IMG/VR virus record: IMGVR_UViG_3300006919_000139
Coordinates: 1 to 39,672 of that record
Reading direction: 5' to 3' (one strand)
DNA length: 39,672 nucleotides
Source: a virus
Under the pieces are notes generated by a model. That model worked only from the letters and a program-made list of their open reading frames with translations. It had not been told where the DNA came from and did not search any database. This document shows, in pieces, positions 1 through 39,672 of the stretch. Made by a program: the position numbers and the translations under genes. Within the stretch, counting starts at the first letter, position 1; each line of letters begins with the position of its first letter.

Positions 1-536
1 TGTTCGTCGGCCTCGTATTCCTCGACAGACTCCATCGTGTCGGCGCGCTGGGGGCCGTATTCGGACAGCGAGACCTCGATCCGAGGTGTGATCGTGTCGA
101 TTGTCGGCTCGTAGCGCACACGGACGATTCCCCTCCCGGGCAGCAGCATGTCCAGCACGGCAAGAGAGGCGGTGTGGTCGAAATCGTAACCGGGCTGGTC
201 AGTGGTGTAAGAGAGCGCGCGTTCGATGACCTCGGCCAAGGCCCGGCCCACGGGGTCGGCGTCCTTGAAACGGCGCGAGACGATGGGGGTCGGGGTCTGG
301 GCATAAAGCGACGGCTTCATCACCTGGACGTTGGACCAGAGGATATTGAAGACGTTCTTTTTCTTGCCCTTCTCGTCCCGATACCGCTCGACGGCCTTCT
401 TGGCGTCCTCCTCCCGCCATGTCTTTTCCGTCTTCGACGCGGACTCGATCTCGGCCAGCCAACGGGCCACGCGGCCCTTGTCGCCCTTGCCCGCGTCTTC
501 CGGCGTTTCGAGGGTCGAGACCTCCAATTCGCTCAC
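1..536 (-). CDS. Portal protein, N-terminal part (continues at the other window end)
   Basis: This is the first 178 codons plus two bases of the portal, the dodecameric ring at the capsid vertex through which DNA is packaged and ejected. The reading frame runs off position 1. Its last bases (CA) join the T at 39672 to give a His codon, and the frame continues at 38181-39671, giving 675 residues in all, close to P22-type portals. The N-terminus shows the portal-like stretch of helix, 'NVFNILWSNVQVMKPSLY' and 'PTPIVSRRF'. The start is GTG at 536, just after the TAG of the upstream gene. No better in-frame start exists upstream, and the ribosome site is weak, so translational coupling is likely. 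Product confidence comes mostly from the C-terminal half and from its place between terminase and scaffold. Confidence 0.85.
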   Translation of the reverse strand, partial: MSELEVSTLETPEDAGKGDKGRVARWLAEIESASKTEKTWREEDAKKAVERYRDEKGKKKNVFNILWSNVQVMKPSLYAQTPTPIVSRRFKDADPVGRALAEVIERALSYTTDQPGYDFDHTASLAVLDMLLPGRGIVRVRYEPTIDTITPRIEVSLSEYGPQRADTMESVEEYEADE

Positions 537-537
537 G

Positions 538-1335
538 CTAGAGTTCCCATTCCTCGACGGAATCGGAGATATCCCTGCGCTTCACCCACGCCTTGTTGAC
601 GGGCTGGCCCTTGCGGATACGCACCATGCCCATACGGGAGCAGGCGGCCCATTCAGGGCGCTCGGTGCGGGGGGTCTGCTTGCGATTGGGGTTATAGTCC
701 TTGGCGTATTTGAGGCGCGCGATCTTCACCCGTTCCTTGACCTCGACCCCGTCCACATTGGCCGTGACTTCCTCGACCTCGACCTCTTCCTCGATCCGGC
801 GCTTGAAGTCGTCACGCGCCCATTTGCCATGCCAACCCATCGGGGAAGCGTTCGAGAGGGTCGTCGCGGTCTCGGGGGCGATGACGACGTATCGGGGGGT
901 GTCGCCCTTCTTCGCCAGACGGATCTTCGACGGGTCTTTCTCGTCAATGACCGCCGTGTAACCGACCCGGTCTTCGCCCTTGGGGTTGCCGTCCGCCCAT
1001 TCGTTCATCCAGGCATGGTCAGCGCCACCGCCAGTGAATGAACCGTCGCAAGTGGCCTCGCCCGCACCAGTGACCTTGAAGATCGCATCCGCGCCGTCGT
1101 TCACCTTCGACAGAATCGCGTTGAAGGCTGCATTCGCAGCGCGGCGGATGATCTGGTCGATAGAGTTGCCGGTATAGGATGCGTTGTTGTTGTAGATGCG
1201 GATCGCGGCGTCGCTGGAACTCGTGGTCTGCGAATTGAACTGCGCGCCCGAGTTCGTCGTCGTGGAGCCGAGGCGGCCCTCGAACGTGGTGTCGTTCGGG
1301 ACCGTCCCGCCCAGGAATGTCGCGGCCCTTAGCAT
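538..1335 (-). CDS. Fibre-like structural protein with Peptidase_G2-like C-terminal region
   Basis: 265 residues. The N-terminal half is rich in Ser/Thr/Asn/Gly and resembles a trimeric fibre stalk. The part from about residue 105 ('NPKGEDRVGYTAVID', then 'PRYVVIAPETATTLSNASPMGWHGKW') resembles the intramolecular-chaperone/autoproteolytic Peptidase_G2 family, which trims phage fibres after trimerisation. The family call is from memory of its pattern, not from a search. The ATG at 1335 overlaps the TGA of the upstream gene (TGATG). A place between large terminase and portal is unusual for a tail fibre, so a head fibre or capsid-surface protein is possible. If the G2 assignment fails, it remains an unknown virion protein. 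Confidence 0.6.
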   Translation of the reverse strand: MLRAATFLGGTVPNDTTFEGRLGSTTTNSGAQFNSQTTSSSDAAIRIYNNNASYTGNSIDQIIRRAANAAFNAILSKVNDGADAIFKVTGAGEATCDGSFTGGGADHAWMNEWADGNPKGEDRVGYTAVIDEKDPSKIRLAKKGDTPRYVVIAPETATTLSNASPMGWHGKWARDDFKRRIEEEVEVEEVTANVDGVEVKERVKIARLKYAKDYNPNRKQTPRTERPEWAACSRMGMVRIRKGQPVNKAWVKRRDISDSVEEWEL

Positions 1336-1634
1336 CAGACGCCCTGCCCGGTCGTGGCGTAGAGCGTGGCGGTCTTCCCGCTCGCGCAAATCGCCCCCAG
1401 ATAGGCCGCCGACTCCGGCATGTCGAAGATCTCGACCGTGCCCGGCAGAATCGGCATGTCGGTGGTGACGGCGGTGGGGGTGGTCGCGGTGAAGCGGATG
1501 AAAGCGGTATTCGGCCCCGCGTTCACGATGCGAACACTGGCGCTACGGCCGGGTCCGGTGAGGGCAACGCTTGCGCTCGTGCCCGAAGCACTCAGGCTCT
1601 TGGTTGCGCCGGACGGAATGAAGGGAAGGGTCAT
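1335..1634 (-). CDS. Small beta-rich protein of unknown function, possibly virion surface
   Basis: 99 residues, almost free of charged residues and rich in Thr, Ser, Ala, Gly and Val ('SASVALTGPGRSASVRIVNAG'). This composition is typical of small beta-sandwich decoration or fibre-base proteins. No signal peptide is seen. The ATG at 1634 overlaps the TGA of large terminase (ATGA) and its own stop overlaps the next start, so it is translated as part of the terminase-portal operon. It may partner the fibre-like protein encoded next. I do not recognise a named family. Confidence 0.65.
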   Translation of the reverse strand: MTLPFIPSGATKSLSASGTSASVALTGPGRSASVRIVNAGPNTAFIRFTATTPTAVTTDMPILPGTVEIFDMPESAAYLGAICASGKTATLYATTGQGV

Positions 1635-3127
1635 CGCATCTCCTTGCGCCGCCGGGATACGGCTTTGCGCATTTCATCGAAGGTTCGGTCTACCGGGAAA
1701 CGCGGGGCCACCGTCTCCGGGGCCTTGCGCACATAGGGGCGGGACATGCAGGCATAACGCCATTCGTCCGCCGCGTGGTCTTCCTGTTCCGTGTCCAGAT
1801 CCTCGGCCCTGTCGGGGTCGTGCTGGAGCAGGGGGATCGTTCGTATGCTGTCCGTGCAGGTGTGGAAGCAGACGATCATGGGGCCGTCTTCCTCGCCCCT
1901 CATGCGCGCCCGCATCTGGTCCCAGCCGCCCAAGGCGCCCAGCCTCGCTATGCGGGCGTTGTCCGCCGGCCGCCAGTTGACGCCTGCGGCAATCATCCTC
2001 TCACCGATCGAAGGCCCGCCGTCCTGGCGGAAGATCGAGGGGTCTGCAACGCCGTATTGGATCGTCGGCCCGCCACCGTTGGGCTTGTGATGTTCTCCGG
2101 CCTTTCTCTCGCGGTCCAAGATGCCCCTGGCGACGGATTCGGCATCCATCCTCAAGCCCACATTCGCCTTCTCCGCCCCGTACCATTCGCGGTAGCGGAC
2201 CAGACACCCCCGAGGGTAGACCCGGCCATCGGGCAGTTCGTCGCCGTCGCTCACGGCCCACCACCCAACGGAGAACGGGGCCGCATAACCCCAGTCGAAG
2301 GCCCGGAAGCGCAGCCAGTGGTCGGGTATCTCGAACGGGTCGATGATGTGCTTCGAAGGCCTCCATCCATCGAAGAACGCGCCCTCGATGGCGTCCCAAT
2401 CGCCTTCAAGCCAAGCCCTCACCAATTCGGCCGAGCCGGCCATCTGCAGGTTGGCGACGTAGTCAGGCCCCAGATAGCGGTTGTCTTGAAGACGAGAAGG
2501 GATGAACACCCGCTCCCGCGTCACGACCTCATGCGACCACGGGTTCTCGAATTCCTCGGCAATCACTTCCCAGCCCTGGGGGTTGGGTTCGATATACCGC
2601 TCTCTCACCCACTGGTGCCCAGCGCCGCCGGGGTTGCCCGTGGCCCTGAAGCCGCAGGGGACGCCCTTTCCCGAACGCAGGGTCGCCATCAGCTTCAGAA
2701 CCGGCCCCGGATTGGGGAAGTTCGTCAATTCCTCGATGTAGACCCGCGTGTAGCTGTGGCCCTGGTACGCCTCTGCGTCCGCGTCACGGTCGAGATAGGC
2801 GAAGCGCAACCGCGCCCCGTTGGGGAACCGCCAGAGCTTGTCCTGCTCGCTGAACTTCGCACCCAGGGGCGTGAAGATGGCCTTGGACCGCTCGATGGCC
2901 TCGACCAACTGCGTCCGCTCCCGGCGCAGCATCAATCCGATGGCGTGTTCGCCGTAGAGGTCCGAATGACTGAGCCAATCGCCCAGCATCCCATCGGTCT
3001 TCCCACCACCTCGAGCGCCGCCGAAGAAAACCTCGAAGACCGGGCAGCGGAGGAGGGCGGTCTGCGGGCCTTTCTGCGGCTCCCAAACGACCGTTAATGT
3101 GTCGTCGGCGCGTGCTGTTTGCGCCAT
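1631..3127 (-). CDS. Terminase large subunit (packaging ATPase/nuclease)
   Basis: 498 residues. This is the motor that cuts concatemeric DNA and pumps it through the portal. Visible motifs: Walker A GGARGGGKT at 36-44, Walker B VYIEEL at 129-134, and an RNase H-like nuclease with D278 (FDWGY), D362 (VADPS) and D450/D454 (DHAADEW). The length is normal for the family. The start ATG at 3127 lies 34 nt inside the small-terminase gene, as in many tightly packed phage operons. No strong Shine-Dalgarno is seen there, so coupling is likely. Portal and terminase of this type usually go with headful packaging, which fits a circularly permuted genome; this last point is inference. Confidence 0.95.
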   Translation of the reverse strand: MAQTARADDTLTVVWEPQKGPQTALLRCPVFEVFFGGARGGGKTDGMLGDWLSHSDLYGEHAIGLMLRRERTQLVEAIERSKAIFTPLGAKFSEQDKLWRFPNGARLRFAYLDRDADAEAYQGHSYTRVYIEELTNFPNPGPVLKLMATLRSGKGVPCGFRATGNPGGAGHQWVRERYIEPNPQGWEVIAEEFENPWSHEVVTRERVFIPSRLQDNRYLGPDYVANLQMAGSAELVRAWLEGDWDAIEGAFFDGWRPSKHIIDPFEIPDHWLRFRAFDWGYAAPFSVGWWAVSDGDELPDGRVYPRGCLVRYREWYGAEKANVGLRMDAESVARGILDRERKAGEHHKPNGGGPTIQYGVADPSIFRQDGGPSIGERMIAAGVNWRPADNARIARLGALGGWDQMRARMRGEEDGPMIVCFHTCTDSIRTIPLLQHDPDRAEDLDTEQEDHAADEWRYACMSRPYVRKAPETVAPRFPVDRTFDEMRKAVSRRRKEMR

Positions 3128-3483
3128 TCGTCCGTGTCTTCAGCGGGCATGGGAAGGCGCGCGACGTAACTGTGGGCCATCTCACCGCTGACCTGTAGCT
3201 TCTCGCTCCAGCCCATACGGGTTTTGGTCCACCATATTGCTGCCGTGGTGTCGCCGTTGATCGCCTTGTTGAACAGCGTCCCGCCGATCTTGGCGTTGGC
3301 CCTTGTTGAAGCCGTGTCCAGTTCCTCGCGGAAATGCTTGCGGAGCGTCTTGGGGTCGATCCCACCCCGGATGACCCGCGCAACGCTCTCCTGCGGAATT
3401 CCCACGGCGATCATCTGCTCAACCATCTTCCGCTCGTCGTCGGTTGGCTTGAATGTGGGGCAGGTGATCTTTTTAGGCGGCAT
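3094..3483 (-). CDS. Terminase small subunit-like DNA-recognition protein
   Basis: 129 residues. The N-terminal helix-turn-helix region ('TDDERKMVEQMIAVGIPQESVARVI', then 'IDPKTLRKHFREELD') and the following helix ('TLFNKAINGDTTAAIWWTKTRMGW') match the common small-terminase/phage HTH pattern. This protein binds the pac site and delivers DNA to the large subunit. The ATG at 3483 lies inside the last codons of the upstream methyltransferase gene (11-nt overlap), and its 3' end overlaps the large terminase start. The pac site is often inside or near this gene; I could not identify it. Confidence 0.85.
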   Translation of the reverse strand: MPPKKITCPTFKPTDDERKMVEQMIAVGIPQESVARVIRGGIDPKTLRKHFREELDTASTRANAKIGGTLFNKAINGDTTAAIWWTKTRMGWSEKLQVSGEMAHSYVARLPMPAEDTDEWRKQHAPTTH

Positions 3484-4723
3484 CGGCTTTTATAGTCGGG
3501 AATGTCTCCCCGCTTCCTTCCAGTGTCGCCTGCTCGCCGGTGAAGGCTTCCCAGCGTTTCACGGCGACGTCCACATAGGCGGGGCTGAGTTCCATTGCGT
3601 AGATCGCTCGTCCTGTCATCTCGCCGGCGATGATCGTCGTGCCTGAACCGCTGAACGGTTCGTAGACCGCTTGGCCGGGGCTGCTGTTGTTTTCAATGGG
3701 GCGCTTCATGCACTCGACGGGCTTCTGGGTGCTGTGGCCTGTCTCGGACTTGCGGGGCTTGTCTATGTTCCAGACGGTCGATTGCTTCCTACCGCCGCCG
3801 TAGTGGCCCTTCTTGCCCTTGCGTACTGCATACCAGCAGGGTTCGTGCTGCGGGTGATAGTCGCCGCGCCCGATCACAAACTGATTCTTGGCCCAGATGA
3901 TCTGCGCTCGGATGTTCAGGCCGTTTGCTTCCATGCTGTCGGCTACCGTGTGCGCCTTGTTCCCAGCGTGCCACACATACGCCACGTCGCCGGGAAACAG
4001 CGCATAGGCTTCGGACCAGTCAGAGCGGTCGTCGTTCATTACCGCTCCGGTAGCCCTACCGGAGCCTGTTTTCCATCGGTTGGGGTCGTTCTTCTCCGGC
4101 ATTGCCTCATTCCGCCATCCGGCGCTGTACTCCACCCCATAAGGCGGGTCCGTGACCATGAGGTGCGGCGCTACGCCTGCCAGCAACCTCTCAACGTCCG
4201 TGGCGACCGTGCTGTCCCCGCACATGAGACGGTGCTTGCCCAGCAGCCAGATATCGCCCGGCTTCGTTACCGGGTCGTCTGTCAACTCAGGCACTTCGTC
4301 GGGGTCCGTCAGGCCCTCGGTCTTAACCGCCAGGATCGTTGCAAGTTCGTCCTCACCGAATCCGATCAGGGACAGATCGAAACCCTCGTCTCTCAAGCCC
4401 ACCATTTCGACCGAGAGCAGGTCCATGTCCCAGCCTGCGTTCAGGGCCAGTTTGTTGTCCGCGATGATGTAAGCGCGGCGCTGGGCGGGCGTGAGGTGCG
4501 ACAACTCGATGGTCGGAACCGTTTCCATGCCGAGTTTGCGGGCTGCCATGAGCCTGCCGTGGCCTGCGATGATGCCGTTGTCCCCGTCCGTGAGGATGGG
4601 GTTGGTAAAGCCGAATTCCTTGATGCTCGCCGCGATCTGGGCGACCTGCTGCTCGCTGTGAGTCCTAGCGTTCGCCGCGTAGGGCACAAGGTCGCTCACG
4701 CTGCGGTCAACGATTGCTGACAT
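3473..4723 (-). CDS. ParB-like domain fused to DNA (N4/N6) methyltransferase
   Basis: 416 residues. The N-terminal 100 residues form a ParB/Srx-type domain with the signature GHGRLMAA at 54-61. The rest is an amino-methyltransferase with catalytic DPPY at 192-195 and the AdoMet motif EPFSGSGTT at 355-363. The catalytic motif precedes the AdoMet motif, the beta-type order. Such fusions are common just upstream of phage terminases and probably modify phage DNA against host restriction. An open frame extends to 4882, but the ATG at 4723 is preferred because it has GAGG just upstream and follows the previous gene. The adenine-versus-cytosine target cannot be read from the sequence. No cognate restriction enzyme is seen. 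Confidence 0.92.
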   Translation of the reverse strand: MSAIVDRSVSDLVPYAANARTHSEQQVAQIAASIKEFGFTNPILTDGDNGIIAGHGRLMAARKLGMETVPTIELSHLTPAQRRAYIIADNKLALNAGWDMDLLSVEMVGLRDEGFDLSLIGFGEDELATILAVKTEGLTDPDEVPELTDDPVTKPGDIWLLGKHRLMCGDSTVATDVERLLAGVAPHLMVTDPPYGVEYSAGWRNEAMPEKNDPNRWKTGSGRATGAVMNDDRSDWSEAYALFPGDVAYVWHAGNKAHTVADSMEANGLNIRAQIIWAKNQFVIGRGDYHPQHEPCWYAVRKGKKGHYGGGRKQSTVWNIDKPRKSETGHSTQKPVECMKRPIENNSSPGQAVYEPFSGSGTTIIAGEMTGRAIYAMELSPAYVDVAVKRWEAFTGEQATLEGSGETFPTIKADAA

Positions 4724-4793
4724 TGATCCTCGTGTTCTATCGGGGCCGCGCTGTCCGGTCCTCTGGGTTAAGCCGTGATGTGGCCGCGCGCTG

Positions 4794-5132
4794 TCACCCC
4801 GAAGGGGGTGTGCGCCAGTCGTTCTCGATGCAGATCGCGACGGCGCGGCGTATGTAGTCGGGTTCGTGGCCCGCAAAAACACAGACCAAGTTGAAGTCGG
4901 GCGAGGACGACAGAAGCCAGCGTCTCGCCTCCGCTTGTTCTCGATCCTGTAGCCGGTAAACGTCCTTAGCCGACTTGAACGATGATGGGTTGGGGTATCG
5001 TTCTTCGGTCGGCCTGGTCAGGATCCGTGTCGCGTCTTCGAACATCTGATTGATGACGGCTTTCCAGAGGCTCCGGCAGGCGTCCTCGTTGGGTTCGGCA
5101 TAGGTTGCTTGGAGCATCGCACCGTCAGGCAT
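4794..5132 (-). CDS. Hypothetical protein, 112 aa, first gene of the late block
   Basis: Soluble protein with no membrane segment or signal peptide. It contains 'LWKAVINQMFEDATRI', 'DREQAEARRWLLSSSPDFNLVCVFAG' and 'IRRAVAICIENDW', which look helical. It lies between the candidate late-regulator region and the ParB-methyltransferase. The pattern 'SLWKAVINQMFEDA' and 'ARRWLL..DFNLVCVFAG' is familiar from uncharacterised phage proteins near terminases, but I cannot name a function. The ATG at 5132 lacks a good ribosome site; the internal ATG at 5117 is an alternative start. Confidence 0.65.
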   Translation of the reverse strand: MPDGAMLQATYAEPNEDACRSLWKAVINQMFEDATRILTRPTEERYPNPSSFKSAKDVYRLQDREQAEARRWLLSSSPDFNLVCVFAGHEPDYIRRAVAICIENDWRTPPSG

Positions 5133-5141
5133 AAGGAGCCG

Positions 5142-5166
5142 CCCGCGCTACAGGCCGGGACGCGGG
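5142..5166 (-). terminator. GC-rich hairpin in the leader of the late genes
   Basis: Six-base arms CCCGCG and CGCGGG enclose a 13-nt loop. Read on the minus strand, the hairpin comes about 95 nt after the weak promoter candidate at 5260-5290 and just before the 112-aa gene. It is followed by only a short U-containing run (CGGCUCCUUAU), so it is a poor intrinsic terminator and may instead be an RNA structure in the leader. The position recalls lambda tR'; that likeness is inference. Confidence 0.3.
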
Positions 5167-5259
5167 AAAGGCTGCGCGCTCAGGGCTTTCGCCGGAGAGA
5201 GCCAAGCGGCGGGCGGTTTCTGAATGTGGGAAATTGGGCGCAAATCGCCTGATTAACGA

Positions 5260-5290
5260 TATCTATGCCGAAGTTGTCCCGGTCTGTCAA
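5260..5290 (-). promoter_or_regulatory. Weak candidate late promoter
   Basis: A TTGACA hexamer on the minus strand (5290-5285) overlaps the stop codon of the upstream gene. The best -10 candidates, ATAGAT or TAGATA at 5266-5260, lie 18-19 nt further and match the consensus poorly. No gene is seen between 5133 and 5286, so this stretch is the natural place for a late promoter. The assignment rests on the single perfect -35 and the position. Confidence 0.3.
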
Positions 5291-5769
5291 CATGTAGTTG
5301 GCCAGCCTCTCAACCGGCAATACAGGCGGAGGCCGTCGATCAGGTTCTCCCTTGCCCAGCCGTTGCGCTTGCGGCGCATGGAATCTACTTCCCGCAAGCC
5401 CTTTCCCTCGGCCACAACGTCGAGAACAGCGGGAACGTTGATGCGGTCCTTCTGCGCCCGGATCGACCATTGCCAAAAGCGATCGACCATCTCGACCCGG
5501 CGGTCCAATGCGTGGTCCCTGCCGGGGTCTTGGCGCTCGTAACTCTGGACCTTGTAGCCGACGGGGCCGGTGAGGGCGGTGTATCCGGCATAGATTTGGC
5601 CCGCCGCGTCCTGCTCGTAGTTCGAGAGGGAGTCGATCAAACGAGCATCGGTCTTCCTCCGCCGGCAGAGGATCGTGGTCCGCTCTTTCGACAGCTTGAC
5701 CTCGACAAACTCGGTCGGGCTATGGCCTTCCTGCCAGTCGTGGGGTTGGAGTTCGGCTGCCTTCATCAT
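5287..5769 (-). CDS. Candidate late-gene regulator (DUF6456-like C-terminal region)
   Basis: 160 residues, basic and soluble. The C-terminal stretch 'INVPAVLDVVAEGKGLREVD' followed by 'RRKRNGWARENLIDGLRLYC' resembles the C-terminal domain of alphaproteobacterial DUF6456-type regulatory proteins and could be a helix-turn-helix. It is the last gene before the presumed late promoter region and the terminase block, the place where lambdoid phages keep antiterminator Q. A late-regulator role is inferred from position only. ATG at 5769 forms a 4-nt ATGA overlap with the upstream gene and has GAGAGG in front; ATG at 5766 is equally possible. Confidence 0.7.
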   Translation of the reverse strand: MMKAAELQPHDWQEGHSPTEFVEVKLSKERTTILCRRRKTDARLIDSLSNYEQDAAGQIYAGYTALTGPVGYKVQSYERQDPGRDHALDRRVEMVDRFWQWSIRAQKDRINVPAVLDVVAEGKGLREVDSMRRKRNGWARENLIDGLRLYCRLRGWPTTC

Positions 5770-5999
5770 CCAACCTCTCTCGCCTTGGTCTCGGGGGGAT
5801 CGGGGAGGGGCATCCAGTGGCTCGCCCAAATGGCTTTCCCTGTATGATCCATGCATTGAAGGAGGCTGCCGCCCCAACGGTCAGGGGTCTCGTTGCAATA
5901 CCAAGCCGAGATGACGCGGTGTTTCTTCCCGCTCGGCCGGTAGGCAAGGAACGGTGTCCCATCCCTCGGCGCCGTCTTGATGTCCTGCCACTCGCTCAT
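5766..5999 (-). CDS. DUF551-like small protein
   Basis: 77 residues beginning 'SEWQDIKTAPRDGTPFLAY' after the initiator Met and ending with 'IWASHWMPLPDPPE'. This is the layout of the widespread phage DUF551 family (W..I.TAPkDG ... HWMPLPePP). Its function is unknown. The start ATG at 5999 is supported by the family N-terminus; the longer open frame upstream has no such similarity. It overlaps the next gene by ATGA. A second, more distant member of the same family is encoded at 19682-20011. Confidence 0.85.
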   Translation of the reverse strand: MSEWQDIKTAPRDGTPFLAYRPSGKKHRVISAWYCNETPDRWGGSLLQCMDHTGKAIWASHWMPLPDPPETKAREVG

Positions 6000-6018
6000 G
6001 CCGCTTTCTCCTGCCGTC

Positions 6019-6567
6019 TCAGGTCGCCATGCGCTTGATCGGAATATCGACCGCGCGTCGTTCTGGTGGTTTCTCGCCCAGGCACTTGCGGATGACCTCG
6101 CGTTCTGCCCGGAGGTTGCGAATCGCCATCTGGCAGGCGTGGCGGAGTTCGGACGGCATGGGCCTCTTCGTCTGCCGCCGCCGCCAGTTCTCACAGGCGC
6201 GATCGATCGCCCAACCCGGGAATTCACCCAGATCCGCGATCCAATCCCGGGTCACGCTCGCCCACACGGCCTCGCCCATTTTCGGCGTCCAGTAATGCGC
6301 CATCAGGCCGACGATCTTGGCCGCAACGTCCCTGTCCTCGGCCGGCGCAAGATAGGCATCCAGCGCCTCCGCGTGTCGCACGGCCTCCACCCGGTCCAAG
6401 TCGCTCAAAACCGGCGGCTCCCAATCCCGGCGCACCACGGAATAGGCGTTGCCATCCTCGGGGAACCGAAGGTCAAGCCCGCCGCTGACCAACGGCCGCA
6501 GCCGCTCCGGCAAGCATGGCTTCGTGAGGGCTTCGGTCTTTGTCGCTATCGCCTGTCCAGTGGTCAT
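6019..6567 (-). CDS. Hypothetical protein, 182 aa, replication-region gene
   Basis: Soluble, helical protein with a C-terminal basic segment ('FPGWAIDRACENWRRRQTKR', then 'PSELRHACQMAIRNLRAERE'). Proteins of this pattern follow initiator genes in many alphaproteobacterial phages and plasmids and may be helicase-loader-like, but I cannot confirm that. The start ATG at 6567 has GGAAGG upstream and lies 95 nt inside the 3' end of the initiator gene. This is a long overlap but no later in-frame start looks better. Its role in replication is inferred from the neighbours. Confidence 0.7.
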   Translation of the reverse strand: MTTGQAIATKTEALTKPCLPERLRPLVSGGLDLRFPEDGNAYSVVRRDWEPPVLSDLDRVEAVRHAEALDAYLAPAEDRDVAAKIVGLMAHYWTPKMGEAVWASVTRDWIADLGEFPGWAIDRACENWRRRQTKRPMPSELRHACQMAIRNLRAEREVIRKCLGEKPPERRAVDIPIKRMAT

Positions 6568-7348
6568 AACCGCCTTCCATCAGCTTCGTGAATTTGGATT
6601 CCTTGAGGAGAAAATCGAAATCGGCTCGCCAGCCTTCATGGCCGCTGCTATTCGCTTGACCCAGCAGGCCGGGGATGGCCTCGACCTTGTCGAGCGCTGC
6701 CTGCCAGCCATCCAAGCCGCCGCAATCGGCCAGCCGCCGAACCAGTGACCGCCGCCGAGCGGTCGTGAGTTTCTGAACGCTCGCCAAGCCCGTTCGTTCG
6801 GCCATCGCGTTCCATGCCCGCACGGCCCTGCCGCAATCGGTGACATCGAACTTGATCGGGAGGATGTCGGCTTCGTCTGGTGGGTCGGATTCGCCGTCAG
6901 GCGAAACGACCAAAGATGCGTTAGCATCTTCCTCATGTTCCCTTCCCTGTTCCCTGTTCCCTGTTCCCTGTTCAGGGGGTGATGGATCAGTGATTTGTCC
7001 GTGATCGTTCCATGCAATCTGTAAAGGCTTGATTTTGCTGGCCTTTGGTCGGTTGACCACTTGGTGCGTCAGGAAGGTGGGGATTCGCCCATACCGCCTG
7101 CCATCCTCGCCGGTTCCGACCTCGATGAACCCGGCGCTTGCAAGGTCCGTGAGGCTGTCCTGAACCGTCACTGATAGATCACGGAGCGGAAAACATTCGG
7201 CCTGAACGAGTTTGGGATTGGCGTTGAAGTAGCCTTCGTCGTCGGCGTAGTTCAGCAAAGCGGCCGCGAGCATGTGCGTTTCCGCCGGCAACTCGCTCAG
7301 CGCCTCGTGCCGCCAGAATTCCGGCTTTATGGTCCTGATCCGGCCCAT
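6473..7348 (-). CDS. Phage replication initiator (O-like, winged-helix N-terminus)
   Basis: 291 residues. The N-terminus 'MGRIRTIKPEFWRHEAL' followed by 'LPAETHMLAAALLNYADDEG' is typical of O-type/YdaU-like phage initiators, which bind origin repeats through a winged helix. Residues 130-170 form a low-complexity acidic linker that includes the peptide repeat GNREQG, encoded by tandem 7-bp repeats. The C-terminal part ('DCGRAVRAWNAMAERTGL') is a helical domain that often recruits the helicase loader. The start at 7348 is chosen because MGRIRT is the conserved family N-terminus and the ATG lies one base after the upstream stop. As in lambda O, the gene probably contains the origin. Confidence 0.82.
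   Translation of the reverse strand: MGRIRTIKPEFWRHEALSELPAETHMLAAALLNYADDEGYFNANPKLVQAECFPLRDLSVTVQDSLTDLASAGFIEVGTGEDGRRYGRIPTFLTHQVVNRPKASKIKPLQIAWNDHGQITDPSPPEQGTGNREQGREHEEDANASLVVSPDGESDPPDEADILPIKFDVTDCGRAVRAWNAMAERTGLASVQKLTTARRRSLVRRLADCGGLDGWQAALDKVEAIPGLLGQANSSGHEGWRADFDFLLKESKFTKLMEGGYDHWTGDSDKDRSPHEAMLAGAAAAVGQRRA
6913..6930. repeat. Perfect 7-bp inverted repeat beside the origin-like repeats
   Basis: AAGATGC and GCATCTT are separated by the 4-nt loop GTTA. The stem-loop lies 12 bp from the tandem 7-mers, inside the initiator gene. A dyad next to iterons is typical of phage origins, but a chance palindrome in coding sequence cannot be excluded. Confidence 0.55.
6943..6970. repeat. 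Four perfect tandem 7-bp repeats (candidate origin iterons)
   Basis: The unit TTCCCTG is repeated four times without mismatch (6943-6949, 6950-6956, 6957-6963, 6964-6970). A partial unit GTTCCC lies just before (6937-6942) and TTC follows. It lies mid-way in the O-like gene, where lambda and its relatives keep their iterons. Because 7 is not a multiple of 3, loss or gain of one unit would also shift the initiator reading frame. Confidence 0.7.
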
Positions 7349-7349
7349 C

Positions 7350-7778
7350 CTATTCGCCTCCCTCGGCAATGCTTGAAAGGGCCGTCATCACGCCCTCGGG
7401 GTCCGTCCAGGCCATGGCGCAGAGCTTCTCCCTGAGCCTGTTGGTCGTCAGGACAACGGTGTCGATCAGGGCCAGCCTCGCGCCCATCTGAGACGGTATG
7501 TCGCGCTTGATGGCGGCGACGGCGAAGTCCAGATCCTCGTCCCTGGTAATCAGGGCCTCGACCTTGCCGATCGCATGAAGAACGGTCGTATGGTCCCGGT
7601 TGAATGCCTTGCCTATCGAGGTCGCCGTCTCTCTGGTCATCTTGAAGGCGAGGTACATCGCCACATGGCGGGGGCGGACGATCTCTTGGTTCCGCTTCCG
7701 GCCTGTCAGATGGTCGGGGGAGACGCCGAACTCGCGGGCGGTTCTGGCGATGATGGCCTGCATGGCGCGGTCGCTCAT
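7350..7778 (-). CDS. DnaA domain IV-like DNA-binding protein
   Basis: 142 residues. Residues 1-75 correspond to the DNA-binding domain IV of DnaA: a helix-turn-helix ('EFGVSPDHLTGRKRNQEIVR', 'PRHVAMYLAFKMT') ending in the diagnostic RDHTTVLHA at 61-69. The AAA+ ATPase domain is absent, so it cannot act as an initiator alone. It could bind DnaA boxes to help or to block host initiation. The ATG at 7778 overlaps the TGA of the upstream gene (ATGA) and the gene ends one base before the O-like start, so the two are co-translated. Confidence 0.88.
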   Translation of the reverse strand: MSDRAMQAIIARTAREFGVSPDHLTGRKRNQEIVRPRHVAMYLAFKMTRETATSIGKAFNRDHTTVLHAIGKVEALITRDEDLDFAVAAIKRDIPSQMGARLALIDTVVLTTNRLREKLCAMAWTDPEGVMTALSSIAEGGE

Positions 7779-8155
7779 ATCCCCTCCCGACCCTGCGGGT
7801 TGAACATGCGGTATTCGACGGGTCTGCCCGCCGTCTTCGCGCGCTCTATTCCGTCGCGCATTCCAGGCGTGATGCCGTAGTCGGCGTAAACGACGGTCTT
7901 TTCGGCCTTCGCGCCCCAGAGCAAACCGGCCTCGATGCCGAGCCTCCGTTCCTCTGGGTTGTCGTCCCTCAACACACCCTCTTGCGTGTAGAGAAGGTGG
8001 CTGGCAAAGGGTGCCTCGCCTTTCTGGAAGCAGTCGTGCATGGCCGCTCGCGCATAGGCGACGTTGCGCTCTATGTCCCCGGCATAGGGGCTTTCCAAGA
8101 GAACGAGAGTCAGTGCATCCACCTTCTCCCGGGTCGTCACCGTGCGCGCGGTCAT
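7775..8155 (-). CDS. DUF7768-like (nucleoside 2-deoxyribosyltransferase-like) protein
   Basis: 126 residues. The pattern 'LLESPYAGDIERNVAYARAA', 'EAPFASHLLYTQEGVLRDD', 'ERRLGIEAG' and 'VVYADYGITPGM' matches a phage/plasmid family with a nucleoside 2-deoxyribosyltransferase-like fold (DUF7768), from memory. The ESPYAGD segment resembles a nucleotide-binding loop. A role in nucleotide metabolism is plausible but unproven. The ATG at 8155 overlaps the methyltransferase stop by 4 nt. Confidence 0.8.
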   Translation of the reverse strand: MTARTVTTREKVDALTLVLLESPYAGDIERNVAYARAAMHDCFQKGEAPFASHLLYTQEGVLRDDNPEERRLGIEAGLLWGAKAEKTVVYADYGITPGMRDGIERAKTAGRPVEYRMFNPQGREGI

Positions 8156-8613
8156 GCCGGTTTGTCCGGGTCCAGAATGAAGCAGGCAATGTGCCTACCT
8201 GTACCCTTCCCGGCCTCACCGTCTTCCGTTGCAAGCCAGCGAACATCACCGAGATTCCGCACCTCCGCCCCGGCTGCGAGCAGCATCAAAATCCACTTGT
8301 CGATGGGGTAGACCATCACCACGCGCTTGCCCTTCGCCTGCTCTGCTAGAGCCTTGCGCGCCCAAGCCGTCGGGCCTTTCTTCTTGCCTTCATGGAGAAT
8401 GGATCCGAAGGGTGGGTTGACGTAGTTGGACTCACCCCACTCGCATGTCAGGCCGTCGAAACCCTCGGGCAGCGGATAGGGGCAGGGGTCAAAGGTGAAG
8501 TTGAACTCGGCGTCCAGTCCCTCATACAGCGCAGGCGGCGTGAGCCAGTAATGCTTGCCGTTGTCACCGTTCCCGCGATGGAACTTGTTGTCTGCTGGTG
8601 CGAGATTCTTCAT
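8152..8613 (-). CDS. Phage DNA N6-adenine methyltransferase (Dam-type)
   Basis: 153 residues. It has the layout of the phage N6-adenine methyltransferase family: 'WLTPPALYEGLDAEFNFTFD', FDPCPYP at 41-47 and the catalytic NPPF at 66-69. The family is short and fits this length. It would methylate adenines in phage DNA, giving protection from restriction or marking DNA for replication timing. A strong Shine-Dalgarno (AGGAGG) precedes the ATG at 8613. No restriction partner lies nearby, so it is an orphan enzyme. It works alongside a second methyltransferase at 3473-4723. Confidence 0.9.
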   Translation of the reverse strand: MKNLAPADNKFHRGNGDNGKHYWLTPPALYEGLDAEFNFTFDPCPYPLPEGFDGLTCEWGESNYVNPPFGSILHEGKKKGPTAWARKALAEQAKGKRVVMVYPIDKWILMLLAAGAEVRNLGDVRWLATEDGEAGKGTGRHIACFILDPDKPA

Positions 8614-8768
8614 GCGCCCCTCCTCTTCGCCCTGTTTTCCATCTCCATGAGACGATGCAGCCACGCCCGTACCTCGCCCTGCTTCCTGAGCATGTCTTTC
8701 CCGGGCTTGGCATTGCGGGAGCGTTTGAAGGCATCGGCCCATTTGCGGGCAACCTGGGCGCGGGTCAT
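8610..8768 (-). CDS. Small basic protein, 52 aa
   Basis: Reads M T R A Q V A R K W A D A F K R S, then a Lys/Arg-rich helical region ('LRKQGEVRAWLHRLMEMENR'). The ATG at 8768 is the first start after attP on this strand, and the TGA overlaps the methyltransferase ATG (ATGA). The tight coupling supports a real gene. Function unknown; small basic proteins here could bind nucleic acid. Confidence 0.6.
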   Translation of the reverse strand: MTRAQVARKWADAFKRSRNAKPGKDMLRKQGEVRAWLHRLMEMENRAKRRGA

Positions 8769-8901
8769 GGCGTCCCCGCGTGTTGGACTGTGCCGACTCT
8801 TGTGCCGGGAAAATCCGCTTTCGTTTCCGTGAATTCGGACGTTTCCGAGGCTGTCAGGCGCGGATTGCTTGGGTTTCCGCCAAAAACGGGGAGGGCGCGC
8901 A

Positions 8902-8964
8902 GCGGATTGCTAATCCGTCCACCTCTAAAGGGTGGCGTGGGTTCGAATCCCACACCCTCCGCCA
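8902..8964 (+). other. attP candidate: 3' part of a tRNA-Ser(GCU) gene
   Basis: The segment carries an anticodon arm with GCT in the loop (GCGGA-TTGCTAA-TCCGT), a long variable arm (CCACC...GGGTGG), a TΨC arm (GTGGG-TTCGAAT-CCCAC), the 3' acceptor strand ACCCTCC and GCCA. A matching 5' strand GGAGGG is present at 8890-8895, but only 6 nt separate it from the anticodon stem, so the D-arm is missing and this is not a working tRNA. It ends 11 nt from the integrase stop. A tRNA 3' end beside an integrase gene is the usual attP, where integration rebuilds the host tRNA. Confidence 0.85.
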
Positions 8965-8975
8965 CTTTCAGACGG

Positions 8976-10007
8976 TTAGCCATTGTGCGAATCCGTTGCA
9001 TCTGTGCCGGTTTTTGTGCCGACCCTCGCAAGGTCGTCGTGCAGATCGGCCGTCGAGAGATGGGCATATTTCAGGGTCTGCTCCAGGCGCTTGTGGCCTA
9101 GCACCTCTTTCAGCCGCTCCAATCGGCCGCCGCGCTGCAAATACCAGCTTGCGAAAGTGTGCCGGAAATCGTGCGGGCGAAAATCGGACACCCCGGCCTT
9201 CCTGATAACCCTCGACAACCGATTCGACATGGCTGAGACGGCGTGCGGGTGGCCTGGGGCGGTGAAGAACAGATGTTGGCAGTGAAGGTGCCGGGGCAGC
9301 TTCTTGATCGTCTGCACGGCCGTTTCCGAGAGCGGCACGACCCTTGGCGCCCCGGTCTTGGTCACGTGCAGATAGATTTCCTTCCGGTCGAGGTCGATAT
9401 CGGCCCATGTCAGGGCCAGCATCTCGCCCAGGCGCATTCCGGTTTCCACCAGAAGAACGCAGGCGGGCAGGACGGCCCCGGCCTTGGCCTGGATCGCCGT
9501 CCATTCCTTCGGCCGCAGCCAGCGGACACGGGGTTTCGATTCCTTGATCGATCGCTTGGGCAGGGACTTGACGATGTTGTGATCCAGCCAATCCCTCTCG
9601 ACCGCGAGGGACAGAGCGGAGGACAGGCAGGCCAGATCCCGGCGGATCGTCGCATCGGAAACCACCTTGCGGCGCTCGGTCACGAACTCCGCGATGGTTG
9701 CCTTGCCGATCTCGTCCAGATAGGTCGCGTCTCCGATGCCAGCACGCAAAGCCTTTGCGCTCACCCGGTAACGGCGGGCGGCGCCTTCCTTCAGGCTCGG
9801 CATGTGTTCGGCTGCGAACATTCCCATCAATTCCTTCAACGTCCTGCGGGGCCGGCCGCCCCTGTGAATCTCCGCGTGGCGTTCTCTCAACGCCCGCTCG
9901 TGCTTTACGGCGACGGGCCTAGAAGTTGATCGGCTAGATTCTCGTACTTCCGTCCCGTTGATCTCGAATCGAACCCACCAAATCCTGCCGCGCTTGTAGA
10001 CGGACAT
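8976..10007 (-). CDS. int: Tyrosine-family integrase
   Basis: 343 residues. It catalyses attP x attB recombination for integration and, with excisionase, excision. Catalytic residues are visible: R192 (TGMRLGE), K217 (VTKTGAPR), H279 and R282 (HDFRHTF), H305 (LGHKRLEQT) and the nucleophile Y314 (KYAHL). The N-terminus ('SVYKRGRIWWVRFEINGTE') is an arm-binding-type domain. The start at 10007 is chosen for this conserved N-terminus and the GGGAGA upstream; the longer open frame is not conserved-looking. Its 5' end overlaps the excisionase gene by about 100 nt, and its stop abuts the attP tRNA fragment. Confidence 0.95.
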   Translation of the reverse strand: MSVYKRGRIWWVRFEINGTEVRESSRSTSRPVAVKHERALRERHAEIHRGGRPRRTLKELMGMFAAEHMPSLKEGAARRYRVSAKALRAGIGDATYLDEIGKATIAEFVTERRKVVSDATIRRDLACLSSALSLAVERDWLDHNIVKSLPKRSIKESKPRVRWLRPKEWTAIQAKAGAVLPACVLLVETGMRLGEMLALTWADIDLDRKEIYLHVTKTGAPRVVPLSETAVQTIKKLPRHLHCQHLFFTAPGHPHAVSAMSNRLSRVIRKAGVSDFRPHDFRHTFASWYLQRGGRLERLKEVLGHKRLEQTLKYAHLSTADLHDDLARVGTKTGTDATDSHNG

Positions 10008-10186
10008 GCTCTTTTCTCCCGCTGGCGTTTCCATTTGCGGAGAAGGTCGGCATCGAAGCGCCATGCACCTCGTTCGACATACTGGACCGCACCGGGAATG
10101 TTGCCCGCCTTCGCTTGGTTCGTCACCCAGCGAGGGCACATGCCCAACAGATCGGCGGCTTGTTGGGCAGTTAGCGGTTCGCTCAC
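9905..10186 (-). CDS. xis: Excisionase-like HTH (MerR/AlpA type) protein
   Basis: 93 residues. The N-terminal 55 residues ('LTAQQAADLLGMCPRWVTNQ', then 'AVQYVERGAWRFDADLLRKW') form a winged helix-turn-helix of the AlpA/excisionase class, which bends att DNA to direct integrase to excision. The C-terminal 35 residues overlap the integrase 5' end in another frame, as lambda xis overlaps int. The ATG at 10186 overlaps the upstream TGA. The xis name is by position and fold; it could instead be another small regulator. Confidence 0.78.
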   Translation of the reverse strand: MSEPLTAQQAADLLGMCPRWVTNQAKAGNIPGAVQYVERGAWRFDADLLRKWKRQREKRACPSTSAAGFGGFDSRSTGRKYENLADQLLGPSP

Positions 10187-10632
10187 GCCGCCACCTTCAA
10201 CAAAGCCCGCTCGATCACGGGCGCGCAGTCGAATTCCAGCCGTCCAGTGTGGCCTTCGTCCCTCAACTTCAGCAGGCGGCGCTTCTCGGATCTGTAGAAT
10301 TGGAGCATGTCGGCCCGGTCCTGCTTCCTGAATCTTGGGATAATCAGGGACATGCGGCGGAGGTCATCGAGTGCCAGCGCACCGTGCGCGGCCTTAAACC
10401 ACTCGACATGCTCCAGAGGACGCCCGCCCAGATAACTGTGGCAACCCATGCAGTGGGCGCTCGCGTTGAGAGGGTGGACGCGGAGAATCGGGATGGATCG
10501 GGAGAAGAAGTGCGAGCAGTGCAGGCCCTGCCTGTCGCCTTCGGGGAAGGTGTTGAAGCATCTCTCACAGGTCCAGTCCGCGCGCTCCCGCACGAGGAAG
10601 CTGAAAACATCGTCTAGGGGGGTGCGCTTCAC
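10183..10632 (-). CDS. NinG/Rap-like zinc protein
   Basis: 149 residues. A zinc-binding HNH-like region is seen at C22-x2-C25, C39-S-H41 and C61-x2-C64-H65, with 'GLHCSHFFSRS' and 'NASAHCMGCHSYLGGRP'. This is close to the NinG/Rap recombination nucleases, which act on recombination intermediates. It starts with GTG at 10632, directly after a TAG, with GAGG upstream. In lambdoids NinG is near replication genes; here it sits between the CII-like gene and the excisionase. Confidence 0.8.
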   Translation of the reverse strand: MKRTPLDDVFSFLVRERADWTCERCFNTFPEGDRQGLHCSHFFSRSIPILRVHPLNASAHCMGCHSYLGGRPLEHVEWFKAAHGALALDDLRRMSLIIPRFRKQDRADMLQFYRSEKRRLLKLRDEGHTGRLEFDCAPVIERALLKVAA

Positions 10633-11027
10633 CTACACCTCACGAATAAAGAGGCCCGGCCCCGGGAAGGGGATTCGGGACCGGGCCAGGATGCGCGCTG
10701 GCTGGGGATGGCCGCGCGCTGGGGAGAGGGTGCGGGGCGCAAACGCGAGGGAGGGTCGCTGCGCCCCGCTGTCCGGCGGCAGTGGACTTTCGCCGGATTG
10801 AATAAGGGTGAGCGCGGCTGGGGTGTGGCCTACACGTGTGCGGGGGCAACCCCATATCGGCCCCGCTATTCCGCTAGGCTTTACGATCAGCCTGTTACCA
10901 AGCACCGCGCTCACATCCCCCGTCGGGGATAGGGTGGGGACGAGTGGCCTCACCCGCCCCCGTCCGGCCGACAGTCCACGGGCATGTCCTGGCATGGAAC
11001 CACGCTCGGCTGTGTCGGTCGGGTTGT
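10633..11027. other. 395-nt stretch without a convincing gene
   Basis: A 132-codon minus-strand frame fills this stretch exactly: its ATG overlaps the TGA of the CII-like gene and its TAG abuts the GTG of the NinG-like gene. Its translation is rich in Pro, Arg, Gly and Ser with no recognisable motif, and it runs through a strong terminator-like hairpin. I therefore treat the region as a probable untranslated leader or spacer, with the frame as an unproven alternative gene. Confidence 0.5.
10640..10687 (-). terminator. Terminator-like hairpin between cII-like gene and NinG/xis/int
   Basis: Arms 10653-10664 and 10676-10687 pair over 12 bp, with a single G·U pair, around an 11-nt loop. On the minus strand the stem is followed at once by CTCTTTATT, giving an intrinsic-terminator shape for leftward transcription. 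It would separate the early regulators from the excision/integration genes. Confidence 0.6.
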
Positions 11028-11468
11028 TCATGCCGCTTCCGCCTCTTTCAGCAGAAGGCGGAGCTGGTTCATGGCAAGCTGCGCCGCGTGTTTGATCTGG
11101 GCGCGCTCGACCTCGCTGATTTTGTCGTCTTCCAAGGCCGTGTGGACCTCTCGCGCAACTCCGCCGACCTCGGCGCAAAGCTGGGTGACGCGGGTTCTCA
11201 TGCAACGGGTCTGGGGCTTGGTGTTCCGCATTTCCCGGCGCGCGTTGTAGGCGTCCCAAAGCGGGGTCTCGCCCGTCTCGGCTTCCATCGCCGCGTCCAG
11301 TATCTCGGCTTGCAGGATGGTGGGCAGGGAATCGGTGTCCTGATCGGCCCACTTGCGGATGCAGGAATCGGAACGGTTCACCAAGGCTCCGGCCCCGGCA
11401 TCGCTGAATTGTCCCATGATCCGCTGTATGGCGTGTTCGTAGGACAACGGGTTGCGAAGTTTGGTCAT
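11028..11468 (-). CDS. CII-like phage regulatory protein
   Basis: 146 residues. The N-terminal helix-turn-helix region ('LSYEHAIQRIMGQFSDAGAG', 'ALVNRSDSCIRKWADQDTDS', 'LPTILQAEILDAAM') has the pattern of the phage CII/Cp76-type regulators (R.SDS.IRKWADpd), which bind DNA to tip the lysis-lysogeny decision. The rest is a long helix typical of multimerisation. The ATG at 11468 has AGGGGAG upstream. It is the second gene of the leftward operon after cro. Confidence 0.75.
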   Translation of the reverse strand: MTKLRNPLSYEHAIQRIMGQFSDAGAGALVNRSDSCIRKWADQDTDSLPTILQAEILDAAMEAETGETPLWDAYNARREMRNTKPQTRCMRTRVTQLCAEVGGVAREVHTALEDDKISEVERAQIKHAAQLAMNQLRLLLKEAEAA

Positions 11469-11586
11469 TGCAAAATCTCCCCTCTATTGCCTTTCACATC
11501 GTCGCCGCCGTCCCGCACCCTCTCCCCATGGACGAATGGAAAAGGCTCGGAGACGTGGCGGGGGTGGTGGTGGAGAGGACGGGCCA

Positions 11587-11796
11587 TCAAGCGGCCTCCT
11601 CCGAAGGGATGAAATCGGCGTCTTCGATTTCGATGCCTTCCTTCGCCGCCGCCGCCTTGACCGCGCTCCAGCGCCTCAGAGGAATCACCCCGCGCTCCTT
11701 CCATCCCTGGACGGTCGTTGGGTTCTTATGGCCGAGCGCGCGGGCCAGGGCCGACAGGCCGCCGAATTGATCTATGATGCGTTCTGCTGGTGTCAT
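11587..11796 (-). CDS. Cro-like HTH regulator (carph-isopro/YdaS type)
   Basis: 69 residues: 'RIIDQFGGLSALARALGHKN', then 'TTVQGWKERGVIPLRRWSAV'. This is a single helix-turn-helix of the carph-isopro/YdaS kind used as Cro in many proteobacterial phages. It is divergent from the repressor gene, with the operators in the 85-bp gap. No Shine-Dalgarno precedes the ATG at 11796. The predicted -10 ends only 6 nt before it, so the mRNA may be leaderless. Confidence 0.85.
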   Translation of the reverse strand: MTPAERIIDQFGGLSALARALGHKNPTTVQGWKERGVIPLRRWSAVKAAAAKEGIEIEDADFIPSEEAA

Positions 11797-11802
11797 ACGG
11801 GA

Positions 11803-11831
11803 ATCTTACGCATCGACCGTAAGTATGTCAA
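11803..11831 (-). promoter_or_regulatory. Leftward early promoter (cro-cII-xis-int)
   Basis: On the minus strand: -35 TTGACA (11831-11826), a 17-nt spacer and -10 TAAGAT (11808-11803). It matches the rightward promoter at 12575-12604 closely, including the flanking TGCGTTGACA and TGCGTAA boxes. Both boxes are operator half-sites, so repressor would cover both hexamers. Confidence 0.8.
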
Positions 11832-11872
11832 CGCACAAAACGTATGGCGCTGCGTTTACGCAGACACCATTG
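11806..11872. promoter_or_regulatory. Left operator cluster for the phage repressor(s)
   Basis: Three sites. The first is a 17-bp site at 11806-11822 (TTACGCA-TCG-ACCGTAA) overlapping the cro -10. The second is a weaker 17-bp site at 11829-11845 (CAACGCA-CAA-AACGTAT) overlapping the -35. The third contains a perfect 14-bp palindrome CTGCGTTTACGCAG at 11850-11863 and a half-site TTACGCA at 11856-11862, near the cI start. The first two are spaced 23 bp centre to centre. Confidence 0.75.
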
Positions 11873-11881
11873 TCCCGCACC

Positions 11882-12532
11882 ATGACTAGAGCCGGACCCT
11901 TGGCGCGCGAGCTGAAGCGCATTCGAGAATCGGCCGGGCTTTCCATGCGGGAAGTCGCGGAGGCCCTGGGCCTTTCGATAACCGGATATCAGCACTACGA
12001 GGACCGATATAAGAAAGACTACCTGCCGCCTGAGATCGCGGATCATCTACAGAAAATTTTACGCGGTCGCGGGTTGACGGACGAAGATCTTTCAACTCTT
12101 AATTTCGGGAAGGCGCCCGTGCCCAGACGACCATCACACCCCTTGGGTGAACGCGATCTGCCAGTCTTAGGCGGCGCGCAAGGTGGGATGCAGGGTGTTT
12201 TAACGCTCGCGGGGGAAGCTGTGGACTGGGTTCATCGTCCGGCTGAACTGAACGGGGTTCGAGACGCCTTCGCCGTATTTATGGCTGGCGAGTCGATGGA
12301 GCCGAAATATCAGGCCGGCGACACGCTGTTCATTCATCCCCATATCCAGCCCCGGCCAGGCGATCATATTCTCATCCAATTGCGATCCGGCGAGGCCCTG
12401 GTTAAACGCCTCGAACGGCGGACCGAAGCCATCGTATACATACAGCAGTATAACCCGGCCGCGATTCTTGAAATCGCCACGGAATCAATCGAGCGCATCC
12501 AGCTCGTGATCGGCTCGATGGACCGCCGCTAA
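11882..12532 (+). CDS. cI: CI-type repressor with S24 (LexA-like) autoprotease domain
   Basis: 216 residues. Residues 5-60 are an N-terminal HTH ('LKRIRESAGLSMREVAEALG'). The C-terminal S24 domain has Ser138 (MAGESMEPKY) and Lys175 (ALVKRL), the catalytic pair for self-cleavage after RecA activation. The linker has GGAQGG at 97-102 where the cleavage site is expected. The repressor maintains lysogeny by binding the operators on both sides of its gene. The ATG at 11882 gives the normal N-terminus but has no Shine-Dalgarno; the open frame extends upstream to 11774 through the operators and is not used. Its orientation toward the rightward promoter is unlike lambda. Confidence 0.92.
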   Translation: MTRAGPLARELKRIRESAGLSMREVAEALGLSITGYQHYEDRYKKDYLPPEIADHLQKILRGRGLTDEDLSTLNFGKAPVPRRPSHPLGERDLPVLGGAQGGMQGVLTLAGEAVDWVHRPAELNGVRDAFAVFMAGESMEPKYQAGDTLFIHPHIQPRPGDHILIQLRSGEALVKRLERRTEAIVYIQQYNPAAILEIATESIERIQLVIGSMDRR

Positions 12533-12560
12533 ACTCCCCGCCATTTTTTTTGCCCATCTG

Positions 12561-12604
12561 TTACGCAAAATGCGTTGACACGTTAAACGCACTATGCGTA
12601 ATAT
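12561..12604 (+). promoter_or_regulatory. Rightward early promoter with two repressor operators
   Basis: -35 TTGACA at 12575-12580, an 18-nt spacer and -10 TAATAT at 12599-12604. Operator 1 (12561-12577) is TTACGCA-AAA-TGCGTTG and overlaps the -35. Operator 2 (12585-12601) is AAACGCA-CTA-TGCGTAA and overlaps the -10. Their centres are 24 bp apart. The promoter drives the lipoprotein gene and the long rightward operon. A T8 tract at 12544-12551, just after the cI stop, could help end cI transcription, but no clear hairpin precedes it. Confidence 0.82.
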
Positions 12605-12670
12605 CTCCTCACACCAAGCGAACGGTGCGGCCATACCCCCGGCCTAGAGGGGTGGGATGGGAGAGGGCAG

Positions 12671-13141
12671 ATGAACCTTTTTACGACGACAGCATTAGCC
12701 GGGGGCCTTCTGGCTCTCACGGCCTGCGGAATGAGCCTGGAGCATCTGGGCGATAACTTGGCCGGTCGGGCCTACATGGACGGCGAGCCCGCTCCGGGAT
12801 ACGCGCTGGTCAATGGCGAGTATGTCCCGGTCGAGACGCTGGTTGCCAGCGAGCCTTCGGCCCTCAGCGGCATCACCGGCCGCCCCTGCGACAGCGACCT
12901 TGCGATGGGCGTCCGCCCCGAGGGGCAGGGCACCTATTGCGTGTTTGTGGAGGGCGACAAGACGGTCGTCGTCCATGACGGGACCAACCCACCGATCGTG
13001 AAGGCCGGGTTCGACACGCGCGGATACGCCAAGTGGAACGGCGACAAGTCGCTTTGCGAGGTCTGGCTGGCGAATCACGCCCGACCCGGCGACTTCGCCC
13101 ATGAGGTGAAGCACTGCTTCGACGGAGGGTTTCACTCGTGA
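12671..13141 (+). CDS. Predicted lipoprotein with an HExxH zinc-site motif
   Basis: 156 residues. The signal peptide ends in the lipobox LTAC, so Cys19 would be lipidated and the protein anchored in the envelope. Near the C-terminus 'AHEVKHCFDGGFH' contains HExxH (144-148) and a further His155, the pattern of a gluzincin/metzincin-like zinc site. Residues C73, C90, C129 and C149 may form disulfides. It is the first gene behind the repressed rightward promoter, with the ribosome site GGGAGAGGG. An envelope protease, a superinfection-exclusion factor or an inactive relative are all possible; no family was recognised. Confidence 0.8.
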   Translation: MNLFTTTALAGGLLALTACGMSLEHLGDNLAGRAYMDGEPAPGYALVNGEYVPVETLVASEPSALSGITGRPCDSDLAMGVRPEGQGTYCVFVEGDKTVVVHDGTNPPIVKAGFDTRGYAKWNGDKSLCEVWLANHARPGDFAHEVKHCFDGGFHS

Positions 13142-13263
13142 TTGACGAGATGACCCCGGTAGACCGGATGCGCGTGGCCGCTTGCGTCGAAGCCTGCAAG
13201 GGCGTCCCGACCGAGAAGCTGCGCCCCGGCCTGCTGGCGGAGTTGCTGGAAAAAACCGCCTGA
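13138..13263 (+). CDS. Small protein, 41 aa
   Basis: It begins at GTG 13138, overlapping the TGA of the lipoprotein gene, and reads V I D E M T P V D R M R V A A C V, ending LLAELLEKTA. It is a predicted single amphipathic helical hairpin. The overlap and the sensible protein composition support a real gene. Function unknown. Confidence 0.5.
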   Translation: MIDEMTPVDRMRVAACVEACKGVPTEKLRPGLLAELLEKTA

Positions 13264-13285
13264 CGAGTCGGTGAAACCCGACGAA

Positions 13286-13301
13286 ACGGGCTTCGGCCCG
13301 T
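13286..13301 (+). terminator. UUCG-loop hairpin after the first two early genes
   Basis: ACGGGC-TTCG-GCCCGT gives a 6-bp stem capped by the very stable UUCG tetraloop. It is not followed by a U run, so it is at best a weak terminator. It may stabilise mRNA or pause polymerase before the gene at 13367. Confidence 0.4.
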
Positions 13302-13366
13302 CGCGGTAGCTGCGAGTTACGCGGCCACAGACCCCGGCCATGAGGGGGTGGGATGGAGAGAGACGG

Positions 13367-13618
13367 ATGAGCCTTCACACAGACCGAGCCTTTAAGAAGG
13401 CGCAGGCCAAGGGTGCGGCGGCGGCAGTCAACTCCACTACATGGAACGCGCTTATGGACATGACCAAGCGGGAACTCGCGGAGGTCTCCATGCACTTGGC
13501 CGCTGTAGCCACTGGAAATTACGACGAAGCGATTTCCGGCGGCAGCTTCGGGGTCCCCAGCGCCTTTGACCGTCTGATGGAAGAAGTCTGCGCGCTTCGT
13601 GACAACAAGCTGATTTAG
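13367..13618 (+). CDS. Hypothetical protein, 83 aa
   Basis: Soluble protein ('TDRAFKKAQAKGAAAAVNST', 'WNALMDMTKRELAEVSMHLA', 'ALRDNKLI'), predicted all-helical. ATG 13367 has GGAGAGAG upstream and is preferred over GTG/ATG codons further 5'. Its 40-nt leader resembles the leader of the lipoprotein gene at 12636-12674. No family recognised. Confidence 0.65.
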   Translation: MSLHTDRAFKKAQAKGAAAAVNSTTWNALMDMTKRELAEVSMHLAAVATGNYDEAISGGSFGVPSAFDRLMEEVCALRDNKLI

Positions 13619-13712
13619 CCGCCGCCTGACCGAATCGCCCGCAAGGGTGATGGAGAAGCGCCCTGCCTAGTGGGTCGCACGACCAAGGAGAAGTGTCTGT
13701 AGCGGGTCCAGA

Positions 13713-13738
13713 GGGGCGGGTTGTAAGAGGCCCGCCCC
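13713..13738 (+). other. Strong stem-loop in the gap before the 74-aa gene
   Basis: GGGGCGGG and CCCGCCCC pair perfectly over 8 bp around a 10-nt loop. ATCACCGGAGG follows, so the hairpin sits just upstream of the ribosome site of the next gene. There is no U run. It could attenuate transcription or control initiation. The remaining bases of 13619-13757 hold nothing else I recognise. Confidence 0.45.
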
Positions 13739-13757
13739 ATCACCGGAGGATGATGGA

Positions 13758-13982
13758 ATGGAATACCTATCGACATACCACGCCCGGACGGTAGCCCAGA
13801 GCCTCCAGAGGCTCGCGGAAGCCGCCAAGGAGGCCCAGGCCGCGCTCGACGCCGCCCGCCTTCATCGCTGGTGCGAGGGGACGGCTGATGAGTGGATCGG
13901 CCACAGCCTTCAAGACATTCAGACACTGGCTGCCGACGCGATTTCCGACGCGGCGGTCATAGCAGCGAGGGACGCGGCATGA
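13758..13982 (+). CDS. Hypothetical protein, 74 aa
   Basis: Ala-rich helical protein ('AQSLQRLAEAAKEAQAALDA', then 'DIQTLAADAISDAAVIAARD'), probably coiled coil. It has a good GGAGG 13 nt upstream of its ATG. The stop overlaps the next ATG (ATGA). No family recognised. Confidence 0.6.
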   Translation: MEYLSTYHARTVAQSLQRLAEAAKEAQAALDAARLHRWCEGTADEWIGHSLQDIQTLAADAISDAAVIAARDAA

Positions 13983-14161
13983 GCAAAGAACTCTACATGC
14001 AGGCCCACGAAGACCTGATGGCCGAATACCTGGGCAGGCATCCGAACGCCAGCGAGGGCGAAGCCTACGAGAAGACGGCGGATCTGGCCTACGACCGGAT
14101 GATCGACCGTATTGCCGACATGGCAGACGACCTGAAAACGCGAAGGAGGGAAGGGCTGTGA
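13979..14161 (+). CDS. Hypothetical protein, 60 aa
   Basis: Acidic-to-neutral helical protein ('LYMQAHEDLMAEYLGRHPNA', 'AYEKTADLAYDRMIDRIADM'). The pattern HEDLMAEYLerhPdAsE.eAYEkTadlAydrm is familiar from unnamed phage proteins. Coupled by 4-nt overlaps to both neighbours. Confidence 0.65.
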   Translation: MSKELYMQAHEDLMAEYLGRHPNASEGEAYEKTADLAYDRMIDRIADMADDLKTRRREGL

Positions 14162-14334
14162 GCGATCGCGAATCCCGCCGCGCCGATGCGCTGGAAGAAG
14201 CCTATTGGGAGAGACGCCGCCGCCGCCTGACGAGTGGCTGCCTGTGCGGCTGGCCCGACATGCCGGGATCGTGCCCCGGCCCGATGAACTGTCCGATGCA
14301 CGGCGAAGACATTGGTGAGGAGGAAGACCAGTGA
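14158..14334 (+). CDS. Small Cys-rich protein, 58 aa
   Basis: GTG start at 14158 overlapping the upstream stop. The C-terminal half has four Cys and a His in 'GCLCGWPDMPGSCPGPMNCP' followed by MH, suggesting a metal-binding knuckle; the N-terminal half is a basic helix (EERRRRR-like). It could bind nucleic acid. No family recognised. Confidence 0.55.
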   Translation: MSDRESRRADALEEAYWERRRRRLTSGCLCGWPDMPGSCPGPMNCPMHGEDIGEEEDQ

Positions 14335-14558
14335 CCCGAGACGAATTTCATAACGGGATGCGGATTCTGATGAACATCGACAAATACGAGTTCGTTGATG
14401 CGCTGAAGGGCGCGCGCCGGGAGCCATGGGATATGCCAGACCGACACTGGCCGAGGTTCAGAACGGAGCCGTGGGTTTGGTTCATCCAGGCGTCCGACGC
14501 CGATGCCGATGCCGTGTGGGCAATTGTTGAGAAGCGCATGAACAGGAACGCGGCATGA
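14331..14558 (+). CDS. Hypothetical protein, 75 aa (paralogue of the next gene)
   Basis: GTG start at 14331 in a GTGA overlap. The layout is 'TRDEFHNGMRIL', 'PWDMPDRHWPRFRTEPWVWF', then 'DADAVWAIVEKRM'. The next gene has the same spacing of EF, WD..D, W/F, P..W and AVW..VE, so the two appear to come from a tandem duplication. Function unknown. Confidence 0.65.
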   Translation: MTRDEFHNGMRILMNIDKYEFVDALKGARREPWDMPDRHWPRFRTEPWVWFIQASDADADAVWAIVEKRMNRNAA

Positions 14559-14776
14559 CCCTCAACGAATTCCGCGCCATCGAGCGCAGCATCTGGAAGC
14601 TATCGGAACCCGAGGTCGCCCGCATTCTCAGCCCGTTCTACGAGAACGCGGCGGATTGGGACGACCAAGTGAGCCTGTTCCTTCGCGCCCCCTCGGTCTG
14701 GCTGGCAACGGCCCCGGAGGATCAGGCGAGGGCTGTTTGGCGGCTGGTCGAGGTGCCTAAGGAGGTGGCGGCGTGA
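14555..14776 (+). CDS. Hypothetical protein, 73 aa (paralogue of the previous gene)
   Basis: It begins 'TLNEFRAIERSIWKL' and continues with ADWDDQVSLFLRAPSVWL and DQARAVWRLVE. The aligned positions with the preceding protein are EF near the N-terminus, WD-D in the middle, FxRxPxxW and AVWxxVE at the end. The ATG overlaps the upstream TGA. Divergence is large, so the duplication is old or the second copy came from another phage. Confidence 0.65.
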   Translation: MTLNEFRAIERSIWKLSEPEVARILSPFYENAADWDDQVSLFLRAPSVWLATAPEDQARAVWRLVEVPKEVAA

Positions 14777-15120
14777 GCCAGTATCTCGATGAAGCGCCTT
14801 ACGAGGAGGCAATGAGCGTTTTCTACGGCGGGGCAGAGACGCCCCCCATCAAGGGCCACACCATCTGGACCGGCGATTTCATGGGCATGGGCAAGCACGA
14901 TATTCCATGTCCGGTCTGCTTCGACGCGCCCGCGATGATCGAGCGCAACGTGACCCCCGGCCAATGGAGGCAGGAAATGCAGCCGTGCTCGGCTTGCCAG
15001 CGCGAAGGATGGCGCGTTCGGCGGAGGAGCCGCATGACCCGCCTCCGCATCGAACGCTGGGTTGCCACCCTCATGGTCGCAACCGCCTTTGCAATGGCTT
15101 GGGGGGAGATAGGGCTGTGA
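14773..15120 (+). CDS. Zinc-ribbon-like protein with C-terminal hydrophobic segment, 115 aa
   Basis: GTG start in overlap with the upstream stop. Two Cys pairs, CPVC and CSAC, about 30 residues apart suggest a zinc ribbon; the last 20 residues ('WVATLMVATAFAMAWGEIGL') look like a membrane segment. A soluble metal-binding head with a membrane tail is unusual for such a small early protein. The tail may also be a near-accidental extension. No family recognised. Confidence 0.6.
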   Translation: MSQYLDEAPYEEAMSVFYGGAETPPIKGHTIWTGDFMGMGKHDIPCPVCFDAPAMIERNVTPGQWRQEMQPCSACQREGWRVRRRSRMTRLRIERWVATLMVATAFAMAWGEIGL

Positions 15121-15176
15121 CGAAGCGAGACGATGGCGGGCCTGCGTTCCCGGTGCCCGATGGAGAGAGGGAGTAG
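15117..15176 (+). CDS. 19-residue peptide, remnant of a DGGPAFP family protein
   Basis: GTG start at 15117 overlapping the upstream stop. It reads V T K R D D G G P A F P V P D G E R E. 'DGGPAFP' opens many small phage proteins that are normally much longer, so this looks like a truncated copy. It may be untranslated. Confidence 0.35.
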   Translation: MTKRDDGGPAFPVPDGERE

Positions 15177-15181
15177 GCCCG

Positions 15182-15394
15182 ATGCACAGTGAGAAACAGG
15201 CGAAGGAACTTTGGTGCCCACACGCGGTCGCCAGTCACACGAACCCCCGGCAGCGGCTCGGCAACCCCGAAAACTGGCTGCACCACTGCATCGCCTCCCG
15301 CTGTGCGGCTTGGCGGTGGGAGCCTGACCGCGATCCAGCCCTGGAAACCATCGAAGGGCGCGGCTGGTGCGGACTTTCCGGGAGGCCCGAATGA
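15182..15394 (+). CDS. Small Cys/His/Trp-rich phage protein, 70 aa
   Basis: The motif string 'LWCPHA', 'HHCIASRCAAWRWE' and 'GRGWCGLSGRPE' matches a very common but unnamed phage family with conserved CP, C-x4-C-x-AWRW and GxCGLxGxP. The Cys set suggests zinc binding. ATG at 15182, with GGGAG upstream. The stop overlaps the next ATG. Confidence 0.8.
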   Translation: MHSEKQAKELWCPHAVASHTNPRQRLGNPENWLHHCIASRCAAWRWEPDRDPALETIEGRGWCGLSGRPE

Positions 15395-15561
15395 CCAGCC
15401 CCGCCCTGGACCGCCCCTGTAGGACGGTGGAGCAAGTGCTGGCTGATCTGGTCAAAGAGCGCGAGCAATGGAAGGGCTGTCCAACTTGCTACAAGCGCAT
15501 CACCAAGCAGATCAAGGGCTTGCGCGCGACACTGCGTTCCACGGGGGAGGGCAACCAATGA
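15391..15561 (+). CDS. Hypothetical protein, 56 aa
   Basis: Helical basic protein with 'TVEQVLADLVKEREQWKGCP' and 'TCYKRITKQIKGLRATL'; one CPTC pair. ATG 15391 overlaps the upstream TGA and its own stop overlaps the next ATG. No family recognised. Confidence 0.6.
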   Translation: MTSPALDRPCRTVEQVLADLVKEREQWKGCPTCYKRITKQIKGLRATLRSTGEGNQ

Positions 15562-15704
15562 TCTTCCAACCCTGGCACCGCCGCTGGCTTTTGTTCTTCC
15601 GCGCCGTTCTTCGGCTGTTTGGCGTGGTGCCGTGCTGCCTGTTCCGAGAGGTCCGGCAGTGGATTCGCTGGCAACGCTTTCAATGGAGGAAGTCATGTTC
15701 CTAG
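15558..15704 (+). CDS. Small basic Trp/Phe-rich protein, 48 aa
   Basis: 'FQPWHRRWLLFFRAVLRLFG' is strongly amphipathic and basic, followed by VVPCCLFREVRQWIRW. It probably sits at the membrane surface. The ATG overlaps the upstream TGA, and the 3' end overlaps the next gene by 10 nt. The coupling supports translation; function unknown. Confidence 0.5.
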   Translation: MIFQPWHRRWLLFFRAVLRLFGVVPCCLFREVRQWIRWQRFQWRKSCS

Positions 15705-15868
15705 GAGCGGTATTCGCCTGTCACCTCTGGCTTGGATGCACGGCGTTTTACACCGGGACATATGCCGATCCCAACGAATGCTGGGCAGAGGCTAGAGCCC
15801 TTGCCGTGGCGCTCAAGATAGACGGCAACAACGATGTTCGGATGACGCAGTGCGGGAGGGTCGAGTGA
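15695..15868 (+). CDS. Small predicted exported protein, 57 aa
   Basis: A short hydrophobic N-terminus ('FLGAVFACHLWLGCTAFYTG') followed by 'DPNECWAEARALAVALKIDG'. This is the look of the small exported phage proteins with one conserved Cys-Trp pair. The ATG at 15695 is chosen because GGAGG lies 5 nt upstream; ATG 15683 is less likely. The stop overlaps the exonuclease GTG. Confidence 0.6.
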   Translation: MFLGAVFACHLWLGCTAFYTGTYADPNECWAEARALAVALKIDGNNDVRMTQCGRVE

Positions 15869-16677
15869 GCGATATTGCTGCTGTCGAAGCCGTGGTTTTC
15901 AAGCCTGCGGGCTGGCACGAAGCGCGATCCAAGGGCGTCGGGTCCAGTGACGTTGCCAAGATCATGTCGGGCAACTGGTTCGGCCTTTGGGAGCAGAAGA
16001 CCGGCCGCGCCGAGCCGGAGGATTTGAGCGACGTTCTGCCCGTCATCATCGGGGCCTGGACCGAGCCGCTGAACGCCTGGATCTACCAGCGCCGCATGGG
16101 TGTCGATCTTACCCCATGCGCGCGGCAGACGCACCCGGAGCATCCGCTCCTTGTGGCCGAGGGCGACTATTACGAATGGGACACGACGGTCGGCGTCGAG
16201 TGCAAGCATGTCAACGCCTTCGCCAAGGATGATGAAGTCGTCTCCCGCTACTGGTGGCAATGCCAGCACCAGATGGCCGTCTATGGCTGGTCCAAGGTCT
16301 ATCTCAGCGTGATTTTCGGCACCCAGAAGTGGGAGCGGTTCGAAGTCACACGCGACGATGACGCCATCACGGAGATGATCGAGACATGCCGAAAATTCTG
16401 GAGCCATGTGGAGACGGACACGCCGCCCCAGAACTTCGAGGGCGAGACGGTGACGGTGAGCCTGGACGACATGCGGGAACAAGACATGGCTGGCAGCAAC
16501 ACATGGTGCGCCTTCGCCGTCGATTGGCTGGAAAACCGAAAGCCCGCGAAGACGTTCAAGACGGCGGAGACGGAGTTGAAGGCCCTGGTTGAGCCCGATG
16601 TGAAGCGGGCTTACGGCGCGGGAATCGAGATCAAACGGAGCAAGGCCGGAGCCTTGTCAATTCGAGAGGAGAAGTGA
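15865..16677 (+). CDS. YqaJ-type recombination exonuclease
   Basis: 270 residues of the PD-(D/E)XK superfamily, the same fold as lambda exonuclease. Seen are GVGSSDVA (24-31), GAWTEPLNAW (63-72), D106 and E112-x-K114 (VECKHV), which form the catalytic D...ExK set, and a Gln motif region 'QCQHQMAVYG'. It resects double-stranded ends to expose single strands for the annealing protein encoded next. The start is GTG 15865 in a GTGA overlap. Co-translated with the ERF gene. Confidence 0.92.
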   Translation: MSDIAAVEAVVFKPAGWHEARSKGVGSSDVAKIMSGNWFGLWEQKTGRAEPEDLSDVLPVIIGAWTEPLNAWIYQRRMGVDLTPCARQTHPEHPLLVAEGDYYEWDTTVGVECKHVNAFAKDDEVVSRYWWQCQHQMAVYGWSKVYLSVIFGTQKWERFEVTRDDDAITEMIETCRKFWSHVETDTPPQNFEGETVTVSLDDMREQDMAGSNTWCAFAVDWLENRKPAKTFKTAETELKALVEPDVKRAYGAGIEIKRSKAGALSIREEK

Positions 16678-17393
16678 TGAAACCCGATGTAGCGAAGGCG
16701 CTCATCGAAGCGCAGAAGGTGCTGGACAACGTTGCGAAGGATTCCGATAACCCGCACTTCAAGAGCAAGTATGTAAGCCTCGCCGCCGTGCGCGATGTGG
16801 TCTATCCGGCCTTCAACGATGCCGGGTTCTCGATCATGCAATACGCCGTGACTCTGGAAAACGGCGGGCTTCAAGTCGTCACGAAACTCACCCATGAATC
16901 GGGCGAGGAAATCGTGTTCGAAGGCCCGGCCGTTACCTTGGCGAAATCAGACGCGCAGGGCGTCGGGTCGGCCATCACCTATCTCCGCCGCTACAACCTT
17001 CTCGCCATCGCCGGGATCGCCCCGGAGGACGACGACGGCAACAGCGCGTCGGACACCGACAAGAAGGGCGATATCAAGGGCACGGCGGCGGGCCGCAACG
17101 TCACCGCCAAGCGCGCGTCGGATGCACCGAAAGAGACGACCCACGAACAACAGGTCCGGGAATTTCTCAAACTCGAGAACCCGGTGTTTTCCGACAAGCT
17201 GAACGACGGCGATTTCTGCCAGCGGATGCAGGATGCCGCGCATCTCGCCCCGGACCTGGAAACCATCAACCGGCTTGTGAAGAGCAACCGCGCCCGCATC
17301 GACAAGTTGGACGGTGCAACCACCGAGGCCCTGCGGGCGACGATTGGAAACGCCCGCGAGCAGATCACCAACATGGAAGGATTGGCAGCATGA
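16677..17393 (+). CDS. erf: ERF-family single-strand annealing protein
   Basis: 238 residues. The ERF signature is clear: 'NPHFKSKYVSLAAVRDVVYP' near the N-terminus and 'QGVGSAITYLRRYNLLAIAG' then EDDDGN. Like P22 Erf, it anneals homologous single strands and circularises terminally redundant DNA after injection. This fits a headful-packaged, circularly permuted genome. ATG 16677 is preferred to GTG 16674 because AGGAG is spaced 5 nt from it. The C-terminal 90 residues form a linker and helical tail. Confidence 0.95.
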   Translation: MKPDVAKALIEAQKVLDNVAKDSDNPHFKSKYVSLAAVRDVVYPAFNDAGFSIMQYAVTLENGGLQVVTKLTHESGEEIVFEGPAVTLAKSDAQGVGSAITYLRRYNLLAIAGIAPEDDDGNSASDTDKKGDIKGTAAGRNVTAKRASDAPKETTHEQQVREFLKLENPVFSDKLNDGDFCQRMQDAAHLAPDLETINRLVKSNRARIDKLDGATTEALRATIGNAREQITNMEGLAA

Positions 17394-17653
17394 GCCAGCA
17401 ACGCGACAACAGCGGAGCCTTGTTCCGAAACGACCGCAAGGAGAAGGACACGCACCCTGACTACAGCGGGCCGTGCATGGTGGAAGGAAAGCCCATGCGG
17501 ATCGCAGCTTGGATCAAGCGGGATAAGCAGAACCGGCAATATCTGTCGCTGGATTTCAGCGAACCGCGACCGGCGACGAACGACGGCCCGGCAACCTCCA
17601 ACAGGGAATCGGAAGATCCGGGCGCGGGCCTGGACGACGATCTGCCTTTTTAG
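17390..17653 (+). CDS. Small protein with SSB-like acidic tail (candidate ssDNA-binding partner)
   Basis: 87 residues. The core ('FRNDRKEKDTHPDYSGPC', 'IAAWIKRDKQNRQYLSLDFS') has the DUF736-like pattern of an OB-type small domain. The very end is DDDLPF, nearly the DDDIPF tip by which bacterial SSB recruits partners. It directly follows exonuclease and annealing protein, with an ATGA overlap, so a phage SSB or SSB-mimic is likely. The fold assignment is inference. Confidence 0.75.
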   Translation: MSQQRDNSGALFRNDRKEKDTHPDYSGPCMVEGKPMRIAAWIKRDKQNRQYLSLDFSEPRPATNDGPATSNRESEDPGAGLDDDLPF

Positions 17654-17662
17654 GGGGCGGCG

Positions 17663-17803
17663 ATGAAGATTGCAGACCAACTCCGCGCTGGTGTCAGTGG
17701 CCCTCATGAGCGCGGCGCGCGATACACGATCAACCACAACCTCGACCCTATCGCCGTTCTCAAGGCGGCCGATTTGCTCGACGCGCTGATGAACGGTGCG
17801 TGA
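17663..17803 (+). CDS. Small protein, 46 aa
   Basis: It reads M K I A D Q L R A G V S G P H E R, then INHNLDPIAVLKAADLLDAL. ATG 17663 has GGGGGCGG upstream. The stop TGA at 17801-17803 overlaps the next ATG by one base (TGATG). Function unknown. Confidence 0.5.
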   Translation: MKIADQLRAGVSGPHERGARYTINHNLDPIAVLKAADLLDALMNGA

Positions 17804-18222
17804 TGGAAGTCCTGCTCGAAAAACAGATCAACGGCAGCCTTCGCCCGGCCAACGGCGAGGCGTGGGACAAGTTGCGCCAGATCAAGGCCGGGACGCAGTT
17901 GGTTGCCGATGTGAAAGACCCGAGGCGGAGAAGCGGCCAGCAGCACCGCTTCTTCTTCGCCCTGGCCCATGTGCTGTTCGAGAACCAGGAACGATACCCG
18001 GACTTCGATGAATTCCGGGCGCGGCTGCTCGTGTATCTCGGCTATTTCGAGGCCGTGAAAACCCAGGAAGGCGAAACCATTGCCATGCCCAAGAGCCTGA
18101 GATTCGGGAAGATGCCGGCCGATGAATTCACGGCGCTTGTGGATTCGGTTCTTCGGTTTGCGGAGGAGCAGGGCTTCGACAGGGCCGAGTTGCTGGCGCA
18201 GACGCAAGAGGCCGCCGCATGA
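17803..18222 (+). CDS. DUF1367-family protein
   Basis: 139 residues. 'NGSLRPANGEAWDKLRQIKA', 'VKDPRRRSGQQHRFFFALAH' and 'VYLGYFEAVKTQEGETIAMP' match the DUF1367 layout (lambdoid NinB-neighbour family) of unknown function. It is common in phage recombination/late-early regions, next to NinB/NinG-like genes. ATG 17803 overlaps the previous stop; GTG 17800 is an alternative start. The stop overlaps the next ATG (ATGA). Confidence 0.85.
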   Translation: MEVLLEKQINGSLRPANGEAWDKLRQIKAGTQLVADVKDPRRRSGQQHRFFFALAHVLFENQERYPDFDEFRARLLVYLGYFEAVKTQEGETIAMPKSLRFGKMPADEFTALVDSVLRFAEEQGFDRAELLAQTQEAAA

Positions 18223-18563
18223 TCCCGAAACGCCGAAAGCGCGAACCCCTGGGCTTGAGAGAGGCCCCGCAGATCCGGTGTCGGGGTCATTTGCAATGGG
18301 TCAGGGGCCACGAATGCGTGGTTTCCAACAGCATGTGCGCCGGGAATATCGAGGCTTGCCATGTGAGAAGCGGGACCGATGGCGGCATGGGCGTGAAGCC
18401 GAGCGATCGCTACGTCTTCCCCGGCTGCACTGTCCACCATGCCGAGCAGCATCGCATCGGAGAGCAACAGTTCGCCCGGAAGTACTCGATCAACCTCAGA
18501 CAGATAGCGGACGGGCTTTGGTTGAAGTCCCCGCATGGGAAGAAGTGGAGGATGGAGCAGTGA
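18219..18563 (+). CDS. HNH-like/DUF968-like putative nuclease
   Basis: 114 residues. Zinc-type residues are seen in 'RCRGHLQWVRGHECVV', 'MCAGNIEACHVRSGTDGGMG' and 'FPGCTVHHAEQHRIGE'. This Cys/His order, with an H-x-R and an HH-x2-QHRIGE block, fits the DUF968/HNH family of small phage nucleases, which act on recombination intermediates. It complements the NinG-like protein at 10183. Coupled by overlaps on both sides. Confidence 0.78.
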   Translation: MIPKRRKREPLGLREAPQIRCRGHLQWVRGHECVVSNSMCAGNIEACHVRSGTDGGMGVKPSDRYVFPGCTVHHAEQHRIGEQQFARKYSINLRQIADGLWLKSPHGKKWRMEQ

Positions 18564-18742
18564 CGACAGACGAATGGCTTCGAACTGTGCGCGGCTGGCT
18601 TTGCTACGCCGTCGTGATCCACCTGCAAATGCGCTGGTGGTGGCCGGGCGGCGCAATGGTCTTGGTGCCCTACGCCGGAGATTGGGAATACCGGAAAGAG
18701 CGCCGAGAACTCACCAGAGAGCAGAGAAAGGCACAGCCATGA
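18560..18742 (+). CDS. Small Trp-rich, possibly membrane-associated protein, 60 aa
   Basis: GTG start at 18560 in a GTGA overlap. 'WLRTVRGWLCYAVVIHLQMR' then WWWPGGAMVLVPYAGDW form a hydrophobic core, followed by a charged tail (RKERRELTREQRK). No family recognised. Confidence 0.55.
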   Translation: MTTDEWLRTVRGWLCYAVVIHLQMRWWWPGGAMVLVPYAGDWEYRKERRELTREQRKAQP

Positions 18743-19128
18743 CGGACACCACCACGGACAAAAATACATTCATCCTTCAACAGTGCGACGTCGCCGACCC
18801 GGAGGCCGTCAGAGAGGGCGAGTGGCGAGAGGATGGCCCGGTGATGGGTTGGACCCCACGCCTAGGAAAATACCGGGTTACGGACCCAGAAACTGGACGG
18901 TGCCTGTTCGCAACGGCGGATCGCGCGATGGAGGCGGCAAAGGCATTTCAAGCCAAATGCGCGGACAAGCTTCTCGGAATGGACAAGCCGCTCCCGCCCG
19001 GCTGGACGTGGGTCCACCGCGACATAGGGATGCCGGTGACGCACATCACATCGTCCGCCTGCTGGTGCAACCCGGTTGCGACCGGCCCGGAGGATGAAGT
19101 CGAAGAAGGGGGAGACGAAAGGCAATGA
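18739..19128 (+). CDS. Hypothetical protein, 129 aa
   Basis: Soluble protein with 'QQCDVADPEAVREGEWREDG', 'LGKYRVTDPETGRCLFATAD', an Ala-rich helix and the C-terminal 'SACWCNP' plus an acidic tail (EDEVEEGGDE). Its start region shares a perfect 20-bp stretch with that of the gene at 19343. No family recognised. Confidence 0.6.
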   Translation: MTDTTTDKNTFILQQCDVADPEAVREGEWREDGPVMGWTPRLGKYRVTDPETGRCLFATADRAMEAAKAFQAKCADKLLGMDKPLPPGWTWVHRDIGMPVTHITSSACWCNPVATGPEDEVEEGGDERQ

Positions 19129-19346
19129 CGGTTGGATTCGACTACCCCCACGACATTGACCGGATGCGCAACACATCGAACTGGCTGGTCGCGTGTGGCG
19201 GCGATGAACACTTGGCGACGGCACACCTCCTTTGGAAGGCGGCGAACGAGATAGACCGCCTGATGGGCGAGATCGATCGGCGTGACCACGCGCTCGACCC
19301 GCTGGGCGATGCGCTTAATTCTGGTGACGGGAGTTACAAGCCATGA
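19125..19346 (+). CDS. Hypothetical protein, 73 aa
   Basis: 'FDYPHDIDRMRNTSNWLVAC', then EHLATAHLLWKAANEIDRLM, a helical protein with a central aliphatic face. Coupled by ATGA overlaps with both neighbours. Function unknown. Confidence 0.6.
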   Translation: MTVGFDYPHDIDRMRNTSNWLVACGGDEHLATAHLLWKAANEIDRLMGEIDRRDHALDPLGDALNSGDGSYKP

Positions 19347-19540
19347 CGGACACCACCAAAACGATGGACCCGATGGAAGCGCGGGAGATCGTCGCGCAGG
19401 GCGGTCAGATTTTACTACCATTCGACGCGGGTGATGCCGAAGTCAAATTCTCGTCGCGCAAGCATCTTGCAAACCTGATCGCCCAAGCCCTCGCGGCACG
19501 GGACGCTGTAGGCGGTGCGGAAGTTGGCGGGGGAGGGTGA
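19343..19540 (+). CDS. Hypothetical protein, 65 aa
   Basis: It starts TDTTKTMDPMEAREIVAQGG after the initiator and contains 'SRKHLANLIAQALAARDA', ending in a Gly-rich tail. Its first codons repeat those of the gene at 18739 at the DNA level (20 identical bases). Function unknown. Confidence 0.55.
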   Translation: MTDTTKTMDPMEAREIVAQGGQILLPFDAGDAEVKFSSRKHLANLIAQALAARDAVGGAEVGGGG

Positions 19541-19542
19541 CA

Positions 19543-19692
19543 ATGGCTGACGACCAGCCGATGCGCTCAATCTGGTATGACTGGGGCAACTTCGTCACGA
19601 GGTTGGATATTTGGCATGAGAACGGCCTGAAATATTCTCAGACGTTTACAGCCGCCAAGCAGATGCCGACAGGAGATAACAATGCCGAGTGA
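19543..19692 (+). CDS. Small protein, 49 aa
   Basis: It begins 'ADDQPMRSIWYDWGNFVTRL', then DIWHENGLKYSQTFTAAKQM. ATG 19543 has GGGAGGG at a good distance. The 3' end overlaps the next gene by 11 nt. Function unknown. Confidence 0.5.
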   Translation: MADDQPMRSIWYDWGNFVTRLDIWHENGLKYSQTFTAAKQMPTGDNNAE

Positions 19693-20011
19693 CGACCTGG
19701 ACCCGGTGGCGCCGGGGGCGGCTGTGTCTGCTTTCGTCGCGTTTGAGAGCGGCGACCCAATTGCGGCAGCTATCCGCGCCTACCTCAAGGCCCTGTGGAG
19801 GCCGATAGAGGAAGCGCCGAAGCGGTCTCGTTCAGAAGGTATGGTGCCCGTGTTGCTCGCCGGGCACTACCCGAGCAACAAGCAGCCTACCGACATCATC
19901 GAATCTTGGTGGAACCCGCACGATGAAGAATGGGCGCGCTGGACACACGCATTCCCGCCCACCTATTTCATGCTGCGCCCGCATCCGCCGGAGCCCTCCG
20001 ATGACCGATAG
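19682..20011 (+). CDS. DUF551-like protein, 109 aa
   Basis: The C-terminal 70 residues follow the DUF551 plan: 'LWRPIEEAPKRSRSEGMVPV' at the front, a central ESWW...EEWARW and 'PPTYFMLRPHPPEP' at the end. The first 40 residues are an added acidic/alanine segment. It is a divergent second member beside the one at 5766-5999. Function unknown. Confidence 0.7.
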   Translation: MPSDDLDPVAPGAAVSAFVAFESGDPIAAAIRAYLKALWRPIEEAPKRSRSEGMVPVLLAGHYPSNKQPTDIIESWWNPHDEEWARWTHAFPPTYFMLRPHPPEPSDDR

Positions 20012-20231
20012 AGCGACAGAGGGTTTGAGGCATTACGCGCACAAGACGGCTTTAGGCGACGTTGAAATCGTGGACCGTGAAACGGGATTCGCGCGGTCCG
20101 TTCTTAACTACGATTATCGCTTCACATGCAACGCCGATATACACGACCATGCAGAGCGCATTTGCCAAGCCCTAGAGGGACCGATGGCGTCTCAGGGCGT
20201 GGCCCGAGCCATGATCGCGGCTGAGGAGTAG
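20001..20231 (+). CDS. Hypothetical protein, 76 aa, last rightward gene
   Basis: 'TEGLRHYAHKTALGDVEIVD', 'ARSVLNYDYRFTCNADIHDH' and 'RICQALEGPMASQGVARAMI'. ATG 20001 lies within the end of the previous gene (11-nt overlap). It is the last gene before convergence with the tailspike gene; 46 nt separate the two stops and no clear terminator is seen there. Confidence 0.6.
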   Translation: MTDRATEGLRHYAHKTALGDVEIVDRETGFARSVLNYDYRFTCNADIHDHAERICQALEGPMASQGVARAMIAAEE

Positions 20232-20277
20232 GAGAGAGGCTTGGACGAAAGCTGGGATAGGGGGGGCGTTGGAAGCC

Positions 20278-21264
20278 TTACGGGGCTGGATAGACCGGCA
20301 TTGATTTCGGAGCGTAGGCGTAGGAAATCGGCCCAACCTCGCAATTGGTGGCGTTGTTCCGGTGAACGATGATGTCGTGGGTCAATGAGGTGCTGGACCC
20401 AGACGATTTGATGCCTTCCAGGCGATTGCCCTTGGAACTGGTTTCGACACACCACCTGGCCCCGTTCGTGCCGAAGGTGTGACTCGTGCCGGAGACGACA
20501 AGCCCGTTCGCGTCCGTGTCCAGAAGCAAATCGGCCGACCCGGTTTGATTCCCGCAGTTGTCTTCGAAATGCAGGGACCGCGCGCTACCGGACGCCTTTC
20601 TGACGACCATGCCGTTCAGAAAGTTCTCGATGCCGGATATCTCCCACCCGGCAAGGTCCACCATATAGGCCGCGATATACGCCCCACCTCTTGCCTTGGC
20701 CGCGCTCGTCACCTGCTGGCCGGCGTGGTTGGCGAAGCAGTTTCTTGCGATCACGGAATCGAGGGCGCGGGTCCGGCCGATGTCGAAGGCTTCCGCCCCC
20801 GTCCACCTGACGGCCACGCGGTTCAATTCAAGCTGCTGGGCAATGAGGGTCGTCGACCCCGAGGGCGGCTTGTCCGCGACGATTCCCCGTCCGCCCATGT
20901 TCTGGATCAGGAAATCCTCGACCGTGACCATGAGGGAGTTGCCGATTTCCACCCCGATGGAATCGTCCGTCGCCGTATCCGTTCCACCGGAGCCTTCGAT
21001 GCGGAATCGGTGGACCTTGGAATACTCGGCCCGGTCTGATGCCGTGGTGCGATCGGCAATCTGCATCACCGTTCCGTTGAACCCATCGGCGTCGAGAAGC
21101 GACCATTGCCCATCGACCTCGACATAGCTGGCGGCCTCCCCGATCTCGATGGTTTCCGAGATGGGGAATGTCCCCCGGCCCGTCACCTTCGTCGCCCCGT
21201 ACTGCACGGCCTTGGCGATGGCTTCGTTCCAGTCGTTCCCGAAATCAGCGACGTTCAAGGTCAT
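20278..21264 (-). CDS. Tailspike-like right-handed beta-helix protein
   Basis: 328 residues. The N-terminus 'TLNVADFGNDWNEAIAKAVQ' is the pectate-lyase/tailspike opening (V.DFGa..D....I..A). Long runs of alternating small and beta-branched residues with repeated Asn ('RNCFANHAGQQV', 'ENFLNGMVVRK', 'RLEGIKSSGSST') fit beta-helix coils. It would bind or cut surface polysaccharide of the host. It sits at the far end of the leftward block beyond lysis, separated by a 320-nt gap, so it may have its own promoter and be a host-range cassette. No catalytic residues could be assigned. The N-terminus is short, so a separate adaptor is probably needed to attach it. Confidence 0.75.
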   Translation of the reverse strand: MTLNVADFGNDWNEAIAKAVQYGATKVTGRGTFPISETIEIGEAASYVEVDGQWSLLDADGFNGTVMQIADRTTASDRAEYSKVHRFRIEGSGGTDTATDDSIGVEIGNSLMVTVEDFLIQNMGGRGIVADKPPSGSTTLIAQQLELNRVAVRWTGAEAFDIGRTRALDSVIARNCFANHAGQQVTSAAKARGGAYIAAYMVDLAGWEISGIENFLNGMVVRKASGSARSLHFEDNCGNQTGSADLLLDTDANGLVVSGTSHTFGTNGARWCVETSSKGNRLEGIKSSGSSTSLTHDIIVHRNNATNCEVGPISYAYAPKSMPVYPAP

Positions 21265-21587
21265 TGGACTAGGTGTCCTTTTGTGTTAGGGTTTTGGTTG
21301 GCTTGTCGAGAGCCAGCCCGGCAGGGCGGCGGCGGACTCCTATCAGAAATGGTAGGGGTCCGCGCTTTTATGGCGCAGCCTGTTGTGATAGAATTACGTC
21401 GTGCTGTGGCAGCGGGGACGAACCCGTGCCGGGAATTGCGCCAAGGACGCCCTCTGGCAACGATGCAGGTCGGCCAGCCTACAGAGGGTATAGCGAACTT
21501 GGACGCGGCCTCTGGGCCGACGACAGAGATGCCGGTAATCTCAATCCGGCCCGCAGCCATCACCACCCGCACACTTCCTGCCCGACT
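21265..21587. other. 323-nt gap before the tailspike gene
   Basis: No convincing gene. A 103-codon minus-strand frame (21261-21572) exists but reads as low-likelihood protein (PPPPCRAGSRQ and similar) and passes through the hairpin at 21334-21361. The stretch probably holds the tailspike promoter/leader; no good -35/-10 pair was found. AAAGGA lies 11 nt before the tailspike ATG. Confidence 0.5.
21334..21370 (+). terminator. Terminator-like hairpin, plus-strand orientation
   Basis: Arms 21334-21344 and 21351-21361 pair over 11 bp (two G·U) around AGAAAT. On the plus strand GCGCTTTTA follows. It could stop rightward read-through coming from beyond the tailspike gene, or act as a leader hairpin for leftward transcripts. 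Confidence 0.5.
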
Positions 21588-21761
21588 CTACGCCCTATCC
21601 CAGCCCTCACGCGCGCTGTCATAGCGGGAACGAGCCTCGGCCAGTATTTCCCTCGCCTCGACTTCATTGCCGTTGTTCGCCGCTTCCAGGGCCTTCGCGC
21701 CGGCATCGACAAGGGCGGTCCCGATCCGAATCGCGGGCAGGATTTCAGATATCGGGATCAT
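21588..21761 (-). CDS. Small helical protein, 57 aa, end of lysis cassette
   Basis: 'ISEILPAIRIGTALVDAGAK' then EAREILAEARSRYDSAREGW. ATG 21761 overlaps the lipoprotein stop (ATGA). It is weakly amphipathic, with no membrane segment. Such small helical proteins often end alphaproteobacterial phage lysis cassettes; function unknown. Confidence 0.6.
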   Translation of the reverse strand: MIPISEILPAIRIGTALVDAGAKALEAANNGNEVEAREILAEARSRYDSAREGWDRA

Positions 21762-22051
21762 GTCGCTTCTCCGAAGACGGCGTTGACGAGAGTGATGGCG
21801 GATTTGACCGTGCCCACGGCTTCCGCAGGGTCGAGGGTCGAATCGCTGGAACACGCGGGGTCTGCGATCTGGTTCGCCGCATCCACCCGCCCGATCTGGC
21901 TTTCGGTCAGGTCGGGTTTGTACGGGGTCAACTGCTCAAGGGCCGTCGCGTAGGTGTTGCAGGCGATGGCGAGGGCGTTGATGGCGCGGGTTTCCGTTGT
22001 CCCGGCACAGGCGCCCAGGACGAACAGAAGCAGGATAGCGAATTTACGCAT
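21758..22051 (-). CDS. Phage lipoprotein of the lysis cassette
   Basis: 97 residues with a clean lipoprotein signal (FVLGAC, Cys15). The mature part is helical ('INALAIACNTYATALEQL', 'IGRVDAANQIADPACSS', 'VGTVKSAITLVNAVF'). Its place beside holin and endolysin would suit an outer-membrane spanin, but it lacks the proline-rich Rz1 composition and no Rz partner is seen. Coupled to the holin-like gene upstream (8-nt overlap). Confidence 0.75.
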   Translation of the reverse strand: MRKFAILLLFVLGACAGTTETRAINALAIACNTYATALEQLTPYKPDLTESQIGRVDAANQIADPACSSDSTLDPAEAVGTVKSAITLVNAVFGEAT

Positions 22052-22250
22052 CGCCCTTCCCCTTGATCGACGTCTTGGTGGTGAGGCGGAGAACGATATT
22101 GACGACCGCGAGAATCCCAGCAACGAGGCTGGCCTGTTCCTCACCCGTCATTCCAAGGTCAACGCCTGCCACGGTGCCAATCGTGGCAACGGCGGCGATC
22201 AGGTTGGCCCAGATGGTACGAGAGGCGTACCAGGGCTTTGAGGGCTCCAT
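22044..22250 (-). CDS. Holin-like two-TM membrane protein
   Basis: 68 residues. Two hydrophobic segments ('TIWANLIAAVATIGTVAGVD' and 'ASLVAGILAVVNIVLRL') and a basic C-terminal tail (TTKTSIKGKGDA). This pattern (PWY.S.tiWanl) is common in proteins beside phage endolysins and is consistent with a class II-type holin that opens the inner membrane. The holin role is by position and topology. Confidence 0.72.
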   Translation of the reverse strand: MEPSKPWYASRTIWANLIAAVATIGTVAGVDLGMTGEEQASLVAGILAVVNIVLRLTTKTSIKGKGDA

Positions 22251-22266
22251 TGGCTGTTCCTTTCAG

Positions 22267-22659
22267 TCAGTAGGTCCAGAGCCGGGGCCGGGGGTGGTCC
22301 CCATCCGCCAGCATGTCGATATGGATAAAGCGGCCATCCCAAGGGCCGTGTTGCTTCGGGCCGACGCCCTGGGCGCCTCTGGTGATGGCGAGGGAGAGAA
22401 GATAGAAGGCAGGCTCACCGGCAACGCCGATATCGGCCGCCTTGCCTGTCGTGTGCGGCCCGTCCCGCCCGGTCTTGGAGACCCGCGCGTTGTGATCCGG
22501 GCAGCGGAAGCCCGAGGAAATCACGATGGGCCGCTTGAACGCATTCCGCAGGCCCTGAAGCCATGCGAGGAAGTTCGGGTCCATGTCCGCGCGCCCGCAG
22601 CCGCAGTGACAGGTGAATTCCCGTTCGGAGAAGTTGGGGTAGAGGGACCAGTCGATCAT
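22267..22659 (-). CDS. M15-family peptidase endolysin
   Basis: 130 residues. Zinc ligands are seen in PHTTGKAAD (H69, D76) and FIHID (H113); SGFRCPDHN at 49-57 is the typical substrate loop, and an N-terminal C-x-C-x-C opens the chain. The M15A family cuts peptide bridges of peptidoglycan. There is no signal peptide, so it needs the holin. ATG 22659 overlaps the phosphoesterase stop (ATGA); the longer frame upstream is not used. Confidence 0.92.
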   Translation of the reverse strand: MIDWSLYPNFSEREFTCHCGCGRADMDPNFLAWLQGLRNAFKRPIVISSGFRCPDHNARVSKTGRDGPHTTGKAADIGVAGEPAFYLLSLAITRGAQGVGPKQHGPWDGRFIHIDMLADGDHPRPRLWTY

Positions 22660-23618
22660 GCCTCGATCACCTTGCCTCTGAATGAAACCAGCCCGTCGTC
22701 GAAGACCTCGGCCAGTTCGGGCGCCAATAAACGCCCCTGCCAATAGGTCAGGACGGCGAATCCGCTGCACCAGTTCTTGGGATTGTCTTCGGTATAGTCC
22801 GCGAATTGCGGGCCGTCGGGTTCGGCCATCGTCCCCGTGTCAACGCCATATCTTCGGCCGTTGTAATCGGCGATGGGGTTCCACTTGAGGGAATGAAGAT
22901 GCCCCGTGACCATGCTCTTGCCGGACCAGAGGGCATTATTGTGGGTGGCGTGCATCCCGCCCTTGAACCGGTGTTTGACCACGGTGTTGTCGTTGATCCA
23001 GGTGGACCAGCACGGCTCCCAATCCGGGAAATGGTCTTGAAGGTGGACGCCGTGAACCTTGGCGTATTCGGGGGCGACCTGGGCCAGCCGGGTTTCGAAG
23101 CGGGCATCGTGATTGCCCAGGGGCCATATCAGCCGGCAATCCTTTCCCGCCGCGTCGGATATTTCCTCGAGGCGTTCCTTGCAGGTCTCGATTTCCTGTA
23201 TGACCGTTGGCCGGGATTCCCAGCCGATCGGGGGGTGGCGGGATATACTCGCCCCGTCCATCACATCGCCGTTCATGATGACGGCCTTGGGCTTTATTTC
23301 CTTGATGAGCTTGACGAAGGCACGGTGGGCGGTTGAGACGATGCCGGGCCAGTAATGGGCGTCGGAACCGACCAGAACCTCCCCGTTGGGGATTGCGATT
23401 TCGATCCGCCCCGCGTGCTTGATCCCGTGTCGGTATCTCCCCCCTCCCGCGTGATAGGGCGGGGTCAACTGCCTGCCGTATTTCTTCTCCATCTTGACCC
23501 GTCTGTCATAGACCCGGCGGACGTTGATGTTCAGTCGTCGCGCCGTTTCATGCGGCCCATAGGCTTCGAACAGGTCTATGAAGTCCTGGTCGGCGCTCCG
23601 GGCGTTGGGATGGGTCAC
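22656..23618 (-). CDS. Calcineurin-like metallophosphoesterase with N-terminal HTH
   Basis: 320 residues. Residues 15-45 ('IDLFEAYGPHETARRLNINV') form a helix-turn-helix-like part. Residues 80-300 are the phosphoesterase with D86-x-H88 (GSDAHYW), D118 (NGDVMDG), GNHD at 168-171 and GHLH at 239-242, a full dimetal site. Phage relatives are protein phosphatases or nucleases. It lies inside the lysis cassette, coupled on both sides (GTGA, ATGA). GTG start at 23618. Confidence 0.9.
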   Translation of the reverse strand: MTHPNARSADQDFIDLFEAYGPHETARRLNINVRRVYDRRVKMEKKYGRQLTPPYHAGGGRYRHGIKHAGRIEIAIPNGEVLVGSDAHYWPGIVSTAHRAFVKLIKEIKPKAVIMNGDVMDGASISRHPPIGWESRPTVIQEIETCKERLEEISDAAGKDCRLIWPLGNHDARFETRLAQVAPEYAKVHGVHLQDHFPDWEPCWSTWINDNTVVKHRFKGGMHATHNNALWSGKSMVTGHLHSLKWNPIADYNGRRYGVDTGTMAEPDGPQFADYTEDNPKNWCSGFAVLTYWQGRLLAPELAEVFDDGLVSFRGKVIEA

Positions 23619-23890
23619 TTAAACAGCCCCACAAAGCCCTTCCAAAAGGTCGTCAACACGCCGCCCACGATCAGCGCCACCATGAGCATTGCCGCCTTGC
23701 TCCCGGCCTGCTCGCATCGCTGCCGGGTTGATCTTAGGAACTGCGCGTCTGCTTGGGCTTCCAGGGGGTGTGACGGGTCGAAGCCAATCGAAACCAATGT
23801 TTCGCGCACAGCAATGCTCACGACTTTCCGCGCGGCGCGTTCCGCCGCCTCATCCGCTATTCTGCGGATTTCTTGCTCGCTCAGGCTCAC
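23615..23890 (-). CDS. Small C-terminally anchored membrane protein (DUF6127-like)
   Basis: 91 residues. Helical soluble part ('QEIRRIADEAAERAARKVVS', 'GFDPSHPLEAQADAQFLRST') then one transmembrane segment ('AAMLMVALIVGGVLTTFWKG') near the C-terminus. The GTG at 23890, overlapping the previous TGA, is preferred to GTG at 23908. A cassette role as pinholin, antiholin or spanin-like protein is possible. Confidence 0.7.
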   Translation of the reverse strand: MSLSEQEIRRIADEAAERAARKVVSIAVRETLVSIGFDPSHPLEAQADAQFLRSTRQRCEQAGSKAAMLMVALIVGGVLTTFWKGFVGLFK

Positions 23891-24249
23891 ATCGGTTCTC
23901 CAACCCACCTATCCCAAACGACATTGGGAAGGCCGCCCATCTCCACGATGCAATCGTCCCGGACGAGGAAGATGACCACCGCCGGTTGGCGGGGCACGGC
24001 GTAGACGATGATCGTGTCCGCGACGTAATCGCTTTCAGGGGGTGTGGAATTGTAGAGAGAGACGATGCGCTGGGCGTTCTCGCCGCCGATACTCCCATCG
24101 GGAATCAGGGGTGCCCCTCTCAACGCCTGCACACGCTGCCACGGCGCGAGATCGTTGACCGAAACGCACACTCCCCCTCCGCCATTGGCGAAGGCGGGAA
24201 TCCCGTAAAGACACAGGAAAGCAAATACTGCTAGGACTCGCAGAACCAT
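23887..24249 (-). CDS. Predicted secreted protein, 120 aa
   Basis: A clear signal peptide ('LRVLAVFAFLCLYGIPAFA') is followed by a Gly run and a mature domain of about 95 residues with C28 and C103, possibly a disulfide. It has a strong ribosome site (AGGAGGG) and opens the lysis cassette after the tail fibre. Function unknown; periplasmic action is likely. Confidence 0.72.
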   Translation of the reverse strand: MVLRVLAVFAFLCLYGIPAFANGGGGVCVSVNDLAPWQRVQALRGAPLIPDGSIGGENAQRIVSLYNSTPPESDYVADTIIVYAVPRQPAVVIFLVRDDCIVEMGGLPNVVWDRWVGEPM

Positions 24250-24280
24250 GATCGGCCCTCCTATCGGGCTGTGATTGGTA

Positions 24281-24314
24281 GCTCCCGGGGCTTGTGTCCG
24301 CAGGCTCCGGGGGC
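24281..24314 (-). terminator. Hairpin after the tail-fibre gene
   Basis: Arms 24281-24290 and 24305-24314 pair over 10 bp with two G·U pairs. It lies between the tail-fibre stop and the secreted-protein start. There is no U run on the minus strand, so it is a possible partial terminator or mRNA-processing structure. Confidence 0.35.
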
Positions 24315-24320
24315 GCTCGT

Positions 24321-25604
24321 TTAGACGAAGGCGAGAAACTTGATCGTCCAACTGGAATTCGTGATGTTGCCGACTCCGCCCGTGCCCTTGTTCAAGAGAG
24401 AGAAGGCGGAGGAATCAGAACCGAAGCGGATGTTGAGATTCGTCGCATCGGGAACGACCGATACGCCCCGGCTGCTGTCGTTGGCGAGCGGGCCGAAATC
24501 GACGCAGACCTCGTCACTGACCGAATAACCGAGATCCGTTGTCCCGCAGACCAATCGGGCCTGGATGATCTTGGGAACCGCCCCCAGGCCATGAGCGAGG
24601 GTCAGGGCTCCGGCCGAGGTGATGGTCTGGCCGGTGGATGTGTAGGACGCGGAGAGAGGGGCGACAACGGCTTTGCCGCTCGCCCGCGTGTAGGCGAGAA
24701 CGTCCACAGTGTTCGCGGCCGTCGCAAACCCGATCAGCCGGTCCCCGGCGACCGTCGTGATATTGGCCGCGCCAGGGAGTGTGATCCCCGAACCGTGCGT
24801 GATGGTAAGCGCCCCGTCGAATTGAAGCATGAACAGCGTTCCGGCGGCCACGGTGATCGCCGAGAATCCGGTCGTGCCGGTCACATCGAAATAGTTGCCA
24901 TCCGTTCCGAGAACGAGAGGCGAGGCGCTGGCGACATCCGCACCCTTGGAGAATGCCTGCGTGGCGGTGAAGGTGTTGGCGACATCGTTCTTGGTCGTGT
25001 CGGCGTCGTATGCCTGTACCGTGCTGCCGATCGCGGAAACAGGGATGGCGTTGCGAGACAGCCGCGACACCTGAAACGCCGTGCCGTCGTACAGGGCCTT
25101 GTAGTACTTGTTTGCCTCGATCACGACGGATGCGGAGAAGGCGGCGTCGTCCATCTCTCCGGCCTTCGCGGTCAGACCGGAAACGGCGATGGTCACGGCG
25201 TCGTCGGAGGCGGTCGATCCGGCCTGGAACACGAACTCCTGTCCCGCCGCATAGGCTGCAATGGCAGGGGTCGGGGTGAGGGTCAGAGCGTTTTTCGATC
25301 CGCCTGCGGTGCCGCACCAGATGAAGGCGCTGTCCTGGACCTGGCCGGCGGCCGCGTAATGATTCCGGGCGGTGCCGTCATCGACGTTGGTATGCTTGTT
25401 CCCGCCCATCGGGAGGTCGGCCGTCGCTGCGTTCTCACCGTTCTTCGTGAGGCAGGCGTTGATGCCGGTCGCGAGATCGGCGTCATGGGTGTCGTGATTG
25501 TCCGCGCGGATCTTCGTCCCCGCGTCCCGGTCATTGGCCCAGACATTGGAACCGCTAAACGTGCCGTTGGTGCGGGTATAGGTGCCGCTGCCGTTCCAGG
25601 CCAT
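24321..25604 (-). CDS. Tail fibre/receptor-binding protein
   Basis: 427 residues. The N-terminus ('AWNGSGTYTRTNGTFSGSNV', 'DRDAGTKIRADNHDTHDADL') is the conserved phage tail-fibre attachment module. The rest is rich in Thr, Ala, Gly and Ser with repeat-like beta segments ('VTIAVSGLTAKAGEMDDAAF'). ATG 25604 is preferred to 25610 because AGAGG lies at a proper distance from it. The C-terminus probably forms the receptor-binding tip; its target is unknown. Confidence 0.85.
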   Translation of the reverse strand: MAWNGSGTYTRTNGTFSGSNVWANDRDAGTKIRADNHDTHDADLATGINACLTKNGENAATADLPMGGNKHTNVDDGTARNHYAAAGQVQDSAFIWCGTAGGSKNALTLTPTPAIAAYAAGQEFVFQAGSTASDDAVTIAVSGLTAKAGEMDDAAFSASVVIEANKYYKALYDGTAFQVSRLSRNAIPVSAIGSTVQAYDADTTKNDVANTFTATQAFSKGADVASASPLVLGTDGNYFDVTGTTGFSAITVAAGTLFMLQFDGALTITHGSGITLPGAANITTVAGDRLIGFATAANTVDVLAYTRASGKAVVAPLSASYTSTGQTITSAGALTLAHGLGAVPKIIQARLVCGTTDLGYSVSDEVCVDFGPLANDSSRGVSVVPDATNLNIRFGSDSSAFSLLNKGTGGVGNITNSSWTIKFLAFV

Positions 25605-25664
25605 GGGCATTTCCTCTTTGATTTTGCAGTTTTACGGGGCGGGCGGTTGCGCTACCGTCCGGGG

Positions 25665-25844
25665 ATGAACTCAGAGAAAGTCGTCTCCGCCCTTCTCATC
25701 ATTCTGAATCTCGTCGTGATCGGCGTCATGGCGCTGATCGCCTGGGCGCTTGACGGGCTGGGGCCGGACTTCGTGTTCGGCGGTATTTCCGGCGCGGTCC
25801 TGGTTGGCCTCTATTTGCGCCTGAAACTCGGCTACTGGCCTTAG
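25665..25844 (+). CDS. Two-TM membrane protein on the opposite strand (moron candidate)
   Basis: 59 residues. Two hydrophobic segments ('VVSALLIILNLVVIGVMALI' and 'FVFGGISGAVLVGLYLRL') are separated by a short acidic loop. The gene fills exactly the gap between the tail-fibre and ejection-protein genes and ends 4 nt inside the latter, tail to tail. GGGG precedes the ATG. An independently expressed membrane protein in a late operon is typical of a moron such as a superinfection-exclusion factor; that role is inference. Confidence 0.65.
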   Translation: MNSEKVVSALLIILNLVVIGVMALIAWALDGLGPDFVFGGISGAVLVGLYLRLKLGYWP

Positions 25845-27961
25845 CGTGTCCCCGAGGCCAGCCCGCCGCTCGTTATCATGGTCGCCAACTTCCGCCTCGC
25901 CTCCGGTGTCACGTTGGCCCACAAATTCGCGGCCGGGGTTGCCACGGCGTCGTTCAGAAAGCCGGTCTGGCGGGCGCGGTCGGTCGTCAAAAGAATGTCG
26001 GCAAGGCTTGTCGCCGTCTTTTCGCTGGGCCGGGTCAGCGCCTGGAAGGGGGCCTTGATTGCTGGCCCAAGCATACCGAGTGTCTTGCCCGCGAGACTGT
26101 CGCCTTGCCGCGCACCCTGTAGCGATTCGAGCGCCCAGGACGGCATCCGCGACAGTTCGTCAATGTCCTGCTTCATGGGCGTCGTGTGGGAGCCTGCGCG
26201 CGGGCCGACCATGCGCTCGGTCTGCATCTTCTGCTGTTCAAGGCCGATGTCTCGCTTGAACGCCGCGAACCGCTCGGGGGGAAAGATGGCTTCCAGCCTC
26301 GTCCAGAGATCCGCCTTTTTGCCGGCGAATTTACCCGGCGCGCTTTGCGTATCGCTCTGAATGGTCTTGGACAATTCACGGCGGACGCCGAACTGAAACG
26401 CTTCCTGTTCCGCAGGTGTCATATTGGCGAAGGTCTTGCGCGTGATTTCCTCATCGCCTCGGAGGAACCGGCGGCCCATCCAAGTCGCGTCCTTGATCGC
26501 GGCCGGCCCGGCATAGGCGGCGCGGGCCTCCTTATATGCGGATCGGCCCGTCACCGAATCGGTGGTGATGTCGTCCAGTTTGGCGACAAGGGACTTGCGG
26601 ACGGAATTGATGGCGCGGCCCATCTCGTCGAGGTTCAGCTTTCCCGTGACAGGGTCGCGGTAGCCCTCAAGAATGTCGTCCATGCCGCGCTTGGCCGCAT
26701 CCATGGCGCGGAGATTGGGCGTCCCTTCGATGATGACCTTCCCCGCGTCGTCAAAGCCCTTGACCGCGTATTCCTGGAAATTGAAGGGGCGGCCTTCCGC
26801 GAGAGCTTCCAACTGCTGAATGCGGATGCCCTTGTTCATCCCCTGTTGGACGATGGGGTCGTCAAGGAACTGCTGAAGGCGGTCATCCCACTGAGCGAAG
26901 ACCTTGCCCGCCTTGTCTGATACGGGGGCGAACGCCTCGTCGTATAGCGGCCCCGCCTTGCCTCGCTGGGCGGCCGACAATTCGTCCAGGCTCTCATAGA
27001 ACCGATTGGGAGCGAGATTGTCCGCCGCCTTCTCCATGCGCCCCGCGCGCCCCGCCATGCGGTTGGCGACGAAATCATCCGCGATCTGCGTGGACTTGCC
27101 GGGGACATTGGCGGCGGCGCGAGCCATGCGCTGGGCGTTGATCCCCCCGACATCAGCGATTGCGACATCGTCACCGCTTTCGGCTAGGGCCTTCCGCACG
27201 GTTTCGACGGCAGCCTTGATATCGCCGCCGTTGCCCCTTGCGATGGCCTCCACGGCCTTGCGCTGGCCTTTGTCGGTATTACCGAATTGGTTGAGTATCC
27301 GGGCGACGACAGGCCGCGCCGCCGCGACCACGCCATCGACCACAGGCACCAGCAGCCCGCCGGTTCCGGCGCCCACCCCGGCCCCGGCCAAGCCTTGGGA
27401 CAGGCGGTTTTCCCACCCGCCTTCGGCGTTGCCTGAGCCGTAGACACCACCAAGAGCGCCGCCGCCGAGGGCAGCCTTGCCCATGCGCGGCAGCAACCCT
27501 GCCCCAGCCTTCGCGGCGGTCGCACCCATCACAGCCTTCGTCGCCGGGGACGCGATTGCGCCGCCGACCTCTCCAACGAAAGACGATACAGGGTATTCTT
27601 CCGCAAACTGCTCGCGGTCTTTCCGGTAGCCAGCGAGGCGGTCGTCATAGGCTTTGCCCATGTCGAACGGCTGACCGTCCACGAGCGCCCGCTTGCCAGC
27701 GACGAAGGGGGAATCCAGACCCGCCGCGATTTCGTCCATATAACCGCCAGCAGCGCCGGACGCGACGGCCTGGGCACCTTTGTTCAAATACCCCACAACA
27801 TCCTCAAGGGGCGAACGACGGACCTCTTGGCCGGCGAAGGGGTCGGCAGCCTGGCCCGCATTCTTTTGGACATAGGCCATGACATCCTGCTCGGACGCAC
27901 CTTCTGGTGCGTTGACCTCGTAGGTCTGGCCGTCGGGGCCGGTGACGCGGTATTTCGCCAT
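25841..27961 (-). CDS. Large internal virion/DNA-ejection protein
   Basis: 706 residues. The N-terminus 'AKYRVTGPDGQTYEVNAPEG' is a common first module of phage internal proteins. A Gly/Ala-rich hydrophobic stretch (about 145-225, 'GAGLLPRMGKAALGGGALGG') suggests membrane insertion. A helical remainder follows ('FYESLDELSAAQRGKAGPLY'). In podoviruses such proteins leave the head first and form the trans-envelope channel. The ATG at 27961 overlaps the upstream stop (TAATG). Confidence 0.8.
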   Translation of the reverse strand: MAKYRVTGPDGQTYEVNAPEGASEQDVMAYVQKNAGQAADPFAGQEVRRSPLEDVVGYLNKGAQAVASGAAGGYMDEIAAGLDSPFVAGKRALVDGQPFDMGKAYDDRLAGYRKDREQFAEEYPVSSFVGEVGGAIASPATKAVMGATAAKAGAGLLPRMGKAALGGGALGGVYGSGNAEGGWENRLSQGLAGAGVGAGTGGLLVPVVDGVVAAARPVVARILNQFGNTDKGQRKAVEAIARGNGGDIKAAVETVRKALAESGDDVAIADVGGINAQRMARAAANVPGKSTQIADDFVANRMAGRAGRMEKAADNLAPNRFYESLDELSAAQRGKAGPLYDEAFAPVSDKAGKVFAQWDDRLQQFLDDPIVQQGMNKGIRIQQLEALAEGRPFNFQEYAVKGFDDAGKVIIEGTPNLRAMDAAKRGMDDILEGYRDPVTGKLNLDEMGRAINSVRKSLVAKLDDITTDSVTGRSAYKEARAAYAGPAAIKDATWMGRRFLRGDEEITRKTFANMTPAEQEAFQFGVRRELSKTIQSDTQSAPGKFAGKKADLWTRLEAIFPPERFAAFKRDIGLEQQKMQTERMVGPRAGSHTTPMKQDIDELSRMPSWALESLQGARQGDSLAGKTLGMLGPAIKAPFQALTRPSEKTATSLADILLTTDRARQTGFLNDAVATPAANLWANVTPEARRKLATMITSGGLASGTR

Positions 27962-29115
27962 TATTCGACCTTTTGGATGGACCAGCCGGGAGGATTGTCG
28001 TTCATGGGTGCCGCGCCGGGACGGTTGCCGGGGCCGTGGATGATGTCGAGATAGACGTTCTCAAGCCGGTCAAGGTTCCGGTTGAACTGCTCCTTGCTCT
28101 GCGACTGCGCGAGGCTGCCGTAGACCGACTGCAACAAGTCCATTTCCTGATTGTTGACTGCCCCCAAGGCCCCGCCTGTAGGCGAAGAGTCGCGCATCTG
28201 CTGCAAGCGATCGAAGCCGATATTGGCTTTGATCGTGTCCAGGGTCGAGGAGAGGTCGGCGGCCGCCGAGCCGGGAATAACCGAAAGAAACGACCCTGCC
28301 CCGGTGGTGGGGATTGTCGATTCATTCGCCAGTTTCCTCGCACGGCGGATGTCTTCGACCACGATATTCGCGCTGGTCTTCTTCCGTGCGTCCTTCTCCG
28401 CCGCAGCCGCTTGCGCGCCCGCTTGCTCGGTCGCTGCCGGGCTGCCGGGAATCGGTTCCATGCTCATCGAGCCGTCCGGTCCGGGAACAAGGCGATAGCC
28501 GGGGGGGATGGTCCCCATGTTGCGGGCGTCGATGGATGTCTGGGCGCGGCTTGCCTCACCCTTGGCCTTCACATAGTCGAGATAGCTGCCGGGGAAGCCG
28601 TTCTGCTTGGCAAAATTGTACTCCGCCACCAGCGCCGGGTCGGATTGGGGCTTGGCATCGACGCCCGCAATCGGGTTGCCGTTGGCATCAAATCGCTGCT
28701 CGCCGGGGCCGAGGGTGAATCCCTGGGCCTCGGGAGACGCGATGCGCTTCATCAGGAGGCTGGACGCCATTTCCGCTGCCTGCGGGTTGTCCTTCTGCCC
28801 CAACAGCGCCGCCATCGCGCCTTCATAGCCCCCGGTCGGGTTCTGGTTGGGGGCGACCGACCCGGTGTCGGGGTCAACCCAAGGTTTGGCACTGGACCCG
28901 CCGACCAATGCTTGAACCATGGCCTTGAATTTTTCGTCCTTGTCTTCGTCCTGTCGGCGCAGGGAACCGGCGGTAAGCCCCGCAAGCGCACCTTGGCCGA
29001 GCCGCGCGAAACCCTCTCCGAGCGACTGCACCGGGGCCGTCGAAGCACCCTGCGCCAGAAGTTGGGCGAGGATGTCGCGCTGGCGCGGGTTCTGCTGAAC
29101 GAAGGTCTGAGGCAT
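27961..29115 (-). CDS. Internal virion/DNA-transfer protein
   Basis: 384 residues. It starts 'PQTFVQQNPRQRDILAQLLA'; a Gln/Ala-rich central linker is followed by the C-terminal 'IKANIGFDRLQQMRDSSPTG', 'GALGAVNNQEMDLLQSVYGS' and 'NRNLDRLENVYLDIIHGPGN', a block repeatedly seen in podovirus ejection proteins. It is predicted to be mostly helical and to work with the two neighbours. The named family was not confirmed. Confidence 0.75.
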   Translation of the reverse strand: MPQTFVQQNPRQRDILAQLLAQGASTAPVQSLGEGFARLGQGALAGLTAGSLRRQDEDKDEKFKAMVQALVGGSSAKPWVDPDTGSVAPNQNPTGGYEGAMAALLGQKDNPQAAEMASSLLMKRIASPEAQGFTLGPGEQRFDANGNPIAGVDAKPQSDPALVAEYNFAKQNGFPGSYLDYVKAKGEASRAQTSIDARNMGTIPPGYRLVPGPDGSMSMEPIPGSPAATEQAGAQAAAAEKDARKKTSANIVVEDIRRARKLANESTIPTTGAGSFLSVIPGSAAADLSSTLDTIKANIGFDRLQQMRDSSPTGGALGAVNNQEMDLLQSVYGSLAQSQSKEQFNRNLDRLENVYLDIIHGPGNRPGAAPMNDNPPGWSIQKVE

Positions 29116-29124
29116 CGTCTACTC

Positions 29125-30033
29125 CTAGAAGCCGAACAGCTTGCCGAAACCGCCGGCCGCGCCCGCGCCGCCCAGCGCGGAACCTCCGAGACCGAAGATC
29201 CCGCCCATCAAGGCGTTGTTCGACTGGCGCTGCTGGTTGTAATTGTTCAACTGCCCGGCATAGGCCGTGTTGATCGCCCCCATCACATCCGGCGCGGCCA
29301 TTTGATACTGCGAAACCGGGGCCGCCTGGGGGGACTGGAGGGCCGGAGACCCCTGCAGGAAGGCAGCGAGTTCATTGAACGGCTGCGCGCGTAGGGTTTG
29401 GGCCTCGTTGATGCCCTGTTGCCGCGCGCTCTGACCCAGGCCGAAGAGGCGGGACTGTTCCGCGCCTCCGGCCTGAATCGCTGCCAGGGATGCATCCGTG
29501 AGCGCCCGATTCTGGCTGTCTCCGAGCCGGTCCATTTCCGAGGCGTAGGCTTCCGAAGCCCCGCCTGCGGGACCGGCACCGGGAAGCCCCCTGGTGATGA
29601 GGTCCGTCTCCGTGCGGCGGCGCTGGCGGTCGAATTCCGGCCGCATCAGGTTCAAGGCGCGGTCGTATGTAGCCTGCTCGACCTTCTGGCGGTCGCCGGA
29701 GAAATCCCCGACCCCCGGAGCCTGGGGAATGCCATCGAAGGACAGGGGATCGGTCGCAATCTGCCCCGTGCGCTGATTCGCCAGATTGCCCAAGGCAATG
29801 GCGATCTGATTTTGAAGGTCGAGTTGCTGCTGCTGCGCCGGGGCAAGGTTGATGTTCTGTGTCCGGTCGGGCGAACCGATCTCGCCCGTGAAATTCACGG
29901 AGCCATAGGGCGTGTTCTGGTTGATCTGGTTGACCCGCGCGGATTCGTAGATCGCGTCCTTGTTCGCGGCGGCCTGGGCATTCACCGAGGCGGACGGATC
30001 AGGCGGCGGAGGCGCTTTGCTGCTTTTGCCCAT
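29125..30033 (-). CDS. Internal virion/ejection-associated protein
   Basis: 302 residues. The N-terminus 'SKAPPPPDPSASVNAQAAAN' and 'VNQINQNTPYGSVNFTG' is a well known podovirus signature found next to ejection proteins. A Gln/Arg-rich helical middle follows, and a Gly-rich hydrophobic C-terminus ('GGIFGLGGSALGGAGAAGGF') may enter the membrane. ATG 30033 is preferred because it gives the conserved MGKSSKAPPPPDP start. It overlaps the acetyltransferase by 35 nt. Confidence 0.8.
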   Translation of the reverse strand: MGKSSKAPPPPDPSASVNAQAAANKDAIYESARVNQINQNTPYGSVNFTGEIGSPDRTQNINLAPAQQQQLDLQNQIAIALGNLANQRTGQIATDPLSFDGIPQAPGVGDFSGDRQKVEQATYDRALNLMRPEFDRQRRRTETDLITRGLPGAGPAGGASEAYASEMDRLGDSQNRALTDASLAAIQAGGAEQSRLFGLGQSARQQGINEAQTLRAQPFNELAAFLQGSPALQSPQAAPVSQYQMAAPDVMGAINTAYAGQLNNYNQQRQSNNALMGGIFGLGGSALGGAGAAGGFGKLFGF

Positions 30034-30451
30034 GGTTCCTCGCAAACTTTCTGTCTTCGGAGAGAAGGCCGTAAATCATCGCGTCCTGGCGGCCGAAGCC
30101 CCTGCGGGCCACGCCTTCCATTTTGAAACCGATGCCTTCGAGCAGCTTTCGGACGCGCTTGTTCTTCCGCTCGCACAAGGCCGTGACGCGGGAACAGCCG
30201 ATTGAGAACGGGTAATCGAGAATGCCGGCGATGTTGGATCGCGTGGCCCATCTCGCGCTTTCAGCCGCGAAGCTGATCTGGATATCCGGCCCCGAATAGG
30301 CGTGAAACACCGCCCCGGCGATCAGGCGGCGGCCCTCCGCCACGCCGATTGCCCGGAACGGCCGCCATCCTTCTGAAGTCCCAACCGCCGGTATTCGCCT
30401 CGCCACCCACTCCCCAACCAAGTCATCGAGGCCGTGAACGAGTTCAGACAT
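29999..30451 (-). CDS. GNAT-type N-acetyltransferase-like protein
   Basis: 150 residues. 'FRAIGVAEGRRLIAGAVFHA', 'AILDYPFSI'-like beta strands and 'KRVRKLLEGIGFKMEGVARR' with 'QDAMIYGLLSED' give the GNAT outline (acetyl-CoA fold with the RimJ-like GFk.EGv.R....QDailygm ending). Single-copy GNATs are frequent in podovirus tail operons but their targets are unknown. It overlaps the tail hub gene by 8 nt. Confidence 0.78.
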   Translation of the reverse strand: MSELVHGLDDLVGEWVARRIPAVGTSEGWRPFRAIGVAEGRRLIAGAVFHAYSGPDIQISFAAESARWATRSNIAGILDYPFSIGCSRVTALCERKNKRVRKLLEGIGFKMEGVARRGFGRQDAMIYGLLSEDRKFARNHGQKQQSASAA

Positions 30452-31979
30452 AGCCGCCCGGCTCGTAGAGAATGTCGGTCGAGTACCAGCGCACCTGCTG
30501 GACGTTGGTCGAGGTGCGAATCCGAACCGAGGCCGAATAGCCGATATTCGCGGCGGTCTGCCACGGCTTCTGGATTTCCAGACCCTCGGCCCAGGGGTCA
30601 ACGTCCCATGTCGCATCGTCCCAGACCGCGCCTTCGGTCGTGATCGAAGACGCTTCGAAGGTCGGGATATCGGCGTCGAAATCCACACCCAGGCCCAGGC
30701 GGATGGGCAAATTGCCATCGGCGGCCACGACAGGGCGATACATGGTAAACCGCTTCAACCGGCCCCTGGCGCGCATGTAATCGTAAGCGGTCTGGGCATC
30801 GCCCTCGATGTTCGAGCCTTCGTCACCGAATCCGGTGTCGGCCTTCTTGACCTTGCCGTCGATGCCGCCGAAATACAGATCATCGCCGTAGACCGCCCAG
30901 CAGATGCCGTTGAGGCCCTTGAACCGGCACCACGCCCCCGTGGCCGTGTTCACCACGTATTGGTGGTAGAGGGTCGAGGCCACGACGGGCACGTTGAACA
31001 GCGCCATGGTCCCCTTGGGATAGAGGATGGGCTGCCAACCGAACGTGGACTTGTAATCGCGCACGGCGTCGTTGACCGCGCCGACGATGGCGTCCGAAAG
31101 CGCCGCGCTCTTCGCCCCCCTCCCGAACCGGAGAAAGGGGGAAAGAGGGACGAATCCATCGGCGGTGATAACCGCGAGCTCCGCCCCCAGGCGCAGAAGA
31201 CAGCGCCGGCCAACGGGAGCGCCGATATAGAAGGTTCCGATCAGGGACCACGCCGTCGCGTCTCCGGGGTCTGTCCCCGCATAAACGATGACGCTTCCCG
31301 TCTCCATAACGAAGACGATGCGGTCGTCCGGGCCATCGCCACCGTCTCCGGTCATCGTCCCGATCGCCATGAGGTCGCCGCCCTGGCTGTGGACGTTGGC
31401 GAGGTTGAATTCGGTCAAAGTTCCCGAGATCGAATTCAGGCCCCCGTACCAGAAGGAGGCGCTGTTGTTCTCGGCAAAGAACAGGCGGTTCTTGAAGGCC
31501 GCGACATTGACCAGATCCGTCGCCGTCAACCCGCTTCCGGTAAAGGTCGTGGTCGAGAGCGTGCCGTTGTATTTCCTCGGCGTGTCGGCCCCGTTGACCA
31601 TGATGAGATAGGAGTTGAAATTGACGCCCTGCCAGCGGTTATTGGTCAGGGACGAAGCGAGCGCCGCCCCCACCGCACCCGAAGACGAGGCGTCGTAAAT
31701 CGCGTCATTGCCGAAGGCGAGCAGCTTTTCCGTGCCGCCGCTGTTGTAAACCAGCAGCGATTCCACATCGCCCGAACCGATTCCCGTTGCATGAACGGCG
31801 GAACCCTTGCGAAGCCCGACATAGCCCTCTTGGGGGAAGTAGTTGTCGAGAACCACCGCATAGCCGGGGTCCATCCCGTCCAGGCCGTCGCGGGCGTTCC
31901 AGCCCTTCACAGGGGCGCGGATCGAATGCCCTCGCGCCGTCGCTTGGGCGGCGGTGTTCTTACGGAGAGGGGCGAGCAT
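30444..31979 (-). CDS. Tail hub/nozzle protein (P22 gp10-like position)
   Basis: 511 residues, all-beta in appearance, with many 'LLVYNSGGTEKLLAFGND' and 'FKNRLFFAENNSASFWYGG'-type strand repeats, as in beta-propeller nozzles. 'VVLDNYFPQEGYVGLRKGSA' is a recurrent motif near the N-terminus of podovirus tail proteins. It plugs and stabilises packaged DNA below the portal. Start and stop abut the neighbours exactly. Confidence 0.75.
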   Translation of the reverse strand: MLAPLRKNTAAQATARGHSIRAPVKGWNARDGLDGMDPGYAVVLDNYFPQEGYVGLRKGSAVHATGIGSGDVESLLVYNSGGTEKLLAFGNDAIYDASSSGAVGAALASSLTNNRWQGVNFNSYLIMVNGADTPRKYNGTLSTTTFTGSGLTATDLVNVAAFKNRLFFAENNSASFWYGGLNSISGTLTEFNLANVHSQGGDLMAIGTMTGDGGDGPDDRIVFVMETGSVIVYAGTDPGDATAWSLIGTFYIGAPVGRRCLLRLGAELAVITADGFVPLSPFLRFGRGAKSAALSDAIVGAVNDAVRDYKSTFGWQPILYPKGTMALFNVPVVASTLYHQYVVNTATGAWCRFKGLNGICWAVYGDDLYFGGIDGKVKKADTGFGDEGSNIEGDAQTAYDYMRARGRLKRFTMYRPVVAADGNLPIRLGLGVDFDADIPTFEASSITTEGAVWDDATWDVDPWAEGLEIQKPWQTAANIGYSASVRIRTSTNVQQVRWYSTDILYEPGGYV

Positions 31980-33248
31980 CTAGTATTTGTCCTGCTGACC
32001 GGAACCAACGACAGACGCGCCCAACAGACCGGCCCCGGCTACCCCGGCGAGGAGGTCGGCGCTGCCCTTCTTGGAGGGGTCGAACTTGGCGAACTTGGAG
32101 CGGATGTTGGCGGGGTTGAGAACGGCGATCTGATCGCTCGGGCCGATTCCCCGCAGACCCTCATCAACGCGCTTAAATCGAATTGTGTCGTAACCCTGTT
32201 CCTTCGCCTCACGGATGATCGCGGAAAACAGATCGGAGTTGTAAAAGGGAACTGTGACGACCTTCTGCTTGCCGGGCTTAATGAGAGCTGGGACCACGTT
32301 GGCCCCGTTAAATACGCTGCCCACAACATCATCCGCAGACGCTATATCTGCGAAGTGGCTCGCCAAGGCAGGGTCCGGCGTAAACCACGACGCAGCCTCG
32401 TTATCGCCACCTGCGGCGCGCTTGGGCGGGGTCGGAGAGAACTCGGCAAAGTCTGTCCCTCTCCCGCTATACATCGTCTCGTTTAGGTCGAACCCCATCC
32501 CCTTCGCCCTCGCCATACGGGAGGCTTCGTCTAGGGGGAGGGGGTCTACAAACCGCGACTGGATGTTCTCGGGATTCCCGACAACTCTCACCAGATGCTC
32601 GCCATCCGATCCTGCATTGGGGTGGTAGAACTCGACATAATCCAACCCCTCGTCCTTCATTATTTGCGCGGCAACAGCATCCGGGGCCATGTCATCCATC
32701 AGGGCGTCGATAATTTCCTCATCAATGCTTCGCCCCTTCATATCCTTGGCCATCTTGGCGGGCATTACGTTCGCGGCCTCGCCCGTGTTTGTCAGCGCAG
32801 ACCCCTGCGAATAACGCCCCGCCTGGTTCGGGTCTGTTGTCCACATGGTATTCTCGCGCAATGGGTGGTCGCCGGAGACGCCCCGATACCACTCATCGCT
32901 GCCAAATGCCTTCCCAACCGCCCGCCCCGCCTTCGCCACGTTCTCCGTCCCAAGGGCCATCGCAAGCGGGTTGTCGGCCTTCGCCATCAACTGATCGACC
33001 AGCGGCGCGCCCTGTTGGCGCAGCGCATCCACTTGACGCTCGTTCGCCATGATCTGACGGTCGGCGGGCTGCATCCCCAATAGCCCCGCAAGGCCGCCCT
33101 GCTGGTAGAAATCGGACACCGCGCCGCCCGCCTGCTTGGCCTTGTCCATCATGGCTTGGGCGAGGCGGTCCACAGCAGACGGCTCCGGCGGCATGGTCGG
33201 GACAGCCGCGCCGAATGCATTTCCCCGGCGCAGCATCAGAGGCTCCAA
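31980..33248 (-). CDS. Tandem ADP-ribosyltransferase-like virion-region protein
   Basis: 422 residues. Two copies of one domain are visible. Copy 1 (about 118-235) has WYRGV, WTTDP, ANVMPAKM, EGLDYVEF and GNPENIQSRF. Copy 2 (about 257-390) has MYSGR, WFTPDP, ANVVPALI, QGYDTIRFKR and NPANIRSKF. This order (Y-R/S-G, then the F/WTxDP-A strand, then G-D-x-I/V and an NP-x-NIxS ending) is typical of polyvalent-type ADP-ribosyltransferases. The C-terminus (396-417) is Gly/Ala-rich and hydrophobic, like an ejection segment. The gene lies between head-tail and tail hub genes. Enzyme activity is inferred; a clear catalytic Glu was not assigned. Confidence 0.62.
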   Translation of the reverse strand: MEPLMLRRGNAFGAAVPTMPPEPSAVDRLAQAMMDKAKQAGGAVSDFYQQGGLAGLLGMQPADRQIMANERQVDALRQQGAPLVDQLMAKADNPLAMALGTENVAKAGRAVGKAFGSDEWYRGVSGDHPLRENTMWTTDPNQAGRYSQGSALTNTGEAANVMPAKMAKDMKGRSIDEEIIDALMDDMAPDAVAAQIMKDEGLDYVEFYHPNAGSDGEHLVRVVGNPENIQSRFVDPLPLDEASRMARAKGMGFDLNETMYSGRGTDFAEFSPTPPKRAAGGDNEAASWFTPDPALASHFADIASADDVVGSVFNGANVVPALIKPGKQKVVTVPFYNSDLFSAIIREAKEQGYDTIRFKRVDEGLRGIGPSDQIAVLNPANIRSKFAKFDPSKKGSADLLAGVAGAGLLGASVVGSGQQDKY

Positions 33249-33943
33249 CTGCCCTCGGGAACGCGCACGGTCGGGCGGATATCCGTCACGCTGGAATCGG
33301 TGTGGAGGGTCTGCCTCGGAACGTCCCGCGACAGCGCGTCATGGACCCGGTATTCGTATTCCCGGAACGGCTCGCTGTAGTCCAGACCTCGGGATTGGAG
33401 ATAGCGCCAGCGCAGGCCCAATTCCAACAGGCTTTCGTCCAATATCCCGGTGTCGTCATCCGCCGCCCAGGCCGTCTGACCCACAGACCCCGAGGATTGG
33501 CACCATTCCGTGGACTGGTACTCGAGGGCGATGGTTTCACCCGCAGGGGGGACGGGGCTGAGAAGCAGATTGCCGCCTCTGATCCTGAAATCGTAGTACG
33601 GGCCGGCCACGATCTGCGCCTTGCGCGCCTGCCACTGCTGCGGCCCGATATCGCCCCCCAACGAGTCCTGCTGGGTGCGGTTCCAGGGTGTGGCAGAGAT
33701 GATCCAGGCCACATCGTCGCCGATGATGGAAGAGACGGCACCCTGGTTCTCCACTGCCGTCGTGGTATGCGTGGCCTCTTTCGTCAGGACTTGCCACCGG
33801 CCCCGCCTTGCGAGGGACTTGCCGTCCATGTTCGAGAGCGCAAGCAGGGTTCTCACGGTCTGATCCGTCGAGGACACGACGGCGGAGGGGCGGGGCAGGC
33901 CCACCACATCCGCGACGTTCTGAACAACCGTGAGAAGGGTCAT
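33236..33943 (-). CDS. Head-tail adaptor (P22 gp4-like position)
   Basis: 235 residues. The C-terminal 'DESLLELGLRWRYLQSRGLD' and 'FREYEYRVHDALSRDVPRQT' are a conserved podovirus block. The middle is beta-rich ('YDFRIRGGNLLLSPVPPAGE'). It is placed directly before the tail hub genes and is likely to complete the head-tail connection. The start ATG 33943 follows the previous stop directly (TAAATG), and the 3' end overlaps the ART-like gene by 13 nt. Confidence 0.75.
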   Translation of the reverse strand: MTLLTVVQNVADVVGLPRPSAVVSSTDQTVRTLLALSNMDGKSLARRGRWQVLTKEATHTTTAVENQGAVSSIIGDDVAWIISATPWNRTQQDSLGGDIGPQQWQARKAQIVAGPYYDFRIRGGNLLLSPVPPAGETIALEYQSTEWCQSSGSVGQTAWAADDDTGILDESLLELGLRWRYLQSRGLDYSEPFREYEYRVHDALSRDVPRQTLHTDSSVTDIRPTVRVPEGSWSL

Positions 33944-34558
33944 TTACGCGGCTTTCTTTCGGGTGCGCTTGCGCGAGGTCTCGGCCAGGACATCGGGGTC
34001 TTGGTCGTTCAACTGCGCGCGCAGGGATTCGATGGTGCGGTCCTTCTGCTCCATCTCGTCTTTCAGGGTCTCGACAAGACGTTCGAGCTTGTTCAGCTTT
34101 TCCGTGGCCTTGCCCGAGCCGTCTGCCGTGGTGAGCCAGGTCTGCGCCTTCTGCTGCAACGCCCTCGCCCCCATGCCGATGCGTTCCAGAGCCGAATCGG
34201 AACAGGTCGCGAGGTCTTCGACGGTGCGGATTTCGGCCCGCAGGCACATCTCGGCCTGAGCGGGGGAGATGGGCGGCCAATCCTTGATCGGAGTGCCTTC
34301 CAGCGGCGCTTCCCGGCCTTCGAGGAAAGCGTCATAAGCGCCCTTGTAGTGGCCGTAGAAATTGTCGGTGCGCTTCTTCCGCAGCCATTCCTCGGCCACG
34401 GCCTCGATGACGAGATTGCCGCCCGGCGGCGTCACGACGACGTAGACCACATCCTTCGCGACGTAATGCCCGGCCTCGATGGACGCTTCGCGATCCTCGA
34501 CGGCTCGGGTCTGGAATTCGATATAGACCGGGCGTTCGTCTTCGACGGGGTTCAGCAT
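33944..34558 (-). CDS. Hypothetical head-tail region protein with HhH-like and coiled-coil parts
   Basis: 204 residues. 'VYIEFQTRAVEDREASIEAG' is beta-rich, then 'IRTVEDLATCSDSALERIGM' resembles a helix-hairpin-helix, then a coiled coil ('KATEKLNKLERLVETLKDEM'), and the last residues are basic (RKRTRKKAA). ATG 34558 has AAGGAG spaced 5 nt upstream and is preferred to the longer frame. Its role in the virion is unknown. Confidence 0.7.
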   Translation of the reverse strand: MLNPVEDERPVYIEFQTRAVEDREASIEAGHYVAKDVVYVVVTPPGGNLVIEAVAEEWLRKKRTDNFYGHYKGAYDAFLEGREAPLEGTPIKDWPPISPAQAEMCLRAEIRTVEDLATCSDSALERIGMGARALQQKAQTWLTTADGSGKATEKLNKLERLVETLKDEMEQKDRTIESLRAQLNDQDPDVLAETSRKRTRKKAA

Positions 34559-35346
34559 GAAATCTCCTTGTTTTTCCACATCCAGGGCAAAAGCCCGTCA
34601 CCGTGGGCCTCGACCCGGCAGCCCTGGGCTTCAAGCCCGAGAGCCGCGTCCATGAAATGCCGGGCCTGCCAAGCCAGCGGCCAATTGGTCAGAAACCCCC
34701 GCCCCGCGTGAGCGACCGTGAAGGCGTCGTCTGGGGTCGATTTCCCGCTGGCATGTGTCCGCCCTTCGGAGAAGGACGAATCGCAGCCATATAGGTGCAT
34801 TTCCCGGTATCCGAGCCTGTAGCCCACGCTCATCGCCCTCAAAGCGGCGGTGGAACCGCCTCTGAGCAAGGTGGCCGTGGGGTAGTGCTTTAAAACCACA
34901 GGCGCGATATCGACTTCCGGCGTCGAGCAATGCCAGAGCCACACCCCATAGCCCTTGAGGCTATCGAACAAGCCGGGGTCGCATTGCGAGGCCAGGAAAT
35001 ACGAAACCCTTGCCTGGGGCGTCAGAACCGTTGTGGGCCGGGCGTCCATGCAGACGCAGGCATCGAAACCGATGCCGTGATTAACCAAGAGATCGTGGGC
35101 GCCTTTGATTGCGCAAATCGTCGCGTTCTTATGGCTTTGAATATCGTCAAACGAATCGGGCAGGGACGGGCCATCGGCCGCGATCACCCAAACCCCTGAA
35201 TGGGAGTCCTTCACGACTTCATGCAGGCCGCGCCCGCAGTTGATGTCGATGTTTCTGAGGATATGCGCGGTCGGGACGTTGCCGCGCGTCTCCCGGTTGG
35301 AAAGAAGCGGGCGGAGGTCTCCCCCCGCCCGCACATCCGGCGTCAC
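34552..35346 (-). CDS. DUF115/MptE-like domain protein
   Basis: 264 residues. 'SGVWVIAADGPSLPDSFDDI', 'CAIKGAHDLLVNHGI', 'DACVCMDARPTTV' and 'EMHLYGCDSSFSEGRTH' follow the DUF115 (6-hydroxymethylpterin pyrophosphokinase MptE-like) layout, a fold shared with some glycosyltransferases. In phage operons it is often beside capsid or decoration genes, and virion glycosylation is a reasonable guess. It starts with GTG at 35346, one base shared with the preceding TAG, without a good ribosome site. Confidence 0.7.
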   Translation of the reverse strand: MTPDVRAGGDLRPLLSNRETRGNVPTAHILRNIDINCGRGLHEVVKDSHSGVWVIAADGPSLPDSFDDIQSHKNATICAIKGAHDLLVNHGIGFDACVCMDARPTTVLTPQARVSYFLASQCDPGLFDSLKGYGVWLWHCSTPEVDIAPVVLKHYPTATLLRGGSTAALRAMSVGYRLGYREMHLYGCDSSFSEGRTHASGKSTPDDAFTVAHAGRGFLTNWPLAWQARHFMDAALGLEAQGCRVEAHGDGLLPWMWKNKEISC

Positions 35347-35840
35347 TAGCCGGCGTTCGAGTTGTTATCGACCCAGGGCCGCGCGATCTCGACCTCGACC
35401 ACGCCGGAATCGGCGACCGAAGAGGCCGCGGACTTGGCGTTGTTGACGAGGTCGCCCGCAACCGAGGTGTCATCGACGGCACCCGCCGTGCCGGTGATCC
35501 AGAGCTGGGCGTTCTCGGCGCATCCCGTCAGGCACTTGGCCGTCGGGTGCTTGCCGTGAATCATATACCAGCCGTACTGGCTCGCGACGTTCGCGGCCAT
35601 GGCGATGGCAACGGGGCCGATCGCATTGGCGGCGAGCCGCGTGGTCGAGAAATCGTCGGGATTGTAGGTGACGAAATCCCCGGCCGCCGTGGACGCCACG
35701 CCCAGCAGATAGATGAACTCCGCCGACCCGTAGGTGGGGTCGGTGGCGCGCACGATCTTGCCAAGTTCGTGGTTCTGGGTGGTGCCGGTGTCGGTGATGC
35801 CCTGAGAGCCGATCAGGGGGTCGGAAATATGCCAGGCCAT
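35346..35840 (-). CDS. Capsid decoration-like protein
   Basis: 164 residues, directly after the capsid gene. 'GTTQNHELGKIVRATDPTYG', 'FIYLLGVASTAAGDFVTYNP' and 'MAANVASQYGWYMIHGKHPT' show a beta-barrel type sequence seen in podovirus head decoration proteins. There are two Cys in 'KCLTGC'. The name is inferred from position and composition. Confidence 0.68.
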   Translation of the reverse strand: MAWHISDPLIGSQGITDTGTTQNHELGKIVRATDPTYGSAEFIYLLGVASTAAGDFVTYNPDDFSTTRLAANAIGPVAIAMAANVASQYGWYMIHGKHPTAKCLTGCAENAQLWITGTAGAVDDTSVAGDLVNNAKSAASSVADSGVVEVEIARPWVDNNSNAG

Positions 35841-35849
35841 GATGCCCTC

Positions 35850-36827
35850 CTAAGCCTTGAGGACGCCCTGCAACGAGCGATTGCTCGTCACAAGATTGCC
35901 CTGCCAGATGATGGGGATGACGACCGCGTCCTGGTTGATCGCGCGCATTTCCGGCACCTCCGCCCAGTCGGCGTCCTGGTGGACCACCATCTTGAGGAAG
36001 TCGGTGTTGAGGAAATACATGTGAGCATCCGGCATACCGGAGGCGGACGAGTCGTAAACGACATCGGCCGTCTTGTACTTCAGCGTGATGAAACCGCCCT
36101 GCGCCTTCTCCTGGTTGTCCGTGTACCGCTTGAGATCGGTCAGGGATTCCTCGTAGTAGGTGAAGTAGGTGTCATCGGCCATGATGAGGTCCGGGGCGTC
36201 CGAACCGCGCGTCAGGGCCAGCCAAAGCGGCAGCATGAGGCTCTGGATCGTGCCTTTCGCCGGGGTGATCGACCCGCCGCCCTGAAGGGGCGAGGCCGCC
36301 GACTGCACAATGTTCTTCCAGAACGTATAGGTGCTGGAGACGATGCCGCCGACCGTGCCGGTGCCGGCGTCAGCGACAAGGGCCTGAAGGCCGTTGACCT
36401 GATTCGACGCGCTGCCGTCGGAATAGACATCCGCCGCCATGTTGTTGCGCGCCGTCCGCATGGCGTTGGTCATGCGGGCCTTCGCCAGATTCACGATCTG
36501 GTTCTTGCCGGAGTTCTGGCGCAGTTCGCGACCGGACGCGGTGACATGGACCGCCGCCTGCTTCCAGTCGAACTTGGCCGCCGACAGAACGTCGGACGCC
36601 TGCACGTTCAGCGTGTCGTATCCCGAGTAACGCTGATAGGTGCTGTTCTCGGCGTAGTCCAGCGGCTCGACGATCTCGTAGCCGCCATCGACTTTCTCGG
36701 TGCGCTTGCGCTGGCCGAGGCGGCGCAGCAAAGCGTTGTGTTCGGAGACGTTGTCCGCGATCGCGCGGGGATGCCGGCGAAGCGTGGTGGTGACGATCTC
36801 CGTGAAGGTGCTGTTGGGGGAGGTCAT
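35850..36827 (-). CDS. Major capsid protein
   Basis: 325 residues. It begins 'TSPNSTFTEIVTTTLRRHPR', then 'NVSEHNALLRRLGQRKRTEK', a block typical of this podovirus capsid family. 'QASDVLSAAKFDWKQAAVHV' and 'YFTYYEESLTDLKRYTDNQE' are the E-loop and P-domain-like parts. It is flanked by scaffold and decoration genes. No delta-domain or protease partner is seen, so the scaffold is the separate gene upstream. Confidence 0.88.
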   Translation of the reverse strand: MTSPNSTFTEIVTTTLRRHPRAIADNVSEHNALLRRLGQRKRTEKVDGGYEIVEPLDYAENSTYQRYSGYDTLNVQASDVLSAAKFDWKQAAVHVTASGRELRQNSGKNQIVNLAKARMTNAMRTARNNMAADVYSDGSASNQVNGLQALVADAGTGTVGGIVSSTYTFWKNIVQSAASPLQGGGSITPAKGTIQSLMLPLWLALTRGSDAPDLIMADDTYFTYYEESLTDLKRYTDNQEKAQGGFITLKYKTADVVYDSSASGMPDAHMYFLNTDFLKMVVHQDADWAEVPEMRAINQDAVVIPIIWQGNLVTSNRSLQGVLKA

Positions 36828-36853
36828 GGCCTCTCTCCTTCACAATGGGGTTG

Positions 36854-37888
36854 CTAGGCCCCTGCGAGTTCGTTCGCGACCTGATCGACGGTGTCTCGCC
36901 AGTCCTTGGGAGGCGTGGCCTTGGCGTCGGCGGGCTTGGACTTGATATTCACGCCGGCGGCCTTCTTGGCCTTTTCCGCGCGCTCCTTCCGGTCCTTTTC
37001 CGCCTTGACCTGGGCCTCGCGCTGCTGCTCCTCGATAAGAAGCGCGCGGGTCTCCGCATTGGCCCAGACAGCCTGGTCGTAGGCATCCTGAAGCGATGTC
37101 GCTTTCCCGCCCGCGTAGAGAGCGCCCATATGCTCTTTGACGCTCTCGAAATGGGGGTGCGAAGGATCGTTCTTGAACGCCTCGATTTCGGCCATGGCCT
37201 GGGCCTGGGCCTGCTGTGCGCGGGCCTGCTCCTGGCTGGTGAGGGTCGATGTCAGGGTTTGAACTTGCTGTTGCAGGGATCGGACCGCCGGGTCGATGTA
37301 TTCGTCGGCGGCCTGGGGGGTCAGTGTCGAGAGATCGACCTGGCGCTGCTGCGCGAACCATCGGATGAAACTCGCAGGGTCTTTCGTCGCGAAGTCGGAG
37401 ATGGCGAAAAGCTGGCCCAATGCCTGCTCTTCGTTCAGTCCTTCCATCGCGAACGTCTGACGGCGAGGTCCAAGGACAGCTTCGACGCCTTGCCAGCGGC
37501 GGTCCTTCTCGGCGTACTCCTGGGATTTCCGGGTAAATTCGGCGTCTCTGTCGCGCTCGCGCTTCAGCACAACTTCCTGTGCCTCGCGAGGGAGCGCGGC
37601 GAATGCCGTCTTATCCTCGGCGGACCACCTTGCCGGCGGGTCGAGAGGCTGCGGGTCCGCAGGCTCGTCCTCGGCATTGGTTCCCTGGTCCGTAATGTCT
37701 TCGCCGGAGTCGCCGTCATCGGCGCCAGCTTCGGCTTTGTCCTTGGGGTCTTCGGCCTTTTCGTCCCCGACCTGATCCGCGTCTTCGGTTGTCTCTGCCT
37801 TGACCTCTTCGCCCGATTCCTTGGCTTCCAGTTCCGCCAGGGAAGTGTTCAACGCCTCGTCCAGATCGAAGTCCTTGTCTTCGGCCAT
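36854..37888 (-). CDS. Scaffolding protein
   Basis: 344 residues: a strongly acidic N-terminal 85 residues, a long helical middle with 'VRSLQQQVQTLTSTLTSQEQ' and Gln/Ala coiled coil, and a basic C-terminal region ('KAEKDRKERAEKAKKAAGVN'). This is the classic scaffold profile that guides capsid assembly and then leaves. It lies immediately before the capsid gene. ATG 37888 shares its A with the TGA of the 98-aa gene. Confidence 0.88.
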   Translation of the reverse strand: MAEDKDFDLDEALNTSLAELEAKESGEEVKAETTEDADQVGDEKAEDPKDKAEAGADDGDSGEDITDQGTNAEDEPADPQPLDPPARWSAEDKTAFAALPREAQEVVLKRERDRDAEFTRKSQEYAEKDRRWQGVEAVLGPRRQTFAMEGLNEEQALGQLFAISDFATKDPASFIRWFAQQRQVDLSTLTPQAADEYIDPAVRSLQQQVQTLTSTLTSQEQARAQQAQAQAMAEIEAFKNDPSHPHFESVKEHMGALYAGGKATSLQDAYDQAVWANAETRALLIEEQQREAQVKAEKDRKERAEKAKKAAGVNIKSKPADAKATPPKDWRDTVDQVANELAGA

Positions 37889-38184
37889 CAGGTCATCTCT
37901 TTCGCTGTTTCGGATATGGCGCGGTCAACGAATCGCTCGATTTCCCGCGTCCGGTATTCGTCCGCCGTCTTGCGGTGCCACTCGACTTCACCCTTTTCCA
38001 AGATCCGGCAGCCGTGGCGGGCAAGGTTCTCGCGGTGCTCGCGCTTGCCGTCCACGGTCTTGCCGGTGATCGGGCAGTCGTAGGGCTTGTAATCCCCGGA
38101 AATGAAGGGGCCGGGATTGCGGCCCCGGCCTTGGTTCACGACTTCAACGACACCTTGGCCGCTGTGGATGAATCGGCGTCTCAT
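37888..38184 (-). CDS. Hypothetical protein, 98 aa, between portal and scaffold
   Basis: Basic soluble protein. 'RRRFIHSGQGVVEVVNQGRG', 'SGDYKPYDCPITGKTVDGKR' and 'EHRENLARHGCRILEKGEVE' match a small podovirus family (a CP.TG..V.gr..HR..L.r.GC pattern) that is always found beside the portal. Function unknown; the two Cys and His residues could bind zinc. Confidence 0.72.
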   Translation of the reverse strand: MRRRFIHSGQGVVEVVNQGRGRNPGPFISGDYKPYDCPITGKTVDGKREHRENLARHGCRILEKGEVEWHRKTADEYRTREIERFVDRAISETAKEMT

Positions 38185-39672
38185 GCCGCTTTCTCCGTCT
38201 CCTGCGCTTCCGCTTGAATCCGCGCCATCTTCACCTGATGCGCGGTGGCGTTCTCGATGGCTTCCATCCGCAACCGTTCCATCTTCGTCTGATGCTCGAC
38301 CTGGGCGAGTTCGGCTTCGGATTGGACCTTCTGGCCCTGGGCTTGCGCCTGCGCCATGTCGGCCTGCGCCTTCGCGGCATCGACCTGTTGCTTCATCTGC
38401 AACGCCTGCTGATCGGCTTGCGCCTGTGCGGCCTCTGCCTGGGCCTGCGGGTTGGGCTGGCCTTCGGGCTGGTTGCCGATGCTCTCCAGGGCGTCTTCGA
38501 CCTCTCTGCCCATGCGGAAGCGGCGGATGGCGGAGAGAAGCAGGGTCTTCGCAACCTCCATCGGCACAAAGCCAGCCTGCACGGCGGGGCCGATGCCCGT
38601 GAGGAATTGGTTGATGCCGCCCAGCAATTCCGTGACCTGTTCGCGCTCGGCGGCGAGGTCGGCGGCGATGGTCGAATCCGTCTCGATGTCGATGCGGTAG
38701 CCGCGCAGCTTGTCGCTCCGCATGATCTGGACGGCGGACGCCACGAGTTCCGGCGGCAGCCCCGTCATCTCGGCCAGGATCGCGGGTTCGAAATGCTCGG
38801 CCAGGATCTCGGCCTTCAGGCGCATGAGATCGCGCAGGAAGCGTTGAACCTCCCTCTGCCGGTCCCGCAGGCGGGTCGATCCGGTCTGCGCCTTGATCTG
38901 CTGCGCGCCCAGCGTCTCCCTCGGGTCGGAAGCGCCCCGGATGATGTCGGACAGGCCCGTGATTTCGAAGATCGTCTGCTTCAGCGCCTCGCGCTGGACG
39001 TACAACTCCCGCAGGACCGCCGCCGCCCGGTCGATCGGCATCATCCAGATACCGTCTTCGATCTTCCGCCCCGACGCGACATACTGCGCCGCGTTTTCGG
39101 CGGGGACGAAGGTGTTGTCGTCCTCATTGAACAGCCGGTCGAGTTCGGCCATCGTCGAGTCGTAGACGCCCCGCAACCGCAACCCGTCCACGATCTTATT
39201 GATCCGGGACGTGATGAGGTTCAGTTCCTCTGCCTGATTCTCGTACTGCGAATAATCCGTGACCGGGACCAAGCTATCGCTGGTTTCCAGGGCCATCAGG
39301 GGGCGGGGAATGGGGAAGAAGCCCGTCAGACCGAGGGGGTCGCTTTCGCGCTTCAGCGGCGCTTCCTTGTGCGCGGGCGCGATGAACAGAACCTCGCGGT
39401 CGTCCTTGTCCCAAATCTCCCAGACCCGGGCGCGTTTGAATATCTCGCTGTCGTCGCCTTCCTTGCTGTCGATCTCGATATCGAGACTGATCTCGCCCCC
39501 GACCTCCCCGAACGCATCCTCCAGTTCGGCACGGGTCATCTGGTGCTCGAAGGCGATCCAGGACACATCCTCCCAGGTCTTGCCCGGCCCGCGCCTGAAA
39601 CCGTCCCACTGCACGGCCTCGCAATAGACAACCTGTTCGACCGTCTCGTCATAGGGGTCGCCGTTGACGAAA
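38181..39672 (-). CDS. Portal protein, C-terminal part (continues from the window start)
   Basis: 497 codons including the stop. It joins the N-terminal part at position 1 through the shared codon CAT. At the junction 'EEYEADE|H|FVNGDPYDE' is followed by 'WDGFRRGPGKTWEDVSWIAF', the usual portal wing sequence. The middle ('LRELYVQREALKQTIFEITG', 'SDIIRGASDPRETLGAQQIK') matches P22-type portals. The C-terminal 100 residues are a Gln/Ala-rich helix barrel-like tail ('QAQAEAAQAQADQQALQMKQ'). The open frame has no stop through the window edge. Confidence 0.93.
   Translation of the reverse strand, partial: FVNGDPYDETVEQVVYCEAVQWDGFRRGPGKTWEDVSWIAFEHQMTRAELEDAFGEVGGEISLDIEIDSKEGDDSEIFKRARVWEIWDKDDREVLFIAPAHKEAPLKRESDPLGLTGFFPIPRPLMALETSDSLVPVTDYSQYENQAEELNLITSRINKIVDGLRLRGVYDSTMAELDRLFNEDDNTFVPAENAAQYVASGRKIEDGIWMMPIDRAAAVLRELYVQREALKQTIFEITGLSDIIRGASDPRETLGAQQIKAQTGSTRLRDRQREVQRFLRDLMRLKAEILAEHFEPAILAEMTGLPPELVASAVQIMRSDKLRGYRIDIETDSTIAADLAAEREQVTELLGGINQFLTGIGPAVQAGFVPMEVAKTLLLSAIRRFRMGREVEDALESIGNQPEGQPNPQAQAEAAQAQADQQALQMKQQVDAAKAQADMAQAQAQGQKVQSEAELAQVEHQTKMERLRMEAIENATAHQVKMARIQAEAQETEKAA

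What the first reader, a model, noticed from the sequence alone, without database searches (positions are those of the whole stretch)
31980..33248. Virion-region protein with two tandem ADP-ribosyltransferase-like domains
The 422-residue protein repeats one domain twice (YRG/YSG, WTTDP/WFTPDP, ANVxPA, G-D/T-x, NPxNIxS). The gene sits between head-tail adaptor and tail hub genes, where proteins destined for ejection are encoded, and its C-terminus is a hydrophobic Gly/Ala segment. T4 injects ARTs with its DNA to reprogram the host; a duplicated ART in a podovirus ejection position could be an undescribed injected effector. The ART call is from motif order, not a search.
Basis: partly seen in the sequence, partly recalled or inferred. 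Interest (0 to 1): 0.8.

Follow-up and report, generated by a model that had tools for sequence, protein, structure and literature searches.

The report
Twin ART-like phage cargo protein
A short-tailed phage carries, in the middle of its particle-building genes, a protein made of two degenerate copies of an ADP-ribosyltransferase domain; this kind of protein is already known to be widespread in phages, but both copies here have lost the histidine thought to hold NAD, so they may no longer be ordinary enzymes.

Summary
The ORF is real. It lies on the minus strand; the likely start is ATG 33236 (418 aa), not TTG 33248. The internal repeat is real but divergent (blastp E = 0.003, 0/1000 shuffles). 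Copy 2 is homologous to phage ART-PolyVal domains: PF18760 E = 6e-4 but under the curated cut-off, close relatives above it, and the model's best PDB matches are all PARP catalytic domains. Copy 1 is a weaker relative whose ten best fold matches are all ART superfamily. The gene is an insertion between tubeA and tubeB: ten annotated relatives have the two adjacent. Two P22-like phages carry a relative in the same slot, others beside terminase or portal. The canonical ejection genes lie elsewhere (about 25841-29115), so 'ejection position' is overstated. Tandem ARTs in putatively packaged phage proteins are already described (Iyer 2017), so the class is not new. Most likely a late-expressed, virion-associated ART-fold cargo with altered or lost catalysis. 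Packaging, injection and activity are untested.

The parts
31980..33236 (-). Tandem ART-like gene, likely start ATG 33236 (alternative TTG 33248), 418 aa
   Evidence: ORF and sequence; TGATG overlap with the upstream stop, stop abuts next ATG; relatives of copy 2 in 33 IMG/VR loci
32964..33236 (-). N-terminal region (about residues 5-95), helical-looking, no relatives found outside this phage
   Evidence: No Pfam match; a residue 1-241 search found only the identical contig L002
32550..32963 (-). ART-like copy 1 (about residues 96-233): YRGVSG, WTTDP, ANVMPA, NPENIQS; strand-1 His replaced by Arg
   Evidence: AF2 pLDDT 72.5, pTM 0.64; ten best PDB matches are ART superfamily but best E is only 0.06
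32079..32546 (-). ART-like copy 2 (about residues 235-390): pre-helix LPLDEASRMARAKGMGFD, YSGRG, WFTPDP, ANVVPA, SDQIAVLNPANIRS; strand-1 His replaced by Ser
   Evidence: PF18760 E 5.8e-4, 21.1 bits, cut-off 31.2; AF2 pLDDT 69.8, pTM 0.66; PDB matches all PARP; BFVD matches include annotated PolyVal ARTs and an N4-like vRNAP
31983..32102 (-). Conserved C-terminal extension SKFAKFDPSKKGSADLLAGVAGAGLLGASVVGSGQQDKY with hydrophobic Gly/Ala segment
   Evidence: RSKFAKFDP invariant in A1, partly because searches were seeded on it; tails; hydropathy
33236..33943 (-). tubeA / head-tail adaptor gene upstream
   Evidence: phrog_6013 1.4e-44
30444..31979 (-). tubeB / P22 gp10-like gene downstream
   Evidence: phrog_5107 9e-107; matches phiGT1 'tubular tail B' and 'phage stabilization protein'
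25841..29115 (-). Ejection-type genes of this phage: 384 aa (27961-29115) and 706 aa (25841-27961)
   Evidence: 384-aa protein matches phrog_2534 'released from the phage upon host infection' 1.4e-9; 706-aa protein matches phrog_5880, unknown, 3e-50; their order after tubeB matches phiGT1 injection proteins

Best explanation
The gene is a late-expressed cargo gene inserted between tubeA and tubeB of a P22/LUZ24-type 'ejectosomal' podovirus. It encodes two tandem, diverged domains descended from the phage ART-PolyVal (PARP-like) family, followed by the family's conserved C-terminal extension. SHOWN: homology of copy 2, internal duplication, ART-like predicted fold, insertion between two virion genes that are adjacent in relatives, and loss of the family's near-invariant strand-1 histidine in both copies. 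INFERRED: (a) it is made with the particle and most likely enters it, as proposed for the family; (b) it reaches the host with the DNA; (c) copy 2 (Ser) probably does not bind NAD in the standard way, while copy 1 (Arg in strand 1, a Glu near the last strand) could be a residual or altered NAD-using site or also dead; (d) its action on the host is therefore by a weakened or changed ADP-ribosyl/NAD reaction or by binding (host protein, NAD, ADP-ribose), not necessarily Alt-like modification. About 0.6 that it is virion-associated; about 0.35 that either copy has ADP-ribosyltransferase or NADase activity.
For: Repeat statistics; family HMM on copy 1 against shuffles; PF18760 on copy 2; relatives with the same tail above the PF18760 cut-off: L003 47.6, L024 50.6, L017 66.3 bits with three stretches, MW202573 65.5, L125 46.3, L121 43.2. 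PDB fold search for copy 2 returns only PARP1/2/4/tankyrase catalytic domains in its top 50 (best E 2e-4, prob 1.00, TM 0.3-0.44); BFVD returns PolyVal ARTs and a Roseobacter vRNAP (E down to 7e-10). Insertion: tubeA abuts tubeB in ten annotated podovirus relatives. Relatives of the ART gene lie in late gene clusters: same slot in MW202573 and L027; beside terminase, portal or a TTA-like gene in others. Domain partners in relatives include an SLT transglycosylase-like stretch (below cut-off), LPD23 and ParB-like. His: 24 of 26 non-redundant domains, exceptions are window copy 2 (Ser) and L086 (Arg); PARP9 and PARP13, lacking that His, are listed as inactive (PMC9189837).
Against: Copy 2 misses the PF18760 cut-off; TM-scores are below 0.5, models are of middling confidence and were built on 12-13 sequences. 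Copy 1 fold matches are weak (E at least 0.06), and its model used copy-2 homologues as alignment. Late-operon position also suits lysis or structural genes. No proteomics for this phage or a close relative was found. Arg replaces His in one other relative (L005/L086), so Arg could be a working variant.
Confidence: 0.55

Rival explanations
1. Active injected effector: at least one copy ADP-ribosylates host proteins right after entry, as T4 Alt does.
For: Family placement, late virion context, published proposal that polyvalent ARTs are packaged and modify host proteins (PMC5512222, PMC9503650). Copy 2 keeps an acidic residue at the start of the last strand (SDQIAV), and copy 1 has Arg as R-S-E enzymes do.
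Against: His lost in both copies, Trp in place of the strand-2 Tyr in both (Trp also occurs in close relative L003); H-less PARPs are inactive.
Confidence: 0.25
2. Structural role: the ART-like domains are an assembled part of the neck or tail (co-opted fold), encoded between tubeA and tubeB because the protein sits between them in the particle.
For: Strict operon coupling; same slot in two P22-like phages; catalytic residues eroded while the C-terminal extension is kept.
Against: Ten annotated relatives make the same neck without it; related genes sit at several different places in the late region; most relatives keep the catalytic His.
Confidence: 0.12
3. Late, non-packaged host-directed or superinfection/defence-related protein made in the infected cell, riding in the virion operon for its late promoter.
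For: The comparable interval in phiM5 holds lysis genes as well as particle proteins, and BUCT555 has putative holin and endolysin just before tubeA.
Against: Relatives fused to a virion-type transglycosylase-like domain (L017) and a fold match to an N4-like vRNAP protein argue for packaging in the family.
Confidence: 0.2

Closest known systems
ART-PolyVal (PF18760), Tox-ART-HYD2 clade ARTs of phage polyvalent proteins (Iyer et al. 2017, PMC5512222)
   Same: Sequence homology of copy 2, same strand/helix order, PARP-like fold, several copies per protein possible, late virion gene neighbourhood.
   Different: Both copies lack the strand-1 His and have Trp for the strand-2 Tyr; copy 2 below Pfam cut-off, copy 1 without a Pfam match; no other recognised domain in the protein.
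MW202573 'DNA repair protein' (679 aa, P22-like phage) and IMG/VR L027
   Same: ART-type domains (two Pfam stretches in MW202573), the SKFA/SRFA tail and the same slot between adaptor and gp10 genes.
   Different: Canonical YHG[TS] or FHGS motifs kept; longer proteins.
Octadecabacter Antarctic DB virus 2 gp6 (MW805364), P22-necked podovirus
   Same: Relative of copy 2 in a cultured podovirus, late gene cluster.
   Different: YHGA motif, single recognised ART-like domain, lies between terminase and a tail tubular gene.
T4 Alt/ModA/ModB
   Same: ART superfamily; Alt is packaged and injected.
   Different: R-S-E clade, long-tailed phage, active enzymes; no sequence match found here.
Human PARP9 / PARP13 (inactive PARPs)
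   Same: ART fold with the NAD-binding His replaced.
   Different: Eukaryotic, multi-domain; analogy only.

Membership tests
ART-PolyVal (PF18760) | Profile score at or above the curated cut-off | tested here: not met
   Copy 2 21.1 bits (21.6 alone) vs 31.2; copy 1 no match. Homologues with the same tail pass.
ART-PolyVal (PF18760) | ART (PARP-like) fold | tested here: met
   Copy 2: all top-50 PDB matches PARPs, best E 2e-4, though TM < 0.5. Copy 1 only weakly: best E 0.06, ten best all ART superfamily.
ART-PolyVal (PF18760) | Histidine in strand 1 (H-Y-D) | tested here: not met
   Arg (copy 1), Ser (copy 2); His in 24 of 26 family domains; definition from PMC5512222.
ART-PolyVal (PF18760) | Tyrosine in strand 2 | tested here: inconclusive
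   Trp in both copies by alignment; relatives use Trp, Phe or Tyr.
ART-PolyVal (PF18760) | Acidic residue in strand 5 | tested here: inconclusive
   Copy 2 SDQIAVLNP has Asp; copy 1 GEHLVRVVGNP has Glu but register is uncertain.
Phage polyvalent proteins | Two or more domains of disparate activity in one polypeptide | tested here: not met
   Only two copies of one domain type recognised; N-terminal region without match.
Phage polyvalent proteins | Gene among late virion genes | tested here: met
   relatives.
Virion-packaged, injected effectors (T4 Alt-like function) | Present in particles and delivered to the host | not testable with these tools
   No proteomics found for this phage or a close relative.
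T4 Alt/VIP2 clade ARTs | R-S-E active site and sequence homology to Alt | tested here: not met
   No Alt/VIP2 family in Pfam or NCBIfam scans; homology goes to the PARP-like clade.

The most novel reading that the evidence does not exclude
A virion cargo built from two 'pseudo-ART' domains: a phage counterpart of inactive PARPs that acts by binding (NAD, ADP-ribose signals, or the targets of host ART/NAD-based immunity) rather than by ADP-ribosylation, delivered by a short-tailed phage.
Probability: 0.2. Interest if true: 0.65.

Novelty: new variant of a known kind. Interest (0 to 1): 0.38.

Why it matters
If the protein is packaged and the His-less domains still act, it would show that phage ART domains work outside the H-Y-D rule or as non-enzymatic effectors, relevant to NAD/ADP-ribose based antiviral immunity. 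It also marks the tubeA-tubeB boundary of ejectosomal podoviruses as a recurrent cargo slot that can be mined for further effectors.

Tried and rejected
Searches in cellular genomes with the alignment and with the whole protein gave no relative; the motif-seeded first step is narrow, so this does not prove absence. Copy 1 alone found no relative except the identical contig. PDB sequence search gave only chance matches; NCBIfam nothing. L002 is 100% identical over 8174 b, so no substitution-rate test was possible. The idea that SKFAKFDP-LLAG is a free-standing packaging signal was weakened: it also sits inside longer proteins, directly after the last ART strand, so it is better read as part of the domain. 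A T4 Alt-type assignment was rejected (clade mismatch). The OANV2 paper was checked for virion proteomics of its ART-like gp6: none seen in the passages of the main text. Lower GC3 of the ART gene (0.74 vs 0.81 in both neighbours) fits acquisition but is weak evidence.

Full report
WHAT IS THERE. The finding's coordinates hold one ORF on the minus strand. The first TTG gives 422 aa, but ATG 33236 overlaps the upstream stop (TGATG) with GGAG six bases before it, and the gene's stop abuts the ATG of the next gene, so 418 aa is the better reading. Comparing the two halves gives blastp E = 0.003 (27% over 122 aa) and a Smith-Waterman score no shuffle reaches (z = 5.2). A family HMM built only from other phages scores copy 2 at 123.8 bits and copy 1 at about 15 bits, where the best of 4000 shuffles reaches 6.6; hhalign of copy 1 against the copy-2 family aligns 92 columns with probability 93.8 (that alignment contains copy 2).

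WHAT IT IS. Copy 2 matches Pfam ART-PolyVal at E = 5.8e-4, 21.1 bits against a cut-off of 31.2. Thirty-three IMG/VR loci encode relatives, several passing the cut-off. An AlphaFold2 model of copy 2 (pLDDT 69.8, pTM 0.66) gives only PARP catalytic domains among its 50 best PDB matches, best E = 2e-4, with TM-scores of 0.3-0.44, and annotated PolyVal ADP-ribosyltransferases plus a Roseobacter virion RNA polymerase protein among viral predictions. Copy 1 models with the same order of strands and helices (pLDDT 72.5). Its ten best PDB matches are all ART superfamily (RES toxin, diphtheria toxin domain, PARPs, tankyrase), but with E of 0.06 or worse, and the model leaned on copy-2 homologues.

ACTIVE SITE. 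Iyer et al. define this ART family by His in strand 1, Tyr in strand 2 and Asp in strand 5 (PMC5512222). Among 26 non-redundant domains carrying the SKFAKFDP tail, 24 have His; the exceptions are copy 2 of this protein (Ser) and one relative (Arg) (the motif choice prefers His, a mild bias). Copy 1 has Arg at the aligned position. Trp replaces the strand-2 Tyr in both copies, as in the close relative L003. An acidic residue is present near strand 5 in both. PARP9 and PARP13, which lack the His, are described as inactive (PMC9189837). Loss of standard activity is thus inferred, strongly for copy 2 and less so for copy 1, since Arg is the residue used by R-S-E ARTs.

SURROUNDINGS. Going downstream: portal, scaffold-like gene, major capsid protein, small virion gene, MptE-like gene, a small gene of the phrog_20268 family, tubeA, this gene, tubeB, GNAT gene, virion protein, ejection-type genes, fibre-type gene. 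Ten annotated podoviruses with a homologous tubeB have tubeA and tubeB adjacent, with no gene between; the unannotated MT835830 was not resolved. The gene is therefore an insertion. MW202573 and L027, P22-like phages, carry a relative in exactly this slot; others have it beside terminase, portal or a TTA-like gene. The nearest phage relative by portal and capsid (L004) has its ART-like gene just upstream of portal instead. So the late cluster is the constant, the exact slot is not. Ejection-type genes lie after tubeB, as in phiGT1 (PMC10386132), and phiM5 shows that the interval after tubeA can hold lysis genes as well as particle proteins. Position alone therefore does not show ejection.

HOW IT MAY WORK. 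Packaging with the particle and delivery with DNA is the published proposal for this family (PMC5512222; PMC9503650) and is inference here. Once in the host, either a changed NAD/ADP-ribosyl reaction (copy 1) or binding by a non-enzymatic fold is more likely than plain Alt-like modification. Rivals are an active effector, a structural role and a non-packaged late protein; each has a refuting experiment in the fields above.

NOVELTY. Multi-copy ARTs in phage proteins thought to be injected have been described since 2017, so the class is known. The variant here - a compact protein of two tandem copies, both without the canonical His, in the tubeA-tubeB slot - was not found described in the papers searched (a partial library). 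I do not file it as a canonical ART-PolyVal enzyme because the score cut-off and the histidine were tested and not met; I file it as a diverged descendant.

Noticed in passing
window 1-536 and 38181-39672 (-): The portal gene runs across the ends of the record: the N-terminal part reads at 536..1 and appears to continue at 39672. The record therefore looks like a circularly permuted, near-complete genome although no terminal repeat was found.
   Followed up: partly
window 34552-35346 (-): MptE-like protein (PF01973, E = 1e-13, above cut-off) inside the virion operon, where relatives carry HNH, GDSL hydrolase or lysis genes; another likely cargo gene.
   Followed up: partly
window 8976-10139 (-) and 11774-12532 (+): By eye a tyrosine integrase and an HTH/S24-type repressor, suggesting a temperate phage; not tested by profile search.
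   Followed up: no
window 30444-31979 (-): PHROG label 'amidase' (phrog_5107) is misleading: homologues are annotated tubular tail B / phage stabilization protein.
   Followed up: yes
L017:3664-6606, L012:3367-7020: Relatives with several ART-like domains in one protein fused to SLT transglycosylase-like (L017; three ART-PolyVal stretches) or LPD23 and ParB-like domains (L012).
   Followed up: partly
window 22267-23618 (-): M15 peptidase endolysin gene (PF08291) overlapping a metallophosphoesterase gene.
   Followed up: no
window 25841-27961 (-): The 706-aa putative ejection protein has a match in only one annotated phage, Rhizobium phage RHph_I1_23.
   Followed up: no
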